Of a stretch of 36,380 nucleotides of DNA, positions 1 through 36,380 are shown piece after piece (position 1 is the stretch's first letter; the number at the start of each line of letters is the position of its first letter). This stretch comes from Nitrospira sp. (GTDB taxonomy: Bacteria > Nitrospirota > Nitrospiria > Nitrospirales > Nitrospiraceae), in NCBI GenBank assembly GCA_024330925.1, contig JANDJK010000017.1, positions 1-36,380 on the forward strand, read 5' to 3'. The position numbers were made by a program, and so were the translations under genes. The notes under the pieces are model-generated. The model had not been told where the DNA came from and made no database searches. It was given only the letters and a program-made list of their open reading frames with translations.

Positions 1-1031
1 GGTCAGGGGGAGCGGAGGTGCTCAAAATCGTCGAGGATCGGGATGCGACCCCAATGGAACGCGGCATCAAGGAAATTAACGTGGGAACCTATGTGGTGTC
101 GGCAGACTTTCTCTTTCCTGCTCTCGAACAGGTGCAACCGCGGAACGCCCAGGGCGAATACTATTTGACAGATATTGTCGCCCTGGCAGTTGCCCAACGG
201 CGTCGTGTTTGCGCCGTACGGCTGCGGAATCCTGAAGAGGGACTGGGGGTCAACACCCGAGCACAATTGGCTGAGGCGGAGCGCATCATCCGTCGGCAGA
301 TTCGTGATCGTTGGCTCAACGAAGGCATCACCATGATCGACCCTCATTCTGTTTGGATCGATGCCGACGTGTCAATTGGCCAAGATACGATCCTCTATCC
401 CTATGTGACGATCGAAGGCAAGACGGAAATTGGAGAGGACTGTGTCGTTCGATCCCATAGTCGGCTGGTGGATTGCCAGGTGGGCAATCGGGTGGAGATA
501 CTGGATCATTGTGTGCTGAAGGAGTCATTAGTCGAAGATGATGTGGTAGTAGGACCGTTTGCTCATCTTCGTCCGGGGGTGCTGGTTCGCCGAAAGGCTC
601 GGATCGGCAACTTCGTGGAGATGAAGAAAACGGAGTTGGGGGAGGAATCGAAAGCCAATCACTTGAGCTACTTGGGCGATGCGAAGATCGGCAAAGGGGT
701 CAATATCGGGGCTGGAACGATCACGTGTAACTACGACGGAGTTCGGAAGCATCAAACACTAATCGGCGATCACGTGTTTATTGGAAGTGACAGTCAATTG
801 GTGGCGCCCGTGTCTGTGGGTAATGGAGCAGTGATTGCTGCGGGGACGACTGTCACAAAAGATGTGCCACCCGAGGCGTTGGCGATTGCCAGAACGCCGC
901 AAGACAATCGCGCCGGTTGGGCGATGAAACGACGTCTGATGGTGGAGCGACACTCTGCAGCCGTGCAGGAAGGGTTGCATGAACATGCTCGCGTCGGTCA
1001 GGTCGCGTCGTCGAAGGAAGGGAGGAAATAG
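1..1031 (+). CDS. glmU: Bifunctional GlmU (N-acetylglucosamine-1-P uridyltransferase / glucosamine-1-P acetyltransferase), 5'-truncated by window
   Basis: GlmU acetylates glucosamine-1-phosphate and then uridylates it, giving UDP-GlcNAc for peptidoglycan, LPS and EPS; it acts in the cytoplasm. The reading frame is open from base 3 to the TAG at 1029-1031, so the true start lies upstream and roughly the first 140 residues of the usual ~455 are missing. The first visible residues (EVLKIVEDRDAT) are the end of the pyrophosphorylase domain. The rest is a left-handed beta-helix of hexapeptide repeats (for example DVSIGQDTILYPYV). The acetyltransferase signature KANHLSYLGD, with the catalytic His, lies near visible residue 217, followed by GAGTITCNYDG. 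glmS follows after 8 bp, so the pair makes UDP-GlcNAc precursor from one transcript. The identification is firm; only the 5' end is unknown. Confidence 0.97.
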   Translation, partial: SGGAEVLKIVEDRDATPMERGIKEINVGTYVVSADFLFPALEQVQPRNAQGEYYLTDIVALAVAQRRRVCAVRLRNPEEGLGVNTRAQLAEAERIIRRQIRDRWLNEGITMIDPHSVWIDADVSIGQDTILYPYVTIEGKTEIGEDCVVRSHSRLVDCQVGNRVEILDHCVLKESLVEDDVVVGPFAHLRPGVLVRRKARIGNFVEMKKTELGEESKANHLSYLGDAKIGKGVNIGAGTITCNYDGVRKHQTLIGDHVFIGSDSQLVAPVSVGNGAVIAAGTTVTKDVPPEALAIARTPQDNRAGWAMKRRLMVERHSAAVQEGLHEHARVGQVASSKEGRK

Positions 1032-1039
1032 AGACAGTC

Positions 1040-2869
1040 ATGTGTGGCATCGTAGGCTATATCGGAGATCAACACGCCGTTCCCATCCTCCTCGAGGGGC
1101 TCGCGAAACTCGAGTATCGTGGATACGATTCCTCAGGGGTCGCTGTCCTGCAGGACGGTATGATCACCGTGCGACGGAGCGTGGGGAAGCTTGCCAATCT
1201 TCAAAAGTTGCTCAAAGAGCAGGAACTTAAAGGGACGATTGGCATCGGCCATACTCGCTGGGCCACCCATGGGAAACCATCCGAGCAAAACGCTCATCCT
1301 CATCGGTCCAAATCGTGCGTCTTAGTGCACAATGGAATTATCGAAAACTATCAGGAGTTAAAGTACGGGTTGGAACGTGACGGCTACAAGTTTCAATCGG
1401 AAACGGATACGGAAGTTGTAGCGCATCTCATTGACAAATATCTTACCAAGGGACAGCCACTGGCAGAAGCGGTTCGTTCGGCCGTTAGGGAGGTCCGAGG
1501 TAGTTACGCCTTGGTCGTCATGTCCGAACAAGCGCCTGAAACATTGATTGCGGCCCGATCTGGCTGTCCATTGATCATTGGGCGAACGGAGCGAGCGGCC
1601 TATGTGGCATCGGATGTGATAGCCATGTTGGCCCATACGAGAGATGTTATCTATTTGAACGAAGGGGACGTGGCGATCATCGGCAGGGAGAATGTCACGG
1701 TGGTGGATATCGAAGGCCGGCCGGTGTCACGCCCGCTGACTCGCGTGACGTGGGACGCGGCGTCAGCAGAAAAAAGCGGTTATCCACATTTCATGCTGAA
1801 AGAAATCCATGAGCAGCCACAAGCTATTCTCGACACGATGCGCGGGCGCTATTCCTACGAGGCTGGTGAGGCTGATTTGCCCGATATCGGCCTGACGCCA
1901 CGTGATTTCGCGGACGTTGAGCGGATTTGGATCGTGGCATGTGGGACATCGTGGCATGCCGGCTTGGTGGGGAAGTATTTGCTGGAAGAGCTTGCCAGGA
2001 TTCCTGTCCAGGTCGATATTGCTAGTGAGTTTCGATATCGCGATCCATTGATCGGAAAAGGAGATCTGTTGCTTGCAATTTCGCAATCGGGCGAAACCGC
2101 CGATACCCTGGCTGCGGCCAGAGAGGCGCGGGCAAAGGGTGCGAGAGCTGTCTCGATTGTGAATGTTGTTGGCAGTACGCTGGCGCGAGAATCCGATGGC
2201 GTACTCTATACCCACTGTGGGCCGGAAATTGGTGTGGCCTCAACCAAAGCCTTCACCGCCCAATTGACCGCCCTTTATCTGTTGGCGTTACATGTTGCGC
2301 GTGTCCGCGGAACAATGACGGCGGTAGATGGGAAGGCGTGGCTTGATCGATTAGTTCGGATTCCTTCCCTGGTTGAGGGGTTGCTGGGACGGGAAGCTGA
2401 GATCATCGCTATCGCCAAACGGTATCATAAGAAACGGAACTTTCTGTTCCTGGGCCGAGGCATCAACTATCCGATCGCGCTGGAGGGAGCGCTGAAGCTA
2501 AAGGAGATTTCTTACATTCACGCGGAAGGTTATGCGGCAGGTGAGATGAAGCATGGCCCTATTGCCTTGATCGACAAAGAGATGCCGGTGGTGGTCCTAG
2601 CGCCGCGCGATCGGTTGTACGAAAAGACGGTAAGCAACCTGATGGAAGTCAAAGCCAGACGTGCACCCGTGATCGTGTTTGTCGTCGAAGGGGAGCGCGA
2701 TTTGGGAAAAGTAGCCGATGGGATCTTCACGATTCCGGATGTTCATCCGTTGATTGCTCCGATTCTCTTTACGATCCCACTCCAATTATTGGCTTATCAC
2801 GTTGCCGTCTTGCGCGGAGCTGACGTCGATCAGCCGAGGAACTTGGCGAAGAGCGTGACCGTTGAATAG
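1040..2869 (+). CDS. glmS: Glutamine--fructose-6-phosphate aminotransferase (isomerizing)
   Basis: GlmS converts fructose-6-phosphate and glutamine to glucosamine-6-phosphate, the entry step of the hexosamine pathway. The 609-residue product has the family's usual length. It begins MCGIVGYIG, so Met removal exposes the N-terminal nucleophile Cys of the class II glutaminase domain (about residues 2-220). Two SIS sugar-isomerase domains follow; CGTSWHAG and SQSGETADT mark the first. The C-terminus DQPRNLAKSVTVE is the classic GlmS tail. The start is fixed by the catalytic Cys; a GGAGG lies about 14 bp upstream, inside the end of glmU. No glmS ribozyme is visible in the 8-bp gap. It is likely cotranscribed with glmU. 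Confidence 0.98.
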   Translation: MCGIVGYIGDQHAVPILLEGLAKLEYRGYDSSGVAVLQDGMITVRRSVGKLANLQKLLKEQELKGTIGIGHTRWATHGKPSEQNAHPHRSKSCVLVHNGIIENYQELKYGLERDGYKFQSETDTEVVAHLIDKYLTKGQPLAEAVRSAVREVRGSYALVVMSEQAPETLIAARSGCPLIIGRTERAAYVASDVIAMLAHTRDVIYLNEGDVAIIGRENVTVVDIEGRPVSRPLTRVTWDAASAEKSGYPHFMLKEIHEQPQAILDTMRGRYSYEAGEADLPDIGLTPRDFADVERIWIVACGTSWHAGLVGKYLLEELARIPVQVDIASEFRYRDPLIGKGDLLLAISQSGETADTLAAAREARAKGARAVSIVNVVGSTLARESDGVLYTHCGPEIGVASTKAFTAQLTALYLLALHVARVRGTMTAVDGKAWLDRLVRIPSLVEGLLGREAEIIAIAKRYHKKRNFLFLGRGINYPIALEGALKLKEISYIHAEGYAAGEMKHGPIALIDKEMPVVVLAPRDRLYEKTVSNLMEVKARRAPVIVFVVEGERDLGKVADGIFTIPDVHPLIAPILFTIPLQLLAYHVAVLRGADVDQPRNLAKSVTVE

Positions 2870-2905
2870 CGGGTGGCTCGTGATTGGGTATACGACGGAG
2901 TACCG

Positions 2906-3211
2906 ATGAAGATCAGACGGGAGGAGGTTGAGCACGTTGCCTTGTTGGCCAGATTGCGCCTGACCGAGGAGGAAAAAGACATGTTCGCCAGGCAACTCAG
3001 CCAGATTCTCGATCATATTGCGCAACTCAACCGCTATGAGACGGTAAAGGTGGAACCCACCACGACGGTCACTGGGCAGGTCAATGTGTTTCGAGACGAC
3101 ACGGTGTGTCCGTCATTGCTGGTGGAACAAGCGTTAGCGAACGCACCGGAACGTGTAGGGGATGGGTTTCACGTGCCCAAAATCATCGATGAGCGCTCAA
3201 TGCCTGCGTGA
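2906..3211 (+). CDS. gatC: Aspartyl/glutamyl-tRNA amidotransferase subunit C
   Basis: GatC is the small scaffolding subunit of GatCAB, which amidates Glu-tRNA(Gln) and/or Asp-tRNA(Asn). The 101-residue product starts MKIRREEVEHVALLARL, the typical GatC N-terminus, and contains the usual helical segment followed by a VEPTTTV stretch that wraps around GatA. I chose ATG 2906, preceded by GGAG at 2897-2900 with 5-bp spacing. An in-frame GTG at 2873 would add 11 residues not usual in the family. gatA is not the next gene: panD lies between, and gatB is further downstream, so the three subunits are dispersed within one presumptive operon. Confidence 0.95.
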   Translation: MKIRREEVEHVALLARLRLTEEEKDMFARQLSQILDHIAQLNRYETVKVEPTTTVTGQVNVFRDDTVCPSLLVEQALANAPERVGDGFHVPKIIDERSMPA

Positions 3212-3253
3212 GTGGGCGACTTCCGCCGACTCTGAACACATGATGAGGACTTG

Positions 3254-3619
3254 ATGTTTCGACAAATGTTGCGTTCAAAAATTCATCGTGCCACGGTCAC
3301 AGGTACGTTTCTCGAGTACGAGGGTAGTCTCACCATTGATCAGGAGCTGATGGAAGCAGCAGGCATTCTGCCGTACGAAGCGATAGTCTGCTCCAATCTG
3401 AACAACGGTGAACGGTTCATGACGTATGCGATCAATGGAGCGAGAGGCAAGGGCGAGATCATTTTAAATGGCCCAACGGCAAGAAAGGCAGCGGTTGGCG
3501 ATCAAATCATCATCTTTTGTTACGAGTATTACGGTGACGAAGAGATCAAAAAACACGCCCCTAGAATTGTCCGAGTCAACGAAAAGAACCGCATCATCCA
3601 AATTCTGGATAAACGCTGA
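3254..3619 (+). CDS. panD: Aspartate 1-decarboxylase proenzyme
   Basis: PanD decarboxylates L-aspartate to beta-alanine for pantothenate and CoA. The 121-residue protein starts [17 protein letters not shown] and carries the self-cleavage site YEGS. Gly24-Ser25 lie at the same positions as in characterised PanD, where cleavage turns Ser25 into the pyruvoyl cofactor. [10 protein letters not shown] and [19 protein letters not shown] are conserved barrel segments. The start is ATG 3254 with GAGG at 3245-3248; an in-frame TTG just upstream adds only one residue. The stop overlaps gatA by one base (TGATG), so translation is probably coupled. Its place between gatC and gatA is unusual but makes sense as an aspartate-consuming gene in a shared operon. 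Confidence 0.96.
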
Positions 3620-5085
3620 TGGCGTTGCATAAGCTGACGTTGTACGAGCTACAGCGGAAGTTTACCGCGGGTGAGGTGAGCGCCGCTGAGATTGTACATG
3701 CCTACGGATTACGAATTGCTCAGGTAGAGCAGAAGGTCAGAGCCTTTGTGACACAGACTAAGGATCAGGCGATGGCCCAAGCCGAAGCACTCGATCGCCG
3801 GTTGAAGCAGTGGCGAAAGACCAAGCCATTAATGGGGATGCCCCTTGCAATCAAGGACAATATCTGCACGGAAGGTGTACCGACGACGTGTAGTTCGCGT
3901 ATGCTCCAAAACTTTGTGCCGCCCTATGATGCGACGGTGGTCGCCAAGCTGCGCAAACAAGAGTACCTATTGATTGGTAAAACAAATCTCGATGAGTTTG
4001 CCATGGGGTCTTCAACCGAACATTCAGCCTTCGGCCCTAGTCGCAATCCATGGAATCTTCAGTGTGTACCAGGCGGTTCCAGTGGAGGATCGGCCGCAGC
4101 GGTGGCAGCGGATGAGTGTGTTGCTGCCCTGGGTTCTGATACCGGCGGGTCGATTCGGCAACCGGCAGCATTCTGCGGTGTGGTTGGATTAAAACCAACC
4201 TATGGTCGTGTATCACGCTATGGTCTGGTGGCTTTTGCCTCTTCCCTCGATCAAATTGGTCCCATCACGAAGGATGTGCGAGATGCAGCGTGGTTGTTGA
4301 ATGTGATTGCGGGTCACGATCCGTTGGATTCGACGTCGGCTGATGTACCGGTTCCTGACTACACCAAGGTGCTGGCGAAGAAACATCTGAAGAACGTGCG
4401 GGTTGGGGTGCCTCGAGAATTTTTTACCGAGGGTCTTGATGCGGATGTGGAGCGCGCGGTCAACGACGCGATCAGGGAACTGAAAAATTTGGGAGGGGAG
4501 ATCAAGGACATTGAGCTTCCCCGAACGGACGCCGCTGTCGCTGTCTATTACGTACTCGCGACTGCGGAAGCCAGTTCCAATCTTGCTCGTTTCGATGGTG
4601 TCAAATTTGGTTTGCGCGCGAAGGAGACCAAGGATCTCCTCGATCTGTACATGAAAACAAGACAAGAGGGATTCGGCCCGGAAGTCAAGCGTCGGATCAT
4701 GCTAGGGACCTACGTCTTGAGCGCGGGGTACTACGATGCCTATTATGGCAAGGCGCAGGCGGTGCGGACATTAATTCGTCAAGACTTTGAGACGGCGTTC
4801 AGCGAGGTTGATGTGATAGTCACGCCAGCGACTCCGACGCCAGCGTTCAAACTTGGTGAAAAAAGCGACAATCCGCTTCAGATGTACCTATCTGACATCT
4901 TTACGATCTCCGTCAACCTGGCGGGGCTTCCGGCGATCGCATTGCCTTGTGGGATGAGTAAGACCGGTTTACCGATTGGTATGCAGGTGATCGGTCGGCC
5001 GTTTGAGGAAGAAACGATCCTACAAGTCGCTCATGCCTATGAGCATACCACGCAATGGCATCTCAAAAAACCGCCGATTCGATGA
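3619..5085 (+). CDS. gatA: Aspartyl/glutamyl-tRNA amidotransferase subunit A
   Basis: GatA is the amidase-signature subunit that hydrolyses glutamine and feeds ammonia to GatB. At 488 residues it has the family's normal length. The Ser-cisSer-Lys triad is visible at the expected positions: Lys79 in PLAIKDNI, Ser154 in [10 protein letters not shown] and nucleophile Ser178 in [10 protein letters not shown]. The C-terminal part ([23 protein letters not shown]) is also typical. The ATG overlaps the panD TGA by one base. Presence of GatCAB implies that the organism makes Gln-tRNA and/or Asn-tRNA by the indirect route, as most bacteria outside Gammaproteobacteria do. Confidence 0.98.
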
Positions 5086-5171
5086 CAGACGAAGACTCAG
5101 GACGATTGGATGTTCAGCAGAAGAACTTGTTGTGAGAAGGCGGTCCATTATCCGTTCGTGGAGGTTATTCG

Positions 5172-5579
5172 ATGACAGTGGTCGAAATAGCCGCTTTACT
5201 GGTAGCGGGAGCATTTGTGGTCCTTGTGGGATTTTTGATTTCAGTGTTGGTGCCGGTCCGTAAGACGGTCGAGGAATCTCAACGATTGCTGGCGAAAATG
5301 AATGCCGACATGCCTTTGCTCGTGGAGGAGCTCAGAACAGCAAGCAAAACGTTCAATGAACTCTCTCATCAGGTTCGTGAGGGTGTCGAACATGCCACGG
5401 TGTTGTTGCACGCGGTGGGGGAGGTTGGAGAATCGGTTCAGTTGATTCACAATGTCGTTAAGGGATCGAGTGGGACGTTGCTGACTAACGTGATGGGTGC
5501 GGTGGCGGGAGTTCGCGCCGCCGCGCGGGTGATGAGGGAGCGATTGCGGAAAGATGGAGCGGTGCACAATGGCCAGTAA
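5172..5579 (+). CDS. DUF948-type membrane-anchored coiled-coil protein
   Basis: This is a 135-residue protein of unknown biochemical role. One N-terminal membrane helix (about residues 5-28, hydrophobic, ending VLVPVRKTV) is followed by a helical region with heptad-like patterning (VEESQRLLAKMNADMPLLVEE and onward), resembling the DUF948 family. That family often sits next to YtxH-like genes, and here the next gene is one. The start is ATG 5172 with GGAGG ending 7 bp upstream. It overlaps the following gene by 11 bp. Both sit between gatA and gatB and are probably cotranscribed with them; no link to tRNA amidation is known. The family assignment is moderately sure; function is unknown. Confidence 0.8.
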   Translation: MTVVEIAALLVAGAFVVLVGFLISVLVPVRKTVEESQRLLAKMNADMPLLVEELRTASKTFNELSHQVREGVEHATVLLHAVGEVGESVQLIHNVVKGSSGTLLTNVMGAVAGVRAAARVMRERLRKDGAVHNGQ

Positions 5580-5892
5580 CAAAGGATCGGCAGCGGACGT
5601 CATCATAGCGTTTGTGGGAGGGGCGGCGATGGGAGTGCTGGCAGCGCTTGTGTTGGCACCGGAGTCCGGGCCGACGTCTCGGGCGCGATTGCGTCAATGT
5701 ATTCATCGGGCTGAGGACAATTTGAAAGAGTGGGCGAGCCGGGCTGGCGAAGTGTACGAAGAAATCGTTGGTCAAGGAAAAGCGCTCATCGAAACCAAAA
5801 AGTCCGTGCTGCGCGAAGCCTTTGAGGCAGGCCGTGAGGCGATGCGACGGGAGTTGGAGCGTCGGCGAAGCGAAGGATCGCGGGAGGCATGA
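5569..5892 (+). CDS. YtxH-like (gas-vesicle-protein-like) small membrane-anchored protein
   Basis: This 107-residue protein has one glycine/alanine-rich membrane helix (about residues 6-28, [20 protein letters not shown]) followed by a charged, strongly helical tail rich in Arg/Glu. The pattern GxxxGxxxxLLxAPxSG with a helical tail is the YtxH family hallmark; function is poorly defined and usually described as envelope/stress-associated. I chose ATG 5569 because GGAG at 5556-5559 precedes it by 9 bp; an in-frame ATG at 5554 is possible. It overlaps the upstream DUF948 gene by 11 bp and gatB by 4 bp (ATGA), indicating translational coupling. Confidence 0.78.
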
Positions 5893-7328
5893 CTTACGAA
5901 GTTGTCATCGGTGTCGAAGTCCATGCACAATTACGGACGGCGTCCAAGATGTTCTGCGGCTGTTCGACGGCATTTGGTGCTCCGCCCAACAGCCAGACCT
6001 GTCCCGTGTGTCTTGGATTGCCCGGAAGCCTGCCCGTGATCAATCGGACGGCAGTTGAGATGGCAGTCCGTGCTGGCTTGGCGTTGAACTGCCGGATTAA
6101 CACGCTGAACCGATTTGCCCGCAAAAACTACTTTTATCCCGACTTGCCCAAAGGCTATCAAATCTCTCAATACGATGCTCCGATTTGTGAGCAGGGATGG
6201 GTGGTCATTACGGTGGGGGGCACCAAGAAGTCGATTCGTATTCGGCGGGCTCATCTGGAGGAGGATGCTGGCAAAACTGTCCATGAAGTGGGATCGTCCG
6301 GCAGCGTCGTGGATTTCAATCGAGCCGGTACTCCCCTGTTGGAGATTGTGACAGAACCAGATATGCGATCTGCTGACGAAGTGGTGGCATATCTGAAAAC
6401 CCTGCGAGACATTCTGATCTATCTCGAGGTGTGTGATGGCAATATGGAGCAAGGGAGTTTTCGATGCGAGCCCAATCTCTCGCTGCGTCCTCTGGGAACT
6501 GAAACGTTTGGAACGAAGGTCGAGCTCAAGAATATCAATTCCTTCAAGTACGTCAAGGATGCGATCGAATATGAGATCAAACGCCAGACAAAAGTGTTAA
6601 AGGAGGAAGGCACGGTCCGGCAGGAAACACGCTTGTGGAACCTTGAGCGGGGTGAAACGGTGGTGATGCGCTCGAAAGAGGAAGCTCACGACTACCGCTA
6701 TTTCCCTGATCCGGATCTGGTTCCGTTGCAGTTGGAAAAAGAGTGGACTGAGGGGATTCGGGCGACCCTTCCCGAGTTGCCGGCTGCTAAGGTCGCACGG
6801 TTTGTCCATGACTACGGACTGCCGGAATATGACGCTATGGTGCTGACTGCATCGAAAGGGTTGGCCGAATATTTTGAACGGTGTGTGACGTTGTTTGGCC
6901 AGCCGAAAACGGTTAGCAATTGGGTCATGGGTGAATTAAGTAGAGAGCTTAATGTAGCGGGCATCGATGCATCGTCCTCGCCGTTGTCGCCTGAGCGATT
7001 AGTGGAATTGCTGCGGTTGGTTGAGCAGGGAGCCATCAGTCTGAAAATGGCCCGTGAGATCTTTCCCGAGCTGTACAAGAGCGGCAAAACGGCTGACCAG
7101 ATCGTACGTGAGAGGGGGCTGACGCAAGTGTCTGACGAAGAAACGATTGGTACCTTGATCAACCAAGTGATGGCTGACTATCCTGCGCAGGTGGCGCAGT
7201 TTCGGCAAGGTAAACAGCAGGTATTGGGCTTTTTGATCGGTCAAGTGATGAAAGCCAGCGGAGGAAAAGCCAATCCCGGAAAGGTCAATGAGCTACTGAA
7301 ACGAAAATTGACTTCATCCACACAATAA
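5889..7328 (+). CDS. gatB: Aspartyl/glutamyl-tRNA amidotransferase subunit B
   Basis: GatB binds the misacylated tRNA, activates its side-chain carboxylate with ATP and amidates it. The 479-residue length is normal. The N-terminal cradle domain begins [13 protein letters not shown] and contains the zinc-type cysteines C23, C25, C38 and C41. [10 protein letters not shown] and [17 protein letters not shown] are core motifs. The C-terminal YqeY-like helical domain ends [12 protein letters not shown]. It begins with an ATGA overlap with the upstream small gene. After it comes a 171-bp gap before eno. Confidence 0.98.
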
Positions 7329-8786
<1,458 letters not shown>

Positions 8787-8795
8787 GAGTGGTAG

Positions 8796-9161
8796 ATGAC
8801 GTTGAGGCTGATCAAGCAAAATCGAGGACGTCGATGGCTTAGTTGGCGGCGGCGCATGGCGGTGGCGTTCCAGGTGGCTGGCATCGGGGGCTGCCTGTGG
8901 TTGATTGGAGGCCTGGTTTTCGGAGAAATGGGCGTGCTTCGCTATGTAGCCATGCGCCAGTATGCTGAGCGACTCGAGGAGGAGTTGGCCGTGTTGCAGG
9001 CCCAGACGGCAAAGTTGGAACAAGAGGTCCTTCGCTTGCAGCGTGATCCCGCTAAGATCGAGCAGGTGGCACGAGAGCGGTTAGGCTATGTGCGGGAAGG
9101 AGAGACCGTGTATCAGTTGATGCCTCCTGTCGAAGAGCTCACACCAAGAAAACAGCCGTGA
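8796..9161 (+). CDS. ftsB: FtsB/DivIC-like septum formation initiator protein
   Basis: This small bitopic division protein would link FtsL and FtsQ in the divisome. It has 121 residues: a basic cytoplasmic N-terminus (about 20 residues, Arg-rich), one membrane helix (about residues 23-43), then a coiled coil (about 50-83, RLEEELAVLQAQTAKLEQEV) and a C-terminal segment RDPAKIEQVARERLGYVREGE that is the typical DivIC/FtsB ending. It follows eno and its stop overlaps the era GTG start by 4 bp. Sequence divergence in this family is high, so the symbol is by architecture and position. Confidence 0.85.
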   Translation: MTLRLIKQNRGRRWLSWRRRMAVAFQVAGIGGCLWLIGGLVFGEMGVLRYVAMRQYAERLEEELAVLQAQTAKLEQEVLRLQRDPAKIEQVARERLGYVREGETVYQLMPPVEELTPRKQP

Positions 9162-10042
9162 AGTGTGGGACGGTTGCTATCATCGGGCGGTCTAATGTGG
9201 GGAAATCGACGCTGCTCAATCGATTGTTGGGGGAGAAAATTGCTATTGTGTCAGACAAGCCCCAAACAACGAGGACCAGGATTTTGGGCATCCTTTCGCT
9301 CCCCCATGGGCAAATTGCGTTCCTCGATACCCCAGGTCTTCACACGCCCCGTCATCTGCTGAACCGGCGGATGGTTCGTACCGCTATCGAGGCGGCGGAG
9401 GAAGCCGATCTCCTCTACGTGTTGATGGAGGCGACCTGTCTACCAGGTCCCGGCGATCTAGCGGTGGTGGCCTCGGTCAAGAAGTTGATCGAAAAACGGC
9501 ATCGTCCGGTCCTCTTGGTGGTAAACAAAATCGATGTGGTCAATAAGTGTAAATTGTTGCCCGTCCTCGAGCGATATACCGCGCTGTATGATTGGACAGC
9601 GGTGGTGCCTGTTTCCGGTCGAACCGGTGACAATGTGAATCGGCTGTTGGACGTAACGTGTTCCTATTTGCCTGAAGGGGTCAAAGTCTATGCGGACGAT
9701 ATGGTCACCGATCAGACGATGCGCACGCTAGCGGCGGAAATGATCAGAGAAAAGATTCTTGGTGCAACCAAAGAAGAGGTTCCCTATGCTGTTGCGGTGG
9801 AGGTGGACCGCTTTGAGGAAGAGGGGAAATTGGCGAGGATCCATGCCTCGATTTTTGTGGAGCGTGAATCGCAGAAAGGAATCATTATCGGCAAACATGG
9901 CGAACGGCTTAAGATGATGTGCACGGAAGCGCGGCGGGATATGGAGCGATTGTTTGGTATGAAGGTGTTTTTGGAGGTCTGGGTAAAGGTAAAGGAAGCT
10001 TGGCGAGAAGATGAACGGACCCTCGTAGAATTAGGATATTGA
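9158..10042 (+). CDS. era: GTPase Era
   Basis: Era is an essential GTPase that assists 16S rRNA maturation and 30S assembly. The 294-residue product has G1 GRSNVGKS at 10-17 (Ser replaces the commoner Pro), the switch I TTR around 37-39, G3 DTPG at 57-60 and G4 NKID at 123-126. The C-terminal KH domain carries ASIFVERESQKGIIIGKHG, then the AR.DME..F...V.LE.WVKV pattern. The start is GTG 9158, inside the GTGA overlap with the upstream ftsB-like gene; it gives the usual very short N-terminus ahead of the G1 motif. mgtE follows after 9 bp. Confidence 0.97.
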   Translation: MKCGTVAIIGRSNVGKSTLLNRLLGEKIAIVSDKPQTTRTRILGILSLPHGQIAFLDTPGLHTPRHLLNRRMVRTAIEAAEEADLLYVLMEATCLPGPGDLAVVASVKKLIEKRHRPVLLVVNKIDVVNKCKLLPVLERYTALYDWTAVVPVSGRTGDNVNRLLDVTCSYLPEGVKVYADDMVTDQTMRTLAAEMIREKILGATKEEVPYAVAVEVDRFEEEGKLARIHASIFVERESQKGIIIGKHGERLKMMCTEARRDMERLFGMKVFLEVWVKVKEAWREDERTLVELGY

Positions 10043-10051
10043 GAGTTTGCG

Positions 10052-11512
10052 ATGCGGATGACAGAGCGTCAAGGCGAATCAAAAGAAGCGGAGGTGCGAT
10101 CCCGCTTATCAGAGCGGGACACCTTGCGTGACGTCTTGCGCGATCAAGCAGAACGGGGGCTCACCAAGTCTGATATTGTCGTTCAATCTGTTCAACGCTT
10201 GCTGCGGCGAGGAGCGATCACCAACCTTTCAAGGATGCTGGGCCGCATGCATCCTGCTGACATTGCCAAAGCCATCCAACACCTGTCCTCTTCGAAAGAA
10301 AAGCGAGAAGTGTTTGAGTTGGTCAGGGGCGAGAGCAAACGTGGCCAGGTGTTGAGTGAGCTCGACGGCGAGAGCATCCAAGAGGTGTTGGCCGATCTGC
10401 TGCATTCGGATATCGCCTGGCTGTTGAAAGACCTTGGTCCGGACGACGTCGCCTACATTCTGGGATTTTTGCCGGAGGAGCGCAGCAAGGAAATCCTAGC
10501 CTTAATGAAAGCTGAGGATTCGACAGAAGTCGCCGACATTCTCCAATATGCAAAGGATACGGCCGGCGGCATCATGACAACGGAGTTTTTCTCGTTGTCC
10601 GAAGATGTGACTGCGCAGGAAGCGATCAGCCGGCTTCAGCAGGCGACCGATGCGGAAATGGTGTTTTACATCTATGTCACGGACAAGGATGATCGGTTGG
10701 TTGGCGTGTTGTCGCTGCGTCAGCTTTTGACGGTGCCGCCCGATACGCCGCTTAAGAATATCATGACGCGCGACGTGATCAGCGTCACTGTCGATATGGA
10801 TCAGGAAGAAGTGGCGCGGCAGGTAGCCAATTACAATCTGCTTGCGATCCCCGTTGTGGAGAAGGATGGACGGCTAGTCGGCATCATCACAGTGGATGAT
10901 GTGGTAGATGTCATCCGCGAGGAGGCAACGGAGGATATGCTCAAAATGGCTGGTGCCATTGAAGAGGAGCCGATTTCGAAGTCTTCCAGTCTGGGAGCCG
11001 CCAAACTGCGATTACCCTGGCTATTTACCAATTTGATTGGCAGCCTGCTATCTGGGGCGATCTTGTGGTACTTCCGCTATACGATTCAGGAAGTGGTGGC
11101 GGTGGTGAGTTTTATTCCGGTCATTGCTGCAATGGGAGGCAATGTGGGGCTCCAATCTTCCACTTTGATCATTCGTGGGTTGGCAACCGGGCATATTGAA
11201 CCGACGGATGTGTGGACAGTGTTTTTTCGAGAGGCCAAGATTGGGTTATTGATGGGGCTTGCCTGCGGCTTGATTTTGACAATTGTGGGATGGGTGCTCC
11301 ATGAAGCAGGGCTTGGTTTGGTTGTGGGGGCATCGCTGGTGATCGCGTTTTTCGTCTCAACCAGTATGGCCACGATCATGCCGATCGTATTAAAGCGTAT
11401 AGGAGTTGATCCAGCCGTTGCCGCCGGCCCTTTTGTGACGACGGCTAATGACATTACAGGCATTACAATTTATCTCTCCTTGGCCACGCTCTTCTTAAAT
11501 TATCTACGGTGA
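10052..11512 (+). CDS. mgtE: Magnesium transporter MgtE
   Basis: MgtE is a Mg2+-gated Mg2+ channel of the inner membrane. The 486-residue product has the full layout: a cytoplasmic N domain of helical repeats (about 50-160), two CBS domains (about 165-285; DRLVGVLSLRQLL and GRLVGIITVDDVVDVI) and five membrane helices (about 315-486). The family signature AAMGGNVGLQSSTLIIRGLA is in the membrane part, and the last helix carries DPAVAAGPFVTTANDITG, where Asp467 corresponds to the pore-selectivity Asp. ATG 10052 and ATG 10058 are alternative starts; the ribosome site is weak. It probably shares a transcript with era. Confidence 0.96.
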   Translation: MRMTERQGESKEAEVRSRLSERDTLRDVLRDQAERGLTKSDIVVQSVQRLLRRGAITNLSRMLGRMHPADIAKAIQHLSSSKEKREVFELVRGESKRGQVLSELDGESIQEVLADLLHSDIAWLLKDLGPDDVAYILGFLPEERSKEILALMKAEDSTEVADILQYAKDTAGGIMTTEFFSLSEDVTAQEAISRLQQATDAEMVFYIYVTDKDDRLVGVLSLRQLLTVPPDTPLKNIMTRDVISVTVDMDQEEVARQVANYNLLAIPVVEKDGRLVGIITVDDVVDVIREEATEDMLKMAGAIEEEPISKSSSLGAAKLRLPWLFTNLIGSLLSGAILWYFRYTIQEVVAVVSFIPVIAAMGGNVGLQSSTLIIRGLATGHIEPTDVWTVFFREAKIGLLMGLACGLILTIVGWVLHEAGLGLVVGASLVIAFFVSTSMATIMPIVLKRIGVDPAVAAGPFVTTANDITGITIYLSLATLFLNYLR

Positions 11513-11575
11513 CAGGCACAGCCAGTGATCGGTCGCGTCTTGCTGTTAATGACGCGCTGAAGCCAGGTGGGCAGA

Positions 11576-12337
11576 ATGCCGCTACTGAAAACGACAGCGA
11601 TCGTCTTGAGCAGCCGCAAGTGGGGTGAGGCAGACCGGCTTGTGACCTGCTACACGCGCACGCTCGGAAAAATCCGCGGTGTCGCCCGTGGTGCCCGCCG
11701 TCAAAAAAGTCGGTTCGGGGCTGCACTTGAGCCTTTCACCCTTTGCCATCTTGATTTGTTTGAAAAAACAGGGGATCCGCTGTTTCGTATGTCGCATGTC
11801 GATGTGCTCACGTCCCATCATGAATTGCGTGAAGACTTGAAGTTGATGGGGGCAGCCGCTCGCCTTGTTAATGTGGTAGGGGCAGTGACGCCTGAACGGG
11901 ATGCGGATCCGCAGTTGTTTGAGATTCTTGCACAGGGATTGTCAGCCGTGGCTTCCAGCCAGGATCCGTTGGGGACAGCGTTGCTGTTTCAAATTAAACT
12001 GTTGTGTCGGACGGGGTTTCGCCCCCAAATAGACTGTTGTGCGGCCTGTGGAAGGACGCCGCTGGCTGGTACGACGCATTTTTTACCAACGGCAGGAGGG
12101 CTAGTTTGTTCAGTATGTGCGACTCATCACCCTGCCTGTTCTCTGCCTCTGTCACAAGGCAGCGTGGCCTTTCTTCGCCAGGTGGTTCGCCTGGTTCCTT
12201 CTCTGCTGGTGCGACTGCGTGCTGACGGGCGAATACGGACCGAAATTGAAGAAGCCGTTGATCAGTACGTGACGGTTGTCGCAGGCAGGAGGCTACCGCC
12301 GGCCGATTTTTTATCAGGTTCATTGTCGGGAAGATGA
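11576..12337 (+). CDS. recO: DNA repair protein RecO
   Basis: RecO anneals DNA and helps load RecA in the RecFOR recombination-repair pathway. The 253-residue product starts MPLLKTTAIVLSSRKWGEADRL, the usual OB-fold beginning, with TLGKIRGVARGARR typical of the family. A central zinc-type cluster is present (CCAACG and CSVC). I chose ATG 11576 because GGTGG at 11566-11570 gives 5-bp spacing; an in-frame GTG at 11567 would add three residues. The end overlaps the next gene by 4 bp (ATGA). Confidence 0.93.
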   Translation: MPLLKTTAIVLSSRKWGEADRLVTCYTRTLGKIRGVARGARRQKSRFGAALEPFTLCHLDLFEKTGDPLFRMSHVDVLTSHHELREDLKLMGAAARLVNVVGAVTPERDADPQLFEILAQGLSAVASSQDPLGTALLFQIKLLCRTGFRPQIDCCAACGRTPLAGTTHFLPTAGGLVCSVCATHHPACSLPLSQGSVAFLRQVVRLVPSLLVRLRADGRIRTEIEEAVDQYVTVVAGRRLPPADFLSGSLSGR

Positions 12338-12723
12338 AAGAAAGCAGCGATCAAACGACCACAACGCCTCTTGAGCCGCGTGATATGGAGTGGCTGGGCA
12401 AGGGGGTCTTGGGCATTGAATGGAGCGATGGGCATAAGGGGGTCTATCCAATTCGCTACCTGCGGCAACAATGTCCCTGCGCAGCTTGTGTGGATGAGTG
12501 GACAGGCACGCGACGCTTGAAAGAGGACGATGTACCCCTCTTGATCATGCTTCAAGACATTCTGCCGGTCGGTCGGTATGCTCTTCAATTTCGGTGGAGT
12601 GACGGTCATGACGCTGGCATTTATTCGTATCAACTCTTAAGGAAGTTGTGTCAGTGTGATATCTGTGTGCCAGTCAAACCGGCCGATTCACCGTCTGGAC
12701 GTAAGCCCAAGCGGCTGATGTGA
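12334..12723 (+). CDS. DUF971 / gamma-butyrobetaine hydroxylase-like N-terminal domain protein
   Basis: This is a 129-residue single-domain protein of the DUF971 family. Visible family features are GIEWSDGHKGVYPIRYLR, the CPCAACVDE cysteine cluster, and the second RWSDGHDAGIYSYQLLR with CQCDIC near the end. The domain occurs alone, or attached to Mrp/ApbC-type Fe-S ATPases or to gamma-butyrobetaine hydroxylases. The two cysteine clusters suggest metal or Fe-S binding, but no reaction is established for the stand-alone form. The start overlaps the recO stop (ATGA). Confidence 0.88.
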   Translation: MKESSDQTTTTPLEPRDMEWLGKGVLGIEWSDGHKGVYPIRYLRQQCPCAACVDEWTGTRRLKEDDVPLLIMLQDILPVGRYALQFRWSDGHDAGIYSYQLLRKLCQCDICVPVKPADSPSGRKPKRLM

Positions 12724-12738
12724 CACATAAGGACTGAC

Positions 12739-13230
12739 ATGAGAGGAGGTAGTTGGTTTGGCAAGAGTAAGAAAGGGTTGATGGGGCAAGCGGGCTTCCT
12801 GGTGGCTCTACTGCTGCTAGCAGACCTAATTTCATGCCGGGGATTGCCACCGTTGGCTGAACAGGAACAGTTGGTCAGAGAAGGCAATCTGTTGATCCAA
12901 CAAATTACGACCCGCGCGGTCGTCAATGTGTGGGGGGAACCGCCCCATTATCGACGGGTGTTGACACAATTTTTCGTGATGCCTGATTCAACGGTGATTC
13001 CTGCTTCACGGGTGGCGGTGGGGGAGGTTCCAAAGGGATGGGATTCGGGAGTTGAGATAGGAGAGGGGGTGTTTTTCGCGTATCCCGAGCGTGGCTGGTT
13101 ATTAGTGTTTTGGGATGAAAAGTTGGTTTATAAGGAGGCACTGAACGTTGAAGAGATGCAGGCTCTTGTCGAAACATGGGCCTACGAAGATCGGTTCAAG
13201 ACCAGATTGGATCGAGAGAGCATTCCTTAA
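12739..13230 (+). CDS. Predicted small lipoprotein of unknown function
   Basis: The family is not recognised. The 163-residue product starts with a basic stretch (MRGGSWFGKSKKG), a hydrophobic segment and the lipobox LISC, giving a predicted lipidated Cys33. The mature part is a compact domain with no motif I can name; VVNVWGEPPHYRRVLTQFFVMPD and GWLLVFWDEKLVYKEAL look like beta-rich repeats of a small periplasmic fold. The start is ATG 12739 with AAGGA about 6 bp upstream. It follows the DUF971 gene by 15 bp, so it is probably the last gene of the recO group. Confidence 0.7.
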   Translation: MRGGSWFGKSKKGLMGQAGFLVALLLLADLISCRGLPPLAEQEQLVREGNLLIQQITTRAVVNVWGEPPHYRRVLTQFFVMPDSTVIPASRVAVGEVPKGWDSGVEIGEGVFFAYPERGWLLVFWDEKLVYKEALNVEEMQALVETWAYEDRFKTRLDRESIP

Positions 13231-13299
13231 GTGGTTTCATGCTTTTCAGACTAGGTTATCTGCCTTTGGTTTTCGCAAGGAGTATGACCGCTCGATTGC

Positions 13300-13344
13300 A
13301 GATGTCCAGACAGGGGACACCCCATCACGAAAATCTAGACATCT
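13300..13344. repeat. Imperfect inverted repeat with nested hairpin upstream of glgA
   Basis: The arms AGATGTCCAGA (13300-13310) and TCTAGACATCT (13334-13344) are complementary at 10 of 11 positions. Between them lies a second small stem, GGGG-ACA-CCCC (13313-13323). The element ends 24 bp before the glgA start in a 138-bp gap. It lacks a T tract, so it is not a standard terminator; it could be an operator or a leader hairpin. Confidence 0.5.
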
Positions 13345-13368
13345 AAGATCGTTTGGTTCGCCGTTTCT

Positions 13369-14877
13369 ATGTCCAGAGACCTACCGAAGAAACCTCTTCA
13401 TATCGTCATGGCGGCATCGGAGGCTGTTCCATATGCCAAGACAGGAGGATTGGCTGATGTGGTTGGTGTGTTGCCACAGGAACTGATTCGGCTGGGACAT
13501 GAGGTCACCGTAATGTTGCCAGGATATCGGAGTGTGTTGGAATCGCTTCCAACAAGGGAGATCACGCTCCATTTCACGACACCGGTTGGTTCTGTTTCAA
13601 GGGAAGGTACGCTGGAGGAAGTGTGTGTGCCGGTGGGAGACGGGCTGTCTCCTTTAAAAATCGTGGTCGTTCGCTGCGACCCGTATTTTGATCGCCCCGG
13701 ACTCTACCAGGATGAACATGGCGATTATCACGATAACCTCGAGCGGTTCGCGCTTTTTTCTCAAGCTGTGCTCAGATGGATACGCTATCTCTCTGAGCGG
13801 GATGGCCGGTCCGTGGATGTGCTCCATCTTCATGATTGGCAAACTGCCTTGTGTTCGGTGTACTTGAAAGCTGGCGTGAGGGGGCTTGCCATTCCGGGCG
13901 TGAAGACGTTGTTGACTCTCCATAATGTCGGCTATCAAGGGCTGTTTCCAGGCGAGCAATTTCCTGTAACCGGTCTCCCAGACGCGTTGTTTTCGCCACG
14001 TGCATTGGAGTTTTATGGCTTGGTTAATTGCTTAAAGGGGGGGATCGTGTTTTCTGACGCAGTTTCTACGGTCAGCCAGACCTATGCGAAAGAGATTCTG
14101 ACCAAGGAATTTGGTTATGGATTGGAGGGGGTGCTTGCTGATCGGAGAGAAGGAATTCCGGGGATTGTCAATGGGATCGACGTGAACGTCTGGAATCCGG
14201 AAACGGATCGGTTTGTGCCGGCTTCCTACAGTGTGTGTGATTTGTCGGGAAAGAAGATATGCAAGAGGCTCTTGCAGCGAGAGCTGGGATTACCTGTTCG
14301 TTCGGTGCCTCTGTTGGCTGCAATCGGACGGCTCACGTATCAAAAGGGGTTTGATCTCTTGCTCGAGGCGCTTCCTGAGATGGTGCTTCTTGACGTTCAG
14401 CTTGTTTTGTTAGGCACCGGTGATCGTGATCTAGAAGAGCGTTTGTTGGAAGCGCAATCCGCGTATCCTGACTGCGTGGCTGTTCGTGTTGGTTTTGATG
14501 AAGGATTAGCTCACCGTATTCAAGCAGGGGCCGATATGTTGATTATGCCTTCACGGTATGAGCCCTGCGGGCTGACCCAACTGCAGAGTTTACGGTATGG
14601 AACGGTACCGATTGTGCGGCGGACTGGTGGGCTAGCCGATACCATTGTTCCCTTCAAACCCTCAACGGTTCGAGCCAATCTTGCCACTGGTTTCCAGTTT
14701 GACACCCCCACTTCGGAGGCGATGCTGTCGGCAATTCTGTTGGCAGTATCCGTGTATCGGGAACAGGAGACCTGGTGTTCGCTCATCAAGGCTGGCATGA
14801 AGGCAGACGTCTCATGGGTTCGGTCTGCCGCGCAATATGAGCAACTTTACCGAACCGTGTTATCGTCTCCGACGTAG
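13369..14877 (+). CDS. glgA: Glycogen synthase (ADP-glucose type, GT5)
   Basis: GlgA transfers glucose from ADP-glucose to the non-reducing end of growing alpha-1,4-glucan. The 502-residue length suits the GT5 family. The N-terminal Rossmann domain has AKTGGLADVVGVLP, the sugar-nucleotide-binding KxGGL motif, then LHLHDWQTAL and GLFPGEQF. The C-terminal domain has GRLTYQKGFDLLLEAL and PSRYEPCGLTQLQSLRYGT, with the catalytic Glu region, followed by RRTGGLADTI. ATG 13369 is used; its ribosome site is weak. No glgB, glgC or glgP neighbour is visible, so it is an isolated glycogen gene at the end of the housekeeping block. Confidence 0.95.
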   Translation: MSRDLPKKPLHIVMAASEAVPYAKTGGLADVVGVLPQELIRLGHEVTVMLPGYRSVLESLPTREITLHFTTPVGSVSREGTLEEVCVPVGDGLSPLKIVVVRCDPYFDRPGLYQDEHGDYHDNLERFALFSQAVLRWIRYLSERDGRSVDVLHLHDWQTALCSVYLKAGVRGLAIPGVKTLLTLHNVGYQGLFPGEQFPVTGLPDALFSPRALEFYGLVNCLKGGIVFSDAVSTVSQTYAKEILTKEFGYGLEGVLADRREGIPGIVNGIDVNVWNPETDRFVPASYSVCDLSGKKICKRLLQRELGLPVRSVPLLAAIGRLTYQKGFDLLLEALPEMVLLDVQLVLLGTGDRDLEERLLEAQSAYPDCVAVRVGFDEGLAHRIQAGADMLIMPSRYEPCGLTQLQSLRYGTVPIVRRTGGLADTIVPFKPSTVRANLATGFQFDTPTSEAMLSAILLAVSVYREQETWCSLIKAGMKADVSWVRSAAQYEQLYRTVLSSPT

Positions 14878-14881
14878 AAAC

Positions 14882-14910
14882 CGCTTGTTCGCTCCTCTGC
14901 CGGGCAAGCG
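14882..14910. terminator. Weak hairpin between convergent glgA and lipoprotein genes
   Basis: CGCTTG (14882-14887) can pair with CAAGCG (14905-14910) just after the glgA stop, in the 62-bp gap between convergent genes. There is no T tract on either strand, so a bidirectional terminator role is only a positional guess. Confidence 0.2.
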
Positions 14911-14939
14911 CGTTGGATGGCACTGGCTAGAGTCGAGCA

Positions 14940-15488
14940 TTACGGAGAAGGCAAGGAAAGGTTGAGAGAGACAGCAACCCCGCGGTTGAGTTCCGCGAGA
15001 AAACGCTTTGCTTGACTGGCGTAATAGGGAGAAAGATCTTTCTGTGCTTTTTGATAGGCAAGAACGGATGCGAAGAGTTCACGGGCCTCCTCGGTTCGCC
15101 CTTCATACAGGGCTAACTGACCTGTATGGAGAGAACAGGCTGCAGCCATTGCTCGTACATCAACTGCTAGGCGGTTAGGCAGATCGCTCATCAATCGTCG
15201 AACCTTGGTGGGGAGAGGGAAGACAAACACCTCATTCTCTTTTCCCATAGGCGAAGAAAAAGCAGCAAAAGAAAGACGTTGCCATTCAGACTGAGCCGAA
15301 TGAAAGTTAGTGGCAACCTTGCACGCGTTGTAGCATTGCCAAAGAGATATGAATCGTTCATTGTGCAGATGTGTGTCATCCGAAAGAAAGGAAGGGGTTT
15401 GGCACCCTGATGCGAGGAGTGCCACCCCTAATATGCACGAGAGTACCCGTGGCCTCATTGTCATGCTCATCATGGTTGATCGCGTCAT
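14940..15488 (-). CDS. Predicted lipoprotein with a C-terminal TPR-like helical segment
   Basis: The family is not recognised. From the chosen start the protein has 182 residues: a basic N-terminus, a hydrophobic helix, and the lipobox LASGC with predicted lipidated Cys29. The C-terminal third (AAACSLHTGQLALYEGRTEEA and onward) has the spacing of TPR-like helix pairs. I chose the ATG at 15488-15486 because GAGGA lies about 6 bases upstream on that strand; an upstream in-frame ATG at 15527 and several internal ones (to 15458) are alternatives. It lies downstream of the LuxR-type gene on the same strand, separated by 351 bp, so it may have its own promoter. Confidence 0.65.
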   Translation of the reverse strand: MTRSTMMSMTMRPRVLSCILGVALLASGCQTPSFLSDDTHLHNERFISLWQCYNACKVATNFHSAQSEWQRLSFAAFSSPMGKENEVFVFPLPTKVRRLMSDLPNRLAVDVRAMAAACSLHTGQLALYEGRTEEARELFASVLAYQKAQKDLSPYYASQAKRFLAELNRGVAVSLNLSLPSP

Positions 15489-15839
15489 TGCTGTCCTCGC
15501 GGCACGTGCGGCTCTCATGAGCACCACTGACTAAAACCGGAGCTTAATCAAAGCCATTCTCTATTCAATCTCTCACGTTTTTTCATCACCTTTTACCGTT
15601 GTCCCGTCCTCAATTACAAGTTCTTTTTAGAAGCGCGGGTATTCATCGATACTGGAGCTAGAGTGGCACCTGCAAATATCGTGCAACGAGAAATCCGAAG
15701 CAAAATTAATCATAAATATTTAACTTATAATGATATTTTTACAATCGTGCAAAGATAGTGTAATACTGGCTGTGTAAATTACTACTCACTGTGAGGGTTT
15801 TACAACGGTTAAGAGAAGAGGGATAGGTGGAGGCACGAC
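15489..15839. other. AT-rich intergenic region with direct and inverted repeats
   Basis: No gene was seen in these 351 bp. The middle (about 15700-15745) is markedly AT-rich. The 9-mer ATCGTGCAA occurs twice, at 15678-15686 and 15744-15752, flanking the AT-rich core; including neighbours, 11 of 12 positions match (ATCGTGCAAMGA). Inside are ATCATAA (15709-15715) and TTATAATGAT (15725-15734), an imperfect dyad. CTCAC-T-GTGAG at 15785-15795 is a perfect short palindrome. This looks like a regulated promoter region for the downstream (- strand) lipoprotein gene, but no clear -35/-10 pair for that strand was found. Confidence 0.45.
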
Positions 15840-16448
15840 TTACGAGTTGAAGACTTGAGCAAGAATACCCGTACGAGTCGTGGCGTTCGTCTTTCGCATG
15901 ATGTGCTTAATGTGCTCTTTTACCGTCTGTTCGGTAATCTGAAGCGCATTGGCGATTTCCTTGTTTGTCCAGCCTTTTGCAAGGTGCTCGATGACTTCTT
16001 GCTCCCGTAGGGTCAGTTGAAAGCGATCGCGGGCATGTTCCGCATTCAAAGGTTTTTTTCGGCCCAACTCCTCCATGGTAATGACCAGTCGGGCATTGTG
16101 GATACCACCTCGATCTGGAAGGCCAAAGCCCCGAAGCAAAATTGGCTGATTGGGGTCTCCGACAATCCGTTTGATCTCGAATTGTTCCCAATCCTTAGCC
16201 TCAGTGCGAACGTGAAGAGCTTTGATGATTTCGTGGCAGAGTTCGGTAAGAGCGGTGGGGAGTACGCCATGAGCATATTTCGTGGAGTGGCCTGCTTGTT
16301 CGACGTCATTGAGTTTTTTGGCAAGCTCTAATGCTTGGTGATTCATGTGCAGGAGTTGCAAGGAGGCCGACATAACGACAATCCCTGATCCCGCTCGTTG
16401 GTCGGCTAGGCTATCGGTTTGGTCTAAAACACCAGGGCTACTGGTCAT
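15840..16448 (-). CDS. LuxR-family transcriptional regulator with PAS-like N-terminal domain
   Basis: The 202-residue protein has a C-terminal LuxR/GerE helix-turn-helix (about residues 143-202): LTLREQEVIEHLAKGWTNKE, then ITEQTVKEHIKHIMRKTNA, which is the canonical pattern of the family. The N-terminal ~130 residues begin GIVVMSASLQLLHMNHQALEL, reminiscent of a PAS fold; no receiver phosphoacceptor Asp pattern is seen. The start at 16448 is supported by AAAGGTG about 8 bases upstream on that strand. It is divergent from the PilZ gene and EPS genes, and the shared upstream DNA holds three copies of a palindromic motif, so it is the natural candidate regulator of the EPS locus and of itself. 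The target assignment is inference. Confidence 0.9.
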   Translation of the reverse strand: MTSSPGVLDQTDSLADQRAGSGIVVMSASLQLLHMNHQALELAKKLNDVEQAGHSTKYAHGVLPTALTELCHEIIKALHVRTEAKDWEQFEIKRIVGDPNQPILLRGFGLPDRGGIHNARLVITMEELGRKKPLNAEHARDRFQLTLREQEVIEHLAKGWTNKEIANALQITEQTVKEHIKHIMRKTNATTRTGILAQVFNS

Positions 16449-16482
16449 AGAGGCACACCTTTCTCTCCGTGAAGGGCACTTG

Positions 16483-16500
16483 GTGCTAAAAGCTTAGCAC
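16483..16500. promoter_or_regulatory. Perfect 7-bp-arm palindrome upstream of LuxR-type gene
   Basis: GTGCTAA-AAGC-TTAGCAC is an 18-bp dyad with seven perfectly complementary outer pairs, 35 bp upstream of the - strand regulator's start. Its core GCTAAAAGCTTAGC shares CTAA-N-A-N-N-TT-N-G with two further sites in this gap. The position fits autoregulation by the adjacent LuxR-type protein; this is inferred. Confidence 0.5.
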
Positions 16501-16584
16501 AGGTTATGGACTCTGGGGTCATAAAGAAGAAGTTTTGAGCAGAACACAGAGAAGGGGTAAGCCCAAACGTCCATGGCGATAGTA

Positions 16585-16598
16585 CCTAATACTTTTGG
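16585..16598. promoter_or_regulatory. Operator-like motif copy 2 (CCTAATACTTTTGG)
   Basis: This 14-bp site differs from the copy at 16705-16718 at one position. It lies exactly 100 bp from the first site's core (16485). It is quasi-palindromic (CC..AA / TT..GG) and is followed directly by a G run. Confidence 0.45.
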
Positions 16599-16704
16599 GG
16601 GGGGTCAACATATACTTTCAGAAGAAGCGAGCCTACATCATTGGTATTGCCATCAGGGGTCTTCCCATATATTGTTAGTACCGTCTTTGGAGAACAGGAC
16701 GAAC

Positions 16705-16718
16705 CCTAATAATTTTGG
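16705..16718. promoter_or_regulatory. Operator-like motif copy 3 (CCTAATAATTTTGG)
   Basis: This copy matches copy 2 at 13 of 14 positions and is spaced exactly 120 bp from it. It is quasi-palindromic. It lies about 160 bp upstream of the PilZ start, suitable for control of the + strand genes. Confidence 0.45.
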
Positions 16719-16865
16719 TTCATCAGGCTCACAACCAACCCCATTGCTTGTGAGAAGGACCGAATTGGGCAAGACAACACAAGACGGCGGTGTTAGTCCA
16801 TCGTCAGTTCATGCTAGACCTAGCGGTGAGGGAGCGCTGTGATTCAGAAACAGTGGGAGTGGCCA

Positions 16866-17183
16866 ATGAAAGACGGTCATGAAAATCACAACGAACGGGT
16901 GGCCTTGTTGAGACCGATTCCGTATGAGATGACTCCTCTCAAGAGTGATGATAGTGAGAGAGGAAGAGGGAAAGCGTTGTCCCTTAACATTAGTAACGGC
17001 GGTATGTTGTTACTTATGGGGCGAGCTCCGAAGATTGAGCAGGTGTTGAAGGTGTACGTTCCCACTCCAATCACCAGGGCTGGTACTCCTACATTGGCTG
17101 AGGTGCGATGGACACGAAAAGTACCCTTTGGCAAGGCCAATGGGGGGGGACCATATTTGGTGGGGGTGAAGTTTATCTTCTAA
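16866..17183 (+). CDS. PilZ-domain protein (putative c-di-GMP effector)
   Basis: This small protein of 105 residues is a single PilZ-like domain. The PilZ hallmark appears as an Arg motif (NERVALLRP, R-x4-R) near residues 9-16, followed by SLNISNGGMLLLM, which fits the [D/N]xSxxG motif, and a C-terminal VRWTRKV...GPYLVGVKFIF strand pattern typical of the family. The Arg spacing is one longer than the usual RxxxR, so c-di-GMP binding is likely but not certain. I prefer ATG 16866 (GGGAG at 6-bp spacing); GTG 16839, also with a good GGAG, would add nine residues. It is the first + strand gene of the EPS block and may link production to c-di-GMP. Confidence 0.82.
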   Translation: MKDGHENHNERVALLRPIPYEMTPLKSDDSERGRGKALSLNISNGGMLLLMGRAPKIEQVLKVYVPTPITRAGTPTLAEVRWTRKVPFGKANGGGPYLVGVKFIF

Positions 17184-17231
17184 TTCTCAAAAACTGCTTG
17201 GGGAACAATTATTAATGATTCTGATGAAAAG

Positions 17232-17966
17232 ATGGCATTCTTAAGCATCCGAACCATGGCATCAATCTTTGATAACTGTTACGGAGCGCGAAGGGCTTCT
17301 CGCGTTTCTAGCTTTATGGCGTTTGGGATAGTGATGCTTGTGGGACTGTTGGGAGGACCTCTCCAGGCATGTGCTGAGAAACTAAGTGAGCCGCTGCCTC
17401 GACCACAGTCAGCAGGTGGGGGGGGAGTAGACAAATCATCACTCGTAGTCACACCGGACTACATTATAGGACCAGAAGATGTGTTGGACGTTAGTGTTTG
17501 GAAAAATACCGATTTGTCACGGACGGTTCTGGTTCGGCCTGATGGGAAAATTTCTCTTCCGCTGATCGGTGATGTGGTAGCTGTTGGAATGACCGCTACT
17601 CACTTAGCAGACGTCATTTCAGAACGATTAAAGGAATATAAGGAGAATCCGCAAGTATCCATCGTAGTCAAGGAGATTAACAGTTACGCGATCTACGTGC
17701 TCGGTGAAGTGGCCCATCCGGGGAAGTATCCGCTCAAAAGCAAAACGACCCTCTTGCAGGCCATCACGCTGGCCGGCGGATTTACGCCGACGGCGGCACG
17801 GAATAAGATCGTGGTATTTCGGTTTGGGGAGAACGGGCAAAAGGATGTCAAGATCAAGGTGAATTATGACGACATTGTTCTGCGAGATGGCTCAAGTCAA
17901 AACCTAGTGCTTGCTCCCGGCGACACCATTGTGATTCCCTCAGAAACCATGGTGTTGGTACCCTAA
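17232..17966 (+). CDS. Wza-like polysaccharide export lipoprotein (copy 1)
   Basis: This is an outer-membrane polysaccharide export protein of 244 residues. The N-terminus has a hydrophobic stretch ending GGPLQACAEK; Cys47 may be lipidated, although the lipobox LQAC is not ideal. A Poly_export domain begins IIGPEDVLDVSVWKNTDLSR, with RPDGKISLPLIGDV, followed by one SLBB domain (YAIYVLGEVAHPGKYPL...LAGGFTPTA). Such short Wza relatives are typical of exosortase-associated EPS loci. The ribosome site at ATG 17232 is weak; ATG 17256 and ATG 17316 are possible. It is strongly similar to the next gene, indicating tandem duplication. Confidence 0.92.
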   Translation: MAFLSIRTMASIFDNCYGARRASRVSSFMAFGIVMLVGLLGGPLQACAEKLSEPLPRPQSAGGGGVDKSSLVVTPDYIIGPEDVLDVSVWKNTDLSRTVLVRPDGKISLPLIGDVVAVGMTATHLADVISERLKEYKENPQVSIVVKEINSYAIYVLGEVAHPGKYPLKSKTTLLQAITLAGGFTPTAARNKIVVFRFGENGQKDVKIKVNYDDIVLRDGSSQNLVLAPGDTIVIPSETMVLVP

Positions 17967-18049
17967 ATGGAAAGGGTCGAAGCCTAAAAAGAGTCCTAAG
18001 GATACTCTCGTCAAGCTGCATATTCAGGAAAGAGGAGCGTCGTGGGTCG

Positions 18050-18646
18050 ATGAGACTATTAGTGGGAGGCTTGATACTTTTTCTTGGGGGGTGTGTGGCA
18101 GGGTCGATCTCTCATGAGATATTAAGGGAAGTAAAAAGACCACTCCCTAAGGATTTTTTATTAGGTCCTGAAGATGTCGTAGAAGTCACAGTCTGGAAAA
18201 ACCAGGATTTATCCCGAATTGTGACTGTTCGGCCAGATGGGATGATCTCTCTCCCACTGATTGGGGATGTGCAAGCCAGTGGTTTAACGGCCGAACAAGT
18301 GGGCGAGATTATTGCTAAGAAGCTATCAGAGTATAAAGAAAATCCGTCCGTTTCTGTGAGCGTTAAGGAAGTCAATAGTTACTACATCTATGTGGTAGGA
18401 GAAGTAGTGCATCCTGGGAAGTTTCCGTTGAAATCGTATGCAACAGTCTTGCAAGGTATTTCGCTGGCCGGCGGATTTACTCAATATGCCTCCAAAAACC
18501 GCATGGCTGTCATCCGGACGATAGACAAGGGCACACCGAATGAACGCCAGATTAGAATTCCAGTGCGGTACGACGATCTGGTGTCGGGAAAAGGAGAAAT
18601 CGGGAATTTTCAATTGATGTCGGGGGATACCATTGTCGTGCCGTGA
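18050..18646 (+). CDS. Wza-like polysaccharide export lipoprotein (copy 2)
   Basis: This 198-residue export protein has a short, clear lipoprotein signal (MRLLVGGLILFLGGC, Cys15). It shares with its upstream neighbour the strings GPEDV, VWKN.DLSR, RPDG.ISLPLIGDV, EYKENP, GEV.HPGK.PLKS and LAGGFT. It has one Poly_export and one SLBB domain. Relative to copy 1 it has a shorter N-terminus and a variable insert (DKGTPNERQIRIPVRYDDLV) near the end. An AGGAG lies upstream of ATG 18050. It may form mixed or alternative export pores with copy 1; this is inference. Its stop overlaps the next gene if that begins at TTG 18633. Confidence 0.93.
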   Translation: MRLLVGGLILFLGGCVAGSISHEILREVKRPLPKDFLLGPEDVVEVTVWKNQDLSRIVTVRPDGMISLPLIGDVQASGLTAEQVGEIIAKKLSEYKENPSVSVSVKEVNSYYIYVVGEVVHPGKFPLKSYATVLQGISLAGGFTQYASKNRMAVIRTIDKGTPNERQIRIPVRYDDLVSGKGEIGNFQLMSGDTIVVP

Positions 18647-19997
18647 TGGTTGTACGCGAAGCTGGTGGGGGATGGTTTATCTGGTGGGAGGGATGCTGTT
18701 CATGGCTCCTTCAGTGACGCAGGCACAAGTGCCCTATGGGCCAGGGGGAGTTCCCCAGCATGAAACCTCTCCGCCTGGTGGTATTGAAGAGTTGGTTGCG
18801 AATATACGCCAACTCGGCCCGTTCCGTGTGATTCCAACACTGATGGTTACGGAGCGATACGATAGCAATATTTTCGCGTTTCGTGGGGTAGGTGGCGGTC
18901 AACGGTCGGATTTTGTGACGGATGTATTTCCCGGTGCTCGCGTGACCCATTCGAATGACTACCTGGATGGAACGTTAACAGGACAGGCGATCGCGAGCTT
19001 CTATGTCAACAATCCCGGATTAAATTACGTGGGAACACAAGGAAGTTTTACAACGGTTTTGGACAAAATGTCTCAACGGGTTGTCCGGGGTCTCGGGCTC
19101 CGCTTGAGTGGCACGGTTCTGTATTATCCAGAGCAACCCTCATTTGTAGCCGCCCAGTCTCTGCAGTCGGATTTCATTCGCGGGATTCAGGCACGTCGTA
19201 ATAACGCGATCAGCAATACCACTACGGTCCAGAGTGCTTACACGGTCAGTCCGTCCGTGCAGCTCAATAGTTCGTATTCGTTTCAGACCATGCGGTTTTT
19301 GGGGCATAGAGACTTTGGAGATGGGAGGCCGACTCTTCCGCTGTTTAACATGACGACTCATGGGGCAACCGGAGGAATGGCCTATCTTGTTTCCCCCGAT
19401 CATACGATAGGGGTCACCTATGCCTTTCGGCAGATGATGTTCGGTTCACGTGTCGGCGATAGTGGGGTTGGCGGGTCTTTTGCAGGACGTTCCTTTGCAA
19501 TTCATGGCGTCAATGCTAACTGGAGTGGCACGTTCGGCCGTGAGTGGAGGGCGCAAATCTCACCTGGCCTGTCGTTCGCCAGCCAAGTGCCGGATAGGAT
19601 TCTATGGACCATCAATGCAAGTCTGAGCTGGATGGGGCAGGGAAAATCAGCCAGTGTGTCATTCAGTCGAGGATTGTATCCGAGTTTTTTTGGAGAAGCG
19701 GGCTTGCTCGCCAGCAATGTCGCCAGTGGGTCGGTGTCTTATCGCCTCTCTCAGAAATGGGAAGTGATGCTGGGGGCTAATTATGCCATCAATACGAGAA
19801 GTGGAACGGGAATAGGAACAGGTCGTCTGCGTTTTGAATCGATCAATGTGAATGGAACACTGCGATATGCCCTCTATCGAGGGATCTCAGCAGCTCTGAC
19901 TGGCAGCTATGGTGACTTTACGATCGAGCAGGCTGACACCACGTTCAACTATGACCGCCAAGTTGGCATCCTGACGCTGACAGCGGAATGGGACTAG
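18633..19997 (+). CDS. Outer-membrane beta-barrel protein, exosortase/EPS-locus type
   Basis: This 454-residue protein has an N-terminal signal peptide (hydrophobic MVYLVGGMLFMAPSVTQA, cleavage likely before QVPYG). After a short linker come many alternating amphipathic strands with aromatic ends (for example SVSYRLSQKWEVMLGANYAI, GSFTTVLDKMS), ending in DRQVGILTLTAEWD. The layout resembles the PEP-CTERM-system-associated outer-membrane proteins that sit between Wza and Wzc genes. It may act as an outer-membrane channel partner. The start is uncertain: TTG 18633 gives a basic signal n-region and overlaps the previous gene by 14 bp; ATG 18672 follows a GGTGGGGG run but would lack a positive n-region. 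Confidence 0.78.
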   Translation: MSCRDGCTRSWWGMVYLVGGMLFMAPSVTQAQVPYGPGGVPQHETSPPGGIEELVANIRQLGPFRVIPTLMVTERYDSNIFAFRGVGGGQRSDFVTDVFPGARVTHSNDYLDGTLTGQAIASFYVNNPGLNYVGTQGSFTTVLDKMSQRVVRGLGLRLSGTVLYYPEQPSFVAAQSLQSDFIRGIQARRNNAISNTTTVQSAYTVSPSVQLNSSYSFQTMRFLGHRDFGDGRPTLPLFNMTTHGATGGMAYLVSPDHTIGVTYAFRQMMFGSRVGDSGVGGSFAGRSFAIHGVNANWSGTFGREWRAQISPGLSFASQVPDRILWTINASLSWMGQGKSASVSFSRGLYPSFFGEAGLLASNVASGSVSYRLSQKWEVMLGANYAINTRSGTGIGTGRLRFESINVNGTLRYALYRGISAALTGSYGDFTIEQADTTFNYDRQVGILTLTAEWD

Positions 19998-19999
19998 GC

Positions 20000-22309
20000 A
20001 TGAATATACCGAGTGACCTCACCATCGCAGACTATTTGGATATTGCTCGTCGGCGAAAATGGCTCATCCTGGGAACGGTCGTAGGATGCCTGGCGGCCTC
20101 TGTTGCTCTGTATGAGGTGCTGCCCAAGACTTATCGATCAACCACGACCATTCTTTTGGAAGGTCAGAAGATCCCTGAGAACTATGTCAAAACCGGTGTT
20201 GAGGGAAAGGTTGATTCGCGGCTCTACGCCGTTCAGCAAATCGTAATGAGCCGGCCGGTTTTAGCAAAGATTGGTGAGCAGTTTGGGTTGATTACTCCTC
20301 AGATGTCAACGCTTGAACGGGAAGGCGTGGTCCAAAAGATGAGGGAGCAGACTCGCGTCACCAAATTGAGGCTTGGTCATTTAAAGGGACAGGATACGAC
20401 AGAAGGCTTTACCTTGTCATTTGCACATACGGATCCTGTTATTGCTATGAAGGTGACGGAAGCATTGGCTGCGCAATTTATCGAGCAAGACCTCAAATTG
20501 AAGGAACAAGTCTTGGAAGGGGCGTCTGAATTTCTTGACCAAGAATTAAAGCTAGTGGAATCCAAATTGGAAGAACAGGAACAGGCCATCAGTGCGTTTC
20601 GGTCCAAATACATGGGAGAGTTGCCTCAACAGATGGAGGCGAACTTACGGACTCTGGATCGGTTGCAGACGGAAGTCATTGCGGCTCGAGAAAACGTTCA
20701 AGCGGCGAAAAACAAGGTTGAGCTGTTGGAGCAGCGTATCAAGGAAGCGTCCCTGGCGGCGGCTCAGGGTGTGACACAACCGGCTACCTCCTCTCCAGGA
20801 CAATCGCACAGCGGAGATCCGTTGCTTGCGCGATTAGCGGAGCTCGAGCGGAATCTCACCACGCTTTCCACCGAGTATCATGATAATTATCCGGACATTG
20901 TTCTCTTGCGGAAAGAAATCGATGCCGTGAAGGCGCAGCTAGCCCTCAAGTATGGGGTTGCCAAGGAAGAGGTCCAACAGGGCTCTCCAAAGTTGGTTGA
21001 TCCTATAGTTCTTGATCTCATGCGCCAACGAGATGAAGCGATCAAGGATCTTGAAGCGCGGCAAGATCGCCTCCGCCGTTTGCTTGAGCAAATCAAAGAC
21101 TATGAGGGGCGGGTCGAACGGACGCCGATGCGGGAACAAGAACTCAGCATCTTGGTCCGTGACTACGACAATATGCAGAAAAATTATCAAGCACTACTCG
21201 ATAAACGGCTCAATGCGCGACTGGCGGAGAATCTGGAGAAACGGCAAAAAGGTGAGCAGTTTCGCGTGTTGGATCCTGCCAATCTTCCACTAGTTCCAGA
21301 GTCACCGAATAAATACCTGTTCTTCCTGGGCGGGTTGGTCGGAGGGTGCGGACTTGGCGGAGGTGCTGCATTTGTGCTTGAAATGCTACGGCCAGCGTTT
21401 AGACGTGTTGAACAAGTGGAGGGGGCACTGGGTATTCCAATCCTGGCGGCAATCCCCTTGTTTAAAACCCTGGCGGCGGGCGGGAGCCCAAGCACTGGGA
21501 GAGTCAGCCCCGCTGGGGAGGCTGCTAGCCGGTCTCGACTGCTTGGATACTTCAAAAGCAGACGTGAGGAAAAGACGAAGCTGCAGGAGGGAACGGATCT
21601 GATCCTTCCGACCATCGCATGGAACGTAGTGGCCAAATGGTGGCCAGATTCCATCATTGCTGAACAATATCGAGTGGCGGCGACGAGGCTAGCTCTGATG
21701 TCTCGTGAGGAGGGACACCCGGTTGCCCTTGTCACCAGCTCCATTCTTGGGGAGGGGAAAAGTACAACCACTGTCAACCTGGGGTATACGTTTGCCCATG
21801 CGCTCGATAAGCGCACCCTCATCATCGACTGCGATTTTAAGCGCCCGTCTGTCAGTCGATATCTGGGAAAACCCTTTGCTCCAGGCTTGAGCGATTATTG
21901 GAGTGGAAACTGCGCCATTGAAAGCTGCATTCATCAGATTGAGGGAGTGCCGCTCTGGGTATTGCCGGCTGGAACTGAAAGCCACCGAGTGTTTGAATTG
22001 TCAAAGATCCGTGATCTTGAACAACTCCTCAATGAGTTAAAACCCAAATTTGATCAAATATTCCTGGATACTCCACCTGTATTTCCATTGGCAGACCTTC
22101 ATTGGCTGTCGAGATTGGCAGATGTCTTGGTCTTTGTGATCATGGCCGGCACAACGGGACGCGACGTCGTTGAAAAAGCACTTAAGACACTTCGACCCCA
22201 AAACCAAGTCGGGCTCATTTTAGCAGGCGTCGAATCGACGAGCATGCCCTATTATCACTACTATCATCAGGGGGAGCGCACTCTTTCCCTTTATACCGTA
22301 AGAAAGTAA
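20000..22309 (+). CDS. Wzc-like chain-length determinant fused to BY-type tyrosine autokinase
   Basis: This is an inner-membrane regulator of EPS chain length and export. In 769 residues it has a Wzz domain with first membrane helix (about 20-40), a long periplasmic coiled coil (about 160-420), second membrane helix (about 438-462), and a cytoplasmic tyrosine kinase domain. Walker A (ILGEGKSTTT) is near 580, Walker A' (LIIDCDFKRP) near 607 and Walker B (IFLDTPPV) near 688. A tyrosine-rich tail (PYYHYYH and a later Tyr) lies in the last 25 residues, where BY kinases autophosphorylate. In many XrtA loci the chain-length protein and the kinase are separate genes; here they are one polypeptide. 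ATG 20000 is preferred; ATG 19988 overlaps the upstream stop. Confidence 0.94.
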   Translation: MNIPSDLTIADYLDIARRRKWLILGTVVGCLAASVALYEVLPKTYRSTTTILLEGQKIPENYVKTGVEGKVDSRLYAVQQIVMSRPVLAKIGEQFGLITPQMSTLEREGVVQKMREQTRVTKLRLGHLKGQDTTEGFTLSFAHTDPVIAMKVTEALAAQFIEQDLKLKEQVLEGASEFLDQELKLVESKLEEQEQAISAFRSKYMGELPQQMEANLRTLDRLQTEVIAARENVQAAKNKVELLEQRIKEASLAAAQGVTQPATSSPGQSHSGDPLLARLAELERNLTTLSTEYHDNYPDIVLLRKEIDAVKAQLALKYGVAKEEVQQGSPKLVDPIVLDLMRQRDEAIKDLEARQDRLRRLLEQIKDYEGRVERTPMREQELSILVRDYDNMQKNYQALLDKRLNARLAENLEKRQKGEQFRVLDPANLPLVPESPNKYLFFLGGLVGGCGLGGGAAFVLEMLRPAFRRVEQVEGALGIPILAAIPLFKTLAAGGSPSTGRVSPAGEAASRSRLLGYFKSRREEKTKLQEGTDLILPTIAWNVVAKWWPDSIIAEQYRVAATRLALMSREEGHPVALVTSSILGEGKSTTTVNLGYTFAHALDKRTLIIDCDFKRPSVSRYLGKPFAPGLSDYWSGNCAIESCIHQIEGVPLWVLPAGTESHRVFELSKIRDLEQLLNELKPKFDQIFLDTPPVFPLADLHWLSRLADVLVFVIMAGTTGRDVVEKALKTLRPQNQVGLILAGVESTSMPYYHYYHQGERTLSLYTVRK

Positions 22310-22317
22310 CCCGTAGC

Positions 22318-23373
22318 ATGGAAAAGACCATCTCTCCTCCTCTTGTCAAGACCGATAAGGAAAGAGGTGACATCTCCGCGCTGATGCTTTTTAAGCGACG
22401 AGTCGCCATTCTTGGAGGCGGTCAACTGGCGATGGAATTGCGTCAGGTTCTGGCGGAGCGGAGATGGACAAGCCTGCATATTGTTGGACTGATCGACGAC
22501 TCTTCTGCTTGCCAGCCTGACTCACATTCGGCAATGAAGGAATTGCCAGTGCTTGGCAGGTGCGATCACCTCCATGACATTGTCGAACAGTTTTCTGTCA
22601 ATACAATCGTTGTATGCATGCAAGATCGACGGGCCGGGTTGCCGGTTGGCGCGTTGCTGAATCTCAAAGCCAGAGGCATAGAGGTGATTGATGGCCATCA
22701 GTTGTTTGAACAGATAGCGGGACGCCTTGCCATCGATCAGCTTCGACCGAGTGCACTGATTTTTTCGACCGGATTTAAGCGTAGGCTGTCAACCAAGATT
22801 CTTAAACGCACGGTAGATTTGCTTGTGTCTAGCATGGGCTTGCTAGTCCTAACACCGCTGTTGTGTGTGATTGCCATTTTGATCAAATTGGATTCGCCGG
22901 GTCCCGTCTTCTATCGTCAGATGCGGGTTGGATTAGGCGGTCAGCCGTTTATGATGTGGAAGTTTCGCTCGATGTATCAAGAGGCCGAGCGGCAGGGCCC
23001 TCGGTGGGCTGAGAAGAATGATGCTCGGGTTTCACGAGTGGGGCGACTACTGCGCAAGTTTCGCCTTGACGAGATCCCGCAGCTTTATAACGTCATACGA
23101 GGCGAAATGAGTCTGGTTGGACCTCGCCCCGAACGCCCGGTGTTTGTCAATGAACTGCGAAAAGTCATCCCCTACTACGATCTCCGTCATACTGTTCGTC
23201 CTGGTCTAACAGGATGGGCGCAAATACAATATCAGTATGGTGCCAGCATCGAAGATGCTCATGTTAAATTGCAATATGATTTGTACTACGTGAAAAATAT
23301 GACGTTGGGACTGGATTTTCGGATTATGATCGAAACGATCCGCGTTGTATTACGAGGTGAGGGAGCACGTTAG
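22318..23373 (+). CDS. Initiating sugar-phosphate transferase (bacterial sugar transferase family), lacking N-terminal membrane bundle
   Basis: This enzyme transfers a sugar-1-phosphate from a nucleotide sugar to undecaprenyl phosphate, starting the EPS repeat unit. The C-terminal half has family motifs: KRTVDLLVSS and a re-entrant membrane helix (about 170-195), SPGPVFYRQMRVG, WKFRSM, RLDEIPQLYNV (catalytic Asp-Glu), GEMSLVGPRPE and RPGLTGWAQI. The N-terminal half has a Rossmann-like segment RRVAILGGGQLAMEL. At 351 residues it lacks the four or so N-terminal membrane helices that usually precede this segment in WcaJ/EpsB-type proteins (about 450 residues). No in-frame upstream sequence could supply them, as the previous gene ends 8 bp earlier. 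Confidence 0.93.
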   Translation: MEKTISPPLVKTDKERGDISALMLFKRRVAILGGGQLAMELRQVLAERRWTSLHIVGLIDDSSACQPDSHSAMKELPVLGRCDHLHDIVEQFSVNTIVVCMQDRRAGLPVGALLNLKARGIEVIDGHQLFEQIAGRLAIDQLRPSALIFSTGFKRRLSTKILKRTVDLLVSSMGLLVLTPLLCVIAILIKLDSPGPVFYRQMRVGLGGQPFMMWKFRSMYQEAERQGPRWAEKNDARVSRVGRLLRKFRLDEIPQLYNVIRGEMSLVGPRPERPVFVNELRKVIPYYDLRHTVRPGLTGWAQIQYQYGASIEDAHVKLQYDLYYVKNMTLGLDFRIMIETIRVVLRGEGAR

Positions 23374-23408
23374 CAAGTTGGTCTTAAGTGGCGGAAAGGA
23401 GACCTTGC

Positions 23409-24344
23409 ATGAAAAGAAGTGGAGTCCACGCGTTGTCATTCGATGTTGAGGAGCATTTCCAGGTCTCCGCGTTTTGGTCTGAAGAGCGCCGAAGCCAGTG
23501 GGAAACTTATGAAAGTCGAGTGGAGCGCAATACGGAGAAGATCCTAGATCTGCTCTCGCGACGAGGGGTTTATGCAACCTTTTTTGTGCTCGGCTGGGTC
23601 GCAAAGCGACATCAGCGATTGGTGAGGACCATCGTTGATCAAGGGCACGAATTGGCTTCTCATGGGTACGGCCATGAGCTCATCACGAACCAACGGCCCG
23701 ATCAATTCCGTGACGATGTGCGGAAGAGTAAACAGCTACTCGAGGATATTGCTGGCGTTCCGGTTTATGGCTACCGAGCTCCATCTTTTACGATTGTTGC
23801 TCGGACTCGGTGGGCGCTTCCGATCCTTGTCGAGGAAGGCTATCGCTATGACTCGAGCATCTTTCCCATCCGTCATGATCGGTATGGCATGCCGGAGGCT
23901 GTGCCGTACTGCCATTGCATAGACACAGAAAGTGGTCCGTTATGGGAGGTCCCTCCTTCTACCTTGAAAGTGGGAGCGATTCGCATTCCAATTGCGGGGG
24001 GAGGGTACTTTCGGCTGTTTCCCTATCCGATCTTGCGCAGGCTTCTCGATGGTGCCGCCGTTCATGGTCATCCGTTGATCATGTATCTTCACCCCTGGGA
24101 ACTGGATCCTGAGCAGCCCAGGATGGCTGGTTCGTGGCTGTCGACTTTTCGTCATTATTTAAATCTGGATAAGACGGAGGCGCGGCTGAAACGGCTCCTG
24201 TCCGATTTCCCGTTTACGACGATTCGCAACACGCTAGACACGATAGAGCAAGCTGGTCTGAAGAGGGCCGGTCTTGCCAACCGATCACGCGTTAATGTTC
24301 AGGATCACGCAAGCCGATATATGATGGGGAATGGCCATGGCTGA
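23409..24344 (+). CDS. Polysaccharide deacetylase, exosortase-A-locus type (NodB fold with DUF3473-like tail)
   Basis: This 311-residue protein likely removes N-acetyl groups from the EPS. The NodB domain begins HALSFDVEEHFQVSAF, where Asp12 takes the catalytic/metal position; the metal-binding His pair is in ELASHGYGHEL, followed by YRAPSFTI. YRYDSSIFPIRHDRYGMP and YLHPWELDPEQPR are characteristic of the exosortase-linked subgroup. There is no signal peptide, as is usual for this subgroup. I chose ATG 23409 (AAGGAG at 23396-23401, 7-bp spacing) over an in-frame GTG at 23388. The end overlaps the NusG-like gene by 8 bp. Confidence 0.93.
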   Translation: MKRSGVHALSFDVEEHFQVSAFWSEERRSQWETYESRVERNTEKILDLLSRRGVYATFFVLGWVAKRHQRLVRTIVDQGHELASHGYGHELITNQRPDQFRDDVRKSKQLLEDIAGVPVYGYRAPSFTIVARTRWALPILVEEGYRYDSSIFPIRHDRYGMPEAVPYCHCIDTESGPLWEVPPSTLKVGAIRIPIAGGGYFRLFPYPILRRLLDGAAVHGHPLIMYLHPWELDPEQPRMAGSWLSTFRHYLNLDKTEARLKRLLSDFPFTTIRNTLDTIEQAGLKRAGLANRSRVNVQDHASRYMMGNGHG

Positions 24345-24843
24345 GCAGGAAAGGGCGGAGTGGTATGTGGTTCGTACAAAACCGCACCAGGAAACCATAG
24401 CCGAAGCAAGCTTGCTACGAGGTGGAATTGAGGCGATCTGTCCTCGTATTCAAGAACGGCGTGTGATCAGAAAACGATTGCAACAGGTCATCGGACCGTT
24501 GTTTCCCGGCTATCTGTTTGCAAAGTCTACGCTTGCAGGATTGCGGCTGATCAAGTATGCCAGGGGGGTTCGCCATCTCGTCTCGTTTGGAGCCGGGCCT
24601 GTTGTTGTAAGTCAGGAAGTTATGGACGAAATTTTCCGGAGAATGGAAGGGGGAGTCGTTACTCCCCTACGACCGTCATTTGCTCGCGGAGACTTGGTTC
24701 GGGTTACCGAGGGACCGCTGCAAGGTCTGGAAGCAGTATTTGAGCGGGAACTTCCTGGTCAACAGCGAGCCCTGCTACTGATGAAAATGCTGGCCGGTCA
24801 AGTGCGGGTGGAGTTGGATTTGAGAGCCATCGTCTGTGCCTGA
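24337..24843 (+). CDS. NusG/RfaH-like transcription elongation factor (NusG paralogue)
   Basis: This 168-residue protein has an NGN domain (about 8-105; EWYVVRTKPHQETIAEASLL, GPLFPGYLFAK, GVRHLVSFG) and a C-terminal KOW domain (about 112-155; ARGDLVRVTEGPLQGLEAVFE). Such paralogues bind RNA polymerase and allow processive transcription of long EPS, LPS or antibiotic operons. ATG 24337 is preferred (GGGGA at 6-bp spacing); ATG 24331 adds two residues. It is encoded inside the operon it may control, overlapping the deacetylase gene, and is followed directly by a 258-bp non-coding stretch with strong hairpins, a possible RNA/DNA recruitment site. It is not the housekeeping nusG, as no secE/rplK neighbours are present. 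Confidence 0.92.
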   Translation: MAEQERAEWYVVRTKPHQETIAEASLLRGGIEAICPRIQERRVIRKRLQQVIGPLFPGYLFAKSTLAGLRLIKYARGVRHLVSFGAGPVVVSQEVMDEIFRRMEGGVVTPLRPSFARGDLVRVTEGPLQGLEAVFERELPGQQRALLLMKMLAGQVRVELDLRAIVCA

Positions 24844-25101
24844 TGGCTGAATATGGGGATCGCCACCGCACACGTTGGGGGTTCAGTTTGTTGCACATGC
24901 GAGGCGAAAGCCTCTAGAAGACGTAGGTCATTACTGCTTCGCGAGGGAAGGAATGCCTTCGCGAAACAGTGGTGAAACGTGGTGTGAGCGACAGGAAGGA
25001 ACAATCACTGGTCGTTGCACCAGAAAGGCGGTAGCCTGCTTATCGGTTTCTTACTCTCTCGTCACCCGAGTCTGCCCACACGGGTAGAACCTTTGCTTGC
25101 T
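24844..25101 (+). promoter_or_regulatory. Structured intergenic leader with four consecutive hairpins
   Basis: No gene is supported in these 258 bp. Four predicted RNA hairpins occur within 137 nt. (1) GAGGC-GAAA-GCCTC at 24901-24914, a GNRA tetraloop stem. (2) A long stem at 24931-24972 in which ACTG-c-TTCGCGA-GG pairs with CC-t-TCGCGAA-a-CAGT, about 13 Watson-Crick pairs plus two closing G-U pairs. (3) CTGGT-cgttgc-ACCAG at 25008-25023. (4) AGGC-GGTA-GCCT at 25026-25037. Within (2) an alternative GAAGG/CCTTC stem (24947-24960) is mutually exclusive with the long form. No T-rich tract follows, so it is not a simple terminator. I do not recognise a known riboswitch class. Confidence 0.55.
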
Positions 25102-27045
25102 ATGTGCGGTATTGCTGGCTTTATTACTTTTAGGGGGGAACCCTTTGACAGGGCTATACTCCATCACATGATCAGCTTGGTCAATCATCGGGGGCCCGAT
25201 GCCGTTGGATTCCATCTGAATGGACCGGTTGCGTTAGGACACGCTCGGCTCAGCATTATTGACCTTGCAGGAGGGGCTCAGCCGATGGCGAACGAGGACC
25301 AGAGTCTGTGGATCACGTTCAATGGTGAAATTTTCAACTACGTCGAATTACGGCAAGATCTGATCAAGAAAGGGCATCACTTTAGGACCCAGTCTGATAC
25401 GGAAGTGATCCTTCATCTGTATGAAGAAAAGGGCGACGCTTGCGTACAGGATCTCAATGGGCAGTGGGCCTTTGCGATTTGGGATTCAAAACGGCAGCGG
25501 CTGTTTCTGTCCCGAGACCGGATGGGTATCCGTCCGCTCTTCTATGCAAAAACGGCGGAGGGATTTGGATTCGCATCCGAGATCAAGTCGTTGCTGGCCA
25601 TCCCGTCGTTGCCGCGGAAGATCGATCCCCATGCGTTGGACCAGATCTTTACTTTCTGGGTAACGATACCTCCGGCCACAGTGTTTGCGGGAGTCTCAGA
25701 GCTTCCTCCAGGTCATTGCTTAACCCTTCAAGAAGGGAAGATGGACGTCACTCCCTATTGGACTTTGGAATATGATGGTCATGCCTCTATCAAAGATGAG
25801 AAGGAAGCTTGTGAGGAATTACTGGCTTTGCTTCTGGACGCGACGCGTCTTCGATTACGATCGGACGTGCCGGTTGGCGCCTATCTGAGCGGCGGGCTAG
25901 ATTCAACTGTGATCGCTGCCCTGATCAAGAAGCTGGGCGTCACGCATTTGAAAACCTTTTCGGTGGCGTTCGACGATAAAGAATTCGATGAAAGCTCGTT
26001 TCAAGAAGAGGCTCGCCAATTTCTTGGCACGGATCATCAAACCGTCCTGTGTCGGCCACGCGACATCGGGCGGGTATTTCCTGAAGTGATCTGGCATACG
26101 GAGACGCCGGTTGTCCGAACCGCGCCTGCGCCGCTGTTTCTCTTGTCCAAGCTCGTTCGGGAGCAGGGATACAAGGTGGTATTAACCGGTGAGGGATCTG
26201 ATGAAGTCTTGGGCGGATACGATATTTTTAAGGAGGCCAAGATTCGTCGGTTTTGGGCCACCAATCCGCGCTCGAAGGTTCGTCCGCTTTTGCTTCGTCG
26301 GTTGTATCCGTACATGAAAAACCTCCAATCACAGCCTGATGCCTATTTACGGGCCTTTTTTCACGTGCGCCAGGAGGATCTCAACAATCCGTTTTTCTCC
26401 CATCTCCCTCGCTGGGAGATGACATCCAAACTCAAGCTGTTTTTTTCGCAAGAGGTAAAAGAGCAGATTGCAAACCACGAAACCGTCCGGCAATTAGAAA
26501 AGCGGTTACCTCGCGGTTATGACCGATGGGATCTATTCGCCCGATCCCAATATCTTGAAACCGCCTACCTGCTTCCTGGCTATATTTTGTCGTCACAGGG
26601 TGATCGCGTAGCCATGGCCCATTCGGTGGAAGGACGGTTTCCTTTTTTGGATTATCGTATCGTCGAGTTTGCAGCACGGTTGCCGGCGCAGTTGAAGATG
26701 AAGGTCTTACATGAGAAGTATCTGCTCAAACAAGCAGTCCGCTCGTTGATTCCGGAAACTATTCGCAAGCGGCATAAACAGCCTTATCGAGCTCCTGACT
26801 GTCAAAGCTTTTTCCGGGAGGACGGCTCTCGCTCACTGGTCGAATATGCTGAGGAGTTGTTGAGTCCTCGTGCCATCACGCAAGTTGGTCTGTTTGATGC
26901 GGAAAGCGTCGGGAAGTTGGTAGAGAAAGTGCGGGTGGGACAGGCCATCGGGGTAAAGGATAACATGGCCTTTGTCGGGATTTTATCGACGCAGTTAGTG
27001 GTGGATCAATTTGTCAAGTCTTTTCCTAAGGAGCATATGGTATGA
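25102..27045 (+). CDS. Asparagine-synthase-family amidotransferase, exosortase A locus type
   Basis: This is a 647-residue glutamine-dependent amidotransferase. The start is fixed at ATG 25102 because the product must begin MCGIAGF, exposing the nucleophilic Cys of the class II glutaminase domain (about 2-215). The open frame extends 87 bp upstream to a GTG/TTG-type start that would bury this Cys. The synthetase half has the PP-loop SGGLDS at 263-268 and LTGEGSDEVLGGYDIF. Family members in XrtA loci are thought to amidate an EPS-linked or carrier-linked carboxylate rather than free aspartate; the substrate is unknown. No good ribosome site is visible, so the structured leader upstream may affect translation. 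It overlaps the acyl carrier gene by 4 bp (ATGA). Confidence 0.92.
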   Translation: MCGIAGFITFRGEPFDRAILHHMISLVNHRGPDAVGFHLNGPVALGHARLSIIDLAGGAQPMANEDQSLWITFNGEIFNYVELRQDLIKKGHHFRTQSDTEVILHLYEEKGDACVQDLNGQWAFAIWDSKRQRLFLSRDRMGIRPLFYAKTAEGFGFASEIKSLLAIPSLPRKIDPHALDQIFTFWVTIPPATVFAGVSELPPGHCLTLQEGKMDVTPYWTLEYDGHASIKDEKEACEELLALLLDATRLRLRSDVPVGAYLSGGLDSTVIAALIKKLGVTHLKTFSVAFDDKEFDESSFQEEARQFLGTDHQTVLCRPRDIGRVFPEVIWHTETPVVRTAPAPLFLLSKLVREQGYKVVLTGEGSDEVLGGYDIFKEAKIRRFWATNPRSKVRPLLLRRLYPYMKNLQSQPDAYLRAFFHVRQEDLNNPFFSHLPRWEMTSKLKLFFSQEVKEQIANHETVRQLEKRLPRGYDRWDLFARSQYLETAYLLPGYILSSQGDRVAMAHSVEGRFPFLDYRIVEFAARLPAQLKMKVLHEKYLLKQAVRSLIPETIRKRHKQPYRAPDCQSFFREDGSRSLVEYAEELLSPRAITQVGLFDAESVGKLVEKVRVGQAIGVKDNMAFVGILSTQLVVDQFVKSFPKEHMV

Positions 27046-27308
27046 CATCAATTGAGGCGCAAGTGCGGCAATATGTCACGGATCGGTTGTTATTTGGGCG
27101 GTCAGATGTTGTTGATGGGGATACCTCGTTTTTAGAGTCAGGGCTCATCGATTCGACGGGGGTGTTGGAGCTAGTTACGTTCTTGGAAGAAACCTTCAAA
27201 ATCAAAGTGGAGGATGAAGACCTTATTCCGGCGAATCTTGATTCGATCAATGCACTAACTCGATTTATTCAGACCAAATCCCCGGATTTGGCCCAGAGTC
27301 GTACGTAG
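27042..27308 (+). CDS. Acyl carrier protein-like protein
   Basis: This 88-residue acidic helical protein has the phosphopantetheine site LIDSTGVLEL, where Ser38 would carry the 4'-phosphopantetheine arm. The surrounding helix II is well conserved (FLESGLIDSTGVLELVTFLEE). It is not the fatty-acid AcpP, given no fab neighbours and a divergent sequence. It overlaps the amidotransferase gene (ATGA) and lies 6 bp before the double acyl-AMP ligase, so the ligase very likely loads it. Confidence 0.9.
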   Translation: MTSIEAQVRQYVTDRLLFGRSDVVDGDTSFLESGLIDSTGVLELVTFLEETFKIKVEDEDLIPANLDSINALTRFIQTKSPDLAQSRT

Positions 27309-27314
27309 GTCTCC

Positions 27315-30300
27315 ATGTTGGTCGAGGAATTTTTAGAAGTAAGCGCCGCTCGCTTCCCCGAGAAGATTGCTGTTGTGGCAGGGGGGCGAGGAGTGACTTA
27401 TCGAGAGCTGGACCAACACGCCAATGCTTTGGCGCACTCGCTGATTCGGCTTGGGATTCAACGGGGTGACCGGATCGTCATTTGTCTGAGCAACTCGATC
27501 GAGGCGGTGGTATCGATTTTTGGGGTGTTGAAGGCGCAAGGTGTATTTGTCGTGCTAAGCCCTTCAACCACGGTGGAGAAATTGTTCTATGTTGTGAACC
27601 AAAGCCAAGCATCCGGTCTCATTGTGCAGAGCAGGCATTTCAAGGAGATTTGCTCCCAGCTTGGCCACGCCAATAGCCTCCGAGCAATAATCGAATGTCC
27701 ATCAGCGTTCCCAGAGCCAAGCACAGACAAGACAGCAATCCCGCAGCACCTTGGATTCATGCAGTGTCTGGACTATTCCGATCGTGTGCATGCTCCTCAC
27801 AAGCAGAATATCAATATCGACTTGGCCGCTTTGATATATACGTCATCCTCCACTGGTGAGTCGAAAGGAGTCATGCTAACTCATTTGAACATCTGTTCGG
27901 CGGCGGATTCTATCCTCTCGTATTTGGAATATGGGCAGAGCGATGTCATTCTCAATGTGCTTCCCCTTGCGTTTGATTATGGCCTCTATCAGGTTTTGAT
28001 GGGTATCAAAGTCGGTGCACGGATTGTGCTTGAGCCGTCGTTTGCCTACCCTCATACAGTGTTCCAGCGTATTGAACAAGAACGTGTGACAGTCCTGCCC
28101 TTGGTTCCCACACTCATTGCCGCATTGCTTGAAACCAATCCAGGCAGCTATGACTTCACCTCTGTTCGGTGTGTGACGACGACGGGAGCTGCTGTGCCCG
28201 TAGACCACCTGAAGCGATTGCGCGAACGGTTGCCCCACGCCAAACTTTTCTCGATGTATGGTCTAACAGAGTGCAAGCGGGTTTCATATTTACCGCCTGA
28301 GGAATTAGATCGGCGTCCGATGTCGGTGGGAAAAGGCATGCCGAACCAAGAGATCTATTTGGTGGATGCCGATGGCAATCGACTTGGCCCTGGATCAGTG
28401 GGGGAGCTGGTGGTTAGAGGAGCTCATGTGATGAAAGGCTATTGGAATATGCCGGAAGAGACGGCGCGCGTGTTGAAACCAGGGTTGTGGGGAGATGAAC
28501 GCGTGCTGTTCACCGGTGATTATTTTCGTATGGACGAAGCGGGCTATCTCTATTTCATCGGTCGCAAGGATGACATAATCAAAACGGGCGGGAAAAAAGT
28601 GAGTCCGCGTGAGGTCGAAGATGTCCTCCAGGGGATGACGGAGATTGCTGAGGCAGCCGTTATTGGAGTGCCTCACAGGCGTTTGGGGCAGGTCGTCAAA
28701 GCGTTTATACGATTGCGAAAGGAAGCTAATCTGACCGAGGAGGAAGTGATTCGCCATTGCCGGAATGTTCTCGAACCGTACATGGTTCCTCAAGTGATTC
28801 AATTTGTCGATGTGCTGCCGAAGACAGACAACGGAAAGATAGACAAAAAGGCATTGGAACAGGCCAGCCTGCTATCGGAAGGGGCTGTGCGCCGGCCCGT
28901 TCTTGCAGTTGAGGAACAGAATCGCCATTTCTGGGTGGAAGAATCCCGAATCGAGCATATCATCAATGGCCTGATACAGACGCAGGGGCAAAGAACGGCG
29001 CTAATTTATAGAAACGAGCGCTATACCTACCAAGATCTGCGGGCGCTTATCGACGCTCAAAAATATAAATTGGCCGATGCTGGGTTGCATCGAGAGGACC
29101 GAACTGTTCTCTGGATGGAAAATTCCCCGGAGTATGTCGCAACTTATTTGGCGGTGCTGGAGTTGGGAGCAATCGTGGTGGCGCTTCATCCGCAAACAAT
29201 GGTCGAAGAGGTCGTGCGGATCGTCCGCCATGTGGGAGCTGCGGGCGTGATCATTTCTCAGGCTGTGAAGCAATGGACGGTGGATAACTTTGAATCTGCC
29301 GGTCTTCGCTTCGTGTTGGCGACCGACCAGCTTCGGCGCATGCAGTATCGCGATGCGGGGCACATTGTTCCTTTCGGCACTGCACAGATTATTTATACAT
29401 CCGGTTCGACCGGGCGTCCTAAAGGCGTGGTTCTCACCCATCGAAACCTTGTCACCAACACGAGGTCGATCCTTGAGTATCTTCGCCTCACGTCTGACGA
29501 TGTGGGGCTGGCGGTTCTGCCATTCGTCTATGCCTACGGCAACTCTGTCATGCTCACTCATCTTTTTGCCGGGGGGACATTGGTCATCGAAAATAGCCTC
29601 CTCTATCCGCAAACAGTGGTAGATGCCATGGCCAGGCACCAGGTAACTGGCTTATCAGGAGTTTCGACCACCTACGCTCTCTTGCTGAACAATGCGCATT
29701 TCTCATCTTCTTCCTTTCCGTCGCTTCGCTATCTGACCCACGCGGGGGGGCCGATGCCGTCTGAGCTGTTGGGGCGGCTCCGGAAGGCTTTTCCCGACAC
29801 GCGACTCTATTTGATGTATGGTCAAACAGAAGCATCTGCTCGGTTGACCTATCTCCCGCCCGAACTCGTGGATGTGAAAAAAGGGTCGGCAGGTCGTGCG
29901 ATTCCCGGTGTGACGCTAAAAGTCGTCAAAGAAAGCGGTGAGACGGCTCGGCCGGGCGAAGTAGGAGAAATTTGGGCCAGGGGTGACAATGTTATGCAGG
30001 GCTATTGGCAGGATCCAGAATTGACAGCCCAAGTTCTTAAAGATGGGTGGTTGCGGACAGGCGACCTTGGCTGGATCGATGAAGAAGGATTTATAACCAT
30101 CGTTGGCCGCAACAATGAAATGATCAAGACCGGTGCCTATCGAATTAGTCCAACAGAAATTGAAGAGGTTTTGCTGCAGCATCCCCAAATTTTGGAGGCC
30201 GGTGTGGTGGGACTCGATGATCCGATCTTGGGACAGAAACTTTGTGCCATTGTCGTTCTCAAGGAAAAGGAATCCCTTGATCAGCGAGGTGTGATGGCCT

Positions 30301-30452
30301 ACTGCGCACAACGTCTAGTTCCCTATAAGCGGCCTAAAATGGTGGCCATTGTTCCCTCGTTGCCTAAATCTCCTTCTGGTAAGGTTTTGCGGCATCGCTT
30401 GCGTGAGATAGCCTTAATGGCGCAGGGAGAGTCTGTTCCCGCTTTTTCCTAA
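27315..30452 (+). CDS. Tandem double AMP-forming acyl ligase (two adenylation domains), exosortase A locus type
   Basis: This 1045-residue protein carries two complete ANL-superfamily adenylating domains in one chain. Domain 1 (about 1-520) has YTSSSTGESKGVMLTH near 173-188, MYGLTECKR, the hinge/GD motif TGDYFRMDEAGYLYFIGRKDD and the terminal Lys motif DNGKIDKKAL near 504. Domain 2 (about 540-1045) has YTSGSTGRPKGVVLTH near 692-707, MYGQTEASARLTYLPP, RTGDLGWIDEEGFITIVGRNNE and SGKVLRHRL near 1020. Both retain the expected catalytic Lys. No thiolation or condensation domain is inside, so the separate carrier protein just upstream is the probable acceptor. XrtA-associated ligases are usually single-domain; the fusion is unusual. 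Substrates are unknown. Confidence 0.92.
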   Translation: MLVEEFLEVSAARFPEKIAVVAGGRGVTYRELDQHANALAHSLIRLGIQRGDRIVICLSNSIEAVVSIFGVLKAQGVFVVLSPSTTVEKLFYVVNQSQASGLIVQSRHFKEICSQLGHANSLRAIIECPSAFPEPSTDKTAIPQHLGFMQCLDYSDRVHAPHKQNINIDLAALIYTSSSTGESKGVMLTHLNICSAADSILSYLEYGQSDVILNVLPLAFDYGLYQVLMGIKVGARIVLEPSFAYPHTVFQRIEQERVTVLPLVPTLIAALLETNPGSYDFTSVRCVTTTGAAVPVDHLKRLRERLPHAKLFSMYGLTECKRVSYLPPEELDRRPMSVGKGMPNQEIYLVDADGNRLGPGSVGELVVRGAHVMKGYWNMPEETARVLKPGLWGDERVLFTGDYFRMDEAGYLYFIGRKDDIIKTGGKKVSPREVEDVLQGMTEIAEAAVIGVPHRRLGQVVKAFIRLRKEANLTEEEVIRHCRNVLEPYMVPQVIQFVDVLPKTDNGKIDKKALEQASLLSEGAVRRPVLAVEEQNRHFWVEESRIEHIINGLIQTQGQRTALIYRNERYTYQDLRALIDAQKYKLADAGLHREDRTVLWMENSPEYVATYLAVLELGAIVVALHPQTMVEEVVRIVRHVGAAGVIISQAVKQWTVDNFESAGLRFVLATDQLRRMQYRDAGHIVPFGTAQIIYTSGSTGRPKGVVLTHRNLVTNTRSILEYLRLTSDDVGLAVLPFVYAYGNSVMLTHLFAGGTLVIENSLLYPQTVVDAMARHQVTGLSGVSTTYALLLNNAHFSSSSFPSLRYLTHAGGPMPSELLGRLRKAFPDTRLYLMYGQTEASARLTYLPPELVDVKKGSAGRAIPGVTLKVVKESGETARPGEVGEIWARGDNVMQGYWQDPELTAQVLKDGWLRTGDLGWIDEEGFITIVGRNNEMIKTGAYRISPTEIEEVLLQHPQILEAGVVGLDDPILGQKLCAIVVLKEKESLDQRGVMAYCAQRLVPYKRPKMVAIVPSLPKSPSGKVLRHRLREIALMAQGESVPAFS

Positions 30453-30565
30453 TTATTTTTTGCACAACTGGTCGGTATTCGCTCAGCATTGTTGGATGGC
30501 AGATGGGAGCTGTGCGAATGACAATGGGCTGCGAGAGGGCAGTGTCTGTCTCCAAGGAGAGCAGG
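30453..30565. other. Gap between the double ligase and the NAD-synthetase-like gene
   Basis: This 113-bp stretch starts with a T-rich segment (six Ts at 30456-30461). A weak GGGA/TCCC stem (30425-30440) lies just before the ligase stop, so a poor terminator is conceivable. An ATG at 30503 is in frame with the next gene, but the strong AAGGAG at 30554-30559 points to ATG 30566 as the true start. Confidence 0.3.
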
Positions 30566-31567
30566 ATGGGAGCAAAAAAAGAGAAAGTCTCACGAGATTC
30601 TCTCCGCCTTGATGCCAGCGCTGAAGTGGCACGCATTACGTCGTTTATTCGAGAGAAGGTCGTGACAACGTTACGACGGAAAGGTGTGGTCGTCGGGCTG
30701 TCTGGTGGGATTGACAGTAGTACGGTTGCAGCCCTGGCCGTCCGCGCCTTGGGTGCCGATCGGGTGATCGGATTGTTTATGCCGGAATCTGATTCCTCTG
30801 ATGACAGTCTGCGTTTGGGCCAGTTGTTGGCGGAGAAGCTGGGCATCAGAACCTTTACCGAGGACATCTCCGGCATTCTTCGTGGTGCGGAATGTTACCG
30901 ACGACGCGATGAAGCGATTCGTACTGTTGTCCCTGAGTACCATTCAGGCTACAAGTCCAAACTGGTGCTGTCTTCTCTTGACAGTTCGGAGTTTCGCATC
31001 TCCTATGTTGTGGTGCAGTCGCCGGATGGTGAGCAGCGCAAGGTTCGTCTAACAGCCGAGGCATTTTTGGCGCTGGTGGCGGCGACGAATTTCAAGCAGC
31101 GCACCAGGAAGATGATGGAGTATTACTATGCCGATCGTTTTCAGTACGCCGTTGCGGGTACGCCCAATCGATTGGAATATGATCTCGGATTTTTCGTCAA
31201 GAATGGGGACGGCTCGGCCGATATCAAGCCAATCGCGCATTTGTACAAGTCGCAAGTCTATCAACTTGCTGAGTATCTGGGGGTGCCGCAGGAGATTTTA
31301 AATCGTCCTCCCACCACGGACACTTACTCACTACCTCAGTCGCAGGAAGAATTTTATTTTTCGCTCCCCTACGACCAGATGGACCTCTGTCTGTACGGCA
31401 AGACCCATCGAATACCTGCTTCGGAGATTGCCGAGGCGCTTGGAATGCGTGAGGATCAGGTCGAACGGGTGTATCGCGACATCGACGCCAAGCGAGCCGT
31501 CGCTCACTACCTCCTGATGGAACCGTTGCTCGTCGAGCCGATCAAGAAAACGGTTGCCGAGACATAG
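30566..31567 (+). CDS. NAD+ synthetase-like ATP-pyrophosphatase in EPS locus
   Basis: This 333-residue protein is of the NadE/ExsB PP-loop superfamily. VVVGLSGGIDSSTVAAL contains the PP-loop at 46-52. Further NadE-like motifs are ATNFKQRTRKMMEYYYA, AGTPNRLEYDLGFFVKNGDG, ADIKPIAHLYKSQVYQLAEYLGVP and PTTDTYSLPQSQEEF. There is no N-terminal nitrilase/glutaminase domain, so it would use ammonia or an external donor. It has an extra strand-rich insert (about residues 125-165) relative to the short NadE form. Its position between an acyl ligase and an exosortase suggests a specialised adenylating amidase, but a housekeeping NAD synthase role cannot be excluded. ATG 30566 is chosen (AAGGAG at 6-bp spacing). 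Confidence 0.85.
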   Translation: MGAKKEKVSRDSLRLDASAEVARITSFIREKVVTTLRRKGVVVGLSGGIDSSTVAALAVRALGADRVIGLFMPESDSSDDSLRLGQLLAEKLGIRTFTEDISGILRGAECYRRRDEAIRTVVPEYHSGYKSKLVLSSLDSSEFRISYVVVQSPDGEQRKVRLTAEAFLALVAATNFKQRTRKMMEYYYADRFQYAVAGTPNRLEYDLGFFVKNGDGSADIKPIAHLYKSQVYQLAEYLGVPQEILNRPPTTDTYSLPQSQEEFYFSLPYDQMDLCLYGKTHRIPASEIAEALGMREDQVERVYRDIDAKRAVAHYLLMEPLLVEPIKKTVAET

Positions 31568-31589
31568 ACCGTTTCTCAACCATCTTGCC

Positions 31590-33140
31590 ATGAAACCTGC
31601 CACGTTGTCGCTGTCTGTCATGGCCAAAACGGTTGGCGATCGGAGAGTGCAGACGCTCGGAATCGTTCTGGCTCTCGCCTTGCTGTTTTGTTATGTGGAC
31701 GTCCTACTTGGAATGGCCAACCAGTGGTGGACCATCTCTTTTTATTCATACGCCTTTTTGATTCCTGGCATCAGCGCGTATCTTGTGTGGGTCAGGCGGG
31801 ATCAATTGTGGGCGGTCCAGCCGGAGCCGGCCTATGTGATGGGGACGGTCATTACTGCCGCTGGCTTGTCAGCCTTGATGCTTGGTCGCAAAGCCGGCGT
31901 TCAGACCGTGCAGCAGATATCGCTGTTGATCACCGTTCCCGGTGTTGTGTTGTGTCTCTTCGGATGGCGAATCCTCAAAGTGCTGGGTCTGCCCATTGCG
32001 TTTTTAGGATTTATGATTCCCGTATGGGATGCTGTCACCGAACCGCTCCATTTACCCTTTCAACGCCTTTCGGCCGACCTTGGCGTGCGGCTGCTGAACC
32101 TGTTCGGGATTCCGGTCTATCAGAACGGCGTGTTCATCTATTTGCCGAACATCACGTTGGAAGTTGCCAAGTCGTGTAGCGGCGTCAACTATTTGATTGC
32201 GGTGTTGGCCACGTCGATTCCACTGGCGACCATTGTGCTTCATAGTGTCGGGAAACGGGTCGGTCTTGTTGTATTTGCCGTCACGGTTTCCGCCTTGGCG
32301 AATAGTTTGCGTGTGGCCTTGATCGGTGTGTTGGCCTATTACGGTTTGAGCGGTGATCTTCATGGTCCGTATCACACGTTGCATGGGCTGTTCGTCTCGA
32401 TGATTGGGTATGTCGTGATCTTTGGCGGATTGTGGGTCTTGTCGCGAGGGCAGCAGCCCGCTCCGCGTGGAGCTCCTGCGGGGAAATGGCAGCTTCAATG
32501 GTCGGCAATTCGGATTCCATGGACGGTTGCGGTGGTGGTGCTTGTGGTGGTGGGAGTTGCGGGATCAACCGAGTGGTCTCGGCCTGTGACGCTGGGAGAT
32601 GATCCCGAAAAGCATCTCTCGTTGGCCGATGCCGGCTGGGTACGTTTAGCGGTTCCAACAAGCGACATGATGCCAGGGGCCGACCAAAAATGGTCGTGGA
32701 TCTATCGGGCAGGTGACGGAGAGGATGTCAGGTTATCGCTCTGGTATTTCACGTTCCAATCCCAAGGGAAAGAATTGATCCACGTCGGCACATCCGCTCT
32801 TCACAGGGGTGCAACGATCATGAAGCTGAGTGTAGATGGACAGAATGCGATCGAGGTCAATCGGCGCATCCTTTCCGAAGGTGGGAAACGGCAAGTGGCT
32901 GTGTTTTGGTACGATCTCAATGGACGACGGTTGACCAGCCCTCTTGCCGTCAAGCTCTACACGGCGCTTGACGGGATAACCCAGGGGCGAACGAACGGCG
33001 CCTTGATCTGGGTGGCAACAGATCTGCCTTCCGCTGAAGAGGAGGATGTGGAACAAGCGACCACTCGTTTACAAACGTTTATTGCGCAAGCCTTTCCTCG
33101 GCTTACCCAGTTTCTTGCCAGCTCCAGCTCTACGCCATAA
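31590..33140 (+). CDS. xrtA: Exosortase A fused to an EpsI-like C-terminal domain
   Basis: Exosortases are multispanning inner-membrane proteases/transpeptidases that process PEP-CTERM proteins. The 516-residue product has about eight membrane helices (25-310) with the catalytic residues Cys196 in EVAKSCSGVNYL, Arg241 in ANSLRVALIGV and His262/265 in GPYHTLHG. After a further hydrophobic helix (about 312-330) comes a soluble domain (about 335-510), which resembles EpsI, a separate protein in some loci. I chose ATG 31590; a TTG at 31554 overlaps the preceding gene, and ATG 31620 is possible. No PEP-CTERM substrate (V-P-E-P, helix, Arg) is present in this window, so targets must lie elsewhere. 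Confidence 0.92.
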   Translation: MKPATLSLSVMAKTVGDRRVQTLGIVLALALLFCYVDVLLGMANQWWTISFYSYAFLIPGISAYLVWVRRDQLWAVQPEPAYVMGTVITAAGLSALMLGRKAGVQTVQQISLLITVPGVVLCLFGWRILKVLGLPIAFLGFMIPVWDAVTEPLHLPFQRLSADLGVRLLNLFGIPVYQNGVFIYLPNITLEVAKSCSGVNYLIAVLATSIPLATIVLHSVGKRVGLVVFAVTVSALANSLRVALIGVLAYYGLSGDLHGPYHTLHGLFVSMIGYVVIFGGLWVLSRGQQPAPRGAPAGKWQLQWSAIRIPWTVAVVVLVVVGVAGSTEWSRPVTLGDDPEKHLSLADAGWVRLAVPTSDMMPGADQKWSWIYRAGDGEDVRLSLWYFTFQSQGKELIHVGTSALHRGATIMKLSVDGQNAIEVNRRILSEGGKRQVAVFWYDLNGRRLTSPLAVKLYTALDGITQGRTNGALIWVATDLPSAEEEDVEQATTRLQTFIAQAFPRLTQFLASSSSTP

Positions 33141-33180
33141 TGTAACCACGTTCGACAAGGTGGAAGGAATATAGGCGGCC

Positions 33181-33906
33181 ATGATGCCAGTTCCTTGGGA
33201 TCGATTGTCGCGCAAGCGGATCTGTTTTGGACATCAGTCGGTCGGCAAAAACCTGATTGATGGATTGATGGCCTGCGCAAAAGGACGGTTGAATATCGTC
33301 GAGAGTTCAGACACGGAAACGTTTCGACAACCGGTGTTCGCCCATTTCCAAGTCGGTCAGAATCGTGATCCGCTGGCAAAATTTGAAGATTTCAAAACCG
33401 TCATGAGATCCGGTGTGGGAGAGTTAGTCGATGTGGCATTCTTTAAGTTGTGCTATGTGGACATCACAGCTCACACTGATGTTGAACATCTGTTCAATAT
33501 GTATCGCCGGATGATGGATGATCTTGCCTTGCGCTATCCAGCGATCACGTTTCTCCATGTTACTGTGCCGTTGAGACGCCTGGAGAACGGGGTGCTTCAA
33601 TGGATCAAGACGCAGTGGCGAGGAGACGAGCGGGAATACCTTTCGCAAGTTAAACGCCATGCCTACAACGAACTCTTGCGTACCACGTACGGGCCGTCGG
33701 GCCGATTGTTCGACTTGGCGGCGGAGGAAGCGACTTATCCGGATGGGCGGGTCTCGATTATTCGGTATCAAGGAAGAACCATCCCCACTCTTGTCTCGGA
33801 CTACACAAACGACGGCGGCCATCTAAATGAATGGGCTGCGGAACGCATTGCAGCTCGGCTGCTGGCTTGTATCGGATCGATCGAAGAGGCCGTGCAGGAT
33901 CAATAA
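33181..33906 (+). CDS. SGNH/GDSL-like protein of unknown function in EPS locus
   Basis: This 241-residue protein has no signal peptide. An N-terminal FGHQSVGKNLIDGL resembles a degenerate block I of SGNH hydrolases, with GHQS in place of GDS, and the C-terminal SDYTNDGGHLNEWAAERIA resembles block V (DxxH). The middle has DVAFFKLCYVDITAHTDVEHL and TFLHVTVPLRR, consistent with a flavodoxin-like hydrolase core. It could acylate or deacylate the polysaccharide, as SGNH proteins in other EPS loci do, but this is inference. The start is ATG 33181; ATG 33184 is an alternative. It sits between the exosortase and the FemAB-like gene. Confidence 0.65.
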   Translation: MMPVPWDRLSRKRICFGHQSVGKNLIDGLMACAKGRLNIVESSDTETFRQPVFAHFQVGQNRDPLAKFEDFKTVMRSGVGELVDVAFFKLCYVDITAHTDVEHLFNMYRRMMDDLALRYPAITFLHVTVPLRRLENGVLQWIKTQWRGDEREYLSQVKRHAYNELLRTTYGPSGRLFDLAAEEATYPDGRVSIIRYQGRTIPTLVSDYTNDGGHLNEWAAERIAARLLACIGSIEEAVQDQ

Positions 33907-33921
33907 GAGGGCGGGGCACCC

Positions 33922-34953
33922 ATGATGCAGATCGTCTATTGTCATGATGATCATGCCCAGGCGTGGGATGAGTACGTGAGTCGTCATGAACAGGGGTCGT
34001 TTTATCATCTGTTCGGATGGAAATGGATCAATGAAGCCTCATTTGGGCACCAGACGTTCTATCTGGCGGCGATGGATGAAGGGCGGATCCGGGGCGTTTT
34101 GCCGTTGGTTTATTTGCATACCAGACTGTTCGGGAAAATTCTCTGCTCGCTTCCGTTCGTCAATTATGGCGGGCTCTGTTCGGACGATGCGGAAGTTGAT
34201 CGGCTGTTGCTCGATGAGGCCAAGGCCATTGTGGAACGGCTTGGCATCAAATATCTGGAGATCCGCGGGATACGAAAAGTAGGAGGCGACTTGCCGACCT
34301 CAGAGCACAAGGTCAGTGTCACCATCATGCTGGATTCGAACCCCGATACGCTGTGGAATGCGTTCAAAACCGGACACCGCAACAATGTCCGCCGTGCCTA
34401 CAAGAGAGGGTTAACAGTCCGAAGCGGGGGTGCCGAACTGCTCGATACGTTCTACGACATCTTGAGTGTGAGTTGGAGAAATCTAGGCACCCCGCTGTAT
34501 CAGAAAAGCTATTTTGAACGTCTGATGGAGACTTTTCCCAACGCAACCAAAATTTTCGTGCTGGACCATCAAGGGATTCCGGTCTCTGCGGCCTTGAACG
34601 GACATTTTCGTGGAGTGGTCGAGGGGATGTGGTTGGGATCCCTGCCCAAAGCCCGCGAAGTGGAATCGAGTTATGTCCTCTATTGGGAGATGATCAAGGA
34701 TGCTTGCGAACGAGGCTATCGTCTCTATCATCTTGGCCGATCCACGGCGGATTCCGGCGGCGAGGCGTTCAAGAAAAAATGGAATGCGTTTCCCACGCAG
34801 CTCTATTGGCAGTATCTGGTGAGGGACGGAGGGCCGATTCCGCAACTGAATGTCAACAATCCAAAATTCCAGTTGGCTATCAATGTGTGGAAAATGCTGC
34901 CTCTGCCGATCGCCAGAGCGATAGGCCCCATGGTGGCTAAAGGGATTCCCTAG
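33922..34953 (+). CDS. FemAB-family transferase, PEP-CTERM/exosortase-associated type
   Basis: This 343-residue protein has a double GNAT-like fold. Features include SRHEQGSFYHLFGWKWINEASFG near 20, VLPLVYLHTRLFGKILCSLPFVNYGG, and the FemAB-type LWNAFKTGHRNNVRRAYKRGLTV near 150. GVVEGMWLGSLPKAREVESSY and LGRSTADSGGEAFKKKW are near 235-290. Relatives transfer amino acids to peptidoglycan precursors (FemAB) or occur in exosortase loci with unknown acceptor. Here it could attach an aminoacyl or acyl group to the EPS or to a surface protein. It begins at a tandem ATG-ATG (33922/33925). Confidence 0.88.
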   Translation: MMQIVYCHDDHAQAWDEYVSRHEQGSFYHLFGWKWINEASFGHQTFYLAAMDEGRIRGVLPLVYLHTRLFGKILCSLPFVNYGGLCSDDAEVDRLLLDEAKAIVERLGIKYLEIRGIRKVGGDLPTSEHKVSVTIMLDSNPDTLWNAFKTGHRNNVRRAYKRGLTVRSGGAELLDTFYDILSVSWRNLGTPLYQKSYFERLMETFPNATKIFVLDHQGIPVSAALNGHFRGVVEGMWLGSLPKAREVESSYVLYWEMIKDACERGYRLYHLGRSTADSGGEAFKKKWNAFPTQLYWQYLVRDGGPIPQLNVNNPKFQLAINVWKMLPLPIARAIGPMVAKGIP

Positions 34954-34980
34954 GCCGGTCGTTCTGCAACCGGAGCATTA

Positions 34981-36210
34981 ATGCGAAGTATCATGCACGC
35001 CAGATTTCGCTTTGTTCCGCCAGCCGGCACACCGGTCAATTTCACCGATGTGGTGGGCAGTATCGGAGCAGTGTTCCGTGGACAGGATACAGTTGAACGA
35101 TTCAAGGCCGATCTCTGTGCCAAAGTCGGCGTCAGACATTGTGAGTTGGTTTCTACCGGCCGTGCCGCTCTGACCGTAGCGCTGCTTGCGCTGAAGGAGG
35201 TGGACGGAGGCAAGCGAAAGGAAGTCCTCATCCCTTCCTATACGTGTTTTTCGGTGCCATCCTCCGTCGTCAAAGCTGGTCTACAAGTACGGTTAGCCGA
35301 TGTGGATCCTGAGACGCTTGATTTTCTGCCGGAGAGTCTGGAGCGGCTGGATGGCGAGAGAGTCCTAGCGGTTGTGGCGACGAATTTATATGGCATGCCT
35401 TCCAACATGGAGGTGTGGAGGCGCCTCACTCAAGAGCGAGGGGTGTATCTGATCGATGACGCGGCCCAATGTCTTGGCGGCTTGATTGGAGGACGGTACT
35501 CTGGCACCTGGGGGGATATTGGGCTCTATAGTTTCGATAAGGGAAAAAACGTCACGTCGATCGATGGGGGCGCATTGGTGACCGATTCCGATCAGATCGC
35601 GGCGACGGTCTCTGCAAAAGTGCAAGAATTACGAAACAGCACCGTGAACGAGTCGGTGTCGCATCTAGTCAAGCTGCTGGTGTACGCTTCTTTTTTACAC
35701 CCTCGACGATACTGGATTCCCAATGCGCTCCCTTTTCTGGGTTTGGGGACCACGGTCTATCGGACTGATTATCCTCTGGCCCGATATGATACGTGGATGG
35801 CGCCGCTCGGCCATCGGCTCCTCACACGATTAGATGTCATTGGGGCACGGCGACGGGCAGCGGCCGATGGGTACATGAAACGATTGCCATGGAGTGCCAA
35901 ACTCCGTTCTGTGCAACCGAGGGCCGGGACAGTTCCGGCGTACCTGCGATTTCCCGTGCTGGTGGCTCCTGAGTTGAGAAGCAAGGTGCTGGAAGCGTTG
36001 CGTCACGCGGGAATCGGTGCGACTACCTCCTATCCATCGGCCATTCAGGACATTCCTCAACTTCAGGGGGTATTAACACCTGAAGACCGACAACTCTCCG
36101 GCGGCAGAGATCTCGCCCAACGCATCTTGACCCTTCCCACCCACGGTTACGTAACGGAAAGCGATCAAGATCGGATCGCTGTCGTGCTGGCGGAAGCGCT
36201 GGGCGAATAA
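34981..36210 (+). CDS. DegT/DnrJ/EryC1/StrS-family PLP aminotransferase
   Basis: This 409-residue sugar aminotransferase would convert a keto-sugar nucleotide to an amino-sugar. An N-terminal catalytic domain has CELVSTGRAALTVALLAL, EVLIPSYTCFSVP, the DDAAQCLGG motif (PLP-stacking Asp) and GLYSFDKGKNVTSIDGGAL, where Lys189 is the predicted Schiff-base Lys. The start is ATG 34981 with CGGAG 6 bp upstream; ATG 34993 is possible. It provides amino sugars that the deacetylase/acyltransferase genes nearby could modify. The exact sugar is unknown. Confidence 0.9.
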   Translation: MRSIMHARFRFVPPAGTPVNFTDVVGSIGAVFRGQDTVERFKADLCAKVGVRHCELVSTGRAALTVALLALKEVDGGKRKEVLIPSYTCFSVPSSVVKAGLQVRLADVDPETLDFLPESLERLDGERVLAVVATNLYGMPSNMEVWRRLTQERGVYLIDDAAQCLGGLIGGRYSGTWGDIGLYSFDKGKNVTSIDGGALVTDSDQIAATVSAKVQELRNSTVNESVSHLVKLLVYASFLHPRRYWIPNALPFLGLGTTVYRTDYPLARYDTWMAPLGHRLLTRLDVIGARRRAAADGYMKRLPWSAKLRSVQPRAGTVPAYLRFPVLVAPELRSKVLEALRHAGIGATTSYPSAIQDIPQLQGVLTPEDRQLSGGRDLAQRILTLPTHGYVTESDQDRIAVVLAEALGE

Positions 36211-36235
36211 CCAATCACCATCTCTTCTTCTTAAC

Positions 36236-36380
36236 GTGGCGAGCAGGAACGTTGTTTCATCTATTGAAGATGTCGGTTTGGTCGCCGGTACGTGGAATGC
36301 CCTGGCGATGAACAGTCCGACGACAACGATCTTTCAGACATACCAATGGTGCTGGAGCTGGGAAAAAACGTTCGGAGATC
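36236..36380 (+). CDS. GNAT-like acyltransferase, 5' part only (cut by window end)
   Basis: A frame runs to the window end without stop and encodes ...GTWNALAMNSPTTTIFQ, followed by a Trp-rich stretch ending KTFGD. The W..LA..SP..T.FQTY.W pattern is the typical N-terminus of CelD/BcsL-like GNAT acyltransferases common in EPS and exosortase loci. GTG 36236 is the likely start, but no ribosome site supports it and the frame is open further upstream to inside the previous gene. Confidence 0.6.
   Translation, partial: MASRNVVSSIEDVGLVAGTWNALAMNSPTTTIFQTYQWCWSWEKTFGD

Follow-up and report, generated by a model that had tools for sequence, protein, structure and literature searches.

A conserved pair of predicted divergent promoters with a shared candidate operator between a LuxR-type regulator gene and the EPS locus of Nitrospira

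In the DNA of Nitrospira sp. analysed here (36,380 nucleotides, hereafter the window), the gap between a luxR-type regulator gene and the gene of a PilZ-domain protein contains a block of about 75 bp which is conserved in all the 76 luxR loci compared, along with a -10 element some 20 bp beyond it, while the remaining gap is unalignable. We read this region as a divergent pair of sigma-70-type promoters, the left one directed towards luxR and the right one towards pilZ and the EPS export genes, with one conserved box (box B) between them that would activate the EPS genes and act on luxR. To this reading, which is drawn from the sequence, we assign a probability of roughly 0.7; the conservation, promoter geometry, synteny and gene content that enter into it are observed. 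Divergent promoters that have one candidate operator in common and stand before an EPS locus are of a familiar kind; our searches gave no description of such an arrangement for Nitrospira. Members of this genus are major nitrite oxidisers and comammox bacteria, and grow as flocs and biofilms; no description of the control of their EPS locus, or of an EPS regulator, was found in our searches of the open-access literature. A promoter pair mapped across the genus, with one candidate operator, makes the Nitrospira EPS switch tractable by reporter and gel-shift experiments.

The features of the locus are collected in Table 1. The window locus was compared with 75 other luxR loci, from records that are mostly labelled Nitrospira and include N. 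moscoviensis and N. defluvii; the nearest relative (L157) has a LuxR protein 95% identical to that of the window. The luxR orthologues of the same genus share a gene order in which glgA, a lipoprotein-like gene and luxR are followed, usually, by pilZ and then by the EPS genes. In 28 of 35 same-genus genomes a sequence-only profile of the block found a single strong copy, in each case beside luxR, a co-occurrence that is partly trivial because the block is itself the predicted luxR promoter. The window copy scored 59.9 bits, as compared to 67-88 bits in the relatives. The window also contains an RfaH/NusG-like antiterminator gene (24331-24843), which in many relatives lies inside the EPS cluster or close to its start and in L039, L041, L043, L044 and L045 comes after pilZ; the pilZ leader showed no conserved ops-like element.

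Table 1. Features of the luxR-pilZ region, with positions in the window.
Feature	Position	Strand	Remarks
luxR-type regulator gene	15840..16448	-	202 aa; predicted PAS-like N-terminal domain and GerE/LuxR HTH; orthologues syntenic within the genus
Copy 1, GCTAAAAGCTTAGC	16485-16498		Within a dyad with 7-bp arms (16483..16500); species-specific; predicted luxR leader; probably chance
Conserved block, whole	16574..16655		From gap alignment and profile; most diverged copy found in the genus
Predicted -10 element of luxR promoter, TACTAT	16579..16584	-	From promoter scan and spacing scan
Copy 2, CCTAATACTTTTGG	16585..16598		Spacer of predicted luxR promoter; conserved as CCTAAC[CA]CTTT; possible overlapping operator
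Predicted -35 element of luxR promoter, TTGACC	16603..16608	-	TTGACT in 71/75 loci
Box B, 13-bp core, CCTACATCATTGG	16632..16644		Candidate operator common to both promoters
Predicted -35 element of pilZ/EPS promoter, TTGCCA	16647..16652	+	TTGTTG commonest in relatives
Predicted -10 element of pilZ/EPS promoter, TATTGT	16670..16675	+	TATANT in relatives
Copy 3, CCTAATAATTTTGG	16705..16718		Species-specific; predicted pilZ leader; probably chance
PilZ-domain protein gene	16839..17183	+	Pfam PilZ 1.3e-4; orthologues adjoin luxR in most relatives
Polysaccharide export gene (Poly_export/SLBB)	17232..17966	+	First gene of an XrtA/PEP-CTERM-type EPS cluster

That the block represents two back-to-back promoters of the sigma-70 type is well supported. 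Outward-facing -35/-10 pairs at 16-18 bp spacing are present, with spacers of 18 (left) and 17 bp (right) in the window, where both promoters were also selected by a generic promoter scan. With respect to a background rate of 1.7% per position, the TAnnnT hexamer is found 17 bp from TTGAC[T] on the left side in 92% of the loci, at 18 bp in 5% and almost nowhere else; on the right side, 88% of the 76 loci have it exactly 17 bp away from TTGTTG, with 0-8% at each of the other spacings from 10 to 26. The luxR promoter of the window is TTGACC-18-TACTAT (16608-16579, minus strand), its 18-bp spacer being due to an extra G. The G run at 16599-16606, where nearly all relatives have a spacer of 17, may be real or an assembly error. 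The right promoter starts with the TTG that ends the block and reads, in the window, TTGCCA-17-TATTGT (16647-16675, plus strand). Its -35 sequence is weak and far from TTGACA, as suits an activator-dependent promoter. The left promoter would drive the PAS-LuxR regulator gene, and the right one pilZ and then the EPS export genes, with predicted starts some 7 bp beyond the -10 elements, near 16572 (minus strand) and 16682 (plus strand).

The gene content of the loci fits this reading of the right promoter. In L213, which has no pilZ, the polysaccharide export gene comes directly after the right promoter. pilZ is also gone from the clade of L195 (G011) and L197 (G006), where the export gene has moved about 7 kb away; in these two loci, as well as in L182, which also has no pilZ, the right -10 element is lost and box B carries 3-4 mismatches (mean 0.6 elsewhere), with an intact left promoter. 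These three losses are probably one evolutionary event. Over the whole set the association between the right -10 and the presence of pilZ is modest (Fisher p = 0.01, with loci treated as unrelated), since most of the loci without pilZ retain the -10 before another gene. L126, L153 and L154 have no right -10 at 17 bp, and L226 has a poor box B and an intact right -10.

Box B in full reads CNTACRTNATNGGTATTG (window 16632-16649). In each of the 76 luxR loci it lies within 4 substitutions of the consensus, and it is also present in a second family of the same order. The 13-bp core stops two bases short of the right -35 and, in nearly all loci, lies 21-23 bp upstream of the left -35. By standard promoter geometry, a protein bound to box B would abut the weak right -35 in the position of a class II activator of pilZ and the EPS genes; with respect to the left promoter, the box would be centred near -63, from where it could act on luxR as well. 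Within the genus, box B does not form a clean palindrome: a strict CCTA-N5-TNGG dyad, considered as its consensus, holds in most loci and fails in the N. defluvii-like ones, which read CGTAC..., and for this reason the dyad is not claimed. A genome-wide box B regulon in the genus of the window was rejected too, as the matches away from luxR (up to 2 mismatches) are mostly two-mismatch ones and about as frequent as those of a reversed-pattern control. In a third family, a one-mismatch box B preceded by GGGAGTCAA was observed between convergent gene ends, with no obvious target (L129, G058:C33, 6413-6430).

Diverged blocks upstream of luxR paralogues and EPS genes were found in genomes of the second family, and in six loci TAnnnT again lies exactly 17 bp from the right -35. 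A profile built from these blocks gave four copies in each of three genomes; one of the second-family copies is beside a GGDEF gene, and weaker ones are beside an RsbR-like gene (named by eye from its sequence) and others. In L126 (G037:C262), the block at 6229-6285 lies upstream of a GGDEF-domain gene (6419-7279) with a PilZ-domain gene nearby and no luxR within the 12 kb examined. A luxR paralogue in L050 is preceded by a tandem duplication of the left-promoter half of the block (7245-7361), the two copies being 48 bp apart. Some second-family blocks carry GGGG-AGTCAA-CCCC over the left -35, a sequence that contains the VqmA-type GG-N6-CC and that the window block does not have; the GGGG-N6-CCCC palindrome was discarded as operator, being confined to the second family and absent from the window. 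A broader proposal, which we put forward tentatively and with some doubt, is that a genus-wide PAS-LuxR protein senses through its PAS domain, that from one shared box it activates the EPS/PilZ operon and tunes its own gene, and that in the sister family this same box has come to stand at signalling genes, those of c-di-GMP among them. If this were true, an aggregation regulon of nitrifiers and related bacteria would be built around the shared box.

Box B is most likely the shared operator of the PAS-LuxR protein, by which both the EPS genes and its own gene would be switched. We infer that box B is a protein-binding site and that this protein binds it, activating EPS and feeding back on its own gene, from the adjacency of the gene, from a copy number of the box that tracks the number of paralogues, and from the habits of the class. 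The preliminary description of the window had also pointed to the adjacent LuxR-type protein as the binder; it is indeed the natural candidate, but the candidate operator, at 16632-16649, was not among the sites then noted. A serious possibility, if one short of even odds, is that the promoters are real and box B is bound by another regulator, such as a factor that responds to c-di-GMP or nutrients and is encoded at another locus. This would fit with the degradation of box B along with the right promoter in loci that keep luxR, with the absence of the published PAS-LuxR consensus from the gap, and with the presence of the box at only one of about eight luxR paralogues in the genome G026. On the other hand, the copy number of the box follows this luxR family (one in the genus of the window, several where there are several paralogues), and regulation of adjacent genes by the regulator itself is common among LuxR-type one-component proteins.

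PrsK/PrsR are linked to sigma-54 control of other PEP-CTERM systems, and the EPS locus could likewise be under a sigma-54 promoter through PrsK/PrsR, with the block regulating luxR only. This is improbable: with up to two mismatches allowed, no -24/-12 element (TGGCAC-N5-TTGCW) was found in the gap or immediately before pilZ or the export gene, and the right-hand sigma-70 promoter is conserved, even if an RpoN-dependent PEP-CTERM gene appears to be described in another system (PMC9850573). A one-mismatch and a two-mismatch sigma-54-like site, both weak, are present on the minus strand at window 15671-15686 and 15748-15763, upstream of the lipoprotein-like gene (14940-15527); in the window such sites occur at or below the frequency expected by chance.

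The same gap had previously been described as carrying three copies of an operator-like 14-bp motif, with offsets of 100 and 120 bp suggestive of looping or cooperative LuxR binding. The three 14-mers are indeed present at 16485, 16585 and 16705, and the dyad around copy 1 (GTGCTAA-AAGC-TTAGCAC) has perfect 7-bp arms; dyads of this kind are commonplace, with 17 in the window (0.47 per kb). The pattern CTAANANNTTNG has 3 matches in the window, all within 236 bp and all corresponding to the copies, as compared to 0.53 expected, and no shuffle reached 3. Moreover, copies 2 and 3 match at 13 of 14 positions, share CCTA-N6-TTGG, and form a repeat pair within 150 bp of a kind seen in 0.5% of the dinucleotide shuffles of the luxR-pilZ gap. 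A search of the 2.44-Mb genome gave 22 strand-hits. The clustering is thus unusual on paper, but the pattern had been composed after viewing the three copies; its rarity was therefore not taken at face value and conservation was examined. A second pair of CTAANANNTTNG matches, 36 bp apart, occurs in the genome of the window (G000:C149:18053-18100), which shows that so loose a pattern also clusters at other places.

The alignment of the luxR-pilZ gaps placed copy 2 inside the block and the other two outside it. None of the 75 other loci has copy 1 or copy 3. Even in the nearest relative (L157), copy 1 is replaced by GTGAAAGCTTAGC, with loss of CTAA and of the dyad, and copy 3 by GCCAACAATTCTTC, which differs at several of the 14 positions. 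Outside the conserved block, the looser CCTA-N5/6-TNGG occurs once, as copy 3, in a set of 28 orthologous gaps that total about 9.4 kb, with about 1.1 expected by a simple count. Since they are unconserved and the looser pattern is at chance frequency, copies 1 and 3 are best read as coincidence, probably so on what the sequences tell. Copy 2 is kept in the relatives within a longer element (CCTAACCCTTT..), in which the A at position 7, a key base of the proposed motif, is often C. With copies 1 and 3 lying downstream of the predicted transcription starts, inside the predicted transcripts, and copy 2 coinciding with a -10/-35 spacer, a looping or cooperative array at 100 and 120 bp is very improbable. 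What holds of the proposed EPS switch is a conserved control region adjoining the EPS locus; its three-operator basis does not. Least probable of all is an RNA structure or riboswitch within a leader, as a long conserved non-coding stretch beside a PilZ gene with partly complementary ends might suggest, given that the block has no Rfam match, no pair with changes on both sides (covariation term +0.1) and indels in its middle, and that the predicted starts point outward, so that neither transcript would contain it.

As for the PAS-LuxR protein encoded beside the divergent promoters, it carries a GerE HTH at its C terminus (Pfam GerE, 1.1e-15). The N-terminal domain is predicted to be PAS-like: it has no Pfam PAS match, and a Foldseek search with its structure model matched both PAS-LuxR proteins and PAS domains on their own (E about 1e-6 to 1e-3). 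The model has a pLDDT of 79, with low confidence in the domain orientation (pTM 0.56). Its best Foldseek matches are VqmA and EL222 (6kju, 6ugl, 6ide, 3p7n), at 14-18% sequence identity, in which a PAS-like domain is followed by a LuxR/GerE HTH, as is predicted for the window protein. VqmA recognises a short GG-N6-CC palindrome at its target promoter (PMC8284805); this sequence is not found over the -35 in the window block, whereas several second-family blocks have it. The PAS-LuxR regulators of the PimM type, from actinobacteria, share the domain order predicted for the window protein and likewise have a cis element on or close to the -35; their operator, CTVGGGAWWTCCCBAG in the -35 region (PMC9774167), has no match in the gap with up to 3 mismatches allowed. 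EpsA (XrtB/PEP-CTERM-associated, TIGR03020) is the best NCBIfam match and likewise places a LuxR HTH beside a PEP-CTERM-type EPS locus; an assignment of the window protein to it was rejected, the score being 51.4 bits against a cut-off of 170, from the HTH part only. Finally, VpsT of Vibrio cholerae is a LuxR-type regulator described as under c-di-GMP control and connected with biofilm polysaccharide and with diguanylate cyclase genes (PMC8754643). The window protein resembles it as a LuxR-type regulator tied to polysaccharide, and a GGDEF gene adjoins one of the second-family blocks; in contrast to VpsT, the window protein has an N-terminal domain predicted to be PAS-like, and c-di-GMP could reach the system by way of the separate PilZ protein.

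Follow-up and report, generated by a model that had tools for sequence, protein, structure and literature searches.

What does a single polypeptide with two acyl-AMP ligase domains do in an exopolysaccharide/exosortase locus, where did its two halves come from, and can both of them still act? The window, i.e. the whole 36,380-nucleotide stretch of a Nitrospira sp. contig that was analysed, raises this question with one gene, for which an ORF check gave a single open frame with exact bounds (Table 1). Profile searches found PF00501 twice and PF13193 twice in the encoded protein and no condensation or carrier domain within it. Each half, here called LigA and LigB, has PF00501, PF13193 and an A10 lysine and thus belongs to the ANL (class I adenylate-forming) superfamily.

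Table 1 Features of the fused ligase gene and its neighbours in the window
Feature	Coordinates	Strand	Basis or family
Asparagine-synthase-like glutamine amidotransferase (AsnS)	25102..27045	+	TIGR01536
Free-standing acyl carrier protein (ACP), 88 aa, DS(T) serine present, overlaps AsnS stop	27042..27308	+	PF00550
Fused two-ligase gene LigA-LigB, 1045 aa	27315..30452	+	ORF and domain profiles
LigA domain, VinN-like adenylating, residues 1-516	27315..28862	+	Profile, tree, sequence comparison
LigA A3 P-loop, residues 176-185; Ser178 and Ser183 against Gly and Pro in standalone relatives	27840..27869	+	
LigA D221-Y222, aligned to VinN D230-F231	27975..27980	+	
LigA T290, aligned to VinN S299	28182..28184	+	
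LigA K321-R322, short loop, aligned to VinN K330-R331	28275..28280	+	
LigA A8 loop, residues 423-428, altered in fusions	28581..28598	+	
LigA A10 lysine K508	28836..28838	+	
Inter-domain linker, residues 517-545, fast-changing	28863..28949	+	Alignment; residues 520-542 pLDDT <50
LigB domain, residues 546-1031	28950..30407	+	Profile, tree, model
LigB A10 lysine K1023	30381..30383	+	
NAD-synthase-like PP-loop ATPase (NADs), second paralog in genome	30503..31567	+	NF002048
Exosortase XrtW with EpsI-like C-terminus	31554..33140	+	NF038142
Conserved 241-aa protein, no family match	33181..33906	+	
FemAB/GNAT-like transferase	33922..34953	+	TIGR03019
DegT/DnrJ sugar aminotransferase-like protein	34981..36210	+	PF01041

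Gene neighbourhood and spread of the fusion

The same fusion was found in eight of the 175 genomes of the family, the window included, all of the genus Nitrospira and none with an internal stop (up to four candidates were scored per family genome, and up to three in each of 395 phylum genomes). The other fusions show 58-81% identity to that of the window over the whole length. Outside Nitrospira, no fusion was found among the 80 loci kept (from at least 594 matching stretches), the 395 phylum genomes and the 175 family genomes. The linker between the halves is disordered. It contains start codons, none of which is conserved over the eight fusions with a Shine-Dalgarno-like box, and two separate products are therefore unlikely. 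The linker of the window itself has a GTG at residue 525 with such a box.

AsnS, ACP and NADs genes accompany the fusion in the window, whose own genes were entered by hand in the partner-gene table, and in the seven other fusion loci. The listed AsnS frame opens at 25015, and its relatives begin at the MCG methionine (25102). For the NAD-synthase-like gene, a role as the housekeeping NadE was rejected, as contig C64 carries a NadE with a higher score. Each fusion locus has one ACP gene, and so do G075 and G096, two of the three loci in which LigA and LigB occur as separate genes. The third, in the gammaproteobacterial MAG L180, provides each ligase with its own ACP, indicating that a shared ACP is not the sole arrangement.

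A single LigB occupies the slot of the fusion in six related genomes, while single LigA was found at 11 Nitrospirota loci and at most of 76 further loci, representing at least 15 phyla among the matches listed. The usual partners of LigA are asparagine-synthase-like, carrier and NAD-synthase-like genes, and LigA, AsnS and NADs occur together in at least 11 phyla. Three of the proteins compared (L150, L164, L166) carry N-terminal extensions that gave no Pfam match. In one lineage of the same genus (G028/G436/G146) LigA is missing, while the LigB of that lineage falls among the fused LigBs in the tree; LigA is thus dispensable there.

Ancestry of the two halves

The preliminary description had taken the protein for an internal duplication of an exosortase-associated ligase. 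The locus does contain an exosortase, namely XrtW (NF038142, 576.9 bits against a cut-off of 425). However, membership of either half in the XrtA-linked ligase family TIGR03098 was rejected: LigA alone scores 460.1 and LigB alone 373.6 bits against a cut-off of 592.35, and their clades are separate from that of the TIGR03098 rows. The full protein (828.1 bits) exceeds the cut-off only because the two domain scores sum, while the members L024, L025, L080 and L106 reach 625-636 bits. The string MYG.TE...YLPPE, previously regarded as lineage-specific, also occurs (as MYG.TE...YLPP) in standalone LigA, standalone LigB and true TIGR03098 ligases.

The domain set comprised 144 rows, with the duplicates L107-L109, L112 and L013 excluded from column counts; its standalone LigA group excludes FadD-like rows, five XrtA-type rows and two Mesorhizobium proteins of 911 aa (L131, L175). 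A quick tree was built from 93 rows and a careful one from 68, with standalone LigA rows thinned and the FadD-like and both L082 rows omitted. In the careful tree, LigA nests in a multi-phylum LigA clade, LigB falls in a separate LigB clade, and the TIGR03098 rows group apart as the sister clade of LigA. This separate placement of the domains, which the preliminary description had proposed as a check, yields two distinct but related subfamilies, a mild form of the clustering with unrelated families that it had named as counter-evidence.

Tandem duplication of an exosortase ligase within the gene would explain why both halves score with TIGR03098 and share the MYG.TE string, but it is extremely improbable: the halves are only about 35% identical to each other (31-37% over the eight fusions), whereas identities are 55-94% among the A halves and 61-95% among the B halves, and a tree that holds A and B together is rejected under the model applied (lnL loss 568, p-AU 7.8e-57). 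The group of this first AU test was the duplication hypothesis itself; that of the second was chosen after the tree had been seen. Nor do we give any real weight to an assembly or annotation artefact that merges two genes. The window's genome and most other fusion genomes are indeed multi-contig drafts, but the same fusion in eight separate genomes, with no stop inside and with a linker that aligns in frame in 8/8, argues against it; one and the same error would have to recur in all eight assemblies. Judged from identities and trees, the halves are thus joined old relatives of two distinct but related subfamilies rather than a recent internal copy, and a single origin in Nitrospira by the joining of two older separate ligases would be the simplest course. 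Pairwise NG86 dN/dS is 0.08-0.17 for A and 0.08-0.12 for B (six pairs each), with 0.045 for one further B pair of saturated dS whose matching A value was not computable; these ratios, from seven pairs of which several have saturated dS, place both halves under purifying selection.

Acid pockets and the altered loops of LigA

Next, we compared the acid pockets. According to the available part of PMC11253843, the determinants of VinN are D230, F231, S299, K330 and R331 together with a loop one residue shorter. In a pocket-region PDB search, VinN was the best match for LigA, gapless through TECKR. The five corresponding LigA residues read DYTKR in 8/8 fused and 84/86 standalone proteins, Thr for the VinN Ser and Tyr for Phe being conservative differences, and the pocket loop has six residues in 8/8 fused and all 82 scorable standalone proteins (4/86 unscored). 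LigA thus has a VinN-type pocket (Asp, a bulky residue, a Ser-like residue, Lys-Arg and a short beta13-beta14 loop) and, by these residues, looks like a ligase for an aspartate-like beta-amino acid. LigB, in contrast, lacks such a pocket: it reads AYASR in 8/8, and its loop has seven residues in 8/8 fused and 15/19 standalone proteins (one has eight, three are unscored). The earlier suggestion that the halves may act on different acids is therefore supported, as far as pocket residues can tell. TIGR03098 ligases have D, T and R in common with LigA (DATFR in 5/5 rows) but differ at positions 222 and 321, and their module partner is the TIGR03099 decarboxylase instead of AsnS/NADs.

Over the whole domain, VinN does not stand out. 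The LigA model aligns to VinN with Z 49.6 and 33% identity over 378 residues, a result with which several CoA ligases tie; VinN lies outside the top 50 Foldseek matches; and PDB bit scores for whole LigA are 328 for LgrA chains, 229 for a peptide synthetase, 225 for VinN and 212-214 for malonyl-CoA synthetase. The models (full protein pLDDT 80.5 and pTM 0.49, LigA pLDDT 85.5) do not discriminate VinN from CoA ligases, and both P-loops have low pLDDT (178-180 and 697-700). Foldseek ranks LgrA first for the full model; this dimodular NRPS also has two adenylating domains per chain, but in the fusion the carrier is a separate protein.

The preliminary description had further held the motifs to be intact in both halves. 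This was confirmed for the A5 and A7 residues and the A10 lysine of both (Asp402, Arg417 and Lys508 of LigA in 8/8 fusions) and for the canonical P-loop of LigB, which retains its glycine, but not for the P-loop and A8 loop of LigA. Gly178 is replaced by Ser or Ala in 8/8 fused LigA and is Gly in 85/86 standalone proteins; Pro183 is replaced in 7/8 and is Pro in 83/86. In the A8 loop, seven of the fusions have Gly and one has Lys at position 425, where most of the 86 standalone proteins have Arg (74; Lys 8, Gly 2); Glu427 is Lys, Arg or His in 8/8 and Glu in 81/86; and Gly426 is Glu in 2/8 and Gly in 86/86. Since the fusions share these substitutions by descent, the counts stand for a single change or a few changes rather than for eight. 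Among the 86 standalone proteins, 93 columns are conserved to at least 95%; the fusions leave 82 of them untouched, and only Gly178, Pro183 and the pocket-adjacent Asn289 are replaced in at least six of the eight. The Gly178 position (alignment index 324) is 97% conserved among 374 class I enzymes in the part of PMC6122825 available; as this is short of invariant, LigA remains a member of the ANL superfamily, though one whose A3 is not intact.

These changes raise the possibility that adenylation by half A has been slowed or silenced and that the domain persists to bind substrate for, or to dock with, an active half B. That the few overturned columns include the P-loop pair favours it, and so do the conservation of the Gly178 position and the loss of LigA in one sublineage. 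Mutants at matching positions, reported in the same portion of PMC6122825 (Table 2 for the P-loop), likewise predict slow or altered catalysis: in CBL, G163I lowers adenylation 4000-fold, P168A abolishes all activity, and Gly409 to Leu, which matches Gly426, removes thioesterification alone. Against it, most conserved columns, the five VinN-type residues, Asp402, Arg417 and Lys508 are kept, and dN/dS is about 0.1. Moreover, G216A of E. coli ACS, at the Gly178 position, cost only 75% of Vmax (same table), Ala stands at the Pro183 position in 3/86 standalone rows, and in a medium-chain ligase the A8-loop change Gly459Ala was largely without effect (PMC10455477 section 3.4). On balance we consider a slowed or silenced half A unlikely.

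A proposed route for charging the carrier

With about an even chance of being right, our favoured explanation is that one protein charges the neighbouring carrier with two different acids for exopolysaccharide decoration, having arisen by fusion of two older ligases; we infer the substrates, activity and product of the fused protein as follows. Both ligases would derive from the same kind of module, placed in exopolysaccharide/exosortase loci and consisting of an AsnS-like protein, a free ACP, a ligase and an NAD-synthase-like or WbuX-like PP-loop enzyme. LigA would probably adenylate an aspartate-like amino acid at its beta-carboxyl for transfer to the ACP, as VinN does with methylaspartate, and LigB would probably activate a different acid, one lacking the amino group that the Asp recognises. 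Both might charge the same neighbouring ACP, the loading by LigB being putative; the amidotransferase pair might then modify the carrier-bound acyl group, e.g. at a free carboxylate, and a GNAT/FemAB-type enzyme might move the product to the sugar. Among 93 loci (76, 11 and 2 found via LigA and 4 with TIGR03098 ligases, among the matches listed), the TIGR03099-type PLP decarboxylase (8 loci) never occurs with NADs or WbuX (75 loci), and 10 loci have neither, as raw counts uncorrected for relatedness; such exclusion is expected if the two are alternative fates of a free carboxylate. Fusion would fix a 1:1 ratio and the proximity of both ligases to one carrier. Speaking against this explanation are the altered P-loop and A8 loop of LigA, the lineage that does without LigA, the two ACPs of L180 and the whole-domain comparisons.

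The vicenistatin system is the closest parallel: in PMC11284099, VinN charges the free ACP VinL, and VinM, a second adenylating enzyme, acts on loaded VinL. Two adenylating enzymes thus share one ACP there, with VinM, unlike LigB, encoded by a separate gene. LigB might then be a second ligase with the aminoacyl-ACP as its acceptor, a division of labour that VinN, VinM and VinL practise on one free ACP and that agrees with the single ACP gene of the fusion loci, G075 and G096. However, LigB alone with an ACP in the six near loci would have to load the ACP itself, and L180 gives each ligase an ACP; we regard this order of steps as rather improbable and retain the charging of one carrier with two acids.

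LigA resembles VinN in its pocket residues and short loop, in the free ACP that adjoins it and, in related loci, in a PLP decarboxylase, which may correspond to a step of the VinO kind (PMC7756342). For bolagladin, BolO/BolC has been proposed as a further VinN/VinL-type pair. Unlike VinN, LigA lies in exopolysaccharide loci, where amidotransferase-like partners mostly take the place of a decarboxylase; in Nitrospira it is also fused to a second ligase and has an altered P-loop. Searches on the module, tandem ligases and exosortase with acyl ligase gave no report of the fusion or the module among the matches listed, which for one query were 15 of 2,934, and the words 'ligase' and 'acyl carrier' are absent from PMC1569441. 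As for ligases of exosortase/exopolysaccharide loci, NCBIfam types TIGR03098 and TIGR03099 as 'hypoth_equivalog' with no assigned substrate there. The VinN pocket match offers a concrete, testable substrate prediction for LigA; two fused ligases beside one ACP lend themselves to the study of how a carrier can receive two acids; and the P-loop change confined to the fusions amounts to a naturally occurring mutation at a residue nearly invariant elsewhere.

More speculatively, and doubtful as a whole, a widespread unnamed module may equip a carrier with a beta-aspartyl group that is amidated or bears an amidine, destined for surface polysaccharides. In Nitrospira the two-headed ligase would add a second, non-amino acid, and the P-loop and A8 loop of half A would have been retuned to set the ratio or order of the two steps.

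A conserved fusion of two adenylating enzymes

The window is the complete contig C56 of the draft Nitrospira sp. genome G000 (2.44 Mb, 149 contigs). Its fused gene occurs without an internal stop in 8 of the 175 family genomes (G000, G009, G008, G349, G433, G253, G017, and G439), all from one genus, which bears out the true two-ligase fusion proposed in the preliminary description; the G439 gene is the most divergent, with just 58–59% identity. An AlphaFold model displays two class I adenylate-forming (ANL) folds, with pLDDT below 50 at residues 520–542. Both halves are constrained, unlike the linker (residues ~517–545), which is free to vary: the pairwise dN/dS values were 0.08–0.17 for half A (LigA) and 0.08–0.12 for half B (LigB), plus 0.045 in one saturated pair, versus 0.33 to 1.14 for the linker (five computable pairs).

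The same description had attributed the gene to internal duplication of an exosortase ligase. In the eight fusions, however, A and B share 31–37% identity, while the A rows are 55–94% and the B rows 61–95% identical among themselves. In a maximum-likelihood tree of 68 rows, the fused A rows form one clade nested in a LigA clade spanning Planctomycetota, Acidobacteriota, Pseudomonadota, Chloroflexota, and others, whose sister group comprises the exosortase A (XrtA) ligases L024, L025, L080, and L106 (625–636 bits on TIGR03098) together with L094; the fused B rows sit apart, in the LigB clade. Uniting fused A and B in one clade costs 568 log-likelihood units and is rejected (p-AU 7.8e-57). The gene is a conserved join, specific to this lineage, of two ligases that are old paralogs. 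Neither domain alone reaches the equivalog cut-off of NCBIfam TIGR03098, but their scores add up to pass it, so automatic annotation could misname the fusion an XrtA ligase.

Because the lone LigB genes of three genomes (G028, G436, and G146; 88, 78, and 99% complete) nest amid the fused B rows, and a clade of fused B rows only is rejected (p-AU 2.4e-4), the simplest reading would be one fusion followed by loss of A in that lineage. No second match at E 1e-80 was found in these genomes among the at most four candidates scored in each.

Acid pockets and altered motifs

The best PDB match of the LigA pocket region is VinN (3wvn, 3wv4), gapless through TECKR. VinN recognises methylaspartate in its beta-amino acid form via D230, F231, S299, K330, and R331 together with a loop shortened by one residue (PMC11253843), and it loads the free acyl carrier protein (ACP) VinL (PMC11284099). 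The equivalent LigA residues are D221, Y222, T290, K321, and R322; this DYTKR set is present in 8/8 fused and 84/86 standalone rows, and the loop has the short VinN-like length. In contrast, LigB carries AYASR and a longer loop in all eight fusions, its closest PDB structures being feruloyl/fatty-acyl and coumarate ligases. The fold comparison by itself did not separate VinN from CoA ligases. These pockets agree with the earlier suggestion of different acids: half A probably activates an aspartate-like amino acid via its beta-carboxyl, and half B may activate an acid without that amino group. Since McyG has Val at this position (PMC11253843), so that Asp is not strictly needed for amino acids, its absence from B is a pointer rather than proof.

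Some of the motifs previously described as intact in both halves are altered in A. Of 93 near-invariant columns, 3 (Gly178, Pro183, and Asn289) are each overturned in at least six fused LigA rows. Gly178 and Pro183 belong to the P-loop, and Table 2 of PMC6122825 lists other enzymes mutated at these positions as slowed or dead. Rewriting extends to the A8 loop lining the pantetheine tunnel. As the pocket residues and overall constraint are preserved nonetheless, half A may be either retuned or partly silenced, the sequence being compatible with both.

The locus and a wider LigA module

Coordinates of the features in the window and in related loci
Feature	Location	Remark
EpsE-like export protein paralogs, tandem	17232-17966; 18050-18646	each under the TIGR03027 cut-off
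ACP, 88 aa	27042-27308	stop six bases before the fused ORF
Fused two-ligase ORF, 1045 aa	27315-30452	two complete adenylating domains
NAD-synthase-like gene (NADs)	30503-31567	
241-aa protein without family	33181-33906	recurs in fusion loci and L075, L127, L137, L142
WbuX-like sugar amidotransferase	L068:3545-4537; L075:12063-13055	in place of NADs
AMP-binding protein, 911 aa (Mesorhizobium)	L131:243-2978; L175:244-2979	adjoins LigA module

The ACP gene overlaps the 3' end of an asparagine-synthase-like (AsnS) gene, and the fused ORF is followed by genes for NADs, exosortase XrtW, the 241-aa protein, a FemAB-like transferase, and a DegT-like aminotransferase; export, chain-length, glycosyltransferase, deacetylase, and RfaH-like genes lie upstream. 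The fused ligases appear to serve one carrier-protein module of an exopolysaccharide/exosortase locus. With a higher-scoring NadE elsewhere in G000, the NADs looks like a specialised paralog. LigB by itself occupies the fusion slot in G028, G436, G146, G201, G355, and G141; the last three, from another genus, keep the locus, with no XrtW match between the NADs and 241-aa genes (L103, L104, and L105). The slot holds LigA by itself in 11 Nitrospirota loci, and both ligases as separate genes in G075, G096, and L180.

The AsnS–LigA–NADs module, usually with ACP, is present in the genome collection (L110–L186; e.g. L120, L138, L157, and L110), where 76 LigA loci fall in 15 named phyla, two Bosea loci carrying no phylum assignment. 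AsnS accompanies at least 59 of them, NADs at least 61, and ACP at least 51 at the score thresholds applied, all lower bounds owing to contig ends and small ACPs. AsnS and NADs occur jointly in 10 phyla and with ACP in 7 (11 and 8, respectively, counting the Nitrospirota loci L070 and L072). The exosortase of the window's locus had no match in 74 of the 76 loci, and we met no family name for this module. Of more interest than the fusion itself are this wider module and the VinN-like interpretation of LigA, both open to direct testing.

A WbuX-like N-acetyl sugar amidotransferase is encoded in nine of the 11 standalone-LigA Nitrospirota loci and NADs in the remaining two. Across 93 loci (76 + 11 + 2 with LigA, and four TIGR03098 loci), 75 have NADs or WbuX, and only two have both; this exchange between related loci hints that the two enzymes might carry out the same kind of step. 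A TIGR03099-type PLP decarboxylase is found in eight loci, never with NADs or WbuX (Fisher p 4e-7, kinship between loci ignored), and 10 loci have none of the three.

The LigA frames of L150, L164, and L166 bear N-terminal extensions of about 350–640 aa that matched no Pfam family and may be contig-edge or start-codon effects. In Mesorhizobium, the 911-aa protein of L131, the copy scanned with Pfam, contains a thioesterase domain.
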